A stretch of 56,748 nt of DNA from Thermoplasmatales archaeon SW_10_69_26. Lineage in GTDB: Archaea; Thermoplasmatota; SW-10-69-26. The notes below the pieces were generated by a model. It saw only the letters and a list, made by a program, of their open reading frames with translations, searched no databases and was not told the origin of the DNA. Position 1 is the first letter of the stretch. Every line of letters starts with the position of its first letter. Shown here one piece after another: positions 1 to 56,748 of the stretch. The position numbers were made by a program, and so were the translations under genes. Where the stretch lies: assembly GCA_003009755.1 (NCBI GenBank), contig PXUB01000041.1:1-56748 (forward strand), written 5' to 3'.

Positions 1-271
1 CGTGGTCGACGAGGTCGGCCGTCCACTGGTGCAACAGGGCCCGCGTGGGGACGACGACCAGCGCGCGCTGGTTGCCGGCGCGGGCCCACTCGATCGCGCC
101 CAACCCGACCAGCGTCTTGCCGGTCCCGGTCGCCATGTGCGCGATGCCGCGCCCGCCGCGGTCCACGAACGACCGCAGCGCCTTGCGCTGGTAGGGCCGC
201 AGCCCGAGCTCGGTCTCGATCCGGGCTAGGGCCGTCTGTGGCGGCTCCTCGTGCACCTTGCGCGCCGGCAC
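1..271 (-). CDS. DEAD/DEAH-box helicase (XPB/Rad25-like), partial 5' end
   Basis: The gene runs off the left edge; only about 90 N-terminal residues are present, read on the minus strand from a GTG at 271. GGGAG lies about 11 nt upstream of that GTG, and no in-frame ATG is available nearby. Visible superfamily 2 helicase motifs are LRPYQ (Q-like motif), MATGTGKT (motif I, Walker A) and VVVPTRALLHQW (motif Ia). A short N-terminus followed directly by the LRPYQ helicase core suits the archaeal XPB/Rad25-like DNA helicases, but the DEAD-box motif II lies outside the window, so the exact subfamily is an inference. The next gene upstream (LVIVD protein) is on the same strand and ends 61 nt before this start. 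Confidence 0.75.
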   Translation of the reverse strand, partial: MPARKVHEEPPQTALARIETELGLRPYQRKALRSFVDRGGRGIAHMATGTGKTLVGLGAIEWARAGNQRALVVVPTRALLHQWTADLVDH

Positions 272-332
272 GCCAGGGCCATCTCCCGTGGGGCTTATCA
301 GGGCATCGGACCCTGCCGAAGTCCCCCCGGGA

Positions 333-1907
333 CTACGAGGCGGTTACGCCGTAGAGCCGGTCGGCGTCGCCTCGGTTGCTGTTGGACTGGAGGAACCCGA
401 GCTCGTCGATCTCCTCCGAGTGCGGGCCCTGGTAGTCGAGCACGTAGAGCCCGTTGCGCGCATCGACGACGTAGATCAGGCCGTCCTGGACGACGGGGTA
501 GCTCCACATCGCGACCTTGTAGGGGCCCTGGGTGCCCGGCGGGTACTCCTGCGTCACGGCAGGGATCGGTCGGGGCCGGAAGTTGCCCACCTGCTCGGGG
601 GCGGTCGGGTCCGTGGTGTCGACGACGACGAGGCCGCCCGCGAACCAGCTGTTGACGGCCAGGTGCTCGGTGACCAGGGGCGTGTGCGACGAGAACGTCG
701 TCGTGTTCGAAGCCAGCGGACCCTCCGCCGACTCACAGAAGGCCTCCGTGTTCTCCGCCGTCTTGAACGAGGAGAGCACCTCGGGATCGGCGGGGTCCGT
801 CACGTCGATGGCTCTGGCCCACGTCCAGGGGCAGCCGACCGTCAGCCGCTCGAACCCGGCGATCGTCGGGATCTTGGCGTACTCACCGAAGGACTCGTCC
901 GTCGTCCAGACGACGTCCCGGCCGGGGACCTTGAGTGCGCTGTGGGCCCCGGGACCCGACCAGTCAGCCCGGTTCTCGACAGGCGTGACCAGCCCCATCT
1001 CGGGATCGAGCACCCCAGCGGCCACCTCGCTCGTGTCGAGGACCAGGAACCCGCCCTCCCAGTGCGCCAGGTACGCGCGCTGACCATCGGGGTGCACGGA
1101 GAGCGAGTGCAACCAGTGAGGGATCGGCTCCTCGGGTTCCCAGTCCGCGATCTCGACGACATCACCGCCGTCGGGGACCTCGGAGACGTCGGCGACCACG
1201 ATGTCCGCCTCGCCCCCTTGCATCGATTGGTACAACAGGGCTCGCTGGGGATCAGCGGGATCGATCCACAGGTGGAATTCGTGCGGCTGGGCCCGGGGCA
1301 CGTAGGTCGTCACGTGTTCCGGGTCGGCGGCGTTGTCCCCGGAGACGTCGTAGATCTCGATGTCCGGGGTCGGCGAGGCTCCCTCCGTGTTGTAGCACCC
1401 GTGCGCGACCGCCTCGCACTTCAGATTCATGACGAAGAGGAGCCCCGCGTCCGGCCACACGCGGAGCTCCGGGCTGCTCAACCCGTGCTCGGCCTGGTGC
1501 GGCTGGCCGATCCGGTCGACGACCGTGGGATCGGAGGGGTCACTGACGTCGACCACGAGCACGCCGGCTTTCTCGTGGGTTCCGTCCGCGCGGAAACCCA
1601 CGTAGGCGTGGTCCCCGGAGAGAGCCACGTTCGTGTTCGAGCCCCGGAACTCCAGTGGGGTGTGACCCACGAGTTCGAGGTTCTCGGCCTCCTGCGTCAC
1701 GGGTAGCGCCGGCTTTTCGGCAGCCAGGGGACCGGGCAAGAGAGCCGCGATCGGCTCGTCGGCTTCGGCGTCCAGCGAAGATGGCGTCTCAGTCTGCGTG
1801 GGATCCGGGGGAACGTGGGCCCCTGCCAGCCCAAGCGCCACGACCGCGGCTACGCATCCCAGACCCACAAGGCTCCAGATCCGAGCGTCCCTAGCTCTGC
1901 CTCCCAT
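333..1907 (-). CDS. secreted LVIVD-repeat beta-propeller protein
   Basis: 524 residues. Residues 1-30 form an export signal: Arg-rich start, then hydrophobic LVGLGCVAAVVALGLAGA. The rest is an extracellular beta-propeller built of LVIVD-type repeats (G-x-L-V-V-x-D-x-S/T-D-P), seen as GVLVVDVSDPSDPTVV, GFLVLDTSEV, AIDVTDPADPEVL and GGLVVVDTTDPTAPEQV, plus LYVLDYQGP near the end. LVIVD proteins are usually surface-attached propellers of unknown ligand. No C-terminal membrane anchor is visible, so the protein may be released or be a lipoprotein-like secreted protein; there is no lipobox cysteine in the signal. Strongly acidic. It stands alone between the helicase and the RNase P subunit gene, both on the same strand. 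Confidence 0.85.
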   Translation of the reverse strand: MGGRARDARIWSLVGLGCVAAVVALGLAGAHVPPDPTQTETPSSLDAEADEPIAALLPGPLAAEKPALPVTQEAENLELVGHTPLEFRGSNTNVALSGDHAYVGFRADGTHEKAGVLVVDVSDPSDPTVVDRIGQPHQAEHGLSSPELRVWPDAGLLFVMNLKCEAVAHGCYNTEGASPTPDIEIYDVSGDNAADPEHVTTYVPRAQPHEFHLWIDPADPQRALLYQSMQGGEADIVVADVSEVPDGGDVVEIADWEPEEPIPHWLHSLSVHPDGQRAYLAHWEGGFLVLDTSEVAAGVLDPEMGLVTPVENRADWSGPGAHSALKVPGRDVVWTTDESFGEYAKIPTIAGFERLTVGCPWTWARAIDVTDPADPEVLSSFKTAENTEAFCESAEGPLASNTTTFSSHTPLVTEHLAVNSWFAGGLVVVDTTDPTAPEQVGNFRPRPIPAVTQEYPPGTQGPYKVAMWSYPVVQDGLIYVVDARNGLYVLDYQGPHSEEIDELGFLQSNSNRGDADRLYGVTAS

Positions 1908-1992
1908 CCAGGATCCACTCGGCTCAGACCCTGGGACTATGTCAAGGTTTCGCAGGGAGGGTCTTGGACGGTTCGAGACTCGACCCTCGATC

Positions 1993-2304
1993 CTACCGCT
2001 CGTCGAGCGGGATCCGCCGCTCCCGCCCGCAGGCCTCGCAGACCGTTGTCACCGAACCGCCCTGGATCCGCACGCGGGCCGTCCGGTCCGGGACGAGGTA
2101 GGCCTTGCAGCTTCGGCACACACGCTGCTTGAGCTCGTCGCTGGCTTCCAGCTCGTACCGGGTCGTCAACCGCCAGGCCAGCTCGCCGTAGCGGTCCGCA
2201 TCCGGCAACCGGTCGGCCAGGGCTGCCTCTCGCGCCAGGTCCAACAGCTCGGAGCGGCGCCGGCGGGCGACCTCGGCGTGGGACTTGCGGCAGCGGTCGG
2301 CCAC
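1993..2304 (-). CDS. rnp4: ribonuclease P protein component 4 (Rpp21/Rpr2 family)
   Basis: 103 residues, GTG start. RNase P component 4 is the zinc-ribbon protein that pairs with Rpp29 on the specificity domain of RNase P RNA and helps process tRNA 5' ends. The family pattern is clear: an N-terminal helical pair rich in Arg/Leu (residues 10-60, ending with the YELEASDELKQRVC helix) followed by a zinc ribbon with cysteines at 63, 66, 89 and 92 (CRSC and CEAC). Length is typical of archaeal Rnp4. The tRNA-Thr gene on the same strand lies about 380 bp upstream, separated by structured repeats. Confidence 0.88.
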   Translation of the reverse strand: MADRCRKSHAEVARRRRSELLDLAREAALADRLPDADRYGELAWRLTTRYELEASDELKQRVCRSCKAYLVPDRTARVRIQGGSVTTVCEACGRERRIPLDER

Positions 2305-2363
2305 GACGGTGGGAGAGGGGTCCGGGGGAAAAACGGTTCGGCGGGGCGACGGCGTTCGCGGAC

Positions 2364-2632
2364 CGAGAGCTGCAGGGGTTCGAGACCGGCTTCGGGGCGT
2401 CTTTTGCGCCGGTCTCGAACTTCGGACGAACCCGCCTTCGCCGGTGTTTCTACGGGCGGGTTCGTCCTCGCTCTCGACCGATGCGCGTTGCTGTGCGGGT
2501 ATTGGAACTCGGGAGAAGCATCGGTCGAGAGCCGCGGGGGTTCGAGACCGGCAAGATTCACCGGCCCGTCGGTCTCGAACTTCGCACGAACGCTCATCGG
2601 CTCGGTTGCACGAGCGTTCGTGCTCGCTCTCG
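2364..2632. repeat. two tandem copies of a three-way-junction palindromic element
   Basis: The 380-bp gap between rnp4 and tRNA-Thr holds two copies of the same folded unit (2364-2476 and 2526-2632). Each has an outer stem CGAGAGC/GCTCTCG, a first hairpin GTTCGAGACCG(GC)/(GC)CGGTCTCGAAC (2378-2390 with 2408-2420; 2540-2550 with 2570-2580), the linker TTCG, and a second hairpin built on ACGAAC/GTTCGT (2425-2436 with 2455-2466; 2584-2595 with 2612-2623). The spacer between copies is itself palindromic: 2470-2484 pairs perfectly with 2518-2532. Short open frames here are shadows. Nothing protein-coding is convincing. Confidence 0.8.
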
Positions 2633-2684
2633 AAGAAGCGTGACGCTGTGATTTTAGGAGAGCTGCGGAGAAGGCTTCTTCAAG

Positions 2685-2756
2685 AGCCGCCCCCGAGATT
2701 TGAACCCGGGACCTCCTCCTTACCAAGGAGGTGCTCTACCACTGAGCCAGGGCGGC
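2685..2756 (-). tRNA. tRNA-Thr (GGT)
   Basis: 72-nt cloverleaf without intron: acceptor GCCGCCC/GGGCGGC plus discriminator U, D stem GCTC/GAGC, anticodon stem CCTCC/GGAGG with loop TTGGTAA (anticodon GGT), T arm CCGGG-TTCAAAT-CTCGG. CCA is not encoded. An archaeal TATA-like box lies about 30 nt upstream. Confidence 0.95.
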
Positions 2757-2783
2757 TGAAGTACCGGAGCCATCCAAGGCCCC

Positions 2784-2790
2784 CTATTAG
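2784..2790 (-). promoter_or_regulatory. TATA box of tRNA-Thr(GGT)
   Basis: CTAATAG (minus-strand reading) about 30 nt before the tRNA 5' end, the normal archaeal TBP-site distance. A similar box precedes the other tRNA-Thr. Confidence 0.5.
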
Positions 2791-2913
2791 AGCCTTGCGA
2801 GGGTGGATGGCACGGCCCACCGTGGGAAAGCCCGCCCCCTCAGCTCTCGAACCGTAGTTCCACACCGCCCCTGTGTGAACCCGCAAACGGGCCGGACCCC
2901 TCCCGGGGGATCG

Positions 2914-3846
2914 ATGGGGTCCGCAGGCGAGCGCGACGACAGCCGCCACGCCCTCCTCTCGAAGGCCCGACCGGTCCAGCAGACGAGCGTCGAGGCCTTC
3001 GTCGGCCACCGCCACGAGAGCCGCGATCGCCCCTCTCCGCCGCGCTCGGAGTTCGGCACCTACCAGGTGAAGGAGCTCGAGGTCGACTCGGCGCTCACCG
3101 ATTGCTCGCTGCCGAGCCGCTGCTGGTCTCTGAACCCCTACACCGGGTGCTCGCACGACTGCGCCTACTGCTACGTCCCCGACGTCGCCCACCTCGAACG
3201 CGGCAACTGGGGCGACTACGTTGTGGCCAAGACCAACCTCCCCCGCAAGCTCGAGCACGAGCTCAAGACCAAGCCCCGACGCTCGGTGTTCCTCTCCTCC
3301 GCCACGGACCCCTACCAACCGGCCGAGGATCGCCACCGGATCACCCGCCGGAGCCTCGAGCTGCTCGTCCGCGAGGGATGGCCGGTTCTCATCCTCACCC
3401 GCAGCCCTCTCGTCGAGCGCGACCTCGATCTCCTCACTCAGCTCGAGGACGTCGCCGTCGGGATGTCGATCCCGACGATCGACGACGAGGCGCGCCAGGT
3501 GTTGGAACCGACGGCTCCCCCGATCGAGGGTCGGTTGAACGCGATCAGCGCCCTCGCCGACGCTGGGCTGGAACCGTTCGTCAACGTCGCCCCTGCCTAC
3601 CCCCTCACCAACGGCATCCGACCCGACGAGGTCGCCGAGGCGATCGCCGACGCCGGCGCCGCCGAGGTCTTCCTGAGCCGATGGCGCTACCTCGACGACG
3701 TCGTCCCGGTGCTCGCCGACCGCGTTGACGGATCGATCTACGGGGACTTCGTCGACGCCGTGCAGGACGAGAGCTACTACGACCGGTTGCTCGCCTCCCT
3801 GCAGGGTGCCTTTCGCCGCGCCGGCATCCCGCTGCGCCGGATGTGA
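2914..3846 (+). CDS. radical SAM protein, SPL/Rv2578c-like
   Basis: 310 residues from the ATG at 2914, which has GGGGGA just upstream; the frame is open from 2803 but that extension is Pro/Arg-rich and unlike the family. The radical-SAM cluster motif CSHDCAYC (cysteines at about 79, 83 and 86) follows the family signature LNPYTGC. Further family elements are VFLSSATDPYQPAE, the ILTRSPLVERD strand, and VGMSIPTIDDEARQVLEP. This group resembles spore photoproduct lyase in the core, but the archaeal members have no proven substrate, so only [4Fe-4S]/SAM chemistry is claimed. It is followed 67 nt later by a ubiquitin-like gene; co-transcription is possible but not shown. Confidence 0.85.
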   Translation: MGSAGERDDSRHALLSKARPVQQTSVEAFVGHRHESRDRPSPPRSEFGTYQVKELEVDSALTDCSLPSRCWSLNPYTGCSHDCAYCYVPDVAHLERGNWGDYVVAKTNLPRKLEHELKTKPRRSVFLSSATDPYQPAEDRHRITRRSLELLVREGWPVLILTRSPLVERDLDLLTQLEDVAVGMSIPTIDDEARQVLEPTAPPIEGRLNAISALADAGLEPFVNVAPAYPLTNGIRPDEVAEAIADAGAAEVFLSRWRYLDDVVPVLADRVDGSIYGDFVDAVQDESYYDRLLASLQGAFRRAGIPLRRM

Positions 3847-3913
3847 CCGATCCCCGGCCCCGGCCGGTGCCCGCAACCGCCAAGTAGGCAGGCTCCCTCG
3901 GGCGACTCGCAGC

Positions 3914-4165
3914 ATGCCGGCAGAGAACGCGGTCCAGGTCTCCGTCAGCTACCACGGCCTCGACCACGACGAGGAGACCGTCGAGGTCGAACCAGGGACC
4001 AGCTTCGACGCGTTCCTGCGCGAGCGCGACATCCACCCCGAGACCGTTCTGGTGTTCCTCGACGGCGACGTCGTGCCCGAGCAGACCGAGATCCCGCCCG
4101 AGACCGACGTGCGGATCTTGCGCATCATCTCGGGTGGGGAAGCCGACAAGCGACCGAAGCGTTGA
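3914..4165 (+). CDS. MoaD/ThiS/Urm1-like ubiquitin-fold protein with C-terminal tail
   Basis: 83 residues. Beta-grasp pattern: VQVSVSYHG strand pair, EVEPGTSFDAFLRERDI, ETVLVFLDGDVVPEQTEI, then the family ending DVRILRIISGG at residues 74-75. Such proteins carry sulfur as a C-terminal thiocarboxylate for tRNA thiolation or molybdopterin synthesis, and some archaeal ones are conjugated to proteins (SAMPs). Unlike the usual members, the Gly-Gly is not terminal: eight residues (EADKRPKR) follow, so maturation by a protease (for example a JAMM/MPN+ enzyme) would be needed before activation, or this member does not act through Gly-Gly. It sits just before tRNA-Glu(TTC), a tRNA whose wobble U is commonly thiolated; that link is only suggestive. 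Confidence 0.75.
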   Translation: MPAENAVQVSVSYHGLDHDEETVEVEPGTSFDAFLRERDIHPETVLVFLDGDVVPEQTEIPPETDVRILRIISGGEADKRPKR

Positions 4166-4168
4166 TAC
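4161..4168 (+). promoter_or_regulatory. TATA box of tRNA-Glu
   Basis: GTTGATAC about 28 nt before the tRNA start, at the normal archaeal distance. It overlaps the last codon and stop region of the ubiquitin-like gene. Confidence 0.4.
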
Positions 4169-4193
4169 CCTGGACGCTTTTCGCTGCCTTGCT

Positions 4194-4268
4194 GGTCCCG
4201 TGGTGTAGTCCGGCCAATCATGCCGGCCTTTCGAGCCAGTCACCCGGGTTCAAATCCCGGCGGGACCA
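4194..4268 (+). tRNA. tRNA-Glu (TTC)
   Basis: 75-nt cloverleaf: acceptor GGTCCCG/CGGGACC, discriminator A, anticodon stem CCGGC/GCCAG with loop CTTTCGA (anticodon TTC), T arm CCGGG-TTCAAAT-CCCGG. The D region (GGTGTAGTCCGGCCAATCAT) is the one seen in archaeal tRNA-Glu. One C-A mismatch is visible in the anticodon stem. No intron and no encoded CCA. The last 16 nt are repeated at 4362-4377. Confidence 0.93.
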
Positions 4269-4377
4269 CTCGCTAACGGCCGGGATTTGAACCGACGGTT
4301 CACGAGCAAGCCCGCAGGGCTTGCGAGCCGTACGAACCGAGCGCAGTGAGGTTCGTGCCCGAATCCCGGCGGGACCA
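4253..4377. repeat. palindromic element flanked by a duplicated tRNA-Glu 3' end
   Basis: The 3' end of tRNA-Glu, AATCCCGGCGGGACCA, at 4253-4268 occurs again exactly at 4362-4377. The intervening about 93 bp folds into hairpins: GCAAGCCC/GGGCTTGC and ACGAACC/GGTTCGT with the loop GAGCGCAGTGA. It also contains an inverse-orientation CGGGATTTGAACC resembling the tRNA T arm. The arrangement looks like attL/attR-type or target-site duplication around a small non-coding insert. Confidence 0.7.
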
Positions 4378-4928
4378 TGACCTTCTCTTCTTTCCCACAG
4401 CTCCACCGAAGAGAAGGTCATGGGAGCACGCCTCCGAGGTCCGACGCCGGGGAGGCGTGCGAACCTGGAGACCGGCGAGCGACCCCCGAAGAGGTGGAGC
4501 GCCGCCGGTCTCCCGTCCCGTCGTCTCGCGAGACCTGCACCGTTCACGTCCCTCGCGGTCCGTCCGAGGTGAGGCAAGCACGGCTGCCGTCCCATCCGTT
4601 CGTGCCCGCGAACGGAACCCTGGGCCTGACCCTGAAGCTCTCGATTGCCACGGCGGGCCCTTGGGCCCCGCCGGTCGGGCCGTCTCCCTGCCGCGGACCG
4701 ACGATCGACTCTCCCGATCCTCGTCGCAAGCGGTCCGGCCGGTGCTCATCTCCCGTCGTCTCCCCCTGCCAGCCACCGGCTAGGCCTGTGAGCGGCTTGG
4801 ACCGCATCCCCGACGCTGTCACCATTCCGAAACGCCCTAGGCCGCCGGATATCTTCGCGCCAACGCCTAACGGCGCAACGCTGCTTGCCTCTCTTGGCCC
4901 CCATACGTGGGGAGGCCAGGAGAACACC
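4375..4928. other. non-coding chain of hairpins before hsp20
   Basis: About 550 bp without a gene. Successive near-perfect inverted repeats follow each other: 4375-4389 with 4409-4423 (15 bp), 4426-4435 with 4451-4460 (10 bp), 4467-4476 with 4504-4513 (10 bp), then GTCTCGCGAGAC and weaker CCGTTCG/CGAACGG and GGCGGGCCC/GGGCCCCGCC pairs up to about 4675. The stretch 4680-4928 shows no clear structure. The frame of hsp20 stays open through this region but the translation is low-complexity Arg/Pro and not credible. Confidence 0.65.
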
Positions 4929-5981
4929 ATGTACCAGGCGAACCCGACCCGCCGTTCCCAACGGATCCAGCAGCCCGGGACGCAGAACCCGATCGCCCAG
5001 CCCAACCAGCCCCAACAGGGCTCCGAGACCGGCCTGGGCACGCAACAGATCCCCCAGATCGGGAACATCGCGGCCCAGCTGGCCGACCTCCAGGCCCGTC
5101 AGTCCTCCCTGGAGGCCCAGCAGGCCAACCAGCCCCAGGCTCAGCCTCAGCCGACGAGCCAGCAGCCGCAGCCGGTCCCGCTGTCCCCCATCGCTCAGCG
5201 GATCTCGCCCACGCTGCAGCCCTCGGCTCCCTCGACCAACCAACAACAGCCGACCCGACAACCGACCCAGCAGCGGACCTCGCCCATCGCCCGACAGCCG
5301 ATGCCGGGCCAGCCGGGTGTTGGCCAAGCCTCGGCACAACCCCCCGGGTTCAGCCAGCGCCCGCAATCGATCGTGGGCATCCCGATGCAAGGCCCCCGAC
5401 CGCAGCGGCGCTCGCCGATGCCCCAAGGCGGCCAGGTCTCCCCGTTCCAGGGCCCCGTGCAGCAAGGGCAACAGCAGCTGTCCCCGTTCCAGCAGGGCAT
5501 GGCCAGCCAGCAGCCGTCGATGCCCCAACCCCCGACCAGCCAGCCCCAGGGTCAGCCCAACGTCCAGCCCGTCGGCGGCCAGGGCGGGTACAGCCAGTTC
5601 GGCCAGGTCCCCGGCGTGAGCGGTCAGGCGATGCAGGGACCCCAGGCCCGCCAACAGGTCACCCGACAGCCGCCGGTCGACATCGTCGACGAGGGCGAGC
5701 ACCTGCTCGTCGAGTTCGAGATCCCCGGGGCTGAGAGGGAGCAGATCGACCTCGTGGGCCACACCAACGCGATCGAGCTGCGCGCCAAGAGCCGCCAGCC
5801 GGCCGAGGGTCGAAACCTCGTCAAAAGCGAGCGCGGCCAGGTCACCTACATGCGGTCCATCCCGCTGGGGATCGACATCGACAACGAGGAGATCGAGGCC
5901 AAGTTCGAGGACGGCATCCTGCGGGTCAAGGCCCCCAAGCGTGACCCCGAAAGCGGTCCCAACCGCGTCGAGGTCCAGTAG
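4929..5981 (+). CDS. Hsp20/alpha-crystallin chaperone with long Pro/Gln-rich N-terminus
   Basis: 350 residues from an ATG preceded by AGGAGA; the frame is open upstream from 4377 but that part is hairpin DNA. Residues about 1-240 are a low-complexity Gln/Pro/Ser stretch with repeated QP, PQ, QGP and SPFQ words. The last ~105 residues are a small heat-shock alpha-crystallin domain: PVDIVDEGEHLLVEFEIPG, the NAIELRAKS strand, SIPLGIDIDNEEIEAKFEDG, ILRVKAPK (the family's G-I-L-x-V motif), and a C-terminal VEV that can serve as the I-x-I tail. Ordinary Hsp20 proteins have 140-190 residues, so this one is about double the length because of a disordered, possibly phase-separating arm. Chaperone function follows from the family; the role of the arm is unknown. 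A terminator follows. Confidence 0.85.
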   Translation: MYQANPTRRSQRIQQPGTQNPIAQPNQPQQGSETGLGTQQIPQIGNIAAQLADLQARQSSLEAQQANQPQAQPQPTSQQPQPVPLSPIAQRISPTLQPSAPSTNQQQPTRQPTQQRTSPIARQPMPGQPGVGQASAQPPGFSQRPQSIVGIPMQGPRPQRRSPMPQGGQVSPFQGPVQQGQQQLSPFQQGMASQQPSMPQPPTSQPQGQPNVQPVGGQGGYSQFGQVPGVSGQAMQGPQARQQVTRQPPVDIVDEGEHLLVEFEIPGAEREQIDLVGHTNAIELRAKSRQPAEGRNLVKSERGQVTYMRSIPLGIDIDNEEIEAKFEDGILRVKAPKRDPESGPNRVEVQ

Positions 5982-6011
5982 GGCCGCCCGGGAGCCATCG
6001 ACGCCCAACCA

Positions 6012-6052
6012 GCGGGCCGGCGGTCTGCCGGCCCGCCTTCCTCTTCCTCCTT
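6012..6052 (+). terminator. hairpin plus pyrimidine tract after hsp20
   Basis: GCGGGCCGGC (6012-6021) pairs with GCCGGCCCGC (6027-6036) and is followed by CTTCCTCTTCCTCCTT, a pyrimidine-rich tract typical of archaeal termination. Confidence 0.65.
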
Positions 6053-6309
6053 ATCGATCGTGAACCGGGCGAGCGCAGCCCATCCAGACCTACGCACAGC
6101 TAACCCACCCCCGCGTAGAAGAACCCCACGGGGCACGAAGGCAGATCAACCGCCGATGACCCCGCAACCGCCCCGCACCCCACGGGACAATCTCATCTCA
6201 GCCCTCACACGAGCAGGCTGACAACCGGTCCTCTCCCCAGGCCCGCACTGCAGCAAACGTCTCTTGGCCCTCACCACGCGGCACGAGAGAAACGGCCGTC
6301 ACGACGAGC

Positions 6310-6620
6310 CGGGTCCTAGGACACGAGCACGCTGCAGGCATGACGATCGATTCCCAGCCAGCCGACGCGCCTCGGCAAGCTTGCGATCCAATACCCCCAG
6401 ATCGGCACAGTTGCACACCTCTTCCTTCGTCAACAACCCGTACACCAGCTCGCAGGTCTTCCGCCGCGCCACAGCCATCGCCTTGCCATGATGCCCGGTC
6501 TCGGCTCTCCGTGCCTGGTACTTCGCCTTAACCGGCGGCAGCCGCGGTGGGCGTGGGAAGGAAGGCCTCAGGCAAGTATCCGACGCGGGCCAGGTCGGCC
6601 GGGATCTCGGCCCTTGCGTT
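6310..6620 (-). pseudogene. IS110-type transposase remnant (middle and C-terminal pieces)
   Basis: On the minus strand one frame reads DLARVGYLPEAFLPT, like the mid region of IS110-family transposases; a shift then joins VKAKYQARRAETGHHGKA and AVARRKTCELVYGLLTKEE, like the C-terminal AR-x-x-A-x-x-VYA-x-L part of the same family. Roughly 200 residues that normally lie between these pieces are missing and the frame is broken. The rest of 6053-6848 contains nothing else I can recognise. Confidence 0.55.
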
Positions 6621-6848
6621 CTATCTCTATCCTTCCAACCGCCCCCACGCCGCCGGTGCTTCCGAGCTCAGCCTGCACGGCTTCGCGTCGCCGGCGCTCT
6701 CGCTTTCCACCGGGTCGGCTTGCTCGAGCTCGGCGAGCTGCCGGCTCGCGGTCGCGTTCGCGAGGTCCGTCCTCGCCGCCGCCTGCGGGACCGCGAACGC
6801 GTCGTTGGCGTCGCGCAGCGCGCGAAGCAGCGGGGTCCGCGTGGCGAA

Positions 6849-7223
6849 CTAAGGTGATCGGATCCGGATCTTCGTTCGACCGACGACAACGAGCGAGCCA
6901 TCAAGGTCGGCTTCGGGCACCTCGTCGAAGAGTCGCTGGAGGGCGTGTTTCGTCTCCTCGGGCGTGGTGGGCCACACTCGCAGGCGGATCACGCCGTGGT
7001 GCTCGCTGACGGGGAAGCTTCGCTGATCGGCGAAGTCCTCGTCGAAGGTGAGGATGACGGATTCCGTCTCCTGCGCGCGGGCGTAGACCTCCTCGTCGCT
7101 TGCTCCTCCGAGGCCGAGTTCGGACGTGTGCTCGACATCCCACTCGGGTTTCGTCTTGCCTAGCCATCGCGCTATGGAGAGGGGTACGTTCTGGTCGACG
7201 AGGATGCGGAGGCTCTCAGGCAC
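6849..7223 (-). CDS. DUF5615 PIN-like protein, putative toxin
   Basis: 124 residues from a GTG at 7223 that overlaps the stop of the DUF433 gene by 8 nt (GTGCCTGA). The start RILVDQNVPLSIARWLG carries the first conserved Asp of the PIN-like nuclease fold; ILTFDEDFADQRSF carries the D-x-D acidic pair; the HHGVIRLRVWPTTPEET segment is the usual DUF5615 third strand. These proteins are Mut7-C/PIN-like and are commonly paired with a DUF433 partner as a presumed toxin-antitoxin module. The longer open frame to 7325 is not credible because it overlaps DUF433. Transferred DNA is likely: both sides carry transposase fragments. Confidence 0.82.
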   Translation of the reverse strand: MPESLRILVDQNVPLSIARWLGKTKPEWDVEHTSELGLGGASDEEVYARAQETESVILTFDEDFADQRSFPVSEHHGVIRLRVWPTTPEETKHALQRLFDEVPEADLDGSLVVVGRTKIRIRSP

Positions 7224-7449
7224 GGGGAACGACCCGGTCTTCGTCGACGACCTCGGAGGCGTAGTCGAGGGCGGCGGAGACGTCCTCGGGCTCGAGTTCG
7301 GGGTACTCCTGGAGGATGCCCTCACGGTCGTAGCCGCCGGCGACCATGCCGAGGATGTTGCGGACCATGATGCGGCTCCCGCGGATCGTGGGCTTGCCCC
7401 CGCAAATCTCGGGGTCTACGACGATGCGGGACTCGTCCCCTCCTGACAT
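7216..7449 (-). CDS. DUF433 protein, putative antitoxin
   Basis: 77 residues. The signature RIVVDPEICGGKPTIRGSRI followed by a helical GYDREGILQEYPELEPEDVSAALDYA segment is typical of DUF433, a winged-helix-like DNA-binding family that pairs with DUF5615. ATG at 7449 chosen; an in-frame TTG three codons upstream has a better spaced AGGAGG (about 9 nt), so the protein may be four residues longer at the N-terminus. The stop overlaps the GTG of the downstream PIN-like gene, so translation is probably coupled. Confidence 0.82.
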   Translation of the reverse strand: MSGGDESRIVVDPEICGGKPTIRGSRIMVRNILGMVAGGYDREGILQEYPELEPEDVSAALDYASEVVDEDRVVPRA

Positions 7450-7960
7450 AGCTTCCAATAGGTTCTTCCTCCTACTTGGTGGCTTGGTACTTGCTCCACG
7501 GCGGCCTGGTACGTGCCGTAAAGCAGGCAAGCGTCGCTTGCGCTTCACGCCTTCAGCTCAAGAATGCCGTTTACCTGCGGGTTGGCGCCTCTGTGTTCTG
7601 AAGGCATTTCCTATGTGATCCATGGGGGTCACCGTCTTCGGGCTTGGGCTTGGGAACAGTCGATCGTGAGGGGCGGTCTCTGAGCGGCTAGAGTTGACCT
7701 AGCAAAGCTTTAGCGCACGTCTTGATGGAAACGGGTATCACCTTCGTGGGCGGACGAGTGCTGGCGGCCTGTGAGAGCTGGACGGTTGATGCCGGTTGAG
7801 ATATGATGGGCCGACGCGGAGCCGTTTCGACACGCCACGCACATAATGCTCATCTCATTCTAGGCCCTCACCCGAAACCACCGAGGGACCTCTGACCCGA
7901 CGAGACGCAGTTGAAATCGACTCGAAGAACAAACGGCGGGTTCGCCGACTTTTCTTTTGA
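7450..7960. other. no gene recognised
   Basis: About 500 bp upstream of the DUF433 gene. Base composition is visibly lower in GC than the surrounding genes, with several frames interrupted. No RNA or coding feature can be supported; it probably belongs to the decayed mobile patch. Confidence 0.4.
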
Positions 7961-7969
7961 TGACAGCGC

Positions 7970-8140
7970 TTCATCCCGCCAGCCTCGAGTACCTCCTCAA
8001 AGAGGTGCGCCTCGAGGTCTTGGTAGCCGGCCTCGTTGTTCGCGATTGAGAAGGTCTCAAGGGTTGTGCCCTCCTCGTCCAAACGGTGTACAGCGCAGTG
8101 GTCTTTCCCGACGTCGATGCCTACGGAGTGGATGGGGGGT
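7970..8140 (-). pseudogene. IS110-type transposase N-terminal remnant
   Basis: The minus strand reads SVGIDVGKDHCAVHRLDEEG and then FSIANNEAGYQDLEAHL, matching the N-terminal DEDD nuclease region of IS110-family transposases (G-I-D-V-x-K-x, then the N-x-x-x-G-x-x-x-L helix). After EEVLEAGG the reading turns into unrelated Arg-rich sequence and stops, so only about 60 of 350-400 residues remain. Together with the fragment at 6310-6620 on the same strand and in the right order, it brackets the DUF433/DUF5615 pair. Confidence 0.65.
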
Positions 8141-8459
8141 GTTCCTCCTGTTTCGCGTGGCTTGGCCTGCCAAGGCCACGCGGCACAGGGGATCGCTCCC
8201 GTTTGCCGAGCCCGGTTCACGACGGGGTCGACTTCCCTCGCAAGCGATCGACAGCGACCGGACTGACGAGCCGAGGGTCGGACGGATGGGGAGGAGGTGT
8301 GGGGAGCGGCACGAAGGGTGGTCCTGGATCCCCCATCCGTCCCTCCCGCGTCGGGAACCGCGGGTACTCCCCCCAGCCGCCTCGCCTCGCATCAGGGTTC
8401 AGCCGGACACCTCCGGCACGAACATGCACACTGTTCAACCCCGACCTCCCTGAGCCGGT
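8141..8459. other. no gene recognised upstream of tmcA
   Basis: About 320 bp with no credible frame. It contains an inverted pair around 8281-8345 (GGACGGATGGGG against CCCCCATCCGTCC) that could terminate or regulate transcription. No clear TATA box could be placed for tmcA. Confidence 0.35.
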
Positions 8460-10691
8460 GTGCCCGAGCTGGCCGAGCTGGCGCGCCGCCTGCACGAGCA
8501 GGCCCGCGAGCGCGACGAGCGCCGAGCGATCGTCCTCCACGGCGACCGAGCCGCGGGCTACGAGGCCGTCCGCACGATCCTCGAGGCCGCCTCGATCGAT
8601 CCCACGGAGGGGTTGCTCGTCGGCCCGAAACCGATCGAGGACCTGCCGCTTTCGCGCCTGAAGCGCGAGCGATCCCGCGAGGTGCTCGGCACCACGTGGC
8701 CCGTGCTCGCGCTGGATGCCCACGAGTCGCTGGATCCCAACGACATCGGGCGCACGGTCGGCGCCGTCGACGGCGGCGGCCTGTACCTGCTGCTCACCCC
8801 GAACCTGGGCGGCTGGCCGGACCGCAGGGGGGCCTTCGACCGCAGCCTGGCCGTGCCCCCCTACGAAACGTCCGACGTCGCCGGCCGCTTCCGCCGACGT
8901 CTCGTCGAGACGCTGGAGACCGGCGAGGGCATCGCGATCGTCGACGTCGACGCCGACGAGATCCAACGCGACGGTCTCCGCGAAGGCCCCGCGACGAGCG
9001 GGACCTCGGCGCCGTCCGCCCCGGATCGGACGGTGTTCCCGGCCGCGGTCTACGAAGCCTGCCGCACCCGGGACCAGGCCGACACCGTCCACGCGCTGGA
9101 GGGCTTGCTCGATCCCGGCCAGATCGTCGTCGTCGAAGCCGACCGCGGCCGCGGCAAGTCCAGCGCCGCCGGCCTCGCCGTCGGGGGCCTGCTCGAGCGC
9201 GGCGCCGAGGTCCTCGTCACCGCGCCCCGCCGCAGCAACGTCGACGAGGTGTTCGCCCGCGCCCGCGAGGTCGCCGACCAACGGGACCTCGCCACCGACG
9301 AGGAGGGTCACCTGCTGCGAGCCGGCGAAGGCCAGCTCGTCTACCGCCGACCGCTGGACGCGCTCGCGGCGGCCGACGCGGCGGATGCGATCGTCGTGGA
9401 CGAGGCCGCCGGGCTCCCCGTTCACCTGCTCGAACGGTTCCTCGAGCCGCGCACCCCCGTCGTGTTCGCTTCCACCATCCACGGCTACGAGGGCGCCGGC
9501 CGCGGGTTCAGCCTCCGCCTGCAGGACCGCCTCGACGCCAGCCCTCGGCCCGTCCACCGGCTCACGATGCGTCGACCGATCCGCTACGCGGCCGAGGACC
9601 CCCTGGAGGCCTGGTCCTTTCGGGCCCTGCTGCTCGACGCCGAACCGGCTCCCGGCGATGCCATCGACCCCGTCGAGCCCCGCCGGGCCACCTACGAGGC
9701 GCCCTCGGCCGAAAAGCTCCTCGAGGACGAGGCGCTGCTACGCGAGGGCTTCGGTCTGCTCGTGCTCGCCCACTACCGCACGACGCCCTCGGACCTGGCC
9801 CGCTTGCTCGATGCCCCGAACGTCTCGATGCACTGCCTGACCATCGAGGACCACGTCGTCAGCGTCGCCCTCACCGCCCGCGAAGGCGGTCTCGGCGATC
9901 GCATGCGCAAGCGCATGTACGGAGGCGAGCGCGTGCCCGGCAACCTCATCCCCGACCTGCTCACCAGCCAACTGCGCGACCCCGACGCCGGCCGACCGGT
10001 GGGCAAGCGCGTGCTCCGCATCGCGACCCACCCCGACCATCGGCGCCGAGGCTACGCCAGCCGCCTGCTGACCGAGATCGCGTCCGCCGCCGACGTCGAC
10101 TGGCTGGGCACGTCGTATGGCGCCACGCCGGGCCTGCTCGCGTTCTGGGACCAGCTGGGCTACCGCACCGTGCACCTCTCGGCCCGACGCAACCCCACCA
10201 GCGGCGAGCACTCCGCCATCCAGCTCAACCCCCACACCTCCGAGGGCGAGGACCTCACCCAGCGCAGCGAGGCCTGGCTGCTGCGTCGGCTGCCCAGCGT
10301 GCTCGCCGACGCCCTAGACGAGGTCGATCCCGACCTCGTCCGCGCCGCGTTGGCCGGGCTCGCGGAACCGCCGCGCCTCGCCATCGGCGAACGCGAGTGG
10401 CGCCTCGTCGCGGCTGCCGCCTACGGTCCCGGCGTCTACGACATCGGCCCCCGCGCCTTCCGGCAACTGGCCATCCGCCACCTCGTCGACGGCGAGGTGG
10501 ACCTCGACGACCGGGCCGAGCGGCTGCTCGTCACCAAGGTCCTGCAAGCCCGCGAGTGGGAGGAGGTCGCCGAGGAGCTCGGGTTCCAATCCAAGCGCAT
10601 GGCGATGCGCGGCCTGGGCGATGCCTACCAGCCGCTCGTCGACGCCTACGGCGACGATGCGGCCCACGAGGAAGCCGATCGGTTCCGGTGA
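8460..10691 (+). CDS. tmcA: tRNA(Met) cytidine acetyltransferase TmcA
   Basis: 743 residues, GTG start. TmcA makes N4-acetylcytidine, in bacteria at the wobble base of elongator tRNA-Met; archaeal homologues act more widely on tRNA and rRNA. Domain order is complete: N-terminal DUF1726-like part (1-190), RecD-like ATPase with Walker A DRGRGKS (228-234) and Walker B VVDEAAG (312-318), GNAT acetyltransferase with the acetyl-CoA loop RIATHPDHRRRGYASRLL (520-537), and a C-terminal tRNA-binding region containing REWRLVAAAAYGPGVYDIGPR. The motif HGYEGAGRGFS is a strong family marker. No good Shine-Dalgarno sequence precedes the GTG, so the transcript may be leaderless or the start uncertain by a few codons. 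Confidence 0.93.
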   Translation: MPELAELARRLHEQARERDERRAIVLHGDRAAGYEAVRTILEAASIDPTEGLLVGPKPIEDLPLSRLKRERSREVLGTTWPVLALDAHESLDPNDIGRTVGAVDGGGLYLLLTPNLGGWPDRRGAFDRSLAVPPYETSDVAGRFRRRLVETLETGEGIAIVDVDADEIQRDGLREGPATSGTSAPSAPDRTVFPAAVYEACRTRDQADTVHALEGLLDPGQIVVVEADRGRGKSSAAGLAVGGLLERGAEVLVTAPRRSNVDEVFARAREVADQRDLATDEEGHLLRAGEGQLVYRRPLDALAAADAADAIVVDEAAGLPVHLLERFLEPRTPVVFASTIHGYEGAGRGFSLRLQDRLDASPRPVHRLTMRRPIRYAAEDPLEAWSFRALLLDAEPAPGDAIDPVEPRRATYEAPSAEKLLEDEALLREGFGLLVLAHYRTTPSDLARLLDAPNVSMHCLTIEDHVVSVALTAREGGLGDRMRKRMYGGERVPGNLIPDLLTSQLRDPDAGRPVGKRVLRIATHPDHRRRGYASRLLTEIASAADVDWLGTSYGATPGLLAFWDQLGYRTVHLSARRNPTSGEHSAIQLNPHTSEGEDLTQRSEAWLLRRLPSVLADALDEVDPDLVRAALAGLAEPPRLAIGEREWRLVAAAAYGPGVYDIGPRAFRQLAIRHLVDGEVDLDDRAERLLVTKVLQAREWEEVAEELGFQSKRMAMRGLGDAYQPLVDAYGDDAAHEEADRFR

Positions 10692-10746
10692 GACCGAGAC
10701 ACACGATGGCGAGCCGAACGGGAACAACCGACCGCTAACGAAGAAC

Positions 10747-10755
10747 GTTTATGTA
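10747..10755 (+). promoter_or_regulatory. TATA-like box upstream of PKD surface protein
   Basis: GTTTATGTA in a locally AT-rich stretch between tmcA and the PKD gene. Predicted transcription start near 10780 would give a leader of about 90 nt. Confidence 0.4.
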
Positions 10756-10867
10756 CTGCAGACCCAGTGGCTGAGGCACGGCCGACCCGGGAGGCGACGC
10801 CGGACGGAGGCTGATCGCTATCGACACCAACCACTCGACCGGTTGCGACGACGCTGCAGGCGCGCGC

Positions 10868-13800
10868 GTGCTTGCAATCGTGACCGCCGCGATGCTCGTC
10901 CTCACCTCGATGCCCTACGCGATCTCGGCTCAGACCGAGACCAACCAACCACCGCAGGCGGCCATCACGATCTCGGGCGCCTGCTCGGGCGACGACGTGG
11001 TGCAGTCCGGATCCACCACCGACAAGATCGCACGCGACCTCGACGGCGACGGCCAAGTCTGCGTGGTGCTCGACGGTAGCCAAAGCACCAACGACGACGA
11101 CATCGGCTGCTCGAAGACCGAGGACCGCCCGATCAAGACGTACTACTGGGACAAGAACGACGTCTCGCAGGGCCGCTCGGACCAACCCACCGAGCAACGC
11201 ACCGTCCACATCGCCGGCAACGACACCGTCGACTGGGGCCTCACCGTCGAGGACTGGTGCGGCGAGACGTCCGGTCGAGCGAACGTGTCCGTGGACTACG
11301 TCGCCAACCAGCAGCCGCAGGCCGCCTTCGACGTCGACGTCACCGAGGACACCGACGGCGACGGCGAAGACGCGATCGACGTCGACGCTACCCCGTCCAG
11401 CGATGACGGCTCGATCACGGGCTGGAACTGGTCGATCGCCACCGCCGGCTCCGCCTGCGTCGAGGACACGCAGCAGAGCTTCCAGGCCACGTGCCCGACC
11501 GGCGAGTGGACGATCAGCCTCACCGTGACGGACGACGCCGGCGCCCAGGACACGATCGAGGTCGACAGCAGCGAAGACGATGCCCTGCCGGCGCTGCCGG
11601 CCAACGCGCCGCCGACCGACCCACAGATCACGGGCGTCACCTGCGACAACAGCACCGCCACCGAGCACGGCACCGAGTGCACCGACCCGCTACCGGTCAC
11701 CGTCACCGTCGACGGGGACGGCATGGACGATGAAACCGTGCACAAGTGCCAGTGGAACGCGACCGAGCAGGCCCCCGTCGATTGCACGGCCAGCGAGACC
11801 GACCTGGACGTCACGTGCGCCTGGAGCTACGGCGACGGCGCCGATGCCAAGGTCGACTGCGGCAGCTCGGCCACACACGACTACGAGGCGGAGGACGACC
11901 ACAACCTCACGCTCACGGTCATCGACGAGGCCGGCGCGGAGACCGCGTCGACCGCCAACCAGACGATCACGATCACGGAACCGGCCGCGCCCGAGCCCGA
12001 TCCCCAAACCGACAAGGCCCCCATCACGCTGAAGCAAGAAGGCTTCGACGGCGCCGACGACATCGAGTTCGCCACCGAGGGCCCCTCGCCCAGCAACGAC
12101 ACCTGGTCCACCGACGGCCTAGCCCACTACTCGGCCGCCTGCATGGACGACAAACAGCTCGGCCTCTACGGCGATCGGGACGCCGCCCTCCAGTTCAACG
12201 AGAAGGTCGTCTTCGACGGCTACGTGCTCGTCGACAGCCTGACCGTGCCCGGCGACCAGCTGGCACCGCTGTTCGATCCCGCCGTCAGCCCGGACGACGA
12301 CGCCGGCGGCCCGCGATGCACCTACGACGACACCGCCGGCCAGGGTGAGGCCACCTTCACCGTACCCGCTGACGATCTCAGCTTCAAGGAAGCCGACTGG
12401 AGCCAGCTCGGCGTTTCCTTCACCCACTGGGGCGAGCTCGAGGCCGACCAAGCGAACGAGCCCGACCTCGACGAGGTCTCCGTCGAGATCAAGCCCGCCT
12501 CCACCAGCACGTGGACGACGCTCGACGACTGGGAGACGCTCCCCCAGCAACCCACGCGGGAATCCTTCGAGATCCAGCGGACCGACGCGGACGCCCTCGG
12601 CGAGGACCTCGAGCTTCGGTTCGCGTTCGAGGCCGATCAGGACTTCAACGACCACCGAGGCTGGTTCGTCGACAACGTCGAGGTCACAGGTTCGGACCTG
12701 TGCCCCACCGCGAAGACCAACGTCCCGAGCCTCGTCGACATCGGTCCGGAGCTGAACTCGACCCTCGTCACCTTGGACGCGAGCCCTAGCTACGACCGCC
12801 TAGGCACCATCGAGACGTTCCGCTGGACCGACGCCTCCGGCGATCTGGATGTCACCGGCGAGACGGTGGACGTCCGACTGGACCGAGGCCAGCACGATCT
12901 CACGCTCGACGTCACCGACGACAACGGCTGCTCGGATACGATCAGCTTCACCGTGACCGTCGACCGGTTCCCCGTCGCGGACGCGAGCGTCGACCCCTCG
13001 GTCTCCCAGGTGGACCACGACGGTTCCGGCGACGAGGAGTTCCGTCTCAACGGCTCCGACAGCTTCGACCCCGAGGACGGGGACGTGGCCTGCGAGTGGA
13101 CCGACACCGACGACAACGTCGTGGCCAGCACCTGCGTCGTGAACGTGACGGTCCCCGTGGGGAACGAGACCATCAAGCTCACCGTCAACGACACCGTCGG
13201 CGCCACCGACTCGACGAACCTGACCCTCGAGGTCGCGGCGAACCCGGACCCGACGGCGGCGACCGGGCCCAACCGGACCGTCCGCGACGCCAACCGATCA
13301 GGGGCTACCGAGGTCACGCTGGACGCCTCCGGCAGCTCCGACACCGGTGACGGTGAGATCACGGCGTACGAGTGGTCCGAAAACGGCAAAACGATCGCAA
13401 ACGGGGAGATGGCTGAGGTCAACCTCTCCTCCGCCAGCGCGCCCGGCGAGGACCACAACATCACGCTCACCGTGACCGACAGCGGCGGTGGGAGCGATAC
13501 GGACGTGGTCACCCTCACCGTCGTCGAGAACGAGCTCCCCGAGATGGCCCCGAACATCACCTGTGATCGCCTGACCTGCAATTTCACCGCCAACGCCGAA
13601 GATGACACGGCCGTGGAGCAGTGCACCTGGACCGTCGGCGACCGCGACGAGACTGGGTGCGAGATCACCTGGGACTTCGACGAGCCCGGGAGCTACCAAG
13701 TGAACCTCACCGTGCTCGACGAAGAAGGAGAGACCAACAACACATCGGTGAATCAAGGCTTCGAGACGGTGTTCATCGACAGCTTCGAGGACGGGGGGCT

Positions 13801-14275
13801 CGGCGACTGGAGCCTGGCCTCGACCGGCGAGGGAGAGAACCTGTGGCGGGTCGGTGCCGACTGCGAAACGCCGGGCGACGACCGGGACGGCGACGCCGCG
13901 CTGCAGTTCAACCGAGAAGCGATCTGCGACTACGATTCCGACGAGGTCCCGCAGGGCGCTGTCGAGCGAGCCGTCAACCTCACCGACCGTGAGGAGGCCG
14001 ACCTCACCTTCCGGCACTACTACGAGGTCGAGACGGACTGCTCGGGCTCCTTCGACCAGATGTGGATCAACGTCAGCACCGACGGAGGCGCAACGTGGAA
14101 TACAGTGACCGGCTTCGACTGCCAAGATGGGAACACCGACGGATGGCGGATCATCACCGAGTCCCTGGATCCCTGGGTGGGCGAGGAGGTCACCCTCCGC
14201 TACGCCTTCGACGCCAACGACGGGTTCAGCAACAGCGGCAAGGGTTGGCTCGTCGACCGGATCACCGTCTGGTGA
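10868..14275 (+). CDS. secreted multi-domain protein with PKD-like and jelly-roll domains
   Basis: 1135 residues, GTG start directly before a signal peptide (LAIVTAAMLVLTSMPYAISA). The body alternates Ig-like PKD domains (VDATPSSDDGSITGWNWSI, VTLDASGSSDTGDGEITAYEW, LTLDVTDDNGCSDTI) with two beta-sandwich domains of the MAM/immune-inhibitor-A type. The second of these closes the protein: SFEDGGLGDWSL at about 970, then WINVSTDGGATWNTV and GWLVDRITVW at the very end. Cysteines are paired within domains and many N-x-S/T sites suggest N-glycosylation. No C-terminal anchor or sorting signal is visible. Such modules usually mediate adhesion or substrate binding; no enzyme motif was seen. No strong Shine-Dalgarno sequence precedes the GTG. 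Strongly acidic. Confidence 0.8.
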   Translation: MLAIVTAAMLVLTSMPYAISAQTETNQPPQAAITISGACSGDDVVQSGSTTDKIARDLDGDGQVCVVLDGSQSTNDDDIGCSKTEDRPIKTYYWDKNDVSQGRSDQPTEQRTVHIAGNDTVDWGLTVEDWCGETSGRANVSVDYVANQQPQAAFDVDVTEDTDGDGEDAIDVDATPSSDDGSITGWNWSIATAGSACVEDTQQSFQATCPTGEWTISLTVTDDAGAQDTIEVDSSEDDALPALPANAPPTDPQITGVTCDNSTATEHGTECTDPLPVTVTVDGDGMDDETVHKCQWNATEQAPVDCTASETDLDVTCAWSYGDGADAKVDCGSSATHDYEAEDDHNLTLTVIDEAGAETASTANQTITITEPAAPEPDPQTDKAPITLKQEGFDGADDIEFATEGPSPSNDTWSTDGLAHYSAACMDDKQLGLYGDRDAALQFNEKVVFDGYVLVDSLTVPGDQLAPLFDPAVSPDDDAGGPRCTYDDTAGQGEATFTVPADDLSFKEADWSQLGVSFTHWGELEADQANEPDLDEVSVEIKPASTSTWTTLDDWETLPQQPTRESFEIQRTDADALGEDLELRFAFEADQDFNDHRGWFVDNVEVTGSDLCPTAKTNVPSLVDIGPELNSTLVTLDASPSYDRLGTIETFRWTDASGDLDVTGETVDVRLDRGQHDLTLDVTDDNGCSDTISFTVTVDRFPVADASVDPSVSQVDHDGSGDEEFRLNGSDSFDPEDGDVACEWTDTDDNVVASTCVVNVTVPVGNETIKLTVNDTVGATDSTNLTLEVAANPDPTAATGPNRTVRDANRSGATEVTLDASGSSDTGDGEITAYEWSENGKTIANGEMAEVNLSSASAPGEDHNITLTVTDSGGGSDTDVVTLTVVENELPEMAPNITCDRLTCNFTANAEDDTAVEQCTWTVGDRDETGCEITWDFDEPGSYQVNLTVLDEEGETNNTSVNQGFETVFIDSFEDGGLGDWSLASTGEGENLWRVGADCETPGDDRDGDAALQFNREAICDYDSDEVPQGAVERAVNLTDREEADLTFRHYYEVETDCSGSFDQMWINVSTDGGATWNTVTGFDCQDGNTDGWRIITESLDPWVGEEVTLRYAFDANDGFSNSGKGWLVDRITVW

Positions 14276-14330
14276 GCTAAGCCTCGACCCGGCCGGGGCC
14301 TCTGGGGCCTCGGCCGTTCCGCCGCCTCTC

Positions 14331-14516
14331 TCAGTCCACGGGATCGAACTCGATCTCGTCTTCCTCGTCTGCTGTCTGAGCCTGCATGTAGTGGTCGATC
14401 AAGCGGTTGACCAGCTCGTCGTAGGTCTCTCCCTTGCTACCCAGCGCCTTCAACCGATCGCGGGTGTCCTTCGACAGCGGGATCGTGGTGCGAGACACCG
14501 ACCCCGCGATGCGCAT
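14331..14516 (-). CDS. small RHH/VapB-like protein (DUF7557-type)
   Basis: 61 residues from the ATG at 14516; the frame also offers an ATG at 14624 (GGAAGG 4 nt upstream, 48 nt from a TATA-like box) and a TTG at 14636, so up to 40 more residues are possible. The core SRTTIPLSKDTRDRLKALG followed by ETYDELVNRLIDHY is the short strand plus two helices of ribbon-helix-helix antitoxin-like proteins common in halophilic archaea. The C-terminus is acidic. It is divergent from the giant surface-protein gene and shares its AT-rich promoter region, so it might regulate that gene or itself; no toxin partner is adjacent. Confidence 0.65.
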   Translation of the reverse strand: MRIAGSVSRTTIPLSKDTRDRLKALGSKGETYDELVNRLIDHYMQAQTADEEDEIEFDPVD

Positions 14517-14673
14517 CCCCGTGTAAAACCGTGGCCACCACTCGTGCAGCTCTCCTGGAGCCCGAGTCCGACGCTCCTTCGGACTTCGATGGAAAGTCGT
14601 TAGTGTTTTCTGGAAAACTTCCATAGGACCTTCCAAAGGGTTTCATAGACGTCATCGAATCCGGCCAAAGAAC

Positions 14674-14732
14674 AAATAAATAGTGTGAATAGTTGATATT
14701 CCTGTGCATAACTCTCAGGAGGAAAGTTTATG
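14674..14732 (+). promoter_or_regulatory. TATA box, Shine-Dalgarno and out-of-frame ATG before giant surface protein
   Basis: AAATAAATA at 14674-14682, then AGGAGG at 14717-14722 seven nucleotides before an ATG at 14730. This is the best ribosome-binding site in the window, yet the ATG is not in the frame of the long gene. Read on the other strand the AT-rich block also gives a TATTTATTT box for the divergent small gene. Confidence 0.65.
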
Positions 14733-14781
14733 GGGCTGCAGTCTCGCTCTCCGTCGCACGTTCAGGGAGCTGATCACGCCG

Positions 14782-17700
14782 ATGCCCCTACCCTCACCTC
14801 GAAACGACGGTCCGCGATCGACGGCGTTCTACGCCCTCCTCGCCATGGCTACCCTCGGCCTCCTGGTCGTGGTAGCTGGCGGGGTCTCCGCCGCGACGAT
14901 CAACGACATCGAATCCTACGCCTGGGCTTCCGACACGGGCGACCACGAGAACACGCTCAACCACGAATGGGTCCCCGTCAGCGAAGGATCGGGCGCCGGG
15001 GAATCTGACCGTGCCATCCCCTCGAAGGGTCTGGCGCTCGTCGCCGTCAACTACACCATCGATGGAGACGCCTCCGAGATCAGCTTCCAGTACCTCGATA
15101 GCGGCGATACGGACGACACCGGGGACGACGAACCGGAGGAGGAGACATTCACGTACAAGTTCGGCGACCAAGAAGCTCCCTTCGACGAAGATGGTGATCG
15201 CGTCCACCGCGCCGCCAATGTCACTTACTTCGGGTCCGATGGCGTCGAGGCCACCACGGACGCAGATGCATGCGACGCTGAGGTCTCGGACCTGAGCGCC
15301 GGCACGAACGGAGGGTATTGCTGGTTCCTGATCGAGCTCCCCGACCCTAGCGAACGAGGAGCCTTCGGCGGCGAAGGGCTCGCCCCTGACACGACGTACA
15401 ACCTCCACGTCGACATCGCCGACAGCACCTCCCCCGCCCAGCAGCCCCAGCGTGGTGAGAACTCCGATCCCGTCGACCTCGCTCCCGTCGAACCCGACAC
15501 TGAGGTCACCAAGGCCGAGTTCGTGAACCCGAACGCACCGGGAGTCATCGAGACGGATCGCAACATCAAGTTCAACATGACGCTGGAGACCCAGAACTCC
15601 AGCGACCCACGAGGCACCGCCGGGGCAGGGAAAGCGAACGAGGGCGACGTCGACGCTTGGGTATGCCTCCCACGCGCCAACATCCTCGACCGCCCCTACA
15701 CCCACTTCAGCGCCTTCACCTCCGCATCGGACGGATGGGACAACCCTCCGACCTGTGACATCTACGACCTTCCTGTCTACGGTGACCGCAGCCGTGGCGA
15801 AACCACGTTCACGCTGGATGCCTACGGGGAGACGCACACCTTCGCGAGCGCGCTCACCCGCACGGACAACGACAGGACGGGCGGCCAGATCAACGACAAC
15901 CGGTCCTACGAGTACCAGTTCCAGCTCACGGAACCGCTACAGACCCCGGGCTCGGACTGGATCGACGAGTTCCAGATGACCGTCATCGTCCGGGACGCAT
16001 ACGGCAACGTCGAGTACCACGAGCTGGACGACGACTACAAGGGACAGAACAACGGGGATCCCGACAACCCGACCGGTCCCGGCGTCTTCAAGGTGGCCGA
16101 GTTCGACATCCGGCCCGACCTCCAGCAAACCTCCGGCGACGACGTCTCCACGTTCGAGGACGAGGACGGCTGCTACCAGCCCGACGACCCCAACAGCGAC
16201 GACAACAACCCGACCAACCCCTGCTTCCGCACGCTGGAGCTCCTACCCCCCTACGACAACATCGAGGTCCCGTTCCTCGTGGAGAACTTCGGCAACGCCG
16301 AGGACGAGGTCTCCCTCTCCACGTCCAACCCCCAAGAGGCGGGCAACCAAGCCTGGGACGTGTCCGTGGCCGACCCCGACGACAACCAGGACCCCAACAG
16401 CCTGACCTACCCGATCGCCGCCGCCCCGTCGTCCTCGCCCGACACCAGCGAGAAGTCTACGCCGAAGGTGATCTTCGATCTGCCGGAGGACGCGGTGGCC
16501 CCGGATAACCGGACGATCGAGGTCGAGGTCGACAGCGATCGAGCGACCAACTCCAACCCCAGCTCTGTGTTCCTCCAAGCCAAGCTGGCTCCCAACCCGC
16601 GCGGCGAGCTTCTGCTCGGCCCAAACGGGACCGAGGAGCGCCGCATAGACACCTCGCCCGACTCCACGACCAGCGTCGACCTCGCCTACGAGAACACCGG
16701 CAACACGGACGGGCCGTTCACCTTCGAGGTGGGCTCCGCCGACAACCGTTGCCGAGGTTTCAACCAGGGCAACGACGCCGAGAAGGTGGACCTCTCGCTC
16801 ATCGACAACGGCGTCGAGGACAACGGCCTGACGATCAGCCCCGGTGAGGACCGGTCGCTCACCGTCGACGTCGACGTAGGCCGCGACGTCCCCACGGGGG
16901 AGTACGAGTGCGATCTCGACGTGACCGACACGAGCGCTGGAGAAGACGTCCCACTGACCCCCCTCGATCCGACGATCGTCGTCGAGGTCACCGGCACCAC
17001 GAACATCGAGTTGCTGCGAACCACGGATGACGCCGACCGTGACGAAGTCAACGTCACAGGTCAACGTATCCACCAGTTCGCCGACCCGGCCGACGGCAAC
17101 CACAGTGTCGTGTTGTACATGGAGAACACCGGCGACGTGGCGCTCGAGCCCGAGCTCGACACCTCCTCGTCCGTGTTCCAGCTGGTCGACGAGAACGACC
17201 TCGATGCCACGTGGAGGGGCGACGTCAACGGCACGATGGACCTCGCCAAAGCCGCCTCCAGCTTCAAGCTCCCGGCCACCGACAATGACGACCGCGAACG
17301 CGTCAAGATCTCGGACATCTTCGAACCCGATGGAGCTCTCAAGTCAGGCGAAGATTTGACCGACGGAGACCAGTGGACTTGCGGGGGCGAAGATGGCGAC
17401 GAGGACAGTGACAGCGACCCTCGCGTCGTCTGCCGCCTCGAGTTCCAACTCGATTACTCTGACGACAACGCGATCATCGGTGACCGTACGGTCTACGACT
17501 TCCGTTGGAACGACCCCAGTCGAGACAGCGATCCCACGAACGCGACCCTGGACCTGGACTTCGGCTACCCGGGCGAGATCGCCACCGACAGCGTCTCCGA
17601 CCGCGTCGTCGGCGCCAACGGTCAAAGCAGCCGCGTCGTCTTCGAGGCCCAGCTCGACGAGGGACGGACGTTTGACGCGGCGCAGGACGCCGGCGACGAC

Positions 17701-20700
17701 TCGATCCGCGCGGACGTGACCGTCCAGCTCAAGAAGTCGGGCGTCAAGCAATGCCAAGAGATGGCGACGGTCACCTCCTCGTCGCTCACGGAGACGACCG
17801 CCCGGTTCCCGGTCAACATCGAGTTCGACACCGGCGCGGACTGCGTGAAACGATCCGGGAACACGTGGACGCTCGACGCCGACACCGGCAGCAAGGCCGT
17901 AATCGACATCACGGTCGAAGACGACCAGGGCGCCGAGCTCCGGCAGTTGACGAACACGACGATCCGCACGACCGGCAACTCGTCCTCAACCTCCCAACCC
18001 ACGACGCCGCGCGACTTCGACCTCGTCCCCTCGCCCGAGATGCCGACCAACGGCTCCCAGTACGCCCGCGTCTCGTTCAGCGACGACGGCGTCTGGAGCG
18101 AGATCCCCAGCGGCGATGACACCCGCCACAAGGACATCCGCCTCAACGACGACGAAGGCGTGGTCGTGTCCCGCGCCAGCGACGGCGAGGACCTGACCCC
18201 GTACACGAGCTGCATGCTCGACGGCGACGCCGCCACGACCGAGAGCTGGACGCGGATCGCCCCCGTCGAGCAGCGTTCGGTCCCGATCAAGGACAACACG
18301 GACTCGATCCGTGCGACCGAAGACATCTCCGGCCTCGTCCTGCAACAAGGCAACAGCGACGAGGCCGTCAGCGTGGGACAGATCGCCCTCTACGGTTGGG
18401 GCGACGGTGACACGTTGGAGTGGAACGAAGGCTGGAACCCCGTGATGCTCCGCCTGGTGGACTCGACCGGGGACCCCGCCCAGCCGCCGACCGCCTCGGG
18501 CGCGCCGAACATCGATCTGACGTTCACGTTCGCGGTCCGCAACAACAGCGGGCTCGCGCATACGTTCGAGCTGTCCACCCAAGACGACTCGATCCCGCTC
18601 GAGCCGATGGGCCAAGGCTACTACCGTGCCGACATCTACCTGCCCACCAAGCTCGCCAACAGCAACGGCGACCTCCCCGACAAGTACGGGAACGAGACCA
18701 ATGAGGTCCCCAAGCTGTCCGACCATCCCAACGACGACAGCGCCAGCGTCGAGTACGAGGCCTGGACGCTCCACGCCGACGTCAACAGCGGAGAGAGCAC
18801 CGCCCGTCAGGACATCTCCGGCGACGCCTACTGGAGCGCCGACGACCTGGGACTGCTGACCGACACCGACGGAGCCGACGCCTTCAACGGCACGATCGGA
18901 ACCAGCGAGATCGCCGACGCCTCGTCCACCGTCCCCCGCTTCCAGACCGACGTCGACCCCTCGCAGGACCGCCACGAGGACACCCGCACGTTCGTCCACA
19001 CGATGCCCCGGTTCCTCGGCGGCCCGCTGAGCGCCGACGGAACTGACTGGGTCACCGGGCCAGGCACCCACCACGTTGGCGTCTTCATGCTCGAAGAGCA
19101 GGACGACGGCCAGCGCAACAGCGAGACGATCGGCGACAACGACACCGCCGCGCCCTACCACGAGCACACCTTCCAGCCCGTGACCGGCGCGGCCGGCAGC
19201 CTGTTCGCCGAGAACCAAGAACGCCGCTCCGTCGACCGGTCCATCTCGCTCAACAGCGACGACAACGCCAACGGGCTCTACAGCGGCATCGTGCGTCTGC
19301 CCGACACGGGCAACAGCGACGACTGGTTCGGCGAGGTCTCCATGCGGGACAGCGCCGGCGACAAGATCACGCCCTCGAGCAAGCCGTTCTTCACGTTCAC
19401 CGTGGAGCCGACGAGGGAAGCCGCCTCCCACGGGATCCCGATGCCCCTGTGCGTGTCGCCGCCTGCCGACGCCAGCCTCGACCGCGGGGACCCGGACGGG
19501 ACGGCCGGCGACTTCGACCTCGACGACCGGCGCAGCACCGTGACGCTCGATCTCCGATCGATCCCGGGCCTTCGCCCGGACCGGTTGGACTTCGCGTTCA
19601 CGCCCGTGCTGGAGTCCGGCGACGACGGCATCCGGATGCTCACCGACGACGACGAGCTGTACCCCGGCAGCACGTTCCACATCCGGGCGCCGGGCCTCGT
19701 CCAGTTGGACGACTCGCTCCTCGACGAGGAGACCGAGTCCGGTCGGGACCTCCGCGTCCGCGTCCCCGTGGACAACCCGCGGGACGTCGGCTCGATCGAA
19801 GCCTGGCTCGAGGACGACGCCGGCAACCAGCTCCGCGGGCCGGTCGAGCTGACCGACGAGGACGGCGACGAGCGCTTCACCGACGATCTGTCGATCCGCA
19901 CCTCCGACGAGGGCAACCGGACCCTCGTCGTCGAGGCCACCGACGCCAGCGGCGGCGTGACCGTGATCGAGCACCCGATCTCGATCGTCCCCAACACCGC
20001 ACCGCAGGTGACCGTCATCTCGCCGACCGGGGACACGCTGGCGATCCCGACCGACGGCACGATCTCCTTCGCCGTCGACGACAGCACCGTCGGCAGTCTC
20101 TCCGAGAGCCAACTACGCGACCAGATCACCGTCGAGCGTGCCACCGGTGACGCCGACCTCGACGGCGACGAGCTCGCCCAAGACAACATCACCGTGACCG
20201 GCATCGACTCCCGCGTCGAGACGAACGCCAGCGAGACGATCACGGTGAACATCACCGAGGAAGGCCAACCGGCGAGCGGCACCGTGTACGTGAACGTCTC
20301 TGGCGAGGAGCAGTTCAACGCCACGCTCACCGACGGGGAAGCCAGCGGCGAGGTCTCGTTCCCCGACGCGGCCGGCACCGAGCAGCTCACCGTCGAGGTC
20401 AACGGCACCGACGGGCCCAACACCTCCTTCGACGTGGAGGTCGTCGAGGCCTCCGAAGGCGACTTCTCGGAGGTGTCCGCTTCCAAGGTGGACTACACCT
20501 TCGATGGCACGACCGTCGAGGTCGACGTCTCGCCCGAGGTGGCCGACGGCGTCAGCGAGGTCGAGGCGCGGTTGACCGCGAACCTCACCAACGAACCCGT
20601 CGTCACCCAAGCCGTCACCGTGCAGATCGACGACGACGCCCCCTCGCTGACCGTCACCGTCGACGACGAGCAAGCCGGCTCGGGCACGGTCGTGGTCGGG

Positions 20701-21963
20701 CCGAGCTCGACCGTCTCCGCGACCGCCAGCGACGACCTCACCGGGGTCACCAGCTTGTCGATCGAGGGCATCCGCGACGGCGCAAGCACCGGCTCGGTGT
20801 CCGTCTCCTCGACGTCGGCGCAAGCCACGCTGCAGGAGCTGGGCATCGAATCCGGCGGTTCGGCGGCCGTCCTGGTCACCGCCGAGGACGCCGCTGGCAA
20901 CGAAGAAAGCCGCAACCTGACCGTGCAGCTCGATACCGAGCCCCCGACGGTCGGCCAACCCAGCGTCGAGGCCGCCGGCTCCTCGCTGCAGGTCACCGTC
21001 GACGTCACCGACAACAACGCCGTCTCCGACGTCCGCCTGTTCACCAAGTCGCCAGGTGACTCGACGTTCACCGACCGGGCGATGAGCTCGGCCGGCGGGT
21101 CCACCTACGAGGCCCAGGTGTCCGATCCCGGTGGCTCGGGCATCTTCGAGTACTTCGTCCGCGCCAGCGACGAGGTGAACAACCGCGCCTCGGAGGGTTC
21201 ACGGAACACGCCCTCGACCTTCGACCTGGGGAGCGTGGATCTCGACAACGCGGCTCCCGCCGTGGAGATCACCGCCCCCGAGGAGGGCGCCGTCGTGCAG
21301 GGCTCGATCGACATGACGTTCTCCGTCGAGGACCCCGAAGGCGACCAGGTCACCGTGAACGCGATCCAGGTCGAGCACGCCGGCGGCACCGACTCCGTCG
21401 ACGCCGGCATCTTGGGCACCGCGCTGGACGTGCCCGCCGAGGAGACCGTCTCCGTGGACACGACCGCCTTCGGCAACGGACCCGCGACGCTGACCGTCGA
21501 GGTCACCGACGCCGAGAACACGGTCGAGGCCAACGTCTCGGTCGAGGTGGACAACCCCACGCAGACCGGCGGATGCGAGCGCACGATCGACCTCGACGAG
21601 GATCAGGAAGCCAGCTTCGGCGACATGGCCGGCGAGACGATCTGCGTGCAGGCCGACCCGGTCGACGAGGCCACCGGCGTCCGCATCGTCCTCGCCCAGG
21701 ACGGTCAGGAGCTGTTCAACGAGACCCGTCCCGTCAGCGAGGACGGCGTCTACGAGCTGCCCGAGCTGGCGAACGGCAACTACGACATCACGCTGACGCA
21801 GTTCGAGGAGACCGAGGACGGCGAGGAACGCAGCGTCGCCACCTCGAGCGCCAGCGTGAGCCTGAGCCCGCCCAAGCCGGTCGCCCGCCTGGTGACCACG
21901 ATCGTGCTCGGGGTCGCCGTCCTCGCCAGCACGGCCTACGCCGCCTTCGGGAGGTGGAGCTGA
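14782..21963 (+). CDS. giant surface protein with C-terminal membrane anchor
   Basis: 2393 residues from the ATG at 14782 (AGGGAG 12 nt upstream); the frame is open from 14704. Residues 16-40 are an export signal (YALLAMATLGLLVVVAGGVSA). The mature part is very acidic beta-rich sequence with NEW3/CARDB-like blocks (PFLVENFGNAEDEVSLSTSN, VVLYMENTGDVALEPELD), Ig/cadherin-like blocks in the last third (APAVEITAPEEGAVVQGSIDM) and many N-x-S/T sites. The end has the classical archaeal anchor: PVARLVTTIVLGVAVLASTAYA then FGRWS. Likely an S-layer-associated or adhesive protein; no enzyme motif was seen. TGATG overlap couples it to the next gene. A strong ribosome-binding site upstream points to a different frame. 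Confidence 0.8.
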   Translation: MPLPSPRNDGPRSTAFYALLAMATLGLLVVVAGGVSAATINDIESYAWASDTGDHENTLNHEWVPVSEGSGAGESDRAIPSKGLALVAVNYTIDGDASEISFQYLDSGDTDDTGDDEPEEETFTYKFGDQEAPFDEDGDRVHRAANVTYFGSDGVEATTDADACDAEVSDLSAGTNGGYCWFLIELPDPSERGAFGGEGLAPDTTYNLHVDIADSTSPAQQPQRGENSDPVDLAPVEPDTEVTKAEFVNPNAPGVIETDRNIKFNMTLETQNSSDPRGTAGAGKANEGDVDAWVCLPRANILDRPYTHFSAFTSASDGWDNPPTCDIYDLPVYGDRSRGETTFTLDAYGETHTFASALTRTDNDRTGGQINDNRSYEYQFQLTEPLQTPGSDWIDEFQMTVIVRDAYGNVEYHELDDDYKGQNNGDPDNPTGPGVFKVAEFDIRPDLQQTSGDDVSTFEDEDGCYQPDDPNSDDNNPTNPCFRTLELLPPYDNIEVPFLVENFGNAEDEVSLSTSNPQEAGNQAWDVSVADPDDNQDPNSLTYPIAAAPSSSPDTSEKSTPKVIFDLPEDAVAPDNRTIEVEVDSDRATNSNPSSVFLQAKLAPNPRGELLLGPNGTEERRIDTSPDSTTSVDLAYENTGNTDGPFTFEVGSADNRCRGFNQGNDAEKVDLSLIDNGVEDNGLTISPGEDRSLTVDVDVGRDVPTGEYECDLDVTDTSAGEDVPLTPLDPTIVVEVTGTTNIELLRTTDDADRDEVNVTGQRIHQFADPADGNHSVVLYMENTGDVALEPELDTSSSVFQLVDENDLDATWRGDVNGTMDLAKAASSFKLPATDNDDRERVKISDIFEPDGALKSGEDLTDGDQWTCGGEDGDEDSDSDPRVVCRLEFQLDYSDDNAIIGDRTVYDFRWNDPSRDSDPTNATLDLDFGYPGEIATDSVSDRVVGANGQSSRVVFEAQLDEGRTFDAAQDAGDDSIRADVTVQLKKSGVKQCQEMATVTSSSLTETTARFPVNIEFDTGADCVKRSGNTWTLDADTGSKAVIDITVEDDQGAELRQLTNTTIRTTGNSSSTSQPTTPRDFDLVPSPEMPTNGSQYARVSFSDDGVWSEIPSGDDTRHKDIRLNDDEGVVVSRASDGEDLTPYTSCMLDGDAATTESWTRIAPVEQRSVPIKDNTDSIRATEDISGLVLQQGNSDEAVSVGQIALYGWGDGDTLEWNEGWNPVMLRLVDSTGDPAQPPTASGAPNIDLTFTFAVRNNSGLAHTFELSTQDDSIPLEPMGQGYYRADIYLPTKLANSNGDLPDKYGNETNEVPKLSDHPNDDSASVEYEAWTLHADVNSGESTARQDISGDAYWSADDLGLLTDTDGADAFNGTIGTSEIADASSTVPRFQTDVDPSQDRHEDTRTFVHTMPRFLGGPLSADGTDWVTGPGTHHVGVFMLEEQDDGQRNSETIGDNDTAAPYHEHTFQPVTGAAGSLFAENQERRSVDRSISLNSDDNANGLYSGIVRLPDTGNSDDWFGEVSMRDSAGDKITPSSKPFFTFTVEPTREAASHGIPMPLCVSPPADASLDRGDPDGTAGDFDLDDRRSTVTLDLRSIPGLRPDRLDFAFTPVLESGDDGIRMLTDDDELYPGSTFHIRAPGLVQLDDSLLDEETESGRDLRVRVPVDNPRDVGSIEAWLEDDAGNQLRGPVELTDEDGDERFTDDLSIRTSDEGNRTLVVEATDASGGVTVIEHPISIVPNTAPQVTVISPTGDTLAIPTDGTISFAVDDSTVGSLSESQLRDQITVERATGDADLDGDELAQDNITVTGIDSRVETNASETITVNITEEGQPASGTVYVNVSGEEQFNATLTDGEASGEVSFPDAAGTEQLTVEVNGTDGPNTSFDVEVVEASEGDFSEVSASKVDYTFDGTTVEVDVSPEVADGVSEVEARLTANLTNEPVVTQAVTVQIDDDAPSLTVTVDDEQAGSGTVVVGPSSTVSATASDDLTGVTSLSIEGIRDGASTGSVSVSSTSAQATLQELGIESGGSAAVLVTAEDAAGNEESRNLTVQLDTEPPTVGQPSVEAAGSSLQVTVDVTDNNAVSDVRLFTKSPGDSTFTDRAMSSAGGSTYEAQVSDPGGSGIFEYFVRASDEVNNRASEGSRNTPSTFDLGSVDLDNAAPAVEITAPEEGAVVQGSIDMTFSVEDPEGDQVTVNAIQVEHAGGTDSVDAGILGTALDVPAEETVSVDTTAFGNGPATLTVEVTDAENTVEANVSVEVDNPTQTGGCERTIDLDEDQEASFGDMAGETICVQADPVDEATGVRIVLAQDGQELFNETRPVSEDGVYELPELANGNYDITLTQFEETEDGEERSVATSSASVSLSPPKPVARLVTTIVLGVAVLASTAYAAFGRWS

Positions 21964-22694
21964 TGGGTGAGATCACCGTCGGCGACCGCGAGATCGACAC
22001 CGACGTCCGTCGCTGGTCGGGCGACGTCCGCCGAGACGCCTCCCTGATCCTCGGCGCCGCGGCCGGCCTGTTCCTGTTGGCCGCCCTCGTGTACTACGCG
22101 CTGAACGCGGCCGGCAGCGGCTGGTTCCTGTGGGTCGCCATCGTCGTCCTGGCCGTCCTGCTGGTCGCCGAAGCCGTCGTCCTCGCCACCGGGATCGCCC
22201 GCGAAGAGGACGTCGGCCCGCCCTGGCTGACCGGCGAAACCCAGGCCGCCAGCGCCACGGCCGAGACCGAGACGGCGGACGAGACCACCGTCGGTGGCCC
22301 CGCCAGCGCGTCCCCCGAGCCCGCCCGCGAGCCCGAGCCGGCCCCGGAGATCGACCTCCAGTGCCCCGAGTGCTCGGAGATGTTCGCCGTCGAGGACACC
22401 GGCGAGCGCCCGCTGGCCACCGAGTGCCCGCACTGTGGCGCCCAAGGCCACGTCAACCTCCCCGAGACCACGGACGAGCCCGACGACCACGACTCGACGG
22501 CCGGCGCTGGCGGAGGGGCCGTCGCCGGGGACCCGCTGGCCGGCCTCGGCGACGACGAGCCCGAGGACGAGGACGTGGAGACGATCTCGCTGGAGTGCCC
22601 GGTCTGTGACACGCAGTTCGACACCGAGGACACCGGCGAGCGCCCGCTGCGCACCGAGTGCCCCGGCTGCGGCCGCTCGGGCAAGCTCGGTTAG
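21963..22694 (+). CDS. membrane protein with two zinc ribbons
   Basis: 243 residues, ATG overlapping the stop of the giant surface protein (TGATG), so translation is coupled. Two adjacent transmembrane helices at about 22-47 and 55-80 (LILGAAAGLFLLAALVYYAL; WFLWVAIVVLAVLLVAEAVV), an acidic Ala/Glu/Pro linker, then two copies of a short zinc ribbon: CPECSEMFAVEDTGERPL then CPHCG, and CPVCDTQFDTEDTGERPL then CPGCG. The copies are about 50% identical or better. The protein is probably a cytoplasmic zinc-ribbon module held at the membrane; coupling to a surface protein suggests a role in its export, assembly or anchoring. No named family was recognised. Confidence 0.75.
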   Translation: MGEITVGDREIDTDVRRWSGDVRRDASLILGAAAGLFLLAALVYYALNAAGSGWFLWVAIVVLAVLLVAEAVVLATGIAREEDVGPPWLTGETQAASATAETETADETTVGGPASASPEPAREPEPAPEIDLQCPECSEMFAVEDTGERPLATECPHCGAQGHVNLPETTDEPDDHDSTAGAGGGAVAGDPLAGLGDDEPEDEDVETISLECPVCDTQFDTEDTGERPLRTECPGCGRSGKLG

Positions 22695-22758
22695 GGGGCC
22701 TCGCCGGGGGCTTCGGAGAGCGGTTCCTTGAAGCCCCGGGCCCCGCTTGGGTCCCTGG

Positions 22759-24174
22759 ATGGCTCGCCGGACCAAGATCCTGGCCACGCTGGGCCCGGCC
22801 AGCGAGGACGCGGACACGATCCGGTCCATGGTCGACGCCGGGCTCGACGCCGCCCGGCTGAACTTCAGCCACGGCGAGCCCGAGGACCACCGCCAGCTGG
22901 CCCGTCGCGTCCGACGAGCCGCCGACGAGGTCGCCCGGCCGGTCTCCCTGGTCCAGGATCTGCAAGGCACCAAGATCCGCCTGCGCGAGGTCGCCGAGGG
23001 CGCCCGGTTGCAGGAGGGCCAGACGGTCGACGTGCTGGCCTCCCAAGCGTTGACCACCTCCGACCGTCTCACCGTCGACGACGTCCGCCTCGTCGAGGCG
23101 CTGGAGGACGGCAGCCAACTGCTCCTCGGCGACGGCGACCTCGAGCTCGTCGTCCGCGATGCCGACGCCGATCCACCCCGAGCCGAGGTCCTCGCCGGTG
23201 GCGGCCTCCGCGACCGCATGGGGATCACCGCCCGCGGCGTCGAGCTTCCCGGCGGGTTGACCGAGAAGGATCAAAACGACCTGCTCGTCGGCCGCGACAT
23301 CGGGGTCGACTACGTGGCCACCTCTTTCGTCGGCTCGGCCGCCGACGTCGCCAACGTCCGCGAGTTCCTCGCCGCGAAAGGCGACAAGACGCCGGTGCTG
23401 GCCAAGATCGAGCGCCGCCAGGCCCTCGACAACATCCACGAGATCGCCGACGTCGCCGACGGCATGATGGTCGCCCGCGGCGACCTGGGCCTGGCTTTGG
23501 AACCCCAGCAAGTTCCCGTCGCGCAGAAACGCATCCTGCGCGCCTGCCAGCAGGCGGGCGTGATCTCGATCACGGCGACCCAGATGCTCGAGTCGATGGT
23601 CGAGAACCCGCGCCCGACGCGGGCCGAGACCTCCGACGTCGCGAACGCGATCCTCGACGGCAGCCAGGTCGTCATGCTCTCCGGCGAGACGGCGATCGGG
23701 GCCGACCCGACCCGGGCCGTGGCCACCATGGCCGACATCGCCGAGGCGACCGAGACCGCGATCGGGGACGGCGAGCTCGAGGACGAGGCCTTCGAGGGGG
23801 CCCAACCCGGAGGCTCGCGCGACGACGCGATCGCCAACGCGGCCGTCGTGCTCGCCAACGATCTCGACGCCGACGCGATCGTGACGATGACGACGTCCGG
23901 CTCCACCGCCCTGCGCGTGGCGAAGTTCCGACCGTGGGCCCCCTTGATCGCTGCCACGCCCGACGAGGACACCTACGCCAAGCTCAGCCTCGTCTGGGGC
24001 GTGCGCCCGTTCCTGGTGCCGGAGGCGACGACGCTGGACGACATGGTGTGGGTCGCCGAGGACGCTGCCAAGGCCGTCGGCGACGTCGAACCGGGCGACA
24101 CGATCGTGGTCACGGCCGGCCAGATCGGCGTCCCCGGCACGACGAACCTGCTGCGGGTCGCCCAGGTCCGCTGA
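22759..24174 (+). CDS. pyk: pyruvate kinase
   Basis: 471 residues from the ATG at 22759 (the frame is open four codons earlier at a TTG). It converts phosphoenolpyruvate and ADP to pyruvate and ATP in the cytosol. Family motifs are all present: RRTKILATLGPAS at the start, LDAARLNFSHG, GTKIRLREV, the MVARGDLGLAL loop, and the signature MLESMVENPRPTRAETSDVA followed by DG-x-Q-VVMLSGETA. The C-terminal regulatory-type domain ends VVTAGQIGVPGTTNLLRV. Length is normal. It follows the surface-protein unit after a 64-nt gap, and nothing ties it to that unit functionally. Confidence 0.95.
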   Translation: MARRTKILATLGPASEDADTIRSMVDAGLDAARLNFSHGEPEDHRQLARRVRRAADEVARPVSLVQDLQGTKIRLREVAEGARLQEGQTVDVLASQALTTSDRLTVDDVRLVEALEDGSQLLLGDGDLELVVRDADADPPRAEVLAGGGLRDRMGITARGVELPGGLTEKDQNDLLVGRDIGVDYVATSFVGSAADVANVREFLAAKGDKTPVLAKIERRQALDNIHEIADVADGMMVARGDLGLALEPQQVPVAQKRILRACQQAGVISITATQMLESMVENPRPTRAETSDVANAILDGSQVVMLSGETAIGADPTRAVATMADIAEATETAIGDGELEDEAFEGAQPGGSRDDAIANAAVVLANDLDADAIVTMTTSGSTALRVAKFRPWAPLIAATPDEDTYAKLSLVWGVRPFLVPEATTLDDMVWVAEDAAKAVGDVEPGDTIVVTAGQIGVPGTTNLLRVAQVR

Positions 24175-24285
24175 GGTCCGCTCTCGTCACGATGACGATG
24201 GCAGCGGAGGCTCAGGGCCGTCCTCGTGCGAAAAACGCATGAGGTACCACGAGCCTGTCCCGCGGTAGGCGGTGACAACGTGGGG

Positions 24286-24459
24286 ATGCTCTACGTGACC
24301 TGCAAAAGGTGCGGCGAGGACTTCGCCACCGGGATCTCGGTCGGGTTCGCCGGCCGGCCGGTGCTCGGCGCCCACACCTACGAGTGCCCGGAGTGCGGGC
24401 ACGAGGACACCTACAAGGGAGACGACTACCACGAGCAACACGCCTCCCAGGAAGCCTGA
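24286..24459 (+). CDS. small zinc-ribbon protein
   Basis: 57 residues, ATG at 24286 (an in-frame GTG lies two codons upstream). Four cysteines in two pairs, CKRC near residue 6 and CPEC near residue 34, form one zinc ribbon; the tail is His/Glu/Asp-rich. Such small archaeal zinc-finger proteins often bind nucleic acid or proteins, but no function can be assigned. Convergent with endA, with only 3 nt between the stops. Confidence 0.7.
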   Translation: MLYVTCKRCGEDFATGISVGFAGRPVLGAHTYECPECGHEDTYKGDDYHEQHASQEA

Positions 24460-24462
24460 CCC

Positions 24463-25509
24463 CTACGGGCGCGTCCACTGCACCATCAGCCCGCCTTCCG
24501 GGCTGTAGACGATCCCCTGCTTGTTGACGCTGTGCGTCAACCGCACGAACCCCGACAGATCCCGAAGCGTCCACGTGTCCTCATCCTCGGAGAGCGCCTG
24601 CACCAGGTAGGGTGCGTGCGATTCGCCCGGCTCGTCGTCGTAGACGCGGTAGTTCACGCCGTACTTGAACCCCGTCTTCGGGACGAGATCGCTTGCCCGC
24701 AGCCAGCTGTAGGCCGCCAGCGCCGGCTCGGCGTCCTCCTCGTTGACGGCTTGGGTCCGCTGGTCGACGGCCTCGGTGTCCAACGCGTCGCCCTCGGGGC
24801 CGTGCAGGTCCAGGCCCGCCTGGGCGAGGTGGCGGGCTTCCGGCAAGGACAGGTACCGCTGGCCGCCGGACTCGTAGCCGTAACCGGCCTCGGCCAGGCC
24901 GGGGTCCTGGCGCAGGATGGCTCGGCGGCGAAGCAGCAGGGCCTCGCCCTCGTCGGCCACGTCCTCGGCCGCATCGGGGACCTCGCCCGTCACGTGGGCG
25001 TGGTCGATCTCGTAGTAGGTGACGTCGGACTCCTCGTCGACGACAGCCAGCAACGGTTGCCGGCCGAGGGCCTCGGCCTCGGCCACGATCTCGCGCAGGT
25101 GGGCCGGGTCGCCGGGCTCGGCCTCGCCGCGGGGAGCGATCAAGGTGGAGGGCGAGGCGTGGGCGGGGTCGGCCCCGCGCTCGTACCCGTCGAGGAACCG
25201 ATCCTCGCGGGCGTGCACGACGAAGCCCCGCGAGCGGTACTCGCGGTAGACGAGGTGCTGGGTCTCGAAATCCTCCCAGCGCCCGGTGCCCTCCGCGACG
25301 AGCTTGTCCACGGGCACCAGCGCCTGGCTGTCCGCGTCGCGGACGACCAGCCGGTCCTCCTCGACGAGGTAGGCGGCCTCGTGCAGATCCAGCTTGAGCC
25401 CCTCGTAACCGGGCTCGCCGTAGTCGCCTTTGGCTTGCAGTTGGTCGGTGGCCTCGCTGGCCTCGACCAGCACCCGGCCGTCCTCGAGGTACCCGTCGAC
25501 GCTGGCCAC
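24463..25509 (-). CDS. endA: tRNA-splicing endonuclease (homodimeric alpha2 type)
   Basis: 348 residues, GTG start. EndA cuts the bulge-helix-bulge motif at tRNA intron ends. Two tandem endonuclease-like repeats are visible: the first (residues 1-165) is degenerate and the second (about 200-348) carries the active site GFKYGVNYRVY (catalytic Tyr), ESHAPYLVQAL (His at 298) and THSVNKQG (Lys at 330). Length and repeat structure match the alpha2 enzymes of euryarchaea. The gene starts 6 nt after the purQ stop and so belongs to the purS-purL-purQ operon. None of the three tRNA genes in this window has an intron. Confidence 0.9.
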   Translation of the reverse strand: MASVDGYLEDGRVLVEASEATDQLQAKGDYGEPGYEGLKLDLHEAAYLVEEDRLVVRDADSQALVPVDKLVAEGTGRWEDFETQHLVYREYRSRGFVVHAREDRFLDGYERGADPAHASPSTLIAPRGEAEPGDPAHLREIVAEAEALGRQPLLAVVDEESDVTYYEIDHAHVTGEVPDAAEDVADEGEALLLRRRAILRQDPGLAEAGYGYESGGQRYLSLPEARHLAQAGLDLHGPEGDALDTEAVDQRTQAVNEEDAEPALAAYSWLRASDLVPKTGFKYGVNYRVYDDEPGESHAPYLVQALSEDEDTWTLRDLSGFVRLTHSVNKQGIVYSPEGGLMVQWTRP

Positions 25510-25515
25510 CGGCGA

Positions 25516-26319
25516 TCAGGCCCCGCCGGCGTGGTCGACGATCGCCTCGAAGAGGGCCAGCCCGTCGCCGCGAGCCTCGGGGTCCCGGCCTCGCGTCCAG
25601 TCGGGGTGCTGCCAGGCGTGCACCGCCCGGTCGGGGTGCGGCATGATGCCCAGCACGGTCCCGGTCGGGTCCGTCAAGGCGGCAACGTCGCCCGGGGACC
25701 CGTTGGGGTTCCAGGGGTACTCGCTGGAGCCCTCGGGCCCGGTGTAGCGGAAGGCGACCTGGCCGCGGTCCGCCAGCTCGTCCAAGTCCTCGACGCGAGG
25801 CAGCTCCAGGCGGCCTTCGGCGTGGGCGGAGGGGAACACGACCGCGTCCTCGCCCTCGTAGGGCTCCAGGAACGGGCAGTTCGTCTCCGAGGCCTCGAGC
25901 AGCGAGGGCCGGCACTCGTAGTGATCGGAGGCGTTCATCGTCAACGCCGCCTCGGGCTCGGCGGCCTCGTCGCCGTCGTCGCCCGGGAGCAGGCCGAGCT
26001 CGACGAGGACCTGGAACCCGTTGCACACGCCCACGATCGGGCGCTCGTCCTCGTGGAAGGCCTGCAGGGCCTCGCCGGCCTGGGCCTCGAGGCGCGCGGC
26101 GAAGATGGCGCCCGCGCGAACGTAGTCGCCGGCGGAGAAGCCACCGGGGAGGGCGAGCACGTCGTAGTCGAGCAGGTCGACCTGCTGGGTCTCCGGCACG
26201 CGGTCGGTGAGCTGCTTGATGTGCACGTAGGCCGGGTCGCCGCCGGCCTCGGCGAAGGCCCGGTGCATGTCCTGCTCGTTGTTCGTGCCCTCCATCCGCA
26301 GCACGGCGACGCGGGTCAC
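25516..26319 (-). CDS. purQ: phosphoribosylformylglycinamidine synthase subunit PurQ
   Basis: 267 residues, GTG start overlapping the purL stop (GTGA). It is the class I glutaminase that supplies ammonia to PurL in step 4 of purine synthesis. Motifs: RVAVLRMEGTNNEQD at the start, LALPGGFSAGDYVRAG, the nucleophile elbow GVCNGFQVL with the catalytic Cys, and near the end GIMPHPDRA holding the His of the triad. Slightly longer than the usual 220-260 residues because of acidic insertions. Confidence 0.95.
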   Translation of the reverse strand: MTRVAVLRMEGTNNEQDMHRAFAEAGGDPAYVHIKQLTDRVPETQQVDLLDYDVLALPGGFSAGDYVRAGAIFAARLEAQAGEALQAFHEDERPIVGVCNGFQVLVELGLLPGDDGDEAAEPEAALTMNASDHYECRPSLLEASETNCPFLEPYEGEDAVVFPSAHAEGRLELPRVEDLDELADRGQVAFRYTGPEGSSEYPWNPNGSPGDVAALTDPTGTVLGIMPHPDRAVHAWQHPDWTRGRDPEARGDGLALFEAIVDHAGGA

Positions 26320-28661
26320 GCCTGGTCCCCCCCGAGGCTGCGGGTGAGACCCTCGTGCCAGGCCTCGTAGGCGGTGTCCGGGTCGAGGGCCGCCAGCCGG
26401 TCGCCGCCGTGGTCGAACACGAGATCGCCCTCGCGCGTCTCGCCGATGCGCTGGGCGTGCAGCCCGGCCTCCTCAAGGTCCGTGATCAGCTCGTCGGCCT
26501 CGTCGGTCTCGAGCACCCAGCGGGTCGGCGTCTCGGCGAACATCGCCGCCGCCGGTTCGGGGTGGACCTGGGTGAGGTCCACCTGGAACCCGGTGTCGCC
26601 GCCGAACGCCATCTCGGCCAGCGCGGCGGCCAGGCCGCCCTCGCTGGGGTCGTGCACGGCGCTGACGCGCCCGTCCTCGACGGCGGAGACGACGGCTTCG
26701 ACGCTGCGGGTCAACGCGTCCAGGTCCACGTCGGGGACCTCGCCGCCGGCCTCGCGCGTCTGGCTGTACACCGAGCCGCCGAACTCGGCCGTGGTGCGGC
26801 CGACGACGACGATGTCGCCGCCCTTGAGGTCCGAGGTCGCGGTGTCGCGCACGTCCTCGACGATGCCGACGCCCAACAGGGAGGGCGTGGCGGGGACGGC
26901 GCCGGCGTGGCTCTCGTTGTACAGGGAGACGTTGCCGCTGGCGAAGGGGATCTCGAGCGCGCGAGCGCCCTCGCCCAGCGCCTCGGCCGAGCGTTCCAGC
27001 TTCCACATCCCCTCCGGCTTCTCGGGGTTGGGGAAGTTCAGGCAGTCGGCGATGGCGTCGGGGCGGGCGCCGGCGCAGGCGAGGTTGCGCGCCAGCTCGT
27101 CGATCGCGGCCAGGGATCCGCGGTAGGGATCGATCGCCGTCAGGGCCGGGTTGAGGCCGGCGGCGATCGCCAGGCCCTGCCAGCTGTCCGGCAGGGGCTT
27201 GACGACGGTGGCGTCGGCGTGCCCGTCGCTGTTGAGCTCGCCGACCCACGGCTCGACGACCGTCGAGGCGCGCACCGTGTGATCGTACTGGCGCAAGAGC
27301 GGGGCGCGGCAGGCCACGTTGTCGTGGCCCAGCACCTCGACGAGCGCCTTGTCCCAGGCCTCGGGGGCCCGCGGCGCCGGGCCCGGGTCGGGCTCCTCCG
27401 GCGCTTGGCTGGGGCGGTCGACCTCGGGGCCCTCGTACACGAACTCGGGGCCGAGCTCGAAGATCGGTTCGCCGTGCCAGCGCGCGGTGATCTGCTCGTC
27501 CTCGGTGGCTTCGCCGAGCTCGACGCACTCGACGTCCCACATGTCGAGGATCTCGCGGACGGCGTCGAGGTTCTCGGGGCTGACCGAGATCATCATGCGT
27601 TCCTGGGACTCGGAGACCCAGATCTCCCAGGGACGCATGCCCTCGGCCTTGCAGTGGACCTCGGAGAGCTCGATGTCGGCGCCGACGCCGGCCTCCTCGC
27701 ACATCTCGCCGACGGCGCACGAGAGCCCGCCGCCGCCCAGATCCTTCATGCCCTCCACGAGGTCAGCCTCGATGCACTCCAGGCAGGCGTGCAGCAGCGG
27801 CTCTTTGGTGATCGGGTCGCCCAGCTGGACGGCGGGGACCTGCTCCTCGCTGTCCTCGTCGAGCTCCTGGCTGGCGAACGTGACCCCGTGGATGCCGTCG
27901 CGGCCGGTCTTGCCGCCGGCCAGCAGCCAGACCGAGCCGGGGTCGCCGGAGGCGGACTCGATGATGTTGTCCCTCTCGCCGATGCCGACGCATCCGACGT
28001 TGACCAGGCAGTTGCTGGTGTAGTCCTCGTGGAAGTGGACCGAGCCGGCGAGGTTCGGGATGCCCACGCGGTTGCCGTAGTCGCTGATGCCGGAGACGAC
28101 ACCGTTCGTCAGGTAGACCGGGTGCTTGATGCCGCCGGGCACCTCGTCCTGGGGCGTGTCGGGCGGGCCGAAGTACAGCTGGTCGGCCAGGGCGACCGGC
28201 TGGCAGCCCATGCACGCGATGTCGCGCAGGATGCCGCCCACGCCGGTCGCGGCGCCGCCGTAGGGTTCGATCGCCGAGGGGTGGTTGTGGGACTCGATGC
28301 GCAGCGCGTACACGTGGTCGTCGTCGAACGCGAGCAGGCCGGCGTCCTGGCGGAGCAGGACGTCGTCGTCCTCGATCCCGAACACGTGCTCGCGCAGCAC
28401 CGGGCGGCTCGTCTTGTAGCAGCAGTGCTCGCTCCAGCCCTGGGCCAGCGCCTCGATCTCGATGAGGCGCGGGTTGCGGCCCAGCTGCTCGAAGTGGTCC
28501 TTGATCGCGGCGAGCTCGGCGGGCGCGAACCCCCAGCCGATCTCGTCGCTGGCCTGCTGGACGTCCTCGATCGGCGCCTCCAGCAGGCGCACGGTTTGGA
28601 CCTCACCCTCGTCGTAGGCGTCCGAGCGGACGGGTGCAAGCACCCCGTCCGGGACGGTCAT
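26316..28661 (-). CDS. purL: phosphoribosylformylglycinamidine synthase subunit PurL
   Basis: 781 residues from the ATG at 28661; this start overlaps the purS stop as ATGA and an extension to 28721 would run into purS. PurL is the ATP-dependent synthase that converts FGAR to FGAM, working as a complex with PurS and PurQ. Visible motifs: NPRLIEIEALAQGWSEHCCYK, ALRIESHNHPSAIEPYGGAATGVGGI, VGCVGIGERD, KDLGGGGLSCAVGEM, and in the second half FASGNVSLYNES and AVHDPSEGGLAAALAEM. This is the mid-size PurL of archaea and Gram-positive bacteria, not the large fused form. Confidence 0.96.
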   Translation of the reverse strand: MTVPDGVLAPVRSDAYDEGEVQTVRLLEAPIEDVQQASDEIGWGFAPAELAAIKDHFEQLGRNPRLIEIEALAQGWSEHCCYKTSRPVLREHVFGIEDDDVLLRQDAGLLAFDDDHVYALRIESHNHPSAIEPYGGAATGVGGILRDIACMGCQPVALADQLYFGPPDTPQDEVPGGIKHPVYLTNGVVSGISDYGNRVGIPNLAGSVHFHEDYTSNCLVNVGCVGIGERDNIIESASGDPGSVWLLAGGKTGRDGIHGVTFASQELDEDSEEQVPAVQLGDPITKEPLLHACLECIEADLVEGMKDLGGGGLSCAVGEMCEEAGVGADIELSEVHCKAEGMRPWEIWVSESQERMMISVSPENLDAVREILDMWDVECVELGEATEDEQITARWHGEPIFELGPEFVYEGPEVDRPSQAPEEPDPGPAPRAPEAWDKALVEVLGHDNVACRAPLLRQYDHTVRASTVVEPWVGELNSDGHADATVVKPLPDSWQGLAIAAGLNPALTAIDPYRGSLAAIDELARNLACAGARPDAIADCLNFPNPEKPEGMWKLERSAEALGEGARALEIPFASGNVSLYNESHAGAVPATPSLLGVGIVEDVRDTATSDLKGGDIVVVGRTTAEFGGSVYSQTREAGGEVPDVDLDALTRSVEAVVSAVEDGRVSAVHDPSEGGLAAALAEMAFGGDTGFQVDLTQVHPEPAAAMFAETPTRWVLETDEADELITDLEEAGLHAQRIGETREGDLVFDHGGDRLAALDPDTAYEAWHEGLTRSLGGDQA

Positions 28662-28906
28662 CGCTCGGTCACCTCGATGTCGTAGGTGTTGACCACGGGG
28701 TTGGCCAGCAGTTGGGTGCACATCTCCTCGACCCGCTGGCGGGCCCCGTCGGCGTCGTCGGCGTCGACCTCGAGTTGGAACGTCTTGGCCGAACGGACCG
28801 CCTCGACCTCGTCGAACCCGAGCAAGTGCAGCGCCTTCTGCGTGTTGGCGCCCTCGGGGTCGGCGACGCCTTCCTTGAAGCCCACCTGGACCTCGGCGAG
28901 GAACAT
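28658..28906 (-). CDS. purS: phosphoribosylformylglycinamidine synthase subunit PurS
   Basis: 82 residues from the ATG at 28906 (FLAEVQVGFKEGVADPEG start, then KALHLLGFDEVEAVRSAKTF and VEEMCTQLLANPVVNTYDIE). This fits the family exactly; the open frame to 28975 crosses a hairpin and is rejected. PurS is the small dimeric bridge of the PurS-PurL-PurQ complex. First gene of the operon purS-purL-purQ-endA, joined by ATGA and GTGA overlaps. A TATA-like GTAAAAAGG lies about 30 nt before the ATG, so the mRNA is probably leaderless. Confidence 0.93.
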   Translation of the reverse strand: MFLAEVQVGFKEGVADPEGANTQKALHLLGFDEVEAVRSAKTFQLEVDADDADGARQRVEEMCTQLLANPVVNTYDIEVTER

Positions 28907-28931
28907 CTCGCGCCAGCCAACCCCGGGGCGC

Positions 28932-28940
28932 GTAAAAAGG
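28932..28940 (-). promoter_or_regulatory. TATA box of the purSLQ-endA operon
   Basis: On the minus strand CCTTTTTAC is centred about 30 nt before the purS ATG. The same T-run follows a hairpin, so it may double as the terminator tract of the upstream gene. Confidence 0.5.
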
Positions 28941-28985
28941 CTTCGCGGCGTGCCCGCGTGGACGTGAGCGTCCACGCGCCGCGAA
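28932..28985 (-). terminator. hairpin plus T-tract after the 29001 gene
   Basis: Minus-strand stem TTCGCGGCG/CGCCGCGAA (28977-28985 with 28942-28950) with an inner GCGTGGAC/GTCCACGC stem, followed by CCTTTTTA. It lies 16 nt past the stop of the upstream gene. Confidence 0.6.
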
Positions 28986-29000
28986 CGCGCGAGCCCGACC

Positions 29001-29603
29001 CTAGTCCTCGTCCCGCCAGCGGGTGTAGGCTTCGACGGCGAAGGCGCCGACCGCGGTCAGGCTCAGCCCGGCCAGCGCCGGGTCGACGGGGAGGCCATCG
29101 GTTGACCCCTCGCCGGTCGGCGCCGGGGCCTCGTCGTCCCGCGCCGGGCCCCCGCCCTCCGCTGGAGCCGGTCGCTGGGTGGTGCCGGGCGCCCCGGCGG
29201 GGGACCGATCGCCCCGATCGGGGCGGGCAGCCTCCTCGCGGTCCTCGCCGCCCGGTGGGCCGGTCTCGTTGGATGCCTGCCAGGGACGGTCGACGGGCAC
29301 GAGCAGGCCGGTCCCGTTGGCGGCGACGAGCAGCCGCCCTTCGCCCTGGACGGTCAGCGTCGTCACGTTGGTGTACCCACGCCAGGAGCTCGAGCGTTCG
29401 AGGATGCGACCTTCGCCCGAAAGCGGCTCGCCTCCGAGCGTGAGGTTGCCACCGAGGGCGCGGACGTGGATGGCGTCGGGCGAACGCACGCGCAGCTCTC
29501 GACCGTCGCCCTCCGCGGCGTCGTGCACCAGGCTCACCGCTTGCCCGCCGGTCGAGGTGACCACGAGGACCAGCAGGGCTCCCAGCAGCGCGTGAGGCCT
29601 CAG
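29001..29603 (-). CDS. membrane-anchored secreted protein, probable CTG start
   Basis: About 200 residues. No ATG, GTG or TTG is available in frame near the start; a CTG at 29603 overlaps the TGA of the upstream gene as CTGA, mirroring the ATGA and GTGA couplings elsewhere in this window. From it the protein reads LRPHALLGALLVLVVTSTGG, a good signal peptide, then a beta-rich part with NVTTLTVQGEGRLLVAANGTG, a disordered Pro/Glu/Arg linker, and a C-terminal helix PALAGLSLTAVGAFAVEAYTR followed by charged residues, i.e. a membrane anchor. The frame remains open far upstream but that part is antisense-like Arg/Pro sequence. No family recognised. Likely a partner of the 775-residue secreted protein it is coupled to. 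Confidence 0.6.
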   Translation of the reverse strand: MRPHALLGALLVLVVTSTGGQAVSLVHDAAEGDGRELRVRSPDAIHVRALGGNLTLGGEPLSGEGRILERSSSWRGYTNVTTLTVQGEGRLLVAANGTGLLVPVDRPWQASNETGPPGGEDREEAARPDRGDRSPAGAPGTTQRPAPAEGGGPARDDEAPAPTGEGSTDGLPVDPALAGLSLTAVGAFAVEAYTRWRDED

Positions 29604-31927
29604 GGGACCACCCCGGCGACCGTGAGCTCGAGCCGAGCCTGGCCGGGCTCGTGAGCCTCCAGCTCGACGGGGAGACCGCGGGTCTGTCCCGGCCCGAGGC
29701 TGAAGCCCAGCGCTCGGCCCTCGGGGACCCACGTGGTCCCGTTCCCGGCCCGGGCGGAGACGTTGGCCTCGGTGGCGAGCTGGATCTGGACCCCCTCGAG
29801 GGCGAGGTTGCCGAGGTTCGTGACGTTCACCTCGACGGTGCGAGGCTCCCCGGCGTCCAGCTGGAGGGCCTCGGGGCCGTCGACGCCGAGGCGCACGATC
29901 TCGCCGACGTGAACGGGGACCTCGTGCACCCGCCCGTCGTCGAGGTGTAGTTGGACCGCGTACCGGCCGGGCGTCGAGCCGGCTGGGACCTGGAGCTTGG
30001 TCAGCCCCTCCTCGGGGCGTTGGATCGACCAATCGGGGTCCCCGGGCCCGGCGAGCTGGACCTGGGAGACGTTCACGGGACCGGTGTTCGGATCGTAGGC
30101 ATCGTGGACGAGCGCGAGCTCGTGCGCCCCGGCGGGATGGACGAGCACGGGCGTCGTCGTCGCCACCCCGTCGAGCACCGGGTGGACGTCGACCTGGGCG
30201 GGTCGCTGGGGGACCGTGCGGGTGAGGGTGGCCGCCGAGGTCGGTGGGGCCTGGCTGGTGTTGAGCGAGGCCTCCACGGTGAGGGTGCTCTGCGCGGGCA
30301 GCTCGGGCAGGTCGGGCCGCCAAGCGCCGGCCTCGGCGAGGGTCTGGTTCGCGATCGAGGTCCCGTTGCGTGCGAGGCGGAGATCGAGGTGGGCCTCGTC
30401 GGGGACGTTGGTCGTCGCCACGTCGACCGGCCAGGGCTCGTGGGCGCGGGGCGGGCCGGCGTCGAGCTGCACCCGGTAGAGCTCGAAGGGGGCCGTCGCG
30501 AGGAGATCGCCGGAGGCAGCCTCGTACACCGACAGACGGTAGTCGCGGAGCTGGGCCTCGCTGGGCGGCTGGACGTGGACCGGCACCCGCGCCCACCCAG
30601 GCCCGATCGTGGCGGGCTCGTCCGCGGGCCAGGTGACCGTGCTCGTCGGCGCGGTGCCGTTGCTGGCGCCCGCGTGGGAACCGATCTCGACCGCGAAGCC
30701 CTCGGCCTCGGCCGACCCGTACCGGGCGCCCTTGTAGACGGTCCAGCTCACGTCGGGTAGGCCCTCGATCGGGCCCGGGTCCATCGGGGTGGAGCCGAAG
30801 TTGGGGTCCTCGATCGTGAGGTTGCCCTGCCAGCCGCGGTCCTCGCGGGTCGTGCGATCGGGGCCGGACAGGGTCGTGGTGGCGGTGCGGTCGGGGACGT
30901 GCACGGTGCGCTTGGTCTGGGCCTCGCCGGCGCGTGCCTGGACTTGGAGGGGGCCCGCGGGGAGGGGGGCGTGGGCGAAGGTGTGCTCGGCGACGCCGTC
31001 ACCGTCGGCGGTCACGATCGTCTCGGCCAGCGGGATCGCCTCGTCGTTGGCTGGGCGTGTGACGGTGACGTTGACGTGGTCGGTGCCGTCGGCTTGGATC
31101 CGCGTCGTGATCGTCTCGCCAGGGGCCTTGTGCTTGCCATCCTCGTTCACCGGGTCCTCGGTCAACGAGAGGCTGGCGTTGGCCCGGTCGACGACGAGAT
31201 CGATCGCCAGCGTGTCGCCATCGGGGGGTTCGGGGACGGTCACCTGCGTGGAACCGTTCCAGGCGTGCACGCGCGGACCGGTGGCCTCGGCCGTGATCGT
31301 ATAGGTTCCGCTGCCTTGCAGGGCCAACAGCTCGCGCGTGGCTGTGGAACCGTCGGCGGTGAGCTGGAGGGGATCGGGCTGGAAGCCGCGGGTCCCGTCG
31401 ACGAGGTGGGCTTCGAGAGCGAGGTCGACCTGGGCCTGGTCGAGGTTCCGCGGGGTCAAGGTGACGTTCAGCGGGAACCGGTAGCCCTCGGCTGTGCCCG
31501 CGGCGAGGCTGCCGGCGAGCTCGTCGGGTTGCACGGTCAACGCGTCGGTCCACGTGTCCGATCGACCCACGGCAGGATCGGCGTGGACCTCGATCGGCCA
31601 CGTTCGAGGCTCGCGGGGCTGGCAATGCAGTTGGGTCCGGGCTCGCCCCGTCGCGGGATCGAGTTGCAGGCGCTTGTCGGCCAGCCGGCAGCCGGCCTCC
31701 TCGCCGGTGGCGAGCTCGAGTTCGACCTCGCCCGGGCCGGGCGCGGGCTCGTCGGCCATTTGGCGTTGCACGGTGAGCGTGGTGGTCTGCTCGGCCCCGG
31801 CCGGCATCGGAGCCAACGGCTCGCCGTCGAGGGACACCTCGAGAGGTGAGGCTTGCTGGGCGGGATCCAGCGCTTGGGAGAGGGCGGGCGCTGCCGTGAG
31901 CGTGAGGACGAGCACGAGGACGCGCAT
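29600..31927 (-). CDS. secreted NEW3/CARDB-type multi-domain protein
   Basis: 775 residues from the ATG at 31927, which gives a clean signal peptide (RVLVLVLTLTAAPALSQA); an upstream TTG at 31972 would spoil it. The mature protein is a chain of Ig-like beta domains with repeated words such as TTTLTVQRQ, ATRELLALQGSGTYTITAEA and EHTFAHAPLPAGPLQVQARA. The last ~90 residues, with RTVEVNVTNLGNLALEGVQI and FSLGPGQTRGLPVELEA, match the NEW3/alpha-galactosidase-associated type of fold. There is no anchor of its own; the downstream coupled gene has one, so the two may form a surface complex. Many N-x-S/T sites. No catalytic motif seen. Confidence 0.75.
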   Translation of the reverse strand: MRVLVLVLTLTAAPALSQALDPAQQASPLEVSLDGEPLAPMPAGAEQTTTLTVQRQMADEPAPGPGEVELELATGEEAGCRLADKRLQLDPATGRARTQLHCQPREPRTWPIEVHADPAVGRSDTWTDALTVQPDELAGSLAAGTAEGYRFPLNVTLTPRNLDQAQVDLALEAHLVDGTRGFQPDPLQLTADGSTATRELLALQGSGTYTITAEATGPRVHAWNGSTQVTVPEPPDGDTLAIDLVVDRANASLSLTEDPVNEDGKHKAPGETITTRIQADGTDHVNVTVTRPANDEAIPLAETIVTADGDGVAEHTFAHAPLPAGPLQVQARAGEAQTKRTVHVPDRTATTTLSGPDRTTREDRGWQGNLTIEDPNFGSTPMDPGPIEGLPDVSWTVYKGARYGSAEAEGFAVEIGSHAGASNGTAPTSTVTWPADEPATIGPGWARVPVHVQPPSEAQLRDYRLSVYEAASGDLLATAPFELYRVQLDAGPPRAHEPWPVDVATTNVPDEAHLDLRLARNGTSIANQTLAEAGAWRPDLPELPAQSTLTVEASLNTSQAPPTSAATLTRTVPQRPAQVDVHPVLDGVATTTPVLVHPAGAHELALVHDAYDPNTGPVNVSQVQLAGPGDPDWSIQRPEEGLTKLQVPAGSTPGRYAVQLHLDDGRVHEVPVHVGEIVRLGVDGPEALQLDAGEPRTVEVNVTNLGNLALEGVQIQLATEANVSARAGNGTTWVPEGRALGFSLGPGQTRGLPVELEAHEPGQARLELTVAGVVP

Positions 31928-32329
31928 ACCGGCGCGGGCTCGGCGCAGACCATGGGCGTTGTCCGGGCCCAATGTGCCCGGGTCATGCTGCCTGCGGATC
32001 GGCAGATCAGCTGCCGCTGGCGCGCTCGCGCAGCCGGCGTTCGCACTCTGTGGGGCCCCGCGATCGTCGCATCCTGGAGACCGTCGACCAGAGCTTTTCC
32101 GATGGGGAGCTCATCGCCAGGCGTGCCCTCGCGGCGAACCGCCTACCCGTCGACCGTGCTGGAGGACGTGCAGGCCCAAGCCCAGCAGGCCGAGAGCGTG
32201 CTCCAGGAGGCCCTGAACCGGCTCGAGCAGGAGACCGTCGAGGACGTCAACCGCGCCGACGGACTCCCTGGCCGAGGTCGAGGCTCTCGTCGAGGAGATG
32301 CTCGCCGAGGAGTGAACAACCTCGACTGC
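31928..32329. other. decayed region, possible broken coiled-coil gene
   Basis: No intact gene. On the plus strand 32160-32255 reads VLEDVQAQAQQAESVLQEAL and NRLEQETVEDVNRAD, an acidic coiled coil; after a frame change the DNA at 32265-32314 reads DSLAEVEALVEEMLAEE followed by a stop. The pieces join well if about one base is removed near 32262, so this may be a frameshifted small gene. Family unknown. 31928-32100 shows nothing. Confidence 0.35.
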
Positions 32330-32760
32330 CCGACGCACGGAAGAGGTCGGCGTGCCCGCGTTCCCGATGGTGACGGGGTCCCGCGGCGTGCACGTGCTGG
32401 TGCCCGTCGAACCGGTGACCGAGCGCGAGCACGTCAAGGCCTTCGCGAACCAGCTCGCCGACGTGCTCGTCGGCCGCGACCAGGAGGCCTACACGAGCAC
32501 GCTGGCCAAGGCCGGCCGCGGCCAGCGACTGTTCGTCGACACGCTGTGCAACGCGCGCTCGCAGACGACCATCTGCCCCTAAGCCCACGCGCCAACCCCG
32601 GGCGCTCCCGTCGCGACACCGATCACGCGCGAGGAGCTGGCCGACGAGGACATGCGCCCGGACGCGTTCACGATCGCAACCTTCGCCAAACGGCTCGCCG
32701 AGCCGGACCCGTGGGCCGGTTGGCGGGACGAGGCGATCCGGTTGACGGCCCAGCCCAGCT
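32330..32760 (+). pseudogene. LigD-type primase-polymerase domain remnant
   Basis: The plus strand reads EEVGVPAFPMVTGSRGVHVL then VPVEPVTEREHVKAFANQLA, TLAKAGRGQRLFVDTLCNAR and SQTTICP, then TAA at 32580. Past the stop the same frame gives GAPVATPITREELADEDMRP and DAFTIATFAKRLAEPDPWAG. These match in order the conserved second half of the LigD polymerase domain (F-P-K/M-T-S-G-x-x-G-L-H-V, G-R-V-F-V-D-x-x-R-N, G-A-P-V-A-T-P, F-T-I). The N-terminal half with the catalytic aspartates is absent and the stop, probably from a pair of compensating one-base indels around 32580 and 32600, breaks the rest. A dead gene of NHEJ type. Confidence 0.7.
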
Positions 32761-33313
32761 ATGTCGCCCGGTCACGGGACGTGGTGGGCCCGGTGCTGGT
32801 GTTCGCGCTCGACCCGGAGACCGCCGGGGAGCTCGAGGGGCGGGCGGGAACCGAGGTCAAGACGTCCTACCGGGACGCCGATCACGACGACGAGGAGACG
32901 ATCGAGGAGCTGGCGGTGCTGGAGGAGATCCTGGTGGATCCCCAGGTCGAGCAGGCGCCTTTCACGCAGCTCGCCTCGAGATCCGTGGGAGAGACCTGTT
33001 CTGCACTCGGTGGCTCCTGCACGCGGCAGGTCGTCGAGTCCTGGATCAGCAAGGCCTCGAACCGGGCCGGGCGGTCGCTCAACTCGCGGCCCCCAAGCTC
33101 GCTGAGCTCGGTGATGCCACGTTACGCACGCTTGGGGGAACGCGACGAGTTCGGGCAGTTTAGCCGACGGTGCCTGGATCCTGACCCTTCGGCAAGAAGG
33201 TGCCTTTAACCTCCGGCCGCCCCCGGATTTATCTGTCAGTCGGTGGACGGACGCTGATGCTGATGGTGGAAAGGGGATTCCGGCGGCTTTGGCGGCCGCC
33301 TCGCGTCGGCGCC
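32761..33313. other. decayed coding-like DNA, unidentified
   Basis: The frame after the LigD remnant stays open to 33209 and reads DVVGPVLVFALDPETAGELE then acidic EETIEELAVLEEILVDPQ, which looks coding but matches no family I know. Around 32980-33160 a different plus frame reads LEIRGRDLFCTRWLLHAAG and AVAQLAAPKLAELGDATL, again coding-like and then stopped. Probably remains of one or two genes disrupted with the LigD fragment. Confidence 0.3.
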
Positions 33314-33712
33314 TCATTCGGACTCTCGCTCCTCGTCGAGGCGAGCGATCAACGCGGCGCCCGTCTCGACCAGTGGAGTGGAATCGTCGACGGACAGCCC
33401 CGGGCCGCCGGCTCCGGGGTAGCGCTCCTCGCGGTAGGCTTGGGTAGCGATCTCGCAAACGCGACGCTGCTGGGAGAGGTGCGCGAGGTGCTCGGCGGCT
33501 TCGTCGAGGAGGTAGCCGAGGTCGTGGGTACGCTCGAGCGTCCAGCCGGTGCTCAACAGGTAGCCCTTCAGCGCCTTCTCGATGGCTTGCTGGAGTTGGG
33601 CCAGGACCACGCGGGCGGGGACATCGCTGGCCATGCTGAGCACGCGGGCCGCCTGGAGGTCCCCGTCGGCTCGCTGGAACCACTCGTCCACGTACTCGGG
33701 GTCAGGCGGCAC
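33314..33712 (-). CDS. HEPN-domain protein, putative toxin
   Basis: 132 residues, GTG start overlapping the MNT gene by 11 nt. HEPN pattern: N-terminal helix EYVDEWFQRADGDLQAARVL, then FHFQ-like core VVLAQLQQAIEKALKGYLL, then RTHDLGYLLDEAAEHL. The usual R-x4-6-H RNase motif is represented by ERTHDL (Arg-Thr-His), which is shortened, so nuclease activity is uncertain. With the adjacent nucleotidyltransferase it forms an MNT-HEPN module, in which the MNT protein neutralises the HEPN RNase by AMP/NMP transfer. Confidence 0.85.
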   Translation of the reverse strand: MPPDPEYVDEWFQRADGDLQAARVLSMASDVPARVVLAQLQQAIEKALKGYLLSTGWTLERTHDLGYLLDEAAEHLAHLSQQRRVCEIATQAYREERYPGAGGPGLSVDDSTPLVETGAALIARLDEERESE

Positions 33713-34031
33713 TGAGCCGTCGCCCCCGGTCGAGGATCTCCTCGATGAACGGGTCCCCGATCTCGCGTCGCTCGTCGAGCTCGTCGGGGGTGAGCACGAG
33801 GACGTCGAAGGGGACCCGCTGGCGGTCGCCGGCCAGGAGGTTGCGGAATCGAAGCCAGCGCTCGGTCCCCTCCTCGTCGGTGTGCGCCACGATGAGGAGG
33901 TCTACGTCCGAGTCCTCGTCGGGGCTGCCCCAGGCGTGGGAGCCGTAGAGGATCACGGTCTCGACGTCGGGCTGGTCCGCCAACCTCTGGGCGGCCTCGT
34001 CGAGGAACCGTTGCACCGACGACCGGCTCAT
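33702..34031 (-). CDS. MNT-type nucleotidyltransferase, putative antitoxin
   Basis: 109 residues. The nucleotidyltransferase motif ILYGSHAWGSPDEDSDVDLL contains GS and D-x-D; the third acidic residue lies in VPFDVLVLTPDEL. This is the minimal nucleotidyltransferase partner of HEPN toxins. It precedes and overlaps the HEPN gene. An ACTTAAG box about 30 nt before the ATG suggests a leaderless transcript. Confidence 0.88.
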   Translation of the reverse strand: MSRSSVQRFLDEAAQRLADQPDVETVILYGSHAWGSPDEDSDVDLLIVAHTDEEGTERWLRFRNLLAGDRQRVPFDVLVLTPDELDERREIGDPFIEEILDRGRRLSAA

Positions 34032-34056
34032 CGAATCCGTCGTAGGCGGTCCCGAG

Positions 34057-34063
34057 ACTTAAG
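34057..34063 (-). promoter_or_regulatory. TATA-like box of the MNT-HEPN pair
   Basis: CTTAAGT on the minus strand, 26-32 nt before the MNT start codon, in otherwise GC-rich DNA. Confidence 0.4.
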
Positions 34064-34314
34064 GGTGTCTTTCCGTCCGGTATCAGGTGTAGACCGCCAT
34101 CGGGCGGCGGGGATCAGACGTTCTCACACGGCCGCACGTTCCCCTCTTCCCGACCTCGCCCGCCGTCGCTCCCAACCGAGACGACTGAGCCAGCGTGTCC
34201 GCCGTTCCCTGCGGGTCCGCCGTCGCCGCCGTCTTGACCATCCTCGCCGGCTGGGCCCGGGAGAGTGCCGGCCCCGCCGTCAGCTCTCTGCACGATCTGG
34301 GTGGACGCTTAGAG

Positions 34315-34388
34315 AGCCACCGGAGGGATTCGAACCCTCGACCCGCTCCTTACAAGGGAGCTGCTCTCCCGGACTGAGCTACGGTGGC
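34315..34388 (-). tRNA. tRNA-Thr (TGT)
   Basis: 74-nt cloverleaf: acceptor GCCACCG/CGGTGGC, discriminator U, D stem GCTC/GAGC with loop AGTCCGGGA, anticodon stem GCTCC/GGAGC with loop CTTGTAA (anticodon TGT), T arm GAGGG-TTCGAAT-CCCTC. No intron and no encoded CCA. Confidence 0.94.
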
Positions 34389-34417
34389 GAGGCCCAGCTT
34401 CGCGAAGCAGCGACCCC

Positions 34418-34425
34418 TATTTGAG
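34418..34425 (-). promoter_or_regulatory. TATA box of tRNA-Thr(TGT)
   Basis: CTCAAATAG on the minus strand about 30 nt before the tRNA 5' end. The ~200 bp from here to the Trm5-like gene hold nothing else recognisable. Confidence 0.5.
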
Positions 34426-34585
34426 GCCGGTGGTCGGGGGTTCGCGGTCAGCGGTAACAGTGCCCCGGTGGGCCGCGGTCCATCGTCCCGGCCCAGAGGC
34501 CGACCGACGCGGGTTGTCGTGTCCTCACGGCTCGTCGGCCGGTCCCGAGTCGCCAGCGCCTGCCAAGGCCCGCCTGGGCGGTCCG

Positions 34586-35392
34586 TCAACGGTCGGGGAC
34601 GCGACCGTCCAGCACGTAGTGGCCCAGCGCGGGGTTGTAGTTCCGCACCTGCACGATCCCGTCGAGCTGGAGGCCATGTTCGTCGGCGAGCTCGCGGGCC
34701 TGCTCCTCGTAGTGATCCATCTCCAGGATGCAGGCCAAATGGACCCGGCCGCCGGGCTCGAGCACGGTGGCGGCTTCCTCGAGGTGGTCACCGCCGGTGT
34801 GGGGGAGGTTCATCACGACGCGGTCGAACGTGGTGTCGAGGGCGGGCACCAACTGGGCGGCGTCGGCGGTCGCCAGCTGCACGCGGTCGGCGACCCTGTT
34901 CGTGTCCGCGTTGGCGCGTGCAAGGTCCACGGCGCGCGGGTTGGCGTCGATGCCGAGCACCTCGGCTCCCTGCTTGGCCAACAGCACCGCATAGGGTCCC
35001 ACGCCGGTGTACATGTCGAGCACGCGCTCGCCCGCTTCGACCTGCTCGCTCACGCGGGCGCGCTCGTGAGCCAGCCGCGGCGAGAAGTAGGTCTGCTGGA
35101 GGTCGACCCGCAGCCGGCAGCCGTTCTCCTTCTGCAGCGTGACGAGATCCCCCCGGCCACCGATGACCTCGAGATCCCGCGTGCGCAGGTCGCCTTGGAC
35201 GCCGCGGTCGACGGCCGCGGTCGCGGCCGGCGGCACGGCTTCCACGAGGGCTCGACCGATCTCGTCGAGGTAGGGCTCGACCTCCTCGGGGAGGCGGACG
35301 ATGACGACGTCGCCCACGACGTCGTAGCCGCGGGGAAGCTGCTCGCGGACGTCGGCGGGGACGTCGGCGTGCTCGCGCCAGGAGGAACCCAT
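34586..35392 (-). CDS. Trm5/Taw2-family tRNA(G37) methyltransferase-type enzyme
   Basis: 268 residues from the ATG at 35392 (the long upstream extension runs antisense through the next gene). The enzyme uses SAM; family members make m1G37 or act in wyosine synthesis on tRNA-Phe. N-terminal part: DVVGDVVIVRLPEEVEPYLD, then LRVDLQQTYFSPRLAHER which precedes the Rossmann methyltransferase fold. SAM-binding loop: VLDMYTGVGPYAVLLAKQGA, then VLGIDANPRAVDLARAN; catalytic-loop motif VVMNLPHTGGDHL. Shorter than two-domain Trm5 (about 330), because the D1 domain is absent, so Trm5b/Taw2 or Trm5a assignment is open. Confidence 0.85.
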   Translation of the reverse strand: MGSSWREHADVPADVREQLPRGYDVVGDVVIVRLPEEVEPYLDEIGRALVEAVPPAATAAVDRGVQGDLRTRDLEVIGGRGDLVTLQKENGCRLRVDLQQTYFSPRLAHERARVSEQVEAGERVLDMYTGVGPYAVLLAKQGAEVLGIDANPRAVDLARANADTNRVADRVQLATADAAQLVPALDTTFDRVVMNLPHTGGDHLEEAATVLEPGGRVHLACILEMDHYEEQARELADEHGLQLDGIVQVRNYNPALGHYVLDGRVPDR

Positions 35393-35432
35393 CGCGTCGG
35401 CGTAGCCGAGATGGGCCCTTGAACGGTGGGGT

Positions 35433-35852
35433 CTAGGCCTCGTTCGCGGCGGGCTCGGCCGTGTCCAGCGTCGGGACCCGAGCCAAAAGCACGGTCGCGG
35501 TGACGAGCACGGCGGCCAGCACGCCCGTGACGACCAGGTTGCCGGACAGGTAGGCCGAGAGCGGGATCGAGACCCACAGCAACGCGATCGCGGCCCACTT
35601 GGCCCGCCGTGGGAGGGCTCGGTGCTCCTCCCAGGCCGCAAGCGGGGGCCCGAAGGTGTCGTGCTCGTGCAGCCACTCGTTGAGCCGCGGCGAGCTGCGG
35701 GCGAAGCAGGCCGAGGCCACCAGCAGGAACGGCGTCGTCGGTAACAGAGGCAACACGACGCCGAGGAACCCGATCCCGACGGCGAGCAACCCGACGCCTC
35801 GCAGCACGTAGCGGCGGGTGCGGTCGACGACGTGACAGGAGGCCTCGCTCAC
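35433..35852 (-). CDS. DUF454 (YbaN-like) inner-membrane protein
   Basis: 139 residues, GTG start. Family pattern: VLRGVGLLAVGIGFLGVVLP followed by LLPTTPFLLVASACFARSSP and LNEWLHEHDTFGPPLAAW, the highly conserved DUF454 core. A second hydrophobic pair (AAIALLWVSIPLSAYL, VVTGVLAAVLVTATVLLA) completes three to four membrane helices. Function unknown. Possibly co-transcribed with the Trm5-like gene 40 nt downstream; divergent from the diphthine synthase gene. Confidence 0.85.
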   Translation of the reverse strand: MSEASCHVVDRTRRYVLRGVGLLAVGIGFLGVVLPLLPTTPFLLVASACFARSSPRLNEWLHEHDTFGPPLAAWEEHRALPRRAKWAAIALLWVSIPLSAYLSGNLVVTGVLAAVLVTATVLLARVPTLDTAEPAANEA

Positions 35853-35965
35853 GGAGGGACGTGAGGCGGCCGCCAGGATAAGCTGACCGCTGGCGGGTCG
35901 ACATGTCCACCCTGGCGGTGAAGGGCGAGCGCGGCGTTTACGTGCGGGGGGTGGATGCCTGGCCG

Positions 35966-36745
35966 ATGAGTAGCTCGGACGAGGGTCGGCTGAGCCTCGT
36001 GGGGCTCGGCCTCGAAGCCGACGGCATCTCTCTCGCGGGCCGGCGCGCCGCCCGCGGTGCCGACCGCGTGTTCCTCGAAGCCTACACCGCCCAAGCCCCC
36101 CAACCGGTGGCCTCGCTGGAGGCGATGGTCGCGGCCGACGTCGAGCCCTTGGACCGGGCTGGCGTCGAGGACGGCGACGTGATCGTCGACGCCGCCCGCG
36201 GCGGGCACGCGGCCCTGCTGGTCGCCGGCGACCCGCTGTCGGCGACCACGCACACCGCCTTGCGGCTGCAGGCCCAGGAGGCGGGCATCGCGGTCGACGT
36301 CCACCATGCCGGCAGCGTGCTCACGGCCGCCGCCGGCGCCCTGGGCCTCAGCCACTACAAGTTCGGGCGGACGACGACCCTCGTCACCCCCCAGGACAGC
36401 TACTTCCCGCAAAGCCCCTACGAGGTCGTTCAGGAGAACAGAGAGCGCGGCCTGCACACGCTCGTGCTGCTCGACGTGCGCGAGGACGGCTCGTTCATGT
36501 CCGCCGCCGAGGGCGCCCGGCTGCTGGCGCGGCTCGAGGACGAGCAAGGCGAGGGCGCGTTGCCGGACGAGCGCGAGGTCGTCGCCATCGCCCGCGCCGG
36601 CCGCGGGGACGAGGCGGCCTGGCGGGGTTCGCTGGCCGCGATCCAGGAGCTCGACGCCGGCGAACCGATGCACTCGCTCGTTGTGCCCGGCGAGCTGAGC
36701 CCGGTGGAGGAGGAGGCGCTGGCGGCGTTCGCCACCGCACCGTAG
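35966..36745 (+). CDS. dph5: diphthine synthase
   Basis: 259 residues from the ATG at 35966; upstream in-frame starts exist (GTG 35951, ATG 35903) but the family begins with L-x-x-V/I-G-L-G-L, here LSLVGLGLEADGIS. The enzyme trimethylates the modified histidine of elongation factor 2 using SAM in diphthamide synthesis. Motifs: ADRVFLEAYTA, ALLVAGDPLSATTHTALRLQ, VDVHHAGSVLTAAAGALGLS and HYKFGRTTTLV, followed by SYFPQSPYEVVQENRERGLH, which is diagnostic for DphB. Acidic, normal length. Confidence 0.94.
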   Translation: MSSSDEGRLSLVGLGLEADGISLAGRRAARGADRVFLEAYTAQAPQPVASLEAMVAADVEPLDRAGVEDGDVIVDAARGGHAALLVAGDPLSATTHTALRLQAQEAGIAVDVHHAGSVLTAAAGALGLSHYKFGRTTTLVTPQDSYFPQSPYEVVQENRERGLHTLVLLDVREDGSFMSAAEGARLLARLEDEQGEGALPDEREVVAIARAGRGDEAAWRGSLAAIQELDAGEPMHSLVVPGELSPVEEEALAAFATAP

Positions 36746-36870
36746 TGGGACACGGTGGCACGACAAGGCTTGCGTGGCCCTCGCCGGACGGAGAGGGGGA
36801 AGCGGGCGTGCCCGTCCCCCGGATCGGCGGCTTGGGGCGCCGGATCCGGGCCGAGGCTAACAGGCCCGGG

Positions 36871-36909
36871 AGGCGAGGGGGAGGGCTCGGTGCCCTCCCC
36901 CGATCGCCT
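36871..36909. terminator. hairpin between convergent dph5 and ychF
   Basis: GGGGGAGGGC (36877-36886) pairs with GCCCTCCCCC (36892-36901), with an outer AGGCGA/TCGCCT stem reaching the ychF stop. It lies between convergent genes and may serve both. The rest of 36746-36870 shows no gene. Confidence 0.5.
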
Positions 36910-38096
36910 CACTGGTCGGCGACGATCCGGATCACGTCGCCGTGCTCGAGCTCGTGGTCGGCCGCGATCGTGCGGCCCTCGCGGGCGTCCTTGGCCTGGA
37001 GGAAGGTCTCGCCGATGTCGGAGTGGATCTGGTAGGCCAGCCCCTCGGCCGTCGTCCCGCGGGGGACGAGCAAGGCGTCGGGGAGGACGTTGCCCTCGCC
37101 GTCGGCGTACTTGGACTCGTCGTCCACGGGGAACACCACGATGCGGTCGAGCACCTCGTAGACGCCGGTTTCGAGCACCGTCTGCACGCCCGTGGATCCG
37201 AACCGGTCGAACACCTGCTCGCGCACGCGCTCGAGCCCACGGCGTTGCCCGTCGGACATCTCGCCGGTGATCTCGAAGCCCTCGTCGCCGGGCTGGTAAT
37301 CGACGAGGCCCTGCTCGCTGGCGCGGCGCAGCGCCAGCTCGGCCTCGGCGCACGTCGGCACCACGGTCTCGTCGACCTCGGCCAGCGCGTCCAGCTCCGC
37401 CTCGGCGATGTCGGCCTTGTTGGCGGCGATCACGATCGGGCGCGCGATGCGGCGCAGCTCGCGCGCGATCTCGACCGGCGCGTCCTCGCCCCACTCGCTG
37501 GGCACGGCACCGTCCAGGCCGGTCTCGCGCAGCGCCTCGACGACCTGGGCCTTCGTCATGCCCATCCCGGAGACGCGGTCGTGCAGGATGTCCTCCACGT
37601 CGTCGCTGCCGGCTTCGACCCGGCGGGCCGCCGAGGACAGGTCGCGCTCGAGGATCGCGGCCAGCCAGTGCTCGATCTCGTCGGCGAGGAAGGCCACGTC
37701 CTCGCGGGGGTCGTGGGTGCCGGCGTCGACGGGTTCGCCCTCGGCGTTCGTCGCGCCGGCCGCGTCCACGACGTGGACCAAGGCCTGGGCGTGGCGGACG
37801 TCGTCGAGGAACTTGTTGCCCAAGCCCTTGCCCTCGTGGGCGCCCGGCACGAGCCCGGCCACGTCGGTCACCTCGACCGGCACCCAGCGGGTCCCGTCCC
37901 GGCAGGGTGCGTTGTTGGGGTCACAGCTGTCGAGCCCGAGCTGGACGTGCGGGCACTCGGTGCGGACGTAGGCCATGCCGCGGTTGGCCTCGATCGTGGT
38001 GAACGGGTAGTTGGCCGACTCGACCGGCGCCATCGTCACGGCGCCGAACAGGGTGGATTTGCCGACGTTGGGCTTGCCGACGAGGCCGAGCTCCAT
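36909..38096 (-). CDS. ychF: redox-regulated ATPase/GTPase YchF (OBG family)
   Basis: 395 residues from the ATG at 38096, where the protein starts ELGLVGKPNVGKSTLFGAVT (Walker A); an extension to 38126 would cross the TATA box. Other G motifs: switch region YPFTTIEANRGMAYVR, G3 VEVTDVAGLVPGAHEGKGLG, G4-like IAANKADIAEAE. The C-terminal TGS domain is visible as DALLVPRGTTAEGLAYQIHS ... GDVIRIVADQ. Archaeal OBG-like proteins associate with ribosomes; the exact role is not settled. 395 residues is the standard archaeal length. Confidence 0.94.
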   Translation of the reverse strand: MELGLVGKPNVGKSTLFGAVTMAPVESANYPFTTIEANRGMAYVRTECPHVQLGLDSCDPNNAPCRDGTRWVPVEVTDVAGLVPGAHEGKGLGNKFLDDVRHAQALVHVVDAAGATNAEGEPVDAGTHDPREDVAFLADEIEHWLAAILERDLSSAARRVEAGSDDVEDILHDRVSGMGMTKAQVVEALRETGLDGAVPSEWGEDAPVEIARELRRIARPIVIAANKADIAEAELDALAEVDETVVPTCAEAELALRRASEQGLVDYQPGDEGFEITGEMSDGQRRGLERVREQVFDRFGSTGVQTVLETGVYEVLDRIVVFPVDDESKYADGEGNVLPDALLVPRGTTAEGLAYQIHSDIGETFLQAKDAREGRTIAADHELEHGDVIRIVADQ

Positions 38097-38123
38097 CGTG
38101 GCCGAGGCAAGCCAGGGGTCCGG

Positions 38124-38130
38124 CATAACG
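38124..38130 (-). promoter_or_regulatory. TATA-like box of ychF
   Basis: CGTTATG on the minus strand 28-34 nt before the ychF ATG, consistent with a leaderless transcript. Confidence 0.35.
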
Positions 38131-38252
38131 GTTCGCGTCGCACCGGCCGGCGGCTCGACGACGCGCGTTGGTGGCGGCCCGGGCGAGCGGTTCGGCCATC
38201 GTCGTAACGGTCACCACCAGGCTCTTGCGTCTGGACCTCGGAGAGGCCGTCG

Positions 38253-38717
38253 ATGGGGCGGCATCGCTGGACAGCGCTCGTCGGGATCGGTGCGGTCTAC
38301 GTCCTCCTGTCGAGCTGGCTCGGCCTCACCGTGACCCCGGCCCTCGAGGGCGAGCCCGTCGGCGAGATGATGACCTTCTTCGTCGACGTCTGGAGCGACA
38401 GCCTCCTCGCGGACGCCGTGTTCGTCGCCGGGACGCTGGCCGCAGGCCTGCTGGCCGTCCAGGTGTACCGCTCGTCCGGGTGGCCGGTCAGTGTCGGCGC
38501 CGCCGCGGTGGCCCACTGGGGGGTCTACGTGGCCAGCTACACGCTGCTGGGCGACGTCCAGCATCCAGACGCCACCACGCTCGGAGACGCCCTCACGTTC
38601 GTCGTACGATGGGGGTGGCCGGGCCTGGCCGCGGCGGGTCTTTTGCCGGCCGTGGCGCTGTGGTGGCTGGACGAGCGCCGGATCCGGCTGGTGTTCGCGG
38701 ACGACCGCCCCAACTAG
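38253..38717 (+). CDS. hypothetical membrane protein, four helices
   Basis: 154 residues. Four hydrophobic segments: TALVGIGAVYVLLSSWLGL, ADAVFVAGTLAAGLLAVQVY, VSVGAAAVAHWGVYVASYTL and PGLAAAGLLPAVALWWLD. No recognised family. The charged C-terminal end ERRIRLVFADDRPN suggests it is cytoplasmic. It stands alone, followed at once by a large inverted-repeat element. Confidence 0.6.
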   Translation: MGRHRWTALVGIGAVYVLLSSWLGLTVTPALEGEPVGEMMTFFVDVWSDSLLADAVFVAGTLAAGLLAVQVYRSSGWPVSVGAAAVAHWGVYVASYTLLGDVQHPDATTLGDALTFVVRWGWPGLAAAGLLPAVALWWLDERRIRLVFADDRPN

Positions 38718-39053
38718 ACTGCCGGCGATGCTTGGGTTAGGCTCTCGCCGGCCTCAGGCGGTGAAAGCGCGGAGCCGAGACGAAGGTTCGCCCGGATCGA
38801 AGATCCGGGCTCTCGCGAGGATCCGCCCTGACGGGCAGGGATCCTCGCGACATGCCCGGAGGGATCGTCGCAGCCGACCGGCGCCATCTCGTTGTCGTCC
38901 TCCGTCGACAATCCTCGAGGGTTGGTTTCCTCGGGCTCGGCGACCGTGCCACGCTCCTTCGCACGAGCCCTCCGGGCTCGCAGGTTCGGGAGACCGTCCC
39001 CGGTCTCCCGAGACCGGCGCGAGAGCCTAAGCAAAACAAGACCGGCAGTCTAG
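38717..39053. repeat. about 337-bp palindromic element with nested hairpins
   Basis: The ends are inverted repeats: AGACTGCCGG (38717-38726) with CCGGCAGTCT (39043-39052) and TTAGGCTCTCG (about 38737-38747) with CGAGAGCCTAA (about 39020-39030). Inside are further hairpins, for example CCCGGATC/GATCCGGG, TCGCGAGGATC/GGATCCTCGCGA and GGGAGACCG/CGGTCTCCC. No credible open frame. Either a structured RNA gene or a member of the same repeat family seen at 2364, 4269 and 56413. Confidence 0.65.
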
Positions 39054-39068
39054 GACAGCCCGAGGCCC

Positions 39069-39992
39069 TCACTCGAGCATCTCGCCGATCGGGTAGACGT
39101 CGTCCTCGAAGTCGCGGACCTTCTGCTCCATCTCGAGGCTGGCGTCGTCGCGGAACCGCACGCCCTCGGGCGCCTTGATCGTGCCCTTGACCTCGGCGCT
39201 GGGCCGCAGGTCGACGCTTTGGGCCTCGATCGTGCCGTGCACGACGACGTTCTCGCCGACGTAGACGTCGTCCCAGGCTTCGATGTCGCCGTGGACCTCG
39301 ACGCCGGGCTCCAGGCGCACGCCGCCTTGCACGCGCAGCGAGCCGTGCAGCTCCGTGGCGCGGCCCAGGCGGGCGTCGTCCTCGGCGCGGAAGTTGCCCA
39401 GCACGCGGCAGTCGGCGCCGACGCGCATGCCGCCGCGGATGTGGCTGTCTTGCAGGCCCAGGCGGGAGCCGTTGGGCACGAACATGAACGTCTCCGAGAT
39501 CTCGAAGGTCTGCTCGGCCTCCTCGAGGTGGTCCAGCATCTGCTCGACCTCCTCGCTGCGGCCCTGCCGCATGAGCTGCATCAGGTAGATGACGACGTAG
39601 ACGACGGTCGGGACGGGGTTGCGGATGTTGATCCAGCCGCGCGCCTCGAAGCCCTCCTCGAGCGTGACCTCGTCGCCGACGTCGAGGTCCTCCATCACCG
39701 ACAGCCGGCCGGTGACGTGCACGCCCTCGCCGAGGTAGGCCGAGCCTTGGGCCTTCACCTCGCCGTCGACGGTGGTGAAGACGTCCATGCGGACGTCCTC
39801 GCCGGCGTGCAGGTCCCCGCGGATGTCGACGCCGTCACCGATGTACATCGACTGCGGGCTCGTGATCCCGTAGTCGATCTGGGTGTGGTCGCCGAGGACC
39901 GTGTCCCCGGTCGTCTCGATCATGTGCTCCAAGAAGTGACTCCCGTCCGGGAGGACGAACGTGCTGCGGTCGAAGACCAAATCGCATCCCAT
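39069..39992 (-). CDS. bactofilin-like polymer-forming protein
   Basis: 307 residues from the ATG at 39992, since the longer frame to 40250 is not conserved-looking. The sequence is a right-handed beta-solenoid: hexapeptide-like turns rich in G-D and V at every sixth position, as in GDTVLGDHTQIDYGITS, SMYIGDGVDIRGDLHAGEDV and VYVGENVVVHGTIEAQSVDL, interrupted by a helical insert (VVYVVIYLMQLMRQGRSEEV ... QMLDHLEEAEQTFEI). Bactofilins and related archaeal proteins polymerise into filaments or scaffold cell-surface structures. The helical insert with an apolar patch may attach to the membrane. No acyltransferase active-site histidine was noted. Confidence 0.7.
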   Translation of the reverse strand: MGCDLVFDRSTFVLPDGSHFLEHMIETTGDTVLGDHTQIDYGITSPQSMYIGDGVDIRGDLHAGEDVRMDVFTTVDGEVKAQGSAYLGEGVHVTGRLSVMEDLDVGDEVTLEEGFEARGWINIRNPVPTVVYVVIYLMQLMRQGRSEEVEQMLDHLEEAEQTFEISETFMFVPNGSRLGLQDSHIRGGMRVGADCRVLGNFRAEDDARLGRATELHGSLRVQGGVRLEPGVEVHGDIEAWDDVYVGENVVVHGTIEAQSVDLRPSAEVKGTIKAPEGVRFRDDASLEMEQKVRDFEDDVYPIGEMLE

Positions 39993-40258
39993 CCCGGGCC
40001 GGTCGCCCCGGCCCTTGTCCTTCACCTGGTTCGGCGGTATTAGGGCCTTCCGGATTCCGTTCGCCCGGCGGCGGGCCCGTGGACCCGGCGACCGTCGACC
40101 CAGATGGAAACGCTCATCAAGACCGAGCGGCTGCGTGCCGCTGCGCGGGCGCACGCCTGCTTTACTTTTCCAACAGCCTCCCAGCGGGTGGGCGCCCGCG
40201 TATTCCACCTCTTGACGCATCTCGGGTGCGCCAAGCGATGACAGGCGCATTCAACGAA

Positions 40259-40268
40259 CCTTTTATCC
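40259..40268 (+). promoter_or_regulatory. TATA box of the RND transporter gene
   Basis: CCTTTTATCC about 27 nt before the ATG at 40291, implying a leaderless mRNA. The 39993-40258 stretch between divergent genes otherwise shows no gene; a GTATTAGGG at 40037 could be the TATA box of the bactofilin-like gene. Confidence 0.55.
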
Positions 40269-40290
40269 TCGGAACGTCGTGACTTGCCCG

Positions 40291-43200
40291 ATGGAGGACC
40301 CGGACGCTGCCCCGAACACCGGCCGCTGGGTGGCCGGGCTCGCGACGCTCGGGGCCCTACTGGCCGGCGCGATCCAGGGCGTCCTGGGCTACTACACCGT
40401 CACCGGGATCAGTTTCGACTGGCTGGAGTGGGACAAACATCCCACGATCGCATCCGACCTGGCTGCCCTCGATCTGGGTCTGTCGACGCTGCTCGTCACC
40501 TTGACGGTCGCCAGCGGCCTGGGCGCGCTGGCGTGGTTCTTGATCAAACGCGGCAAGATCCGCGGCGATCCCGAGGCTCGCGAGCCCGGGGACACGCGGT
40601 CGTGGAGCGAGTTCTCCTTCGTCCAGGTCGCCACCGGCGCCACCGTCGGCGCGCTGTTCGCAGCCGTGATCGCCTTCGTCGGCGCCGAGCTGTTGTCCGG
40701 CGGCGAGCTCGCCGGTCCCCAGTTCTGGTTGACCAAGCTCGTGGCCGGCGTCCTCGTGGTCGGCCTGACGACGGCGACCCTCGTGCGAGCCCTCGCCGAG
40801 AAGGCGGCCCGCGACGAGCTCGTCGTCGGCGACCCGCGGGGCAACGTGATCTCCCGCATCCAGCTGTGGTCCTCCGAGAACGCCGTCACCGTCGTCGTGA
40901 TCGTCACGCTCGTGACCGCCGCCACCGGCTACGGCATCACGATGATCGACACCGATGTCGACGTGGCCGACGTCCTGCCGCGCGGCAACGGCAACACCAC
41001 CGCCGCCAAGAACCTCAGCAGCGAGTTCCAGAGCACCTTCACCCAACAGGTCACCCTCCAGATCGACAAGAACCCCAGCCAGTGCCTGAAGGACAGCCAA
41101 CGCGAGTTACCGAACCGGCCACCGGAGTCGGTGGACTGTGGCAACATCACCGACGAGGTCTACATCCGTGCGATGGACGAGATGTTCCGCCACATCCGGG
41201 ACAACCCCGAGACCCCGGTCGAGTACAACATCGCGCCCTCGTCCTTCTACAAGCTTATCAACTGGACGATCGAAGGTGGCCAGGACGCGCCACGGACCGC
41301 CTTCGCGTTGCCCGCCACCGACGAGGAAGGAGCCCAACGCTACGAGTCGGTCAACGAGACCGTGTGGGCCTCGATCCCCGGATCGGTCACCGCCACGATC
41401 GACCCCAGCTTCGATCAGGCGGCCAGCCTGTTCCTGGTGCCCTCCGACTCGGAGGCGTCCTCGCAGGAGATCGGCCGATCGATGCTGGAGGCGCGGGACG
41501 ACTACGTGGAGGCGGTCGAGAACGGTGAGACCAAGTACACGGTCTGGGACGAGGACAACCCCCCGCTGTTCACCGTCGACGTACCGGTCGCCAACGCCCA
41601 CCAAGCCGAGTTGGCCGAGGAGGACTTCACGACGCTGTTCCCGCTGGTCTTCGGGTTCATCGTCGTCGCCCTGTACTTCTCGTTCCGGAACTTCACCGCG
41701 ATCGGGATCGCCGGCGCCACGCTGGTCAGCTCGACCGCGATCACGTACGGCGCGATGGGCTACATCGGGATCCCGCTCAACACGTTGAACCTGACCGTGT
41801 TACCCCTGATCCTGGGGACCGGGATCGACTTCGCGATCCACCAGGTCACCGAGTTCGCCCACCGCAAACGCGAGGGCCTGTCCGACCAGGAGGCCCTGCG
41901 CAAGTCCGGCGGCTACGCCGGGTTCGCGATGTTCATCGCGGCCGTGACCTCGATCTCGGGCTTGCTCGTGATGACGGTCAGCCCCAGCCTGTTGATGGCC
42001 CAACTGGGCCTGCTGGCCGCGATCGCCATCGCCACCGTCTACCTGCTCACGATCACCTTCATGCCCGCGCTGCTCACCCTGGCGAAGAGCAGCGACGACA
42101 TGGGCCAGAAGTTCGAGGCCTCGGGCATCGTCACCGCGCTCACGCGTGGCTTCTCCGAGAACCGGCTCCTCGTCGGAGCCATGCTCGTCCTGTTGACCGC
42201 CGGCGCCATCGTCGGCACCCAGCAGCTCACGATCGAGGAGTTCGGCGAACCGGCGCAGAACTTCCCCGAAGACGACCCCCTCCGCCAAGAGCACGAGGAG
42301 GGCATCCGCGGGTTCTACGACCTCGACGAGGAGGACGGCGAGGAGCTGAAGACCAACGTCATCGTCTTCCAGGGCGACAACAGCGACCTCCAGGCCCACC
42401 GGTACATCGAGGCCGCCCAAGACGAGATGAGCGAGAAGGACAACCTGCGCATGTCCACCTCGCGCAACCTACCGTTCCTGATGCGGACCTGGATGACGGT
42501 CAAGGACGGCGGGATCGGGGCTGCAGAGCAGATCGGGCGGGATAGCGCCAGCAACTGCCAGCTGCCGACCGGGAACGGGCTGCCATGCGAAAGCAACGAA
42601 CGCGCCGACAACTACCCGCAGACGCGCGAGGAGATCGAGGCCAACCTCGACGCCATGTTCAACTCGCCGCTGGACACGTTCGCCTCCCTGTTCGTGGCCG
42701 AGCCCCAGTACAACATCTCGACGATGACGTTGGCCACGACGACGGGCGACTTCAACGACGCCGAGGCCGCCTGGGACGACGTGTGGACCTCGATGGACGC
42801 CGTCGAGGACCAGCGCCCCAACGATCTCGAGCCCGCCTTCGTCGGCAACACCGCGCTGAACTACCTGTTCATCACCGAAGAGCTGCCCTGGCTGTCCTAC
42901 CTGGGCATCGTGAGCGGCCTCGTGTTGGCCTTCCTCACCGCCATCTTCACCAAGAACACGCGCGCGACCGCCGCCGTGATGACGACGATGGGGTTGACCG
43001 GGATCTGGTGGCTGGGCGTGTTACCCGCCTTCGACATCGGGCTGGCGATCACGCTGATGTTGCCGGCCGTGTTCATCACCTCGATCGGGGCCGACTACGC
43101 CATCCACATGGCGTGGAACCTGATCAAGAACCCCGACAGAGAGGAGGTGTACGGCGTCGTCGGGAAGGCGGTGCTGTTCTCCGCCATCACCGACATCGGC

Positions 43201-43410
43201 GCCTTCGCCATCTTCACGCAGACCCAGAACGTCGCGGCCAGCGAGGCGATGGTCGCCACCGTGCTGGCGATCGCCGTCATGTTCGTCGTCACGATCATGA
43301 CGATGCCGCTGTTCTACCCGAACGAGCCGGCGGAGGCCGACGAGCCGGAGACCAAGGAGGCGCCGCCCTCACCGGCTCCGGGCCAAGGCAAGGTCGTCGA
43401 GGCGAACTGA
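40291..43410 (+). CDS. RND-superfamily transporter (MMPL/HAE3 type)
   Basis: 1039 residues from the leaderless ATG at 40291 (a GTG four codons earlier is less likely). Two homologous halves, each with one helix, a large extracytoplasmic loop and five further helices. Half 1 core: LVFGFIVVALYFSFRNFTAI, TYGAMGYIGIPLNTLNLTVL, LILGTGIDFAIHQVTEFAHR. Half 2 core: VSGLVLAFLTAIFTKNTRAT, LMLPAVFITSIGADYAIHMA. The GxxxDxxIH motif in both halves carries the proton-relay Asp typical of RND/MMPL/SSD proteins. An additional N-terminal region with about four helices (residues 15-180) precedes half 1, which is unusual. Substrate unknown; archaeal members are often linked with lipids or hopanoid/isoprenoid export. 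Convergent with apgM, with 3 nt between stops. Confidence 0.85.
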   Translation: MEDPDAAPNTGRWVAGLATLGALLAGAIQGVLGYYTVTGISFDWLEWDKHPTIASDLAALDLGLSTLLVTLTVASGLGALAWFLIKRGKIRGDPEAREPGDTRSWSEFSFVQVATGATVGALFAAVIAFVGAELLSGGELAGPQFWLTKLVAGVLVVGLTTATLVRALAEKAARDELVVGDPRGNVISRIQLWSSENAVTVVVIVTLVTAATGYGITMIDTDVDVADVLPRGNGNTTAAKNLSSEFQSTFTQQVTLQIDKNPSQCLKDSQRELPNRPPESVDCGNITDEVYIRAMDEMFRHIRDNPETPVEYNIAPSSFYKLINWTIEGGQDAPRTAFALPATDEEGAQRYESVNETVWASIPGSVTATIDPSFDQAASLFLVPSDSEASSQEIGRSMLEARDDYVEAVENGETKYTVWDEDNPPLFTVDVPVANAHQAELAEEDFTTLFPLVFGFIVVALYFSFRNFTAIGIAGATLVSSTAITYGAMGYIGIPLNTLNLTVLPLILGTGIDFAIHQVTEFAHRKREGLSDQEALRKSGGYAGFAMFIAAVTSISGLLVMTVSPSLLMAQLGLLAAIAIATVYLLTITFMPALLTLAKSSDDMGQKFEASGIVTALTRGFSENRLLVGAMLVLLTAGAIVGTQQLTIEEFGEPAQNFPEDDPLRQEHEEGIRGFYDLDEEDGEELKTNVIVFQGDNSDLQAHRYIEAAQDEMSEKDNLRMSTSRNLPFLMRTWMTVKDGGIGAAEQIGRDSASNCQLPTGNGLPCESNERADNYPQTREEIEANLDAMFNSPLDTFASLFVAEPQYNISTMTLATTTGDFNDAEAAWDDVWTSMDAVEDQRPNDLEPAFVGNTALNYLFITEELPWLSYLGIVSGLVLAFLTAIFTKNTRATAAVMTTMGLTGIWWLGVLPAFDIGLAITLMLPAVFITSIGADYAIHMAWNLIKNPDREEVYGVVGKAVLFSAITDIGAFAIFTQTQNVAASEAMVATVLAIAVMFVVTIMTMPLFYPNEPAEADEPETKEAPPSPAPGQGKVVEAN

Positions 43411-43413
43411 CGG

Positions 43414-44658
43414 CTACTCCCGTTTCTTCGTCCGGTCCGAGAGGTCCAAAAGCGTGTGCAGGAAGTCCCCGCCCTGCAGGCGACCGAGGAACCCGTGCGG
43501 GCAAGCACGCTCGTGGTAGGCGCTCACGTCGTCGTCCACGATGCCCGGCGCGTCCACGATCACCGGCACCGGATCGCCGCTGTGGCTTTTCCGAGCGCAC
43601 GGGGTCGCGTGATCGCCGGTGAGGCCCAGCACGAGGTCCCGGAGATCCAGCAGCGGTTCCAGCGCCTGGTCGATGTCCTCGATGGCTTCCCGTTTGGCGG
43701 GGAAATCGCCGTTCTCGCCGCAGATGTCCGGCGCCTTGATGTGCAGGTAGACGAGGTCGTTGTCGGGCAGCCCGTCGAGCGCGCGGGTGACCTTGGCGTC
43801 CATGTCGGTGTCCAAGCCACCGGTGGCGCCCGCGACGTCGGCCAGCTCCATCCCGACGTAGTTCGCGATGCCGCGGTAGGCGTTGCCGCCCGCGACCGCC
43901 AGGCCCTCGATCCCGAAGCGCTCTTGCAGCGTGGGGCCGCGCTCGACGGGGCCCAAGCCGCGGGTCACGACGCCGTCGACCGGGAGCTCGCCACGCTCGG
44001 AGCGGTCCTCGTTCACCGGGTGATCGGCCAGCACGTCCTGGGCTCGGTCGACGACCTCCTGGACGCGCTTGGCCATGCGGCGGGCTTCGCCCTCGTCGGC
44101 CGTGGCCTCGGCCGGCGTGATCGGCTCGCCGACCTCGCCGGGATCGGTGTCGGCGACCTCGGGCGAGCCGTCGTCGAACACGAGCACGAACCGGTAAGCC
44201 ATGCGCGGATGGTAGCGGGTCTGCACGTCGCCCGGCAGCGCCTGCTCGATGTCGTCGACGATGCGCTGGGCCTCCTCGTGGTCCTGGGGGGTCGGGAACC
44301 GGCCGGCTCGGCGGTCCTCGACCGTGCCGTCCTCGGCCAGCGTCACGAAGTTCGCCCGCGCCGCCACGCGGCCCTGGGCGGGCTCGATGCCGAGACCGAG
44401 AGCCTCGATGCAGCCCCGGGAGGGCGAGACGGTCGTCTCGGCGAGGGGGTCGTAGCCGAACAGGCCCAGGTGGCCGGTGTTCGAGCCCGGCACGATACCG
44501 GGGGCCAGCGGGTCGACGAGGCCGGTCGCGCCGCGCGTCGCCAGCTCGTCCAGGGTCGGCGTCTGGGCGGCCTGCAGCGGGGTCGAGCCGCCGTGGTCGG
44601 GGTGGGCTCGGTCGCCGACGCCGTCGAGGATCACCGCTAGGAGGGGAGGCTTGGCCAT
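43414..44658 (-). CDS. apgM: 2,3-bisphosphoglycerate-independent phosphoglycerate mutase (archaeal type)
   Basis: 414 residues, ATG at 44658 preceded immediately by an in-frame GTG. It interconverts 3- and 2-phosphoglycerate; alkaline-phosphatase fold with two metal ions. Motifs: LLAVILDGVGDRAHPDHGGS with the first metal Asp, TPLQAAQTPTLDELATRGAT, GLVDPLAPGIVPGSNTGHLG with the catalytic Ser, YRGIANYVGMELADVAGATG, LVYLHIKAPDICGENGDF and LVLGLTGDHATPCARKSHSG with metal-binding His/Asp. Length is standard for ApgM. Confidence 0.95.
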   Translation of the reverse strand: MAKPPLLAVILDGVGDRAHPDHGGSTPLQAAQTPTLDELATRGATGLVDPLAPGIVPGSNTGHLGLFGYDPLAETTVSPSRGCIEALGLGIEPAQGRVAARANFVTLAEDGTVEDRRAGRFPTPQDHEEAQRIVDDIEQALPGDVQTRYHPRMAYRFVLVFDDGSPEVADTDPGEVGEPITPAEATADEGEARRMAKRVQEVVDRAQDVLADHPVNEDRSERGELPVDGVVTRGLGPVERGPTLQERFGIEGLAVAGGNAYRGIANYVGMELADVAGATGGLDTDMDAKVTRALDGLPDNDLVYLHIKAPDICGENGDFPAKREAIEDIDQALEPLLDLRDLVLGLTGDHATPCARKSHSGDPVPVIVDAPGIVDDDVSAYHERACPHGFLGRLQGGDFLHTLLDLSDRTKKRE

Positions 44659-44741
44659 CACGTCCCCGCAGGACGCCCCAGGGTTTCAACCTCATGCCTC
44701 GCCGCTTCGCGGTCGGCTGGGACCCGGTCGGCCGCGATCGG

Positions 44742-45527
44742 TTACAATCCGCCGACGACGGACAGCCAGGCGGCGACGGCGAAGCTGCCCGAGGCGATGC
44801 CGAGGAAGTTGACCTCCTCCTTGGTGAGGATGCCGCGCACCTCGAACAACGCGCCGAGCAGGGAGTCCATCTGGCACCCGATGAAGCCGGCGGTGGTCGC
44901 GGCGGCCAGGCTGGTCACGGTGAGCGGGACCCCCCCGGGCGGGGCCGACCAGGTGAAGGACAGGGACAACAGCACGATCCCGATCGCGGCGACGAGCAGC
45001 GAGCCGGCGAGCGCGGCGATCTGGCCGGCCAGCGAGACGCCGCCGTCGGTGCCCGGTGGCACGGGTTTGCCGGTCGTGATGAGCACGGTCTTCTCCGACA
45101 AGCCACCGAACTCGCTGGCGAAGGTGTCGGCGGCGGCCGCGGCGACGCTGCCCACGAACAGCAGGCTCGAGGCGCCGGCCCCCAGCCAGGCGTCGATCGG
45201 GTCTTGAGCCAGCGCGATCAAGGTCGGCACGAGCCCGTTGGCGAGCACGTTGCGCGTCCGGCGGACGCCCTCGCGAGCTTCGCCGGTGCCGCGGGCCGCC
45301 TTCTCCTCGTACCGGGTCCGCGTCGCGATCCCCGCCAGGACGAGCAGGGACATCAACAAGAGCAGCCAGAAGATGTTCGTCGTGACGATGATCGTGGTGC
45401 CGAGCACGAACGCGGCGAAGGCGCCGCTGGCGTTGAGCAAGCGTTTGCGGTTGGCGGCGACGGCCAACACGCCCACGGCGAGGACCTGGATGGCCCCCAG
45501 CGGGCTATCCAGGGGGTTCACCACCAT
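44742..45527 (-). CDS. DUF92/TMEM19-family integral membrane protein
   Basis: 261 residues with about six membrane helices. Diagnostic family motifs: RRTRNVLANGLVPTLIAL, then GSVAAAAADTFASEFGGLSE, then GGVSLAGQIAALAGSLLVAA and FIGCQMDSLLGALFE. DUF92 proteins are related to plant phytyl-phosphate kinase VTE6; in archaea the substrate may be an isoprenoid alcohol phosphate, but that is inference. It lies 24 nt downstream of the S3Ae gene on the same strand and may share its transcript. Confidence 0.88.
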   Translation of the reverse strand: MVVNPLDSPLGAIQVLAVGVLAVAANRKRLLNASGAFAAFVLGTTIIVTTNIFWLLLLMSLLVLAGIATRTRYEEKAARGTGEAREGVRRTRNVLANGLVPTLIALAQDPIDAWLGAGASSLLFVGSVAAAAADTFASEFGGLSEKTVLITTGKPVPPGTDGGVSLAGQIAALAGSLLVAAIGIVLLSLSFTWSAPPGGVPLTVTSLAAATTAGFIGCQMDSLLGALFEVRGILTKEEVNFLGIASGSFAVAAWLSVVGGL

Positions 45528-45551
45528 CGCGGGCGCCTCCCGCGGTCGAGT

Positions 45552-46382
45552 TCAGCCTTCGAGCTCGTCGGAGACGTCGTCGACGAGGTCCTCGTCGACC
45601 TCTTCCGCCTCGTCTTCGTTCTCGGCGGCCTCTTCGGTCTCCTCGCCCTCGTCGGTCTCCTCGGCTTCCTCGGGCTCTTCGGCCGGTTCGTCCTCGTCGA
45701 CGTCCTCGGCCTCGTCGGCCTCTTCGGTTTCCTCGTCTTCCTCGTCCTCGGGCGGGGCGAAGACGTCGAGGGTCTCGGTGGCGTCCTCGGGCTCGCTGAC
45801 GACCTCGCTCTTGCGGACCTCCACCCGCTTGAGCGGCAGGATCAGGCGCGCCTGCTCGTAGATCTCCTTGGCGACGTCACCCTCGAGCACGTTGAGCACG
45901 AGGTCGCTGAAGTCCGTGTTGGATGCCTCCTCGCAGACCTCGCGAGCCCGCTTGCGGATCTCCTTCCGTTGGGCTTCCTGGGTGCGGCGCTCGGAGACGA
46001 TCATCGGCTTGAGGCGGACGGTGAAGCCGTCCGACGTGGTGACGTCGTGGACGACGTCGATCTTGGAGTGGCTTCGTCGGACCAGCCGTCGCACGTAGTC
46101 GGAGGTCAGGTCGTGCCCGTCGAAGGTGGTGACGGCGTCGGTGCCGCGCGTGCCACGGATCCGGAAGTAGCATTTGACGTGCTGCTTCGAGAAGTCCCCC
46201 GTGACGTCCTGGAGCGTGGCCTCAGCCACCCGGTCCTCGAGCTTCTCCTCCTCGTCGGCGAGGGTTTCCCCGATCTCGGCATCGTTGAAGATCGCGGGAG
46301 CTCGGATGGTGTACCACTGCTTCTCCTGCCATTTATCCGCCGACGTTCGGGCAGCCTGGCGGGCAGATCGCTTCTTCGCCAT
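45552..46382 (-). CDS. rps3ae: 30S ribosomal protein S3Ae with long acidic tail
   Basis: 276 residues from the ATG at 46382 (an ATG three codons upstream is also in frame; GAGGA lies about 11 nt before 46382). S3Ae (eS1) is an archaeal/eukaryotic small-subunit protein at the platform, near the mRNA exit. Core motifs: KQWYTIRAPAIFNDAEIGET, DVTGDFSKQHVKCYFRIRG, SDYVRRLVRRSHSKIDVV, GFTVRLKPMIVSERRTQEAQ, KEIYEQARLILPLKRVEVRK. The core ends near residue 205 (usual family length 195-220) and is followed by about 70 residues of almost pure Glu/Asp/Ala/Thr, which is unusually long even for halophiles. Confidence 0.95.
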   Translation of the reverse strand: MAKKRSARQAARTSADKWQEKQWYTIRAPAIFNDAEIGETLADEEEKLEDRVAEATLQDVTGDFSKQHVKCYFRIRGTRGTDAVTTFDGHDLTSDYVRRLVRRSHSKIDVVHDVTTSDGFTVRLKPMIVSERRTQEAQRKEIRKRAREVCEEASNTDFSDLVLNVLEGDVAKEIYEQARLILPLKRVEVRKSEVVSEPEDATETLDVFAPPEDEEDEETEEADEAEDVDEDEPAEEPEEAEETDEGEETEEAAENEDEAEEVDEDLVDDVSDELEG

Positions 46383-46533
46383 GGGGAACACTTCCTCGAA
46401 GTTGGTCGGCCTACAGACGACCGCCTATGTCAAAGCGACCGATGGCCGCAGGCCGGTGCACTCGAACCCGGCATATCAATGTTCGGGGCCTGGACGGGCG
46501 TGCGCGGTTGGCGACGGACTCGGCCGCGTGAAG

Positions 46534-46542
46534 GCTTTTCAC
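46534..46542 (+). promoter_or_regulatory. TATA box of the secreted esterase-like gene
   Basis: GCTTTTCAC about 26 nt before the ATG at 46565; implies a leaderless mRNA. It lies in the divergent space after S3Ae. Confidence 0.5.
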
Positions 46543-46564
46543 CCCCGACGGAGGTCGCCGGGGT

Positions 46565-49006
46565 ATGGAGGCTGCATCCTCGTCCACGCTGGCGGCGGCG
46601 TTGGCGTTGCTCATGGTGGCCGTCCCCCTCGCCAACGCGACGGCCGCGAACGCCGACCCCACGGGAACCGCGCTCGACGCCACGGAACCGACGTTCGTCT
46701 CCGAACCGTTGCCCCGCGGGGACGTGGAGCCCACCGGCGAGGTCACGTTCACCCCGCCGGCGCCGATCGCCGTCGACGGCTCACTCCACGACTGGCAGGG
46801 CCAAGCCACCCGGTTGGGCGGGACCACGGTGCTCGACGCCGGCGAGCTCGTCTACCAGGGGTTCGCCTTCGACGACCACGGCGCCGACGACGGCAAGGAC
46901 GCCGAGCGCCTCGAGACGCTGGGCCCCGCCTACGAGGCCAACCGGCGCACCGAGCGTATCGAAGCCCTCGCCCAGGCCGCCGACGAGCAGTTCGGCGCCC
47001 CCGATCCGACCGACGGCGTGCTCGTCAGCCCCGCACACTACGGCAACGCCGATCTACCGGGGGACCGCCAAGGCCACGCCGACCTGCTCGAGACCCGCCT
47101 GACCGCCCGCGAGGAGACCGCCTACATCGCCGCCCGCACCGCCAGCATGACCGACCCCGGCGCGCTCGCGCTGCTCGTGCTCGCCGACACCGAGCCCGGC
47201 CCGACCGACGAGGCCCGCGCGGTCCCCTTCGACAGCGGGATCACCACCACGGAGGCCGACCGAGCCCTCCTCGTCACGGCCGAGGGCGTCTGGCAGGCCG
47301 ACCTCGCCGAGGGCACGACCCAGCCGCTCGCCAGCGTCGACGTCGCCGTCGACGCGTCGGGGTACGCCAACGCGATCGAGGCCGCCCTCCCGCTCCAGGC
47401 GATCGCTGCCGACGCCGACGGTGAAAGCGAGCTCGCCCTCGCGGTCGGAGCCGGCCTCCACGCCGGCGACGGGACGCTGGTCGACGTCGCCACCGGCGAG
47501 GCCGAAGCCAACGTCGTGGACGTCGCCTTCCGCCACGAGGACCACGTCTCCAACTGGATGGACCGCGACCAGGCGCTCAGCCTGCTCGAAGGCGACATGG
47601 ACACCTTCGCCCGCGTCCCCGTCCAGGACCTCCAGACCGGCAAGTCTCTGGCCTGGCAACCGACGCCCGGCTACCACGAACGCCTGTTCGAGAGCTCGAC
47701 CAACATCTCGCAGGAGTCCGACCGTGAGGGGCTGGTCCAGCACTACGGCCTGTACCTGCCCAGCGACTGGGAGCCCGGAGAGGAGCACCCGTTGACGTTC
47801 TGGCTGCACTGGCGGGGCGGCACCGCGCACCAGGCGGCCGCGTGGACGCCGCGCGCGGTCGAGCAGCTCGGCGAGGAGCGCGAGCCCTCGAACGTCGTCG
47901 TCAGTCCCCGCGGGCGCGGCACGTCCACTTGGTACGCCGGCGCCGGCCACCTCGACGTGCTGCAGGTCTACGAGGACGTGCACGAGACGCTGGCGATCGA
48001 CGAGGACCGACGCTACCTGTCCGGGTACTCGATGGGCGGCTACGGCTCCTACCTCTTCGGCCTGCTGTACCCCGACCAGTTCGCCGCCGCCTACCCGATC
48101 AGCGGCGCGATGACGATCGGCCTCTGGGCGGGCATCACGGAGTACGGGACCGACACGCAGGGCGCCAACGGCGGCGACGGCAACCTCGAGAACACCCACC
48201 GCCTCGTCGAGAACGCCCGCAACCTCCCCTACGTCATCCACCACGGGACCAACGACGAGCTCGTGCCCGTCACCGGCGTCCAGCGCATGGCGGCGACGTT
48301 CGCCGACCACGGCTACGAGTACCGCTTCTACCGCTTCCCCGGCTACGAGCACTTCACGCAAGCCATCGTCGACCAGTGGACCGAGGGCGCCGACTACCTC
48401 GACCGGCACGTCCGGGACCAGACCCCGCCCGAGGTGACGTACAAGCGCGTGCCCGCGCTCGAGACCGCGATCGAGACGCTCAACCAGCGCGAGGCCGACA
48501 TCGACCTCGACACCGACGGCGCCTACTGGGTCGACGACGTCCAGCTGCGAGCGGTCGACACCACCGATCCGACCGTGCACGGCCAGGTCGACGCCCGCAG
48601 CCACGCGATCCCCAACCGCGCGGTGACCACGCCCGAAGCCGGCGCCGCCAGCCCCTCTCACGACACGCCCTACGTCATGGACGGACTAGCGCACACGCCG
48701 GCCCCCTGCGAGACCGACGTCGTCTGCCCGCTCGTCGATCCCGTCGCCAACCGGCTCACCGTCGACCTCGCCAACGTGGCCTCCGCCAGCGTGCACGCCG
48801 AGGACGCCCGGTTGGACACAACTGATACCCCGCTCGCGGTCGAGCTCGCGACCGACGGGTCGGCCACGCTCACGCTCGCCGGCGACTGGACCTGCACGGA
48901 CGGGCAACACGACAGCCCCGCGAACGTCGCGCTCACCGTGGAGCCCGACGCTGTCACGATCGACGCCACGCAGGCCGGCAGCTACACGGTGCACGTCTGC
49001 GTCTAA
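46565..49006 (+). CDS. secreted alpha/beta-hydrolase (esterase/peptidase-like) with N-terminal substrate-binding-like domain
   Basis: 813 residues. Signal peptide within 1-28 (LAAALALLMVAVPLANATA). Residues about 60-360 begin with PIAVDGSLHDWQGQATRLGG, a CBM9/DOMON-like opening found in surface binding domains. Residues about 395-620 are an alpha/beta-hydrolase of the feruloyl-esterase/PHB-depolymerase-like kind: oxyanion strand LTFWLHWRGG, nucleophile elbow YLSGYSMGGYGSYLFG (Ser), GTNDELVPVTG (Asp), FPGYEHFTQ (His). The rest is beta-rich, ending in a small Cys-containing domain (CETDVVCPL; WTCTDGQHD; VHVC). No C-terminal anchor. Probably degrades an external ester or peptide; the actual substrate cannot be read from the sequence. 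Confidence 0.75.
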   Translation: MEAASSSTLAAALALLMVAVPLANATAANADPTGTALDATEPTFVSEPLPRGDVEPTGEVTFTPPAPIAVDGSLHDWQGQATRLGGTTVLDAGELVYQGFAFDDHGADDGKDAERLETLGPAYEANRRTERIEALAQAADEQFGAPDPTDGVLVSPAHYGNADLPGDRQGHADLLETRLTAREETAYIAARTASMTDPGALALLVLADTEPGPTDEARAVPFDSGITTTEADRALLVTAEGVWQADLAEGTTQPLASVDVAVDASGYANAIEAALPLQAIAADADGESELALAVGAGLHAGDGTLVDVATGEAEANVVDVAFRHEDHVSNWMDRDQALSLLEGDMDTFARVPVQDLQTGKSLAWQPTPGYHERLFESSTNISQESDREGLVQHYGLYLPSDWEPGEEHPLTFWLHWRGGTAHQAAAWTPRAVEQLGEEREPSNVVVSPRGRGTSTWYAGAGHLDVLQVYEDVHETLAIDEDRRYLSGYSMGGYGSYLFGLLYPDQFAAAYPISGAMTIGLWAGITEYGTDTQGANGGDGNLENTHRLVENARNLPYVIHHGTNDELVPVTGVQRMAATFADHGYEYRFYRFPGYEHFTQAIVDQWTEGADYLDRHVRDQTPPEVTYKRVPALETAIETLNQREADIDLDTDGAYWVDDVQLRAVDTTDPTVHGQVDARSHAIPNRAVTTPEAGAASPSHDTPYVMDGLAHTPAPCETDVVCPLVDPVANRLTVDLANVASASVHAEDARLDTTDTPLAVELATDGSATLTLAGDWTCTDGQHDSPANVALTVEPDAVTIDATQAGSYTVHVCV

Positions 49007-49076
49007 CCATCACGCTGCCGTGGCCATCGCGACGATCCAACAGCGCCCAAGGTTGACGGCGCTGGGCCCTGGGTCG

Positions 49077-49131
49077 CTGCCGAGGGGGGGGTTGAGTTGG
49101 TACCGCAGACGTTTGTCGTCCCCCTCGGCAG
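49077..49131. terminator. hairpin between convergent genes
   Basis: CTGCCGAGGGGG (49077-49088) pairs perfectly with CCCCCTCGGCAG (49120-49131), located between the plus-strand esterase-like gene and the minus-strand membrane pair. No run of T follows, so termination is inferred from position. Confidence 0.45.
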
Positions 49132-49165
49132 GCGGAGAGGGCCCTCGAGAGACAGGGCTGCCGGG

Positions 49166-49432
49166 TTACTCGTCTGCGGTCGGGTCGTCGAAACGGTCGG
49201 CATGCATGGCGAGCCCGGCCACGAGGCCGAGCGCGACCAGCGATGGCGGGAGGCTCCAGTGGATCGGCGCGCCGGCGATGTCGAGGCTGACGAGGCCGAG
49301 CGCGAGCGCGCCGAGCCAGCGGACGGGCGCGACGTTCAGGCCGATCTGGCCCAACCACGCCACGAGGGCGATCGCCACCCAGGCCAGCAGCCCGGCGGCG
49401 AGCGCCCCGCCGATGACCGCACAGCTGCTCAT
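49166..49432 (-). CDS. small membrane protein
   Basis: 88 residues, ATG overlapping the upstream stop as ATGA. Three hydrophobic stretches: VIGGALAAGLLAWVAIALVA, VRWLGALALGLVSLDIAG, and SLVALGLVAGLAMHADRF. It resembles the C-terminal half of the upstream protein (WLGALALGLVSLDIA against YFGALALGVVAVEIA), so the two are probably divergent duplicates acting together. No family recognised. Confidence 0.6.
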   Translation of the reverse strand: MSSCAVIGGALAAGLLAWVAIALVAWLGQIGLNVAPVRWLGALALGLVSLDIAGAPIHWSLPPSLVALGLVAGLAMHADRFDDPTADE

Positions 49433-49956
49433 AGCAGGATCTCCACCAGGATGCCCACCGCGACGAGCGCACCCGGCAAGGGCACGCCGTGCGGGAGGGT
49501 GAGCGATCGCTTGCTGGCGATCTCGACGGCGACCACACCCAGCGCGAGCGCACCGAAGTAGCGGATGTGCTCGATCGTGGCGACCTGCGCGAACGCGACC
49601 CCCAGGCCGGCGGCGGCCACGTTCGCCAGGATCGACAGCACCGCGGTCGCGGTGAACACCCGACGGTCGTGGGCCTGGGCGAAACTAACCTCGTCGAGCG
49701 CGGTCACGAAGGCGCCGACGCCAGCCACGACCGTCAACGCGACCGTGACGACGACGCCCGGGGAAGCCAGCAGCCCTTCGGCGGCCAGCATCGAGACCTG
49801 CCCCGTGGCGGCGCCGAGGGTGGTCATCAGGAACAGTCGCGAGGACACCGCTTTCCGGGCCAGCGTTCCCATCCGGTCGACGGTGGGGAAGCTGGGGGCG
49901 GCATCTTGGCGATCGTCGCGACGTACCTGAGGCTGGCTGGTCTGTTCCGTTTGCAT
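49429..49956 (-). CDS. membrane protein, DUF5794-like
   Basis: 175 residues from the ATG at 49956, preceded by GGTGA at 5 nt; the frame is open to 50064. After a hydrophilic 40-residue N-terminus there are four membrane helices, including LASPGVVVTVALTVVAGVGA, FTATAVLSILANVAAAGLGVA and YFGALALGVVAVEIASK. The layout resembles haloarchaeal DUF5794 proteins, but this is a guess from pattern only. First gene of a two-gene coupled unit. Confidence 0.55.
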   Translation of the reverse strand: MQTEQTSQPQVRRDDRQDAAPSFPTVDRMGTLARKAVSSRLFLMTTLGAATGQVSMLAAEGLLASPGVVVTVALTVVAGVGAFVTALDEVSFAQAHDRRVFTATAVLSILANVAAAGLGVAFAQVATIEHIRYFGALALGVVAVEIASKRSLTLPHGVPLPGALVAVGILVEILL

Positions 49957-50199
49957 CGGGGTCACCTGGGGACCGCGGGCCGAACCCGCGAACCTACGAG
50001 GCGACCCCGTCCGATCGTCCAACGGACGGGGCTCCTCGCGTACCGAAGAAGGGCATCGTGTCAACCCCGTGGCTGCCTTTCACGGAGCGAAGGGCAGCAC
50101 AGGCGGTCGACAGGGCTGACACAGCCGAACAGACGACGGAAGCGAACTTAACGTTTGCTGTTGCCTCCAAGGACGGCCAGGAGCGTCGATGCCTTCTTG

Positions 50200-50502
50200 A
50201 CCGCACCAGCGACTACGGGCCCCAGTGCACGGAGGACACCGGCGGGTTCTCCCTCGAGACGTCTTTCACCCACAGTTGGCAGGAGGCCTGCGAGGGCGAC
50301 ACGATCGTGACCGGCTACACCTTCGAGGTCGGCAACGCGGCCGGCGCGCTCGGCGGCGGTGACATCTTCCCCGGTCTTCGAGCCGCAGGACTCCCCCTTC
50401 GACTTCGGTGACGGCACCCACACCTGAATCGACTCCGATCCCTTCGACAACGACACCGACCGCAACTCCGACGAGTCCAGCGCCCCGCCCACGGGCGAGT
50501 GA
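50200..50502 (+). pseudogene. truncated copy of the C-terminal domain of the 800-residue secreted protein
   Basis: Reads TSDYGPQCTEDTGGFSLETS then GDTIVTGYTFEVGN, closely matching residues about 702-745 of the gene at 51888-54290. A frame change near 50370 and a TGA in place of the Trp codon (GTHT-stop-IDSDPFDNDTD) interrupt it, after which the ending SSAPPTGE and its stop are still present. Only about 100 residues of the 800 remain. A hairpin CCCTAGAGGG with a pyrimidine/T-rich tract follows, like the terminator of the intact gene. The 240 bp before it contain no gene. Confidence 0.8.
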
Positions 50503-50561
50503 CCGCGGGCCAACCCTAGAGGGCTTTTCCCTCTTCCTCTTCTTTTGGTTATAGCATTCGG

Positions 50562-50615
50562 CTTAGATAAACGAATAACTTATTTAGGTGAGAGTTGTCA
50601 TTCTGATTCGGAGGT
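50562..50615 (+). promoter_or_regulatory. AT-rich promoter and Shine-Dalgarno of the cysteine-rich peptide gene
   Basis: TAGATAAAC at 50564-50572 and ATAACTTATTTAG at 50575-50587 are TATA candidates in a clearly AT-rich stretch. GGAGGT at 50610-50615 lies 6 nt before an ATA codon (50622), ideal spacing for a ribosome-binding site. Confidence 0.55.
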
Positions 50616-50621
50616 CGAACC

Positions 50622-50858
50622 ATAAACGCGAAGTCGATACTTGCCACGGCTGGACTGAGCCTGATCATCCTCGGTTTCTTCGCAGGCTCTGCGACAGCAG
50701 CTGAATCAGGAACCTTTGAGGCGGGAGATGGCTCAGAACAATTGACGGTTGCGACATGCGCTGCTGGAGACGAGCTTTGCGGTTGTGTTTCCACCTCTTG
50801 GGCTTGTGGTGAGAACTCGTGCCTTGCCGCAATTTTCGGTCAGGGGTTCGCTTGTTAG
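50622..50858 (+). CDS. small secreted six-cysteine peptide, apparent ATA start
   Basis: 78 codons, missed by standard gene calling because the frame has no ATG, GTG or TTG start; TGA at 50604 closes it upstream. ATA at 50622 follows GGAGGT by 6 nt. The product has a textbook signal peptide: NAK, hydrophobic SILATAGLSLIILGFFAG, then SATA-A cleavage near residue 26. The mature part of about 50 residues is acidic and then cysteine-rich, with Cys at 46, 53, 55, 62, 67 and 78 (last residue), e.g. TCAAGDELCGC and WACGENSCLAAIF. Size, signal and Cys pattern recall halocin-type antimicrobial peptides such as the C8 group, but no homology can be claimed from memory. Base composition is lower in GC than neighbours and a broken IS6 transposase lies 100 bp downstream. 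The start might also be an ATG lost by mutation or sequencing error. Confidence 0.6.
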   Translation: MNAKSILATAGLSLIILGFFAGSATAAESGTFEAGDGSEQLTVATCAAGDELCGCVSTSWACGENSCLAAIFGQGFAC

Positions 50859-50963
50859 GGGTCTGAGGGATACAATAACCTGACTTCTATCTGCGCGGAA
50901 CCTTGCCTATCATCCTAAAACGTGCATTACCTTGTCAGGTCCCCCTTCCCACCGCTGGCATGT
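50859..50963. other. no feature recognised between peptide gene and transposase
   Basis: About 100 bp, AT-richer than the flanks at first, with no clear terminator or terminal inverted repeat that I could identify. Confidence 0.3.
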
Positions 50964-51700
50964 TCAGCGGGTGGACGGGGCCTGGTTGAACAGCCACGCG
51001 AACCCTTCCGCCCACGCCTGCCCCTCCTCAGCGGAGGTGTTCACCGGCCAGTGTCTGCGGAACGGGCCGATGCGGTCCTTGAGCAACCCGATCCAGGTTT
51101 CCACGGTGTTGCGGACACCGCCGCTGGTTACCTGCCAGTCCAGGCTCAGCGCGGTCAACGGCCAAGGATACCATACGCCGCGGTCCACATGGATACCGGC
51201 CGGTTGTCGCACCGGGCCGACACGCCCTTCACGAAGCCCATCGCCTCCACGCTGCTGCGGCCCGGACTGGCCTCGACATGGACGAGTTGCTCGATATCAG
51301 GGTCGATGGCAGCCGAGAGGAACAGCTCGGTGAGGTGATCGCCCGCGTCCTTGTCGCACTTCTCCGACCATTCGGACCGGGGTTGCTCGATGTGGAGGCT
51401 GGGTTCGTCGATGACGAGGCGTTCGTGGCGTTGGATGGATCGCTGGCGGAACAAGGGACTCGCGCGGCGGTACCAAGCGCTGATCGGGTTGTGCGTGACC
51501 GGTTCAGCAAGCAGCGACACGAGTTGGCTGGTTCTCCGGCAACTGCGGCTCGCGTGGTGCAGCAAAGGCCTAGCGCGCGGGTTTCGGGTTGCTTGCGGTC
51601 GCGGTCGAAAAGGTCTTCTTGGGTGAGGCGCTGGGTGAGCTTGCCGAGCAGTGCGTCGTTTCGGTGGAACTTAACGGGCCCTGCTCGGCGTTCTTCCTCG
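50964..51700 (-). pseudogene. IS6-like DDE transposase, two frameshifts
   Basis: Minus-strand coding in three successive frames. Frame 1 (to about 51560): LTQEDLFDRDRKQPETRALG. Frame 2: LVIDEPSLHIE with the first catalytic Asp, then LFLSAAIDPDIEQLVHVEAS and SSVEAMGFVKGVSARCDNRP. Frame 3 (from about 51195): IHVDRGVWYPWPLTALSLDW with the second Asp, and GVRNTVETWIGLLKDRIGPF with the catalytic Glu, ending FAWLFN. Order and motifs fit archaeal IS6-type transposases (about 200-230 residues). All three acidic residues survive, so the decay is recent or due to programmed or sequencing shifts. No terminal inverted repeats were found by eye. Confidence 0.75.
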
Positions 51701-51887
51701 TTGTTGTGGTTCGTGTTCGGTTGGAGGCCGCGCTTAACTAGACAGCCCGGCCTCAACGGACGACCAAGGGTTGAAACGTCGATGTCCGAATCCCGCCACC
51801 ACGAACCGTTGGGAGGTCACCCAGTCCAGAGCTTCGATCTGTGAGGCTCGGGGCTGGGCGAGCCCGATACGGTTGCGGAGGCATACC

Positions 51888-54290
51888 ATGGGACGCCAAC
51901 GTCTTGCCATCATCATCGCGTTCGTCACGATCGTGGGCGGGATCCCCGCCGTCGGAGCTGAACACCTGAGCGTCGGGTACGAGGACGCGCCCGGCGTCGC
52001 TCCCGACGAGGCTCCGGAGGACAAGTCGGTGGACGCCGACGCCTACGACCGGGGGACCAAGACCGAGTGCTTCGCGTCGAACGGCTCCTCGGCCGACGAG
52101 ATCCAGGAGTCCCGCGACGCCGACCCCTTCTGCGGGGAGCTCCGCTACCAGGACGATAACGAGCTCGCCCAGGAGAGCCCGAAGGATCAGACGTTCCTCT
52201 CGGACGAGATCGGGACCTTCGACGTGCGCGCAACGCGAAGCTACATGCTCGCGCACGAGGCTCGCCTTATCCACCAGGACGAGCAAGTGGGCGCCTGCCA
52301 GCCCTTCTGCGAGGACAACCTGGCCGGGCAGCTCGCCTGGGAAGCCGTCCACACGGCCGGCTCCGAGGCTGGTCTCACGGACAACGCTGGTGATGCGGAC
52401 GACAAGGAGCGCGAGGACCGCCTGCAGATCTACGGCGCCGACATCCACACGCCGACGGCCCGGTACGCGCTGCAGGAGGCCGGCACGCACGAGATGGACG
52501 GCTGGTTGATCCCGGGCACCACGCGCTCCTTCGTCGCCTTCCTCGAGGACGGTGAGGGCGACCCGATCGGCGAAGACCGGCTCTCGACGATGGTCGGGGA
52601 TGCCGACCTTCCGCAGGGCGCGATCCCCAGCATCTGTGGCTGGACCCCGGGTCGTGACTTCGGCGGCACAGGCGACGCCGCCACCTGCGAGGTCGAGTTC
52701 GAGTTCGAGGGCAACCGGGAGCAACGCAGCGACTTCAAGGGCGGCTACAACGACAAGTGTGCCTCTGCAGGGTACGTGTGCGGGGCCAGTGCCGGCGGCG
52801 CCTGGTACGCCAACTTCGACCTTCTTGCGCCGTTCGCCACAACGGACTATGTCAAATGGCACTGGGTCGTTGCTCCGACGCTACCTGAGTGCGGGGTGCA
52901 GGAGCCTGGCTTCCAAACGGAGACCGACACCCAGCAGCCGTTCTTGGCCCACGATGTCGACGTGTACACGCCCGCGACGGCGCTGGCCAACTCCGAGGAC
53001 GCCCGCAACTCCCCGGTCGTCGCCGACACGGCCCTGGAGGTCGGCACTACGCAGGCTGAGGAGGTGCTCGAAGACGGGATCGACGCGCTTCCGGACACGC
53101 CCGTGGACGACCCGCTCCCCGAGGACACCCCGGCCGACGAGGTCTCGACGTCGGCCTTCCTCAAGGGTGACCGCGTCGAGCCCAACGCAGCGCCCGATGC
53201 GAATCCACTCGAGGACACGAGCCAGAGCCTGCTCCCCGACGAGGACCTGACTCGATCGGTCGACGACCCCTGCGAACAGCTGCAGGGCTCCGAGACCGAG
53301 GACACGATCGACCCCTGGGTCGACCTCATCGACGGTGAAACGGTCGAAGAGGCGACGACTGGCGTCCAGGAGCTCGCCGAAACAGAGACCGGCGTGTCAT
53401 CCCAAACACCCGGGCTCTACGGCGATGAAGCTCCGAGCCACGACGATGACAACCATCCCGGCCCGGAGATCTACCACACCTCGGGCAACGTCGGCATGTT
53501 CACCGACAAGGACGACGACGGGGCCTACGACACGCTCCCCGGCGACACCGTCACCTTCAGCGGCTCGAAGCTGGATTCGGCCCAGATCGAGGAGGTCGGC
53601 GCCTACCCGATGATCTGGGACGTTCGCGTCCAGGAGACACAGGACGGGTTCGAGCTCGACGAGGGCGCCTCCGGTTGCCAGGTCAACGGTATCCCGCTGA
53701 CGAAGGGTGCCGCCCAGGCCGGCTACGGCGGGGAGACGGGCCTGTTCCAGGCCGTCTACCTGCAGGAGCCGACCGTCGTCTTGGACGACGCCTCTGGCGA
53801 GGCGACCCCTTACGTTGAGGGCAACAACATCTACCTCTTCCTCAGCAACAGCGCCCGCACGATGTACGACTCGGACACCGACACGGAGCTCGACGGCCAG
53901 ATCGACTCGGTGCTCGCCGAGCTTTCCGCGTACGCGAAGGGCCAGGTCGGCACCGCGCCTGATGTCGTCAGACCCGGCGACGAATTCGGCCGCTCCTCGG
54001 ACTACGGCCCGCAGTGCATCGAGGACACTGGCGGCTTCTCGCTGGAGCTGTCCTTCACGCACACCTGCCAGGTCGACTGCTCCGGGGACACGATCGTGAC
54101 CGGCTACACCTTCGAGGCCGACCGCCCTGAGGGCACGATCGGCGGCGGTGACCTCTTGCCCGTCTTCGAGCCGCAGAACGAGGGCTACGACTTCGGTGAA
54201 GGCACCCACACCTGGATCGACGTCGATCCCTTCGACAACGACTCCGACCGCAACGCCGACGGGTCCAGCGCCCCGCCCACGGGCGAGTAG
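51888..54290 (+). CDS. large secreted acidic protein of unknown family
   Basis: 800 residues; ATG preceded by GGAGG at 6 nt. Signal peptide: RQRLAIIIAFVTIVGGIPAVGA. The mature protein is very acidic with scattered cysteines (e.g. TECFASNGS, FCGELRYQDD, GACQPFCEDN), a low-complexity Asp/Glu/Pro stretch at about 410-480, and a C-terminal domain with SDYGPQCIEDTGGFSLELSF, GDTIVTGYTFEAD and a final DPFDNDSDRNADGSSAPPTG. An aspartate-rich ending DxDNDSDRNAD resembles a calcium-binding loop. There is no membrane anchor. No family recognised. A broken duplicate of its last 100 residues lies 1.4 kb upstream, with the small peptide gene and transposase between them. Confidence 0.75.
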   Translation: MGRQRLAIIIAFVTIVGGIPAVGAEHLSVGYEDAPGVAPDEAPEDKSVDADAYDRGTKTECFASNGSSADEIQESRDADPFCGELRYQDDNELAQESPKDQTFLSDEIGTFDVRATRSYMLAHEARLIHQDEQVGACQPFCEDNLAGQLAWEAVHTAGSEAGLTDNAGDADDKEREDRLQIYGADIHTPTARYALQEAGTHEMDGWLIPGTTRSFVAFLEDGEGDPIGEDRLSTMVGDADLPQGAIPSICGWTPGRDFGGTGDAATCEVEFEFEGNREQRSDFKGGYNDKCASAGYVCGASAGGAWYANFDLLAPFATTDYVKWHWVVAPTLPECGVQEPGFQTETDTQQPFLAHDVDVYTPATALANSEDARNSPVVADTALEVGTTQAEEVLEDGIDALPDTPVDDPLPEDTPADEVSTSAFLKGDRVEPNAAPDANPLEDTSQSLLPDEDLTRSVDDPCEQLQGSETEDTIDPWVDLIDGETVEEATTGVQELAETETGVSSQTPGLYGDEAPSHDDDNHPGPEIYHTSGNVGMFTDKDDDGAYDTLPGDTVTFSGSKLDSAQIEEVGAYPMIWDVRVQETQDGFELDEGASGCQVNGIPLTKGAAQAGYGGETGLFQAVYLQEPTVVLDDASGEATPYVEGNNIYLFLSNSARTMYDSDTDTELDGQIDSVLAELSAYAKGQVGTAPDVVRPGDEFGRSSDYGPQCIEDTGGFSLELSFTHTCQVDCSGDTIVTGYTFEADRPEGTIGGGDLLPVFEPQNEGYDFGEGTHTWIDVDPFDNDSDRNADGSSAPPTGE

Positions 54291-54308
54291 GTCCGAGCCA
54301 CCCACCTA

Positions 54309-54347
54309 GGGGCCCCGAGGGCCCCCTTTCCCTCCTCCTATCTTTTT
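54309..54347 (+). terminator. hairpin plus T-tract after the 800-residue protein
   Basis: GGGGCCC (54309-54315) pairs with GGGCCCC (54319-54325), followed by CTTTCCCTCCTCCTATCTTTTT. The final T-run also forms part of the TATA box of the next gene. Confidence 0.65.
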
Positions 54348-54350
54348 ATC
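54343..54350 (+). promoter_or_regulatory. TATA box of the biotin carboxylase gene
   Basis: TTTTTATC about 25 nt before the GTG at 54373, supporting a leaderless start there rather than at the upstream in-frame GTG (54358) or TTG (54361). Confidence 0.55.
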
Positions 54351-54372
54351 CTACGAGGTGTTGACAGCGACG

Positions 54373-55872
54373 GTGTTCGACAAGGTCCTCATCGCGAACC
54401 GCGGCGAGATCGCGGTTCGCGTCATCCACGCCTGCCGCGAGATCGGTGTCTCGACGGTCGCCGTGTACTCGGAAGCCGACGAGGACGCGCCCTTCACCCG
54501 CCTGGCGGACGAGGCGGTTCCGATCGGCGGAATGTCCCCGGCCGACTCTTACCTCGACCAACAGGCGATCATCGACGCCGCCGAGGACACGGGCGCCGAA
54601 GCCATCCACCCGGGCTACGGGTTCCTCTCCGAGAACCCGACCTTCTCCCGGGACGTCACCGACGCAGGCCTCACGTTCGTGGGCCCCTCCGCGGACGCCA
54701 TGGAGGCCATCGGCGACAAGGTCCAAGCCCGCGAGACGGCTCAAGAGGTCGGCGTCCCGACCAGCCCTGGAAGCGAAGGCGGCGTCGCCGATCCCAAGGA
54801 GGCCGAGAAGATCGCCCGCGAGATCGGGTTCCCGGTCCTGTTCAAGGCCGCCGCCGGCGGCGGGGGGATGGGCATGCGCCGCGTGGACGACCCCGACGAG
54901 CTGCGCCCGGCCTTCGAGGAGGCCAGCCAGCAGGCCGAAAGCGCCTTCGGCGACGGCCGCCTGTTCGTCGAGAAGTTCCACGAGCGGCCGCGCCACATCG
55001 AGATCCAGCTCGTCGGCACCGAGGACGGAGCCATCCACTTCGGCGAGCGCGAGTGCTCGATCCAGCGCCGCTACCAGAAGCTCGTCGAGGAGGCCCCCAG
55101 CCCGGCCGTCGACGCCGAGCTGCGCGAGGAGATGGGCCAAGCCGCCTGCCGCCTGGCCGACCAGGTCGGCTACCAGAACGCCGGCACCGCCGAGTTCCTG
55201 CTCACCGAGGAGGGCTTCTACTTCAACGAGGTCAACGCCCGCCTGCAGGTCGAGCACACCGTGACCGAGATGGTCACCGGCATCGATCTCGTCAAAACCC
55301 AACTGCGCGTGGCCGCCGGCGACGATCCCGAAGTCAGCCAGGACGAGGTCGGCTTCCGCGGGCACTCGCTCGAGCTGCGCATCAACGCCGAGGACCCGCT
55401 GCGCGACTTCGCGCCCAACCCGGGCACGCTGTCCGCCTACGAGGAGCCCGAGGCCCCCTTCGTCCGCGTCGACAGCGGCATCGAGGCCGGCGGCGCCATC
55501 CGGCAAGAGTACGACTCGCTGATCGCCAAGCTCATCACCTGGGGCCGCGACCGCGAGGAGTCCCGCGCCCGTGCCCTCAACGCCCTGCGCGGGTTCGAGG
55601 TGGACGGCGTCCCGACCACGATCCCCTTCCACGTCGCCGTGCTCCAAGAGGAGAACTTCGTGAACGGGAACCTCACCACGAACTACCTCGACGAGGTGCC
55701 CGTCCTCGACGAGGTGCAAGGCAAGGCCGACGACGAACAACGACGGAGGGGTGCGCGCGTGGCCGCGATCGCCGCCGCCCTCGAGCAGACCGGCGGCCTG
55801 TACGCCGTCGCCCAACAACGACCGCTCGAAGGGGCCGAGCCGGCCACCTGGACCCAGGAGGGTCACCGATGA
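54373..55872 (+). CDS. biotin carboxylase subunit (acetyl/propionyl/pyruvate carboxylase)
   Basis: 499 residues, GTG start. It carboxylates the biotin of the partner carrier protein using ATP and bicarbonate. Motifs: KVLIANRGEIAVRVIHACRE, AIHPGYGFLSENPTFSRDV, ATP-grasp glycine loop FKAAAGGGGMGMRRVDDPDE, FHERPRHIEIQLVGTEDG, ERECSIQRRYQKLVEEAPSP, and the active site FNEVNARLQVEHTVTEMVTG. The last ~50 residues are the usual C-terminal extension. The carrier gene follows with an ATGA overlap. No carboxyltransferase gene is in the window, so the acceptor (acetyl/propionyl-CoA or pyruvate) is undecided. Confidence 0.93.
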   Translation: MFDKVLIANRGEIAVRVIHACREIGVSTVAVYSEADEDAPFTRLADEAVPIGGMSPADSYLDQQAIIDAAEDTGAEAIHPGYGFLSENPTFSRDVTDAGLTFVGPSADAMEAIGDKVQARETAQEVGVPTSPGSEGGVADPKEAEKIAREIGFPVLFKAAAGGGGMGMRRVDDPDELRPAFEEASQQAESAFGDGRLFVEKFHERPRHIEIQLVGTEDGAIHFGERECSIQRRYQKLVEEAPSPAVDAELREEMGQAACRLADQVGYQNAGTAEFLLTEEGFYFNEVNARLQVEHTVTEMVTGIDLVKTQLRVAAGDDPEVSQDEVGFRGHSLELRINAEDPLRDFAPNPGTLSAYEEPEAPFVRVDSGIEAGGAIRQEYDSLIAKLITWGRDREESRARALNALRGFEVDGVPTTIPFHVAVLQEENFVNGNLTTNYLDEVPVLDEVQGKADDEQRRRGARVAAIAAALEQTGGLYAVAQQRPLEGAEPATWTQEGHR

Positions 55873-56342
55873 ACGTGACGCTCGTGCTCGACGGCGAGAC
55901 CTACGACGTCGACGTCGAAGCCACCGACGAGGGCACCTACAGCGTCCAGGTCGGCTCCGAACCCTTCGAGGTCACCCTCGCCGAGGAGGGCGAGGGCGTG
56001 GTCTGCTCCGTGGACGACGTCCGGCACGAGATCCTCCGCCGCGGCCGCTCGCTCGTCGTCGACGGCGAACCGGTCGACGTCGGCGTCCGCGAGCTCGCCC
56101 AAGCCAGCATGGGCGCCGGGGCCGGGGCTGGCGGCGAGGTCACACCCCCGATGCCGGGCGAGATCGTCGAGATCCTCGTCGACGAGGGCGACCAGGTGCA
56201 AGCCGGCGACAACCTGCTCGTCCTCGAAGCGATGAAGATGCAGAACGAGATCACGGCCCCCGGCGACGCGACCGTGGAGGAGATCCTCGTCGACGAGGGC
56301 CAGGCCGTCGAAGCCGAGGACGTCTTGATCGGGCTCGGCTGA
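55869..56342 (+). CDS. biotin carboxyl carrier protein
   Basis: 157 residues, ATG overlapping the stop of the carboxylase (ATGA). N-terminal ~85 residues form a beta-rich domain (LVLDGETYDVDVEATDEG ... RRGRSLVVDGEPVDVGV) as in archaeal propionyl/pyruvate carboxylase small subunits; a Gly/Ala hinge (MGAGAGAGGEV) leads to a biotinyl domain with PPMPGEIVEILVDEGDQV, the biotinylation site VLEAMKMQNEI (Lys of AMKM) and TVEEILVDEGQAVEAEDVLI. It works in trans with the carboxylase encoded just upstream. Confidence 0.94.
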   Translation: MNVTLVLDGETYDVDVEATDEGTYSVQVGSEPFEVTLAEEGEGVVCSVDDVRHEILRRGRSLVVDGEPVDVGVRELAQASMGAGAGAGGEVTPPMPGEIVEILVDEGDQVQAGDNLLVLEAMKMQNEITAPGDATVEEILVDEGQAVEAEDVLIGLG

Positions 56343-56412
56343 TCACGCCGACGCCGAGTCGGGACGCGCCAGGCGACTCGTCGATCTCGAGACCCGGCGT
56401 CCCTCCGCCCAT
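56343..56412. other. non-coding start of the terminal repeat region
   Basis: Short GC-rich stretch after the carrier-protein stop; contains no gene. It leads into the repeated element below; together 56343-56748 hold no credible open frame. Confidence 0.5.
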
Positions 56413-56748
56413 CGGGGGAGTCAGGTGGGCTCGTGGTCATCCGAGCATCGGGCCGGGCGGTGGGTGTCGGCCAGCGATGCTCGGACTTCGTACGAACCTC
56501 GCGAGGCTCGGTTCGTACTCGTTCGGGACGGCGGAGCCGGAAGGCGAAACCTCGGAAGCCTCTGGCTCGGCGGTCGTTCAGTGGAGGCTGGCCGGGCCTG
56601 CCAGTTCGGAAGACGTGTTCCTCGTTCGGATCTGGACTCGGGGGAGTCAGGCGGGCTTGTGGTTATCCGAGCATCGGGCCGGGCGGTGGGTGTCGGCCAG
56701 CGATGCTCGGACTTCGTACGAACCTCGCGGGGCTCGGTTCGTACTCGT
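56413..56748. repeat. direct repeat of a 110-bp hairpin element, cut by the window end
   Basis: Copies at 56413-56522 and 56639-56748 (period 226 bp) differ at only about five positions. Each contains a first hairpin CCGAGCATCG/CGATGCTCGG, the linker ACTTCG, and a second hairpin TACGAACC/GGTTCGTA, the same layout as the units at 2364-2632. The second copy reaches the window edge, so more copies may follow. The spacer 56523-56638 is unstructured except for short GC pairs. Confidence 0.8.

Follow-up and report, generated by a model that had tools for sequence, protein, structure and literature searches.

A 78-codon reading frame encoding a predicted secreted peptide with six cysteines was found in a low-GC tract of the analyzed DNA (56,748 nucleotides of Thermoplasmatales archaeon SW_10_69_26, hereafter the window), and it very probably represents a real gene, either present or past. 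Our preferred reading, held tentatively and at somewhat under an even chance, is that the frame was acquired as a gene for a Sec-exported, disulfide-rich, acidic peptide of ~5 kDa, and that this gene is now decaying after loss of its ATG start codon. The initial annotation had proposed an overlooked, halocin-like candidate peptide gene, starting at AUA or at an ATG mutated by one base, in a location consistent with transfer. The secreted cysteine-rich frame, the foreign-looking low-GC DNA and the transposase remnant of this account are borne out by our analysis, whereas the halocin link and the initiation at AUA are not.

The window is part of a 62.2-kb contig (C41) in a draft assembly of 2.8 Mb, which comprises 49 contigs and is 95% complete with 2% contamination. 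The host is archaeal, as its 16S rRNA scores 1498 bits with the archaeal model. Its proteins are strongly acidic and poor in lysine (median D+E 16.5%, K 1.5%), as in salt-in halophiles, and thus the earlier description of the source as a halophilic archaeon is reasonable. The frame opens with ATA (50622-50624), ends with TAG (50856-50858), and is translated as INAKSILATAGLSLIILGFFAGSATAAESGTFEAGDGSEQLTVATCAAGDELCGCVSTSWACGENSCLAAIFGQGFAC followed by the stop. The hexamer GGAGGT precedes the ATA by 6 bases; because the archaeal 16S rRNA ends with ...GGATCACCTCCTA, its exact partner, this hexamer is a canonical Shine-Dalgarno (SD) sequence here. An in-frame TGA closes the frame on the upstream side, and no in-frame ATG, GTG, or TTG occurs ahead of the signal peptide. 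This layout of frame, SD, spacing and upstream TGA, with no canonical start, agrees in full with the initial description, as does the statement that standard gene callers miss the frame, which is true of those that demand ATG, GTG, or TTG. A strong SD stands before the first possible start in ~14% of long native genes vs. ~5% at non-start codons; thus, SD-led initiation is present in this genome, though it is not the rule.

Table 1. Features in and around the low-GC tract of the window.
Feature	Position	Strand	Basis
C-terminal stump of a broken paralogue of the 51888-54290 secreted protein	50201..50503	+	sequence comparison
Low-GC tract with the peptide frame; single occurrence in the genome	50516..50948		GC 50.6%
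TTATTTA, possible TATA box, ~40 bases 5' of ATA	50580..50586	+	sequence reading, inference
In-frame TGA, upstream closure of the frame	50604..50606	+	sequence
Shine-Dalgarno GGAGGT	50610..50615	+	complementary to own 16S 3' end
Six-Cys secreted peptide frame, ATA as first codon	50622..50858	+	sequence; shuffle tests; composition
Predicted Sec-type signal peptide, residues 1-26	50622..50699	+	sequence; home-made score
In-frame stretch beyond TAG, GSEGYNNLTSICAEPCLSS, then TAA; two more Cys	50859..50918	+	sequence
IS6-like insertion sequence, frameshifted transposase	50953..51747	-	ends from copies on C36, C37, C38
Intact secreted acidic protein, ~800 aa, genome-specific paralogue family	51888..54290	+	sequence comparison

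The predicted signal peptide, INAKSILATAGLSLIILGFFAGSATA, combines a basic n-region, a hydrophobic core and a small-X-small cleavage site, and its value of 2.53 on a home-made hydrophobicity score is matched by few ORFs; the call was made from the sequence together with this score. Cleavage is likely after residue 26 or 27, which would leave an acidic mature part (AESGTFEAGDGSEQLTVATCAAGDELCGCVSTSWACGENSCLAAIFGQGFAC) of 51-52 residues and 5.0-5.1 kDa, with a pI of about 4 and without Lys or Arg. Six Cys residues (positions 46, 53, 55, 62, 67, and 78, the latter being the last residue) make an even number in this short mature part, and we infer from the sequence that the peptide is exported by Sec and carries three disulfides. 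The signal peptide and the six-cysteine mature part ending in Cys are therefore present as originally noted. An AlphaFold2 model built from the single sequence only has a mean pLDDT of 49.6 and a pTM of 0.25, and is thus uninformative as to the fold.

It is improbable that the frame is merely a product of chance in AT-rich intergenic DNA. Its length is ordinary and provides no evidence, since 59% of dinucleotide-shuffled versions of the 433-base tract contain an open frame of at least 78 codons; the flat GC content across codon positions (0.54/0.60/0.51) and the absence of a homologue from all collections searched would also suit a chance origin. Against it, a signal-peptide-like frame arises in 71 of 6000 tract shuffles (1.2%), one that also has at least five Cys in 2 of 6000 (0.03%), and one that is additionally preceded by an SD in none of the 6000. 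Composition marks the frame independently: among open 78-codon frames from the shuffles, an excess of D+E over K+R of at least six is seen in 0.6%, and this excess combined with at least six Cys in only 0.03%. The peptide frame is also the only stop-free and the only clearly acidic one among the six reading frames, the other five being interrupted and four of these basic, which is the expectation for coding DNA in an acidic proteome. Background statistics were taken from 454 kb of the same genome, sampled as stretches, where it is the single small ORF that unites ATA, SD and a signal peptide, with ~0.1 expected from the non-start-codon rate. The criteria were fixed after the frame was seen, so that these chance figures are somewhat optimistic. 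The shuffle tests, the joint acidity and cysteine content, and the uniqueness of the ATA-SD-signal peptide combination are the grounds on which a coding origin is considered highly likely.

A homology search with the 78-residue translation, proposed in the initial annotation as a check, returned no homologue in genomes, Pfam, NCBIfam, PHROGs, or PDB. The genomes searched were the host's own and 390 of the phylum, among which the closest are one from the same family and five others from the same class, the genus itself being not represented. Exact-word scans of GTDB and IMG/VR, as well as phage and plasmid collections, also gave no homologue, and neither did PADLOC give a convincing match. NCBIfam and PHROGs had no match at E ≤ 10, and the only Pfam match was Meg (E 0.015, under the cut-off). 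Distant relatives would escape the GTDB and IMG/VR scans, which rely on identical eight-residue words; the search of the 390 genomes is more sensitive. Matches with E 0.001-0.02 to the whole peptide and its mature part in four genomes (G060, G086, G029, and G200) were rejected as chance-level, being non-secreted frames, frames with a signal-peptide-like stretch alone in common, or unrelated frames. Small Cys-rich peptides diverge rapidly, so that the lack of homologues is compatible with function.

Base composition and codon usage suggest that the peptide gene was horizontally acquired. The GC content of the tract contrasts with ~70% for the genome, and values as low are found in only 20 of 8886 overlapping sampled windows, the lowest twelve of which fall within one other island. 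In the peptide frame, 21 of the 78 codons are rare in native genes and the codon-adaptation value is 0.23, which together with the low GC content points to the foreign origin assumed in the decay reading. When the tract DNA was compared with phages and plasmids, the sole match covered 31 bases and is attributable to chance; no donor was found in the collections searched, and Rfam revealed no RNA gene in the tract. The low-GC patch and the adjacent transposase remnant of the initial annotation are thus both real, while the transfer that it proposed is supported by the foreign composition and lacks a donor in the searched collections. As a separate observation, contig C19 carries a low-GC island (50-58%) at ~68.9-71.9 kb (L057 8853-11868) with adjacent HerA and SIR2 genes (PADLOC E 3.6e-139 and 2e-99, respectively), a candidate HerA-SIR2 anti-phage system.

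The tract lies in a turnover spot with gene debris on both flanks. On its left, the stump corresponds to the C-terminal ~100 codons of a tandem paralogue that is now broken, which suggests that two large secreted proteins were formerly encoded in tandem at this site, an arrangement still present on contig C42. By sequence comparison, this family appears to be expanded in the genome, with about ten large (~800 aa) acidic members that are 33-44% identical to the window copy and are encoded on contigs C20, C3, C5, C42 (two in tandem), C47, C19, C7, C22, and C37. Neither the same-family genome nor the five other same-class genomes yielded a member of it, and it has no match in Pfam and NCBIfam. 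Upstream of the stump, the window also encodes a secreted protein with an alpha/beta-hydrolase domain, esterase or S9 peptidase-like (46565-49006). To the right of the tract, the frameshifted transposase is near the IS6 family (NF033587, E 8.5e-21, under the curated cut-off), and had no match in the GTDB exact-word scan. Its element resembles haloarchaeal IS6-family elements in the transposase family, but differs in that the nearest named relatives, located on haloarchaeal plasmids, are only 26-39% identical and that the copy adjoining the peptide frame is disrupted. Further IS6-like copies are present on contigs C38, C36, and C37 (L038, L039, L040, and L041), two with open transposase frames and two partial.

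In the preferred reading, the start codon at 50622 would originally have been ATG, and the peptide would have been exported by Sec, cleaved after residue 26 or 27, and stabilized extracellularly by three disulfides; its most plausible targets would have been competitors or the cell surface. Action on competitors is a common role of acquired small secreted peptides, and may have been that of this one. A change of ATG to ATA would have rendered the gene silent, or reduced its output to a small fraction of the former rate via the strong SD. This reading agrees with the paralogue stump upstream and the broken insertion sequence downstream, with the absence of a canonical start although the SD and its spacing are perfect for one, and with the SD frequency before ATA (13 of the 331 small ORFs with ATA in the 454 kb sampled), which is that of non-start codons (3-5%). 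It is further favored by the absence of conservation and by a possible second lesion at the TAG. On the other side, the frame shows no clear lesion other than its start, and none of the genomes searched holds a relative that would reveal the original start or length.

The same intact frame, together with the perfect SD spacing, the possible TATA box and the coding features beyond chance (signal peptide with Cys and SD, acidity), would fit a living gene that is initiated at AUA with the aid of the strong SD, exporting at a low level a small disulfide-rich peptide, for example an antimicrobial or signalling one. AUA with a strong SD is functional in some bacteria, and in Staphylococcus aureus AUA with an extended SD provides ~10-30% of AUG activity (PMC13009471), which speaks for such a gene and against decay. 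We nevertheless consider this explanation doubtful: the rest of the 454-kb sample gives no indication that ATA is used as a start, no conservation among the genomes searched points to selection, the surroundings are in decay, and neither an immunity nor a processing gene adjoins. With SD unenriched before ATA and these surroundings being gene debris, AUA initiation is no more likely than the decay of a gene that has lost its ATG, and may be less so. The more specific proposal of a working AUA-initiated six-Cys peptide that is exported by Sec, belongs to a new family, and represents a candidate antimicrobial with low output due to its start codon is unlikely.

Two other explanations concern the ends of the frame. 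A living gene with an intact ATG, in which the A at 50624 is a one-base consensus error or a minor strain variant, would count against decay and is conceivable in a draft assembly of this fragmentation, completeness and contamination, ATA being one base from a textbook start; yet consensus substitution errors are rare and position 50624 is outside any homopolymer, so that we give it little credence. It is more improbable still that a longer secreted protein has decayed here and that the frame corresponds to its N-terminus, with TAG as a nonsense change and the rest removed or displaced by the insertion sequence. The continuation beyond TAG, with its two additional Cys before TAA, is possibly former coding sequence, and the insertion sequence remnant starts ~35 bases beyond this TAA; however, chance readily produces open stretches of 19 codons with two Cys in this tract (46 of 752 windows), and the 78-residue form already ends in Cys with an even Cys count. 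Pyrrolysine readthrough of the TAG was rejected, as no PylS scored above the cut-off.

If the frame is translated, its product would be an orphan among archaeal secreted peptides, of a kind that the rules of standard annotation exclude, and it would document AUA initiation after a strong SD in an archaeon. An untranslated frame would illustrate the gain and loss of small secreted-peptide genes in insertion-rich spots. In either case, archaeal lineages that are poorly sampled should be searched for small exported Cys-rich peptides with tolerance for unusual starts.

The microhalocins (C8, S8, and R1) are secreted peptides below 10 kDa of salt-adapted archaea, of which C8 is Cys-rich. The predicted peptide is alike in its small size, predicted secretion, salt-adapted archaeal host and, as in C8, cysteine content, and it may act in a microhalocin-like way; it has no sequence match to microhalocins in any library searched, and the halocin-like label proposed initially found no halocin or other convincing match in NCBIfam, Pfam, PHROGs, and PDB. 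Sec-exported bacteriocins and small disulfide-rich secreted peptides likewise have a short precursor, a Sec-type signal and a Cys-rich mature part, but the peptide described here is acidic, has no Lys or Arg in its mature part, no adjoining immunity or transport gene, and no homology to them. Halocin C8, the halocin that is best described, is made as a 283-residue, Tat-exported precursor that is also the source of an immunity peptide (PMC11509114), whereas the present frame has 78 codons and a Sec-type signal; because it has no model match, no twin arginine and no immunity part, the predicted peptide falls outside the halocin C8 family. The present case, in an archaeon and known from sequence alone, differs from S. 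aureus infC, ccpN, and citZ, whose AUA starts were shown by ribosome profiling and reporters (PMC13009471), but shares with them an AUA codon placed behind a strong SD.
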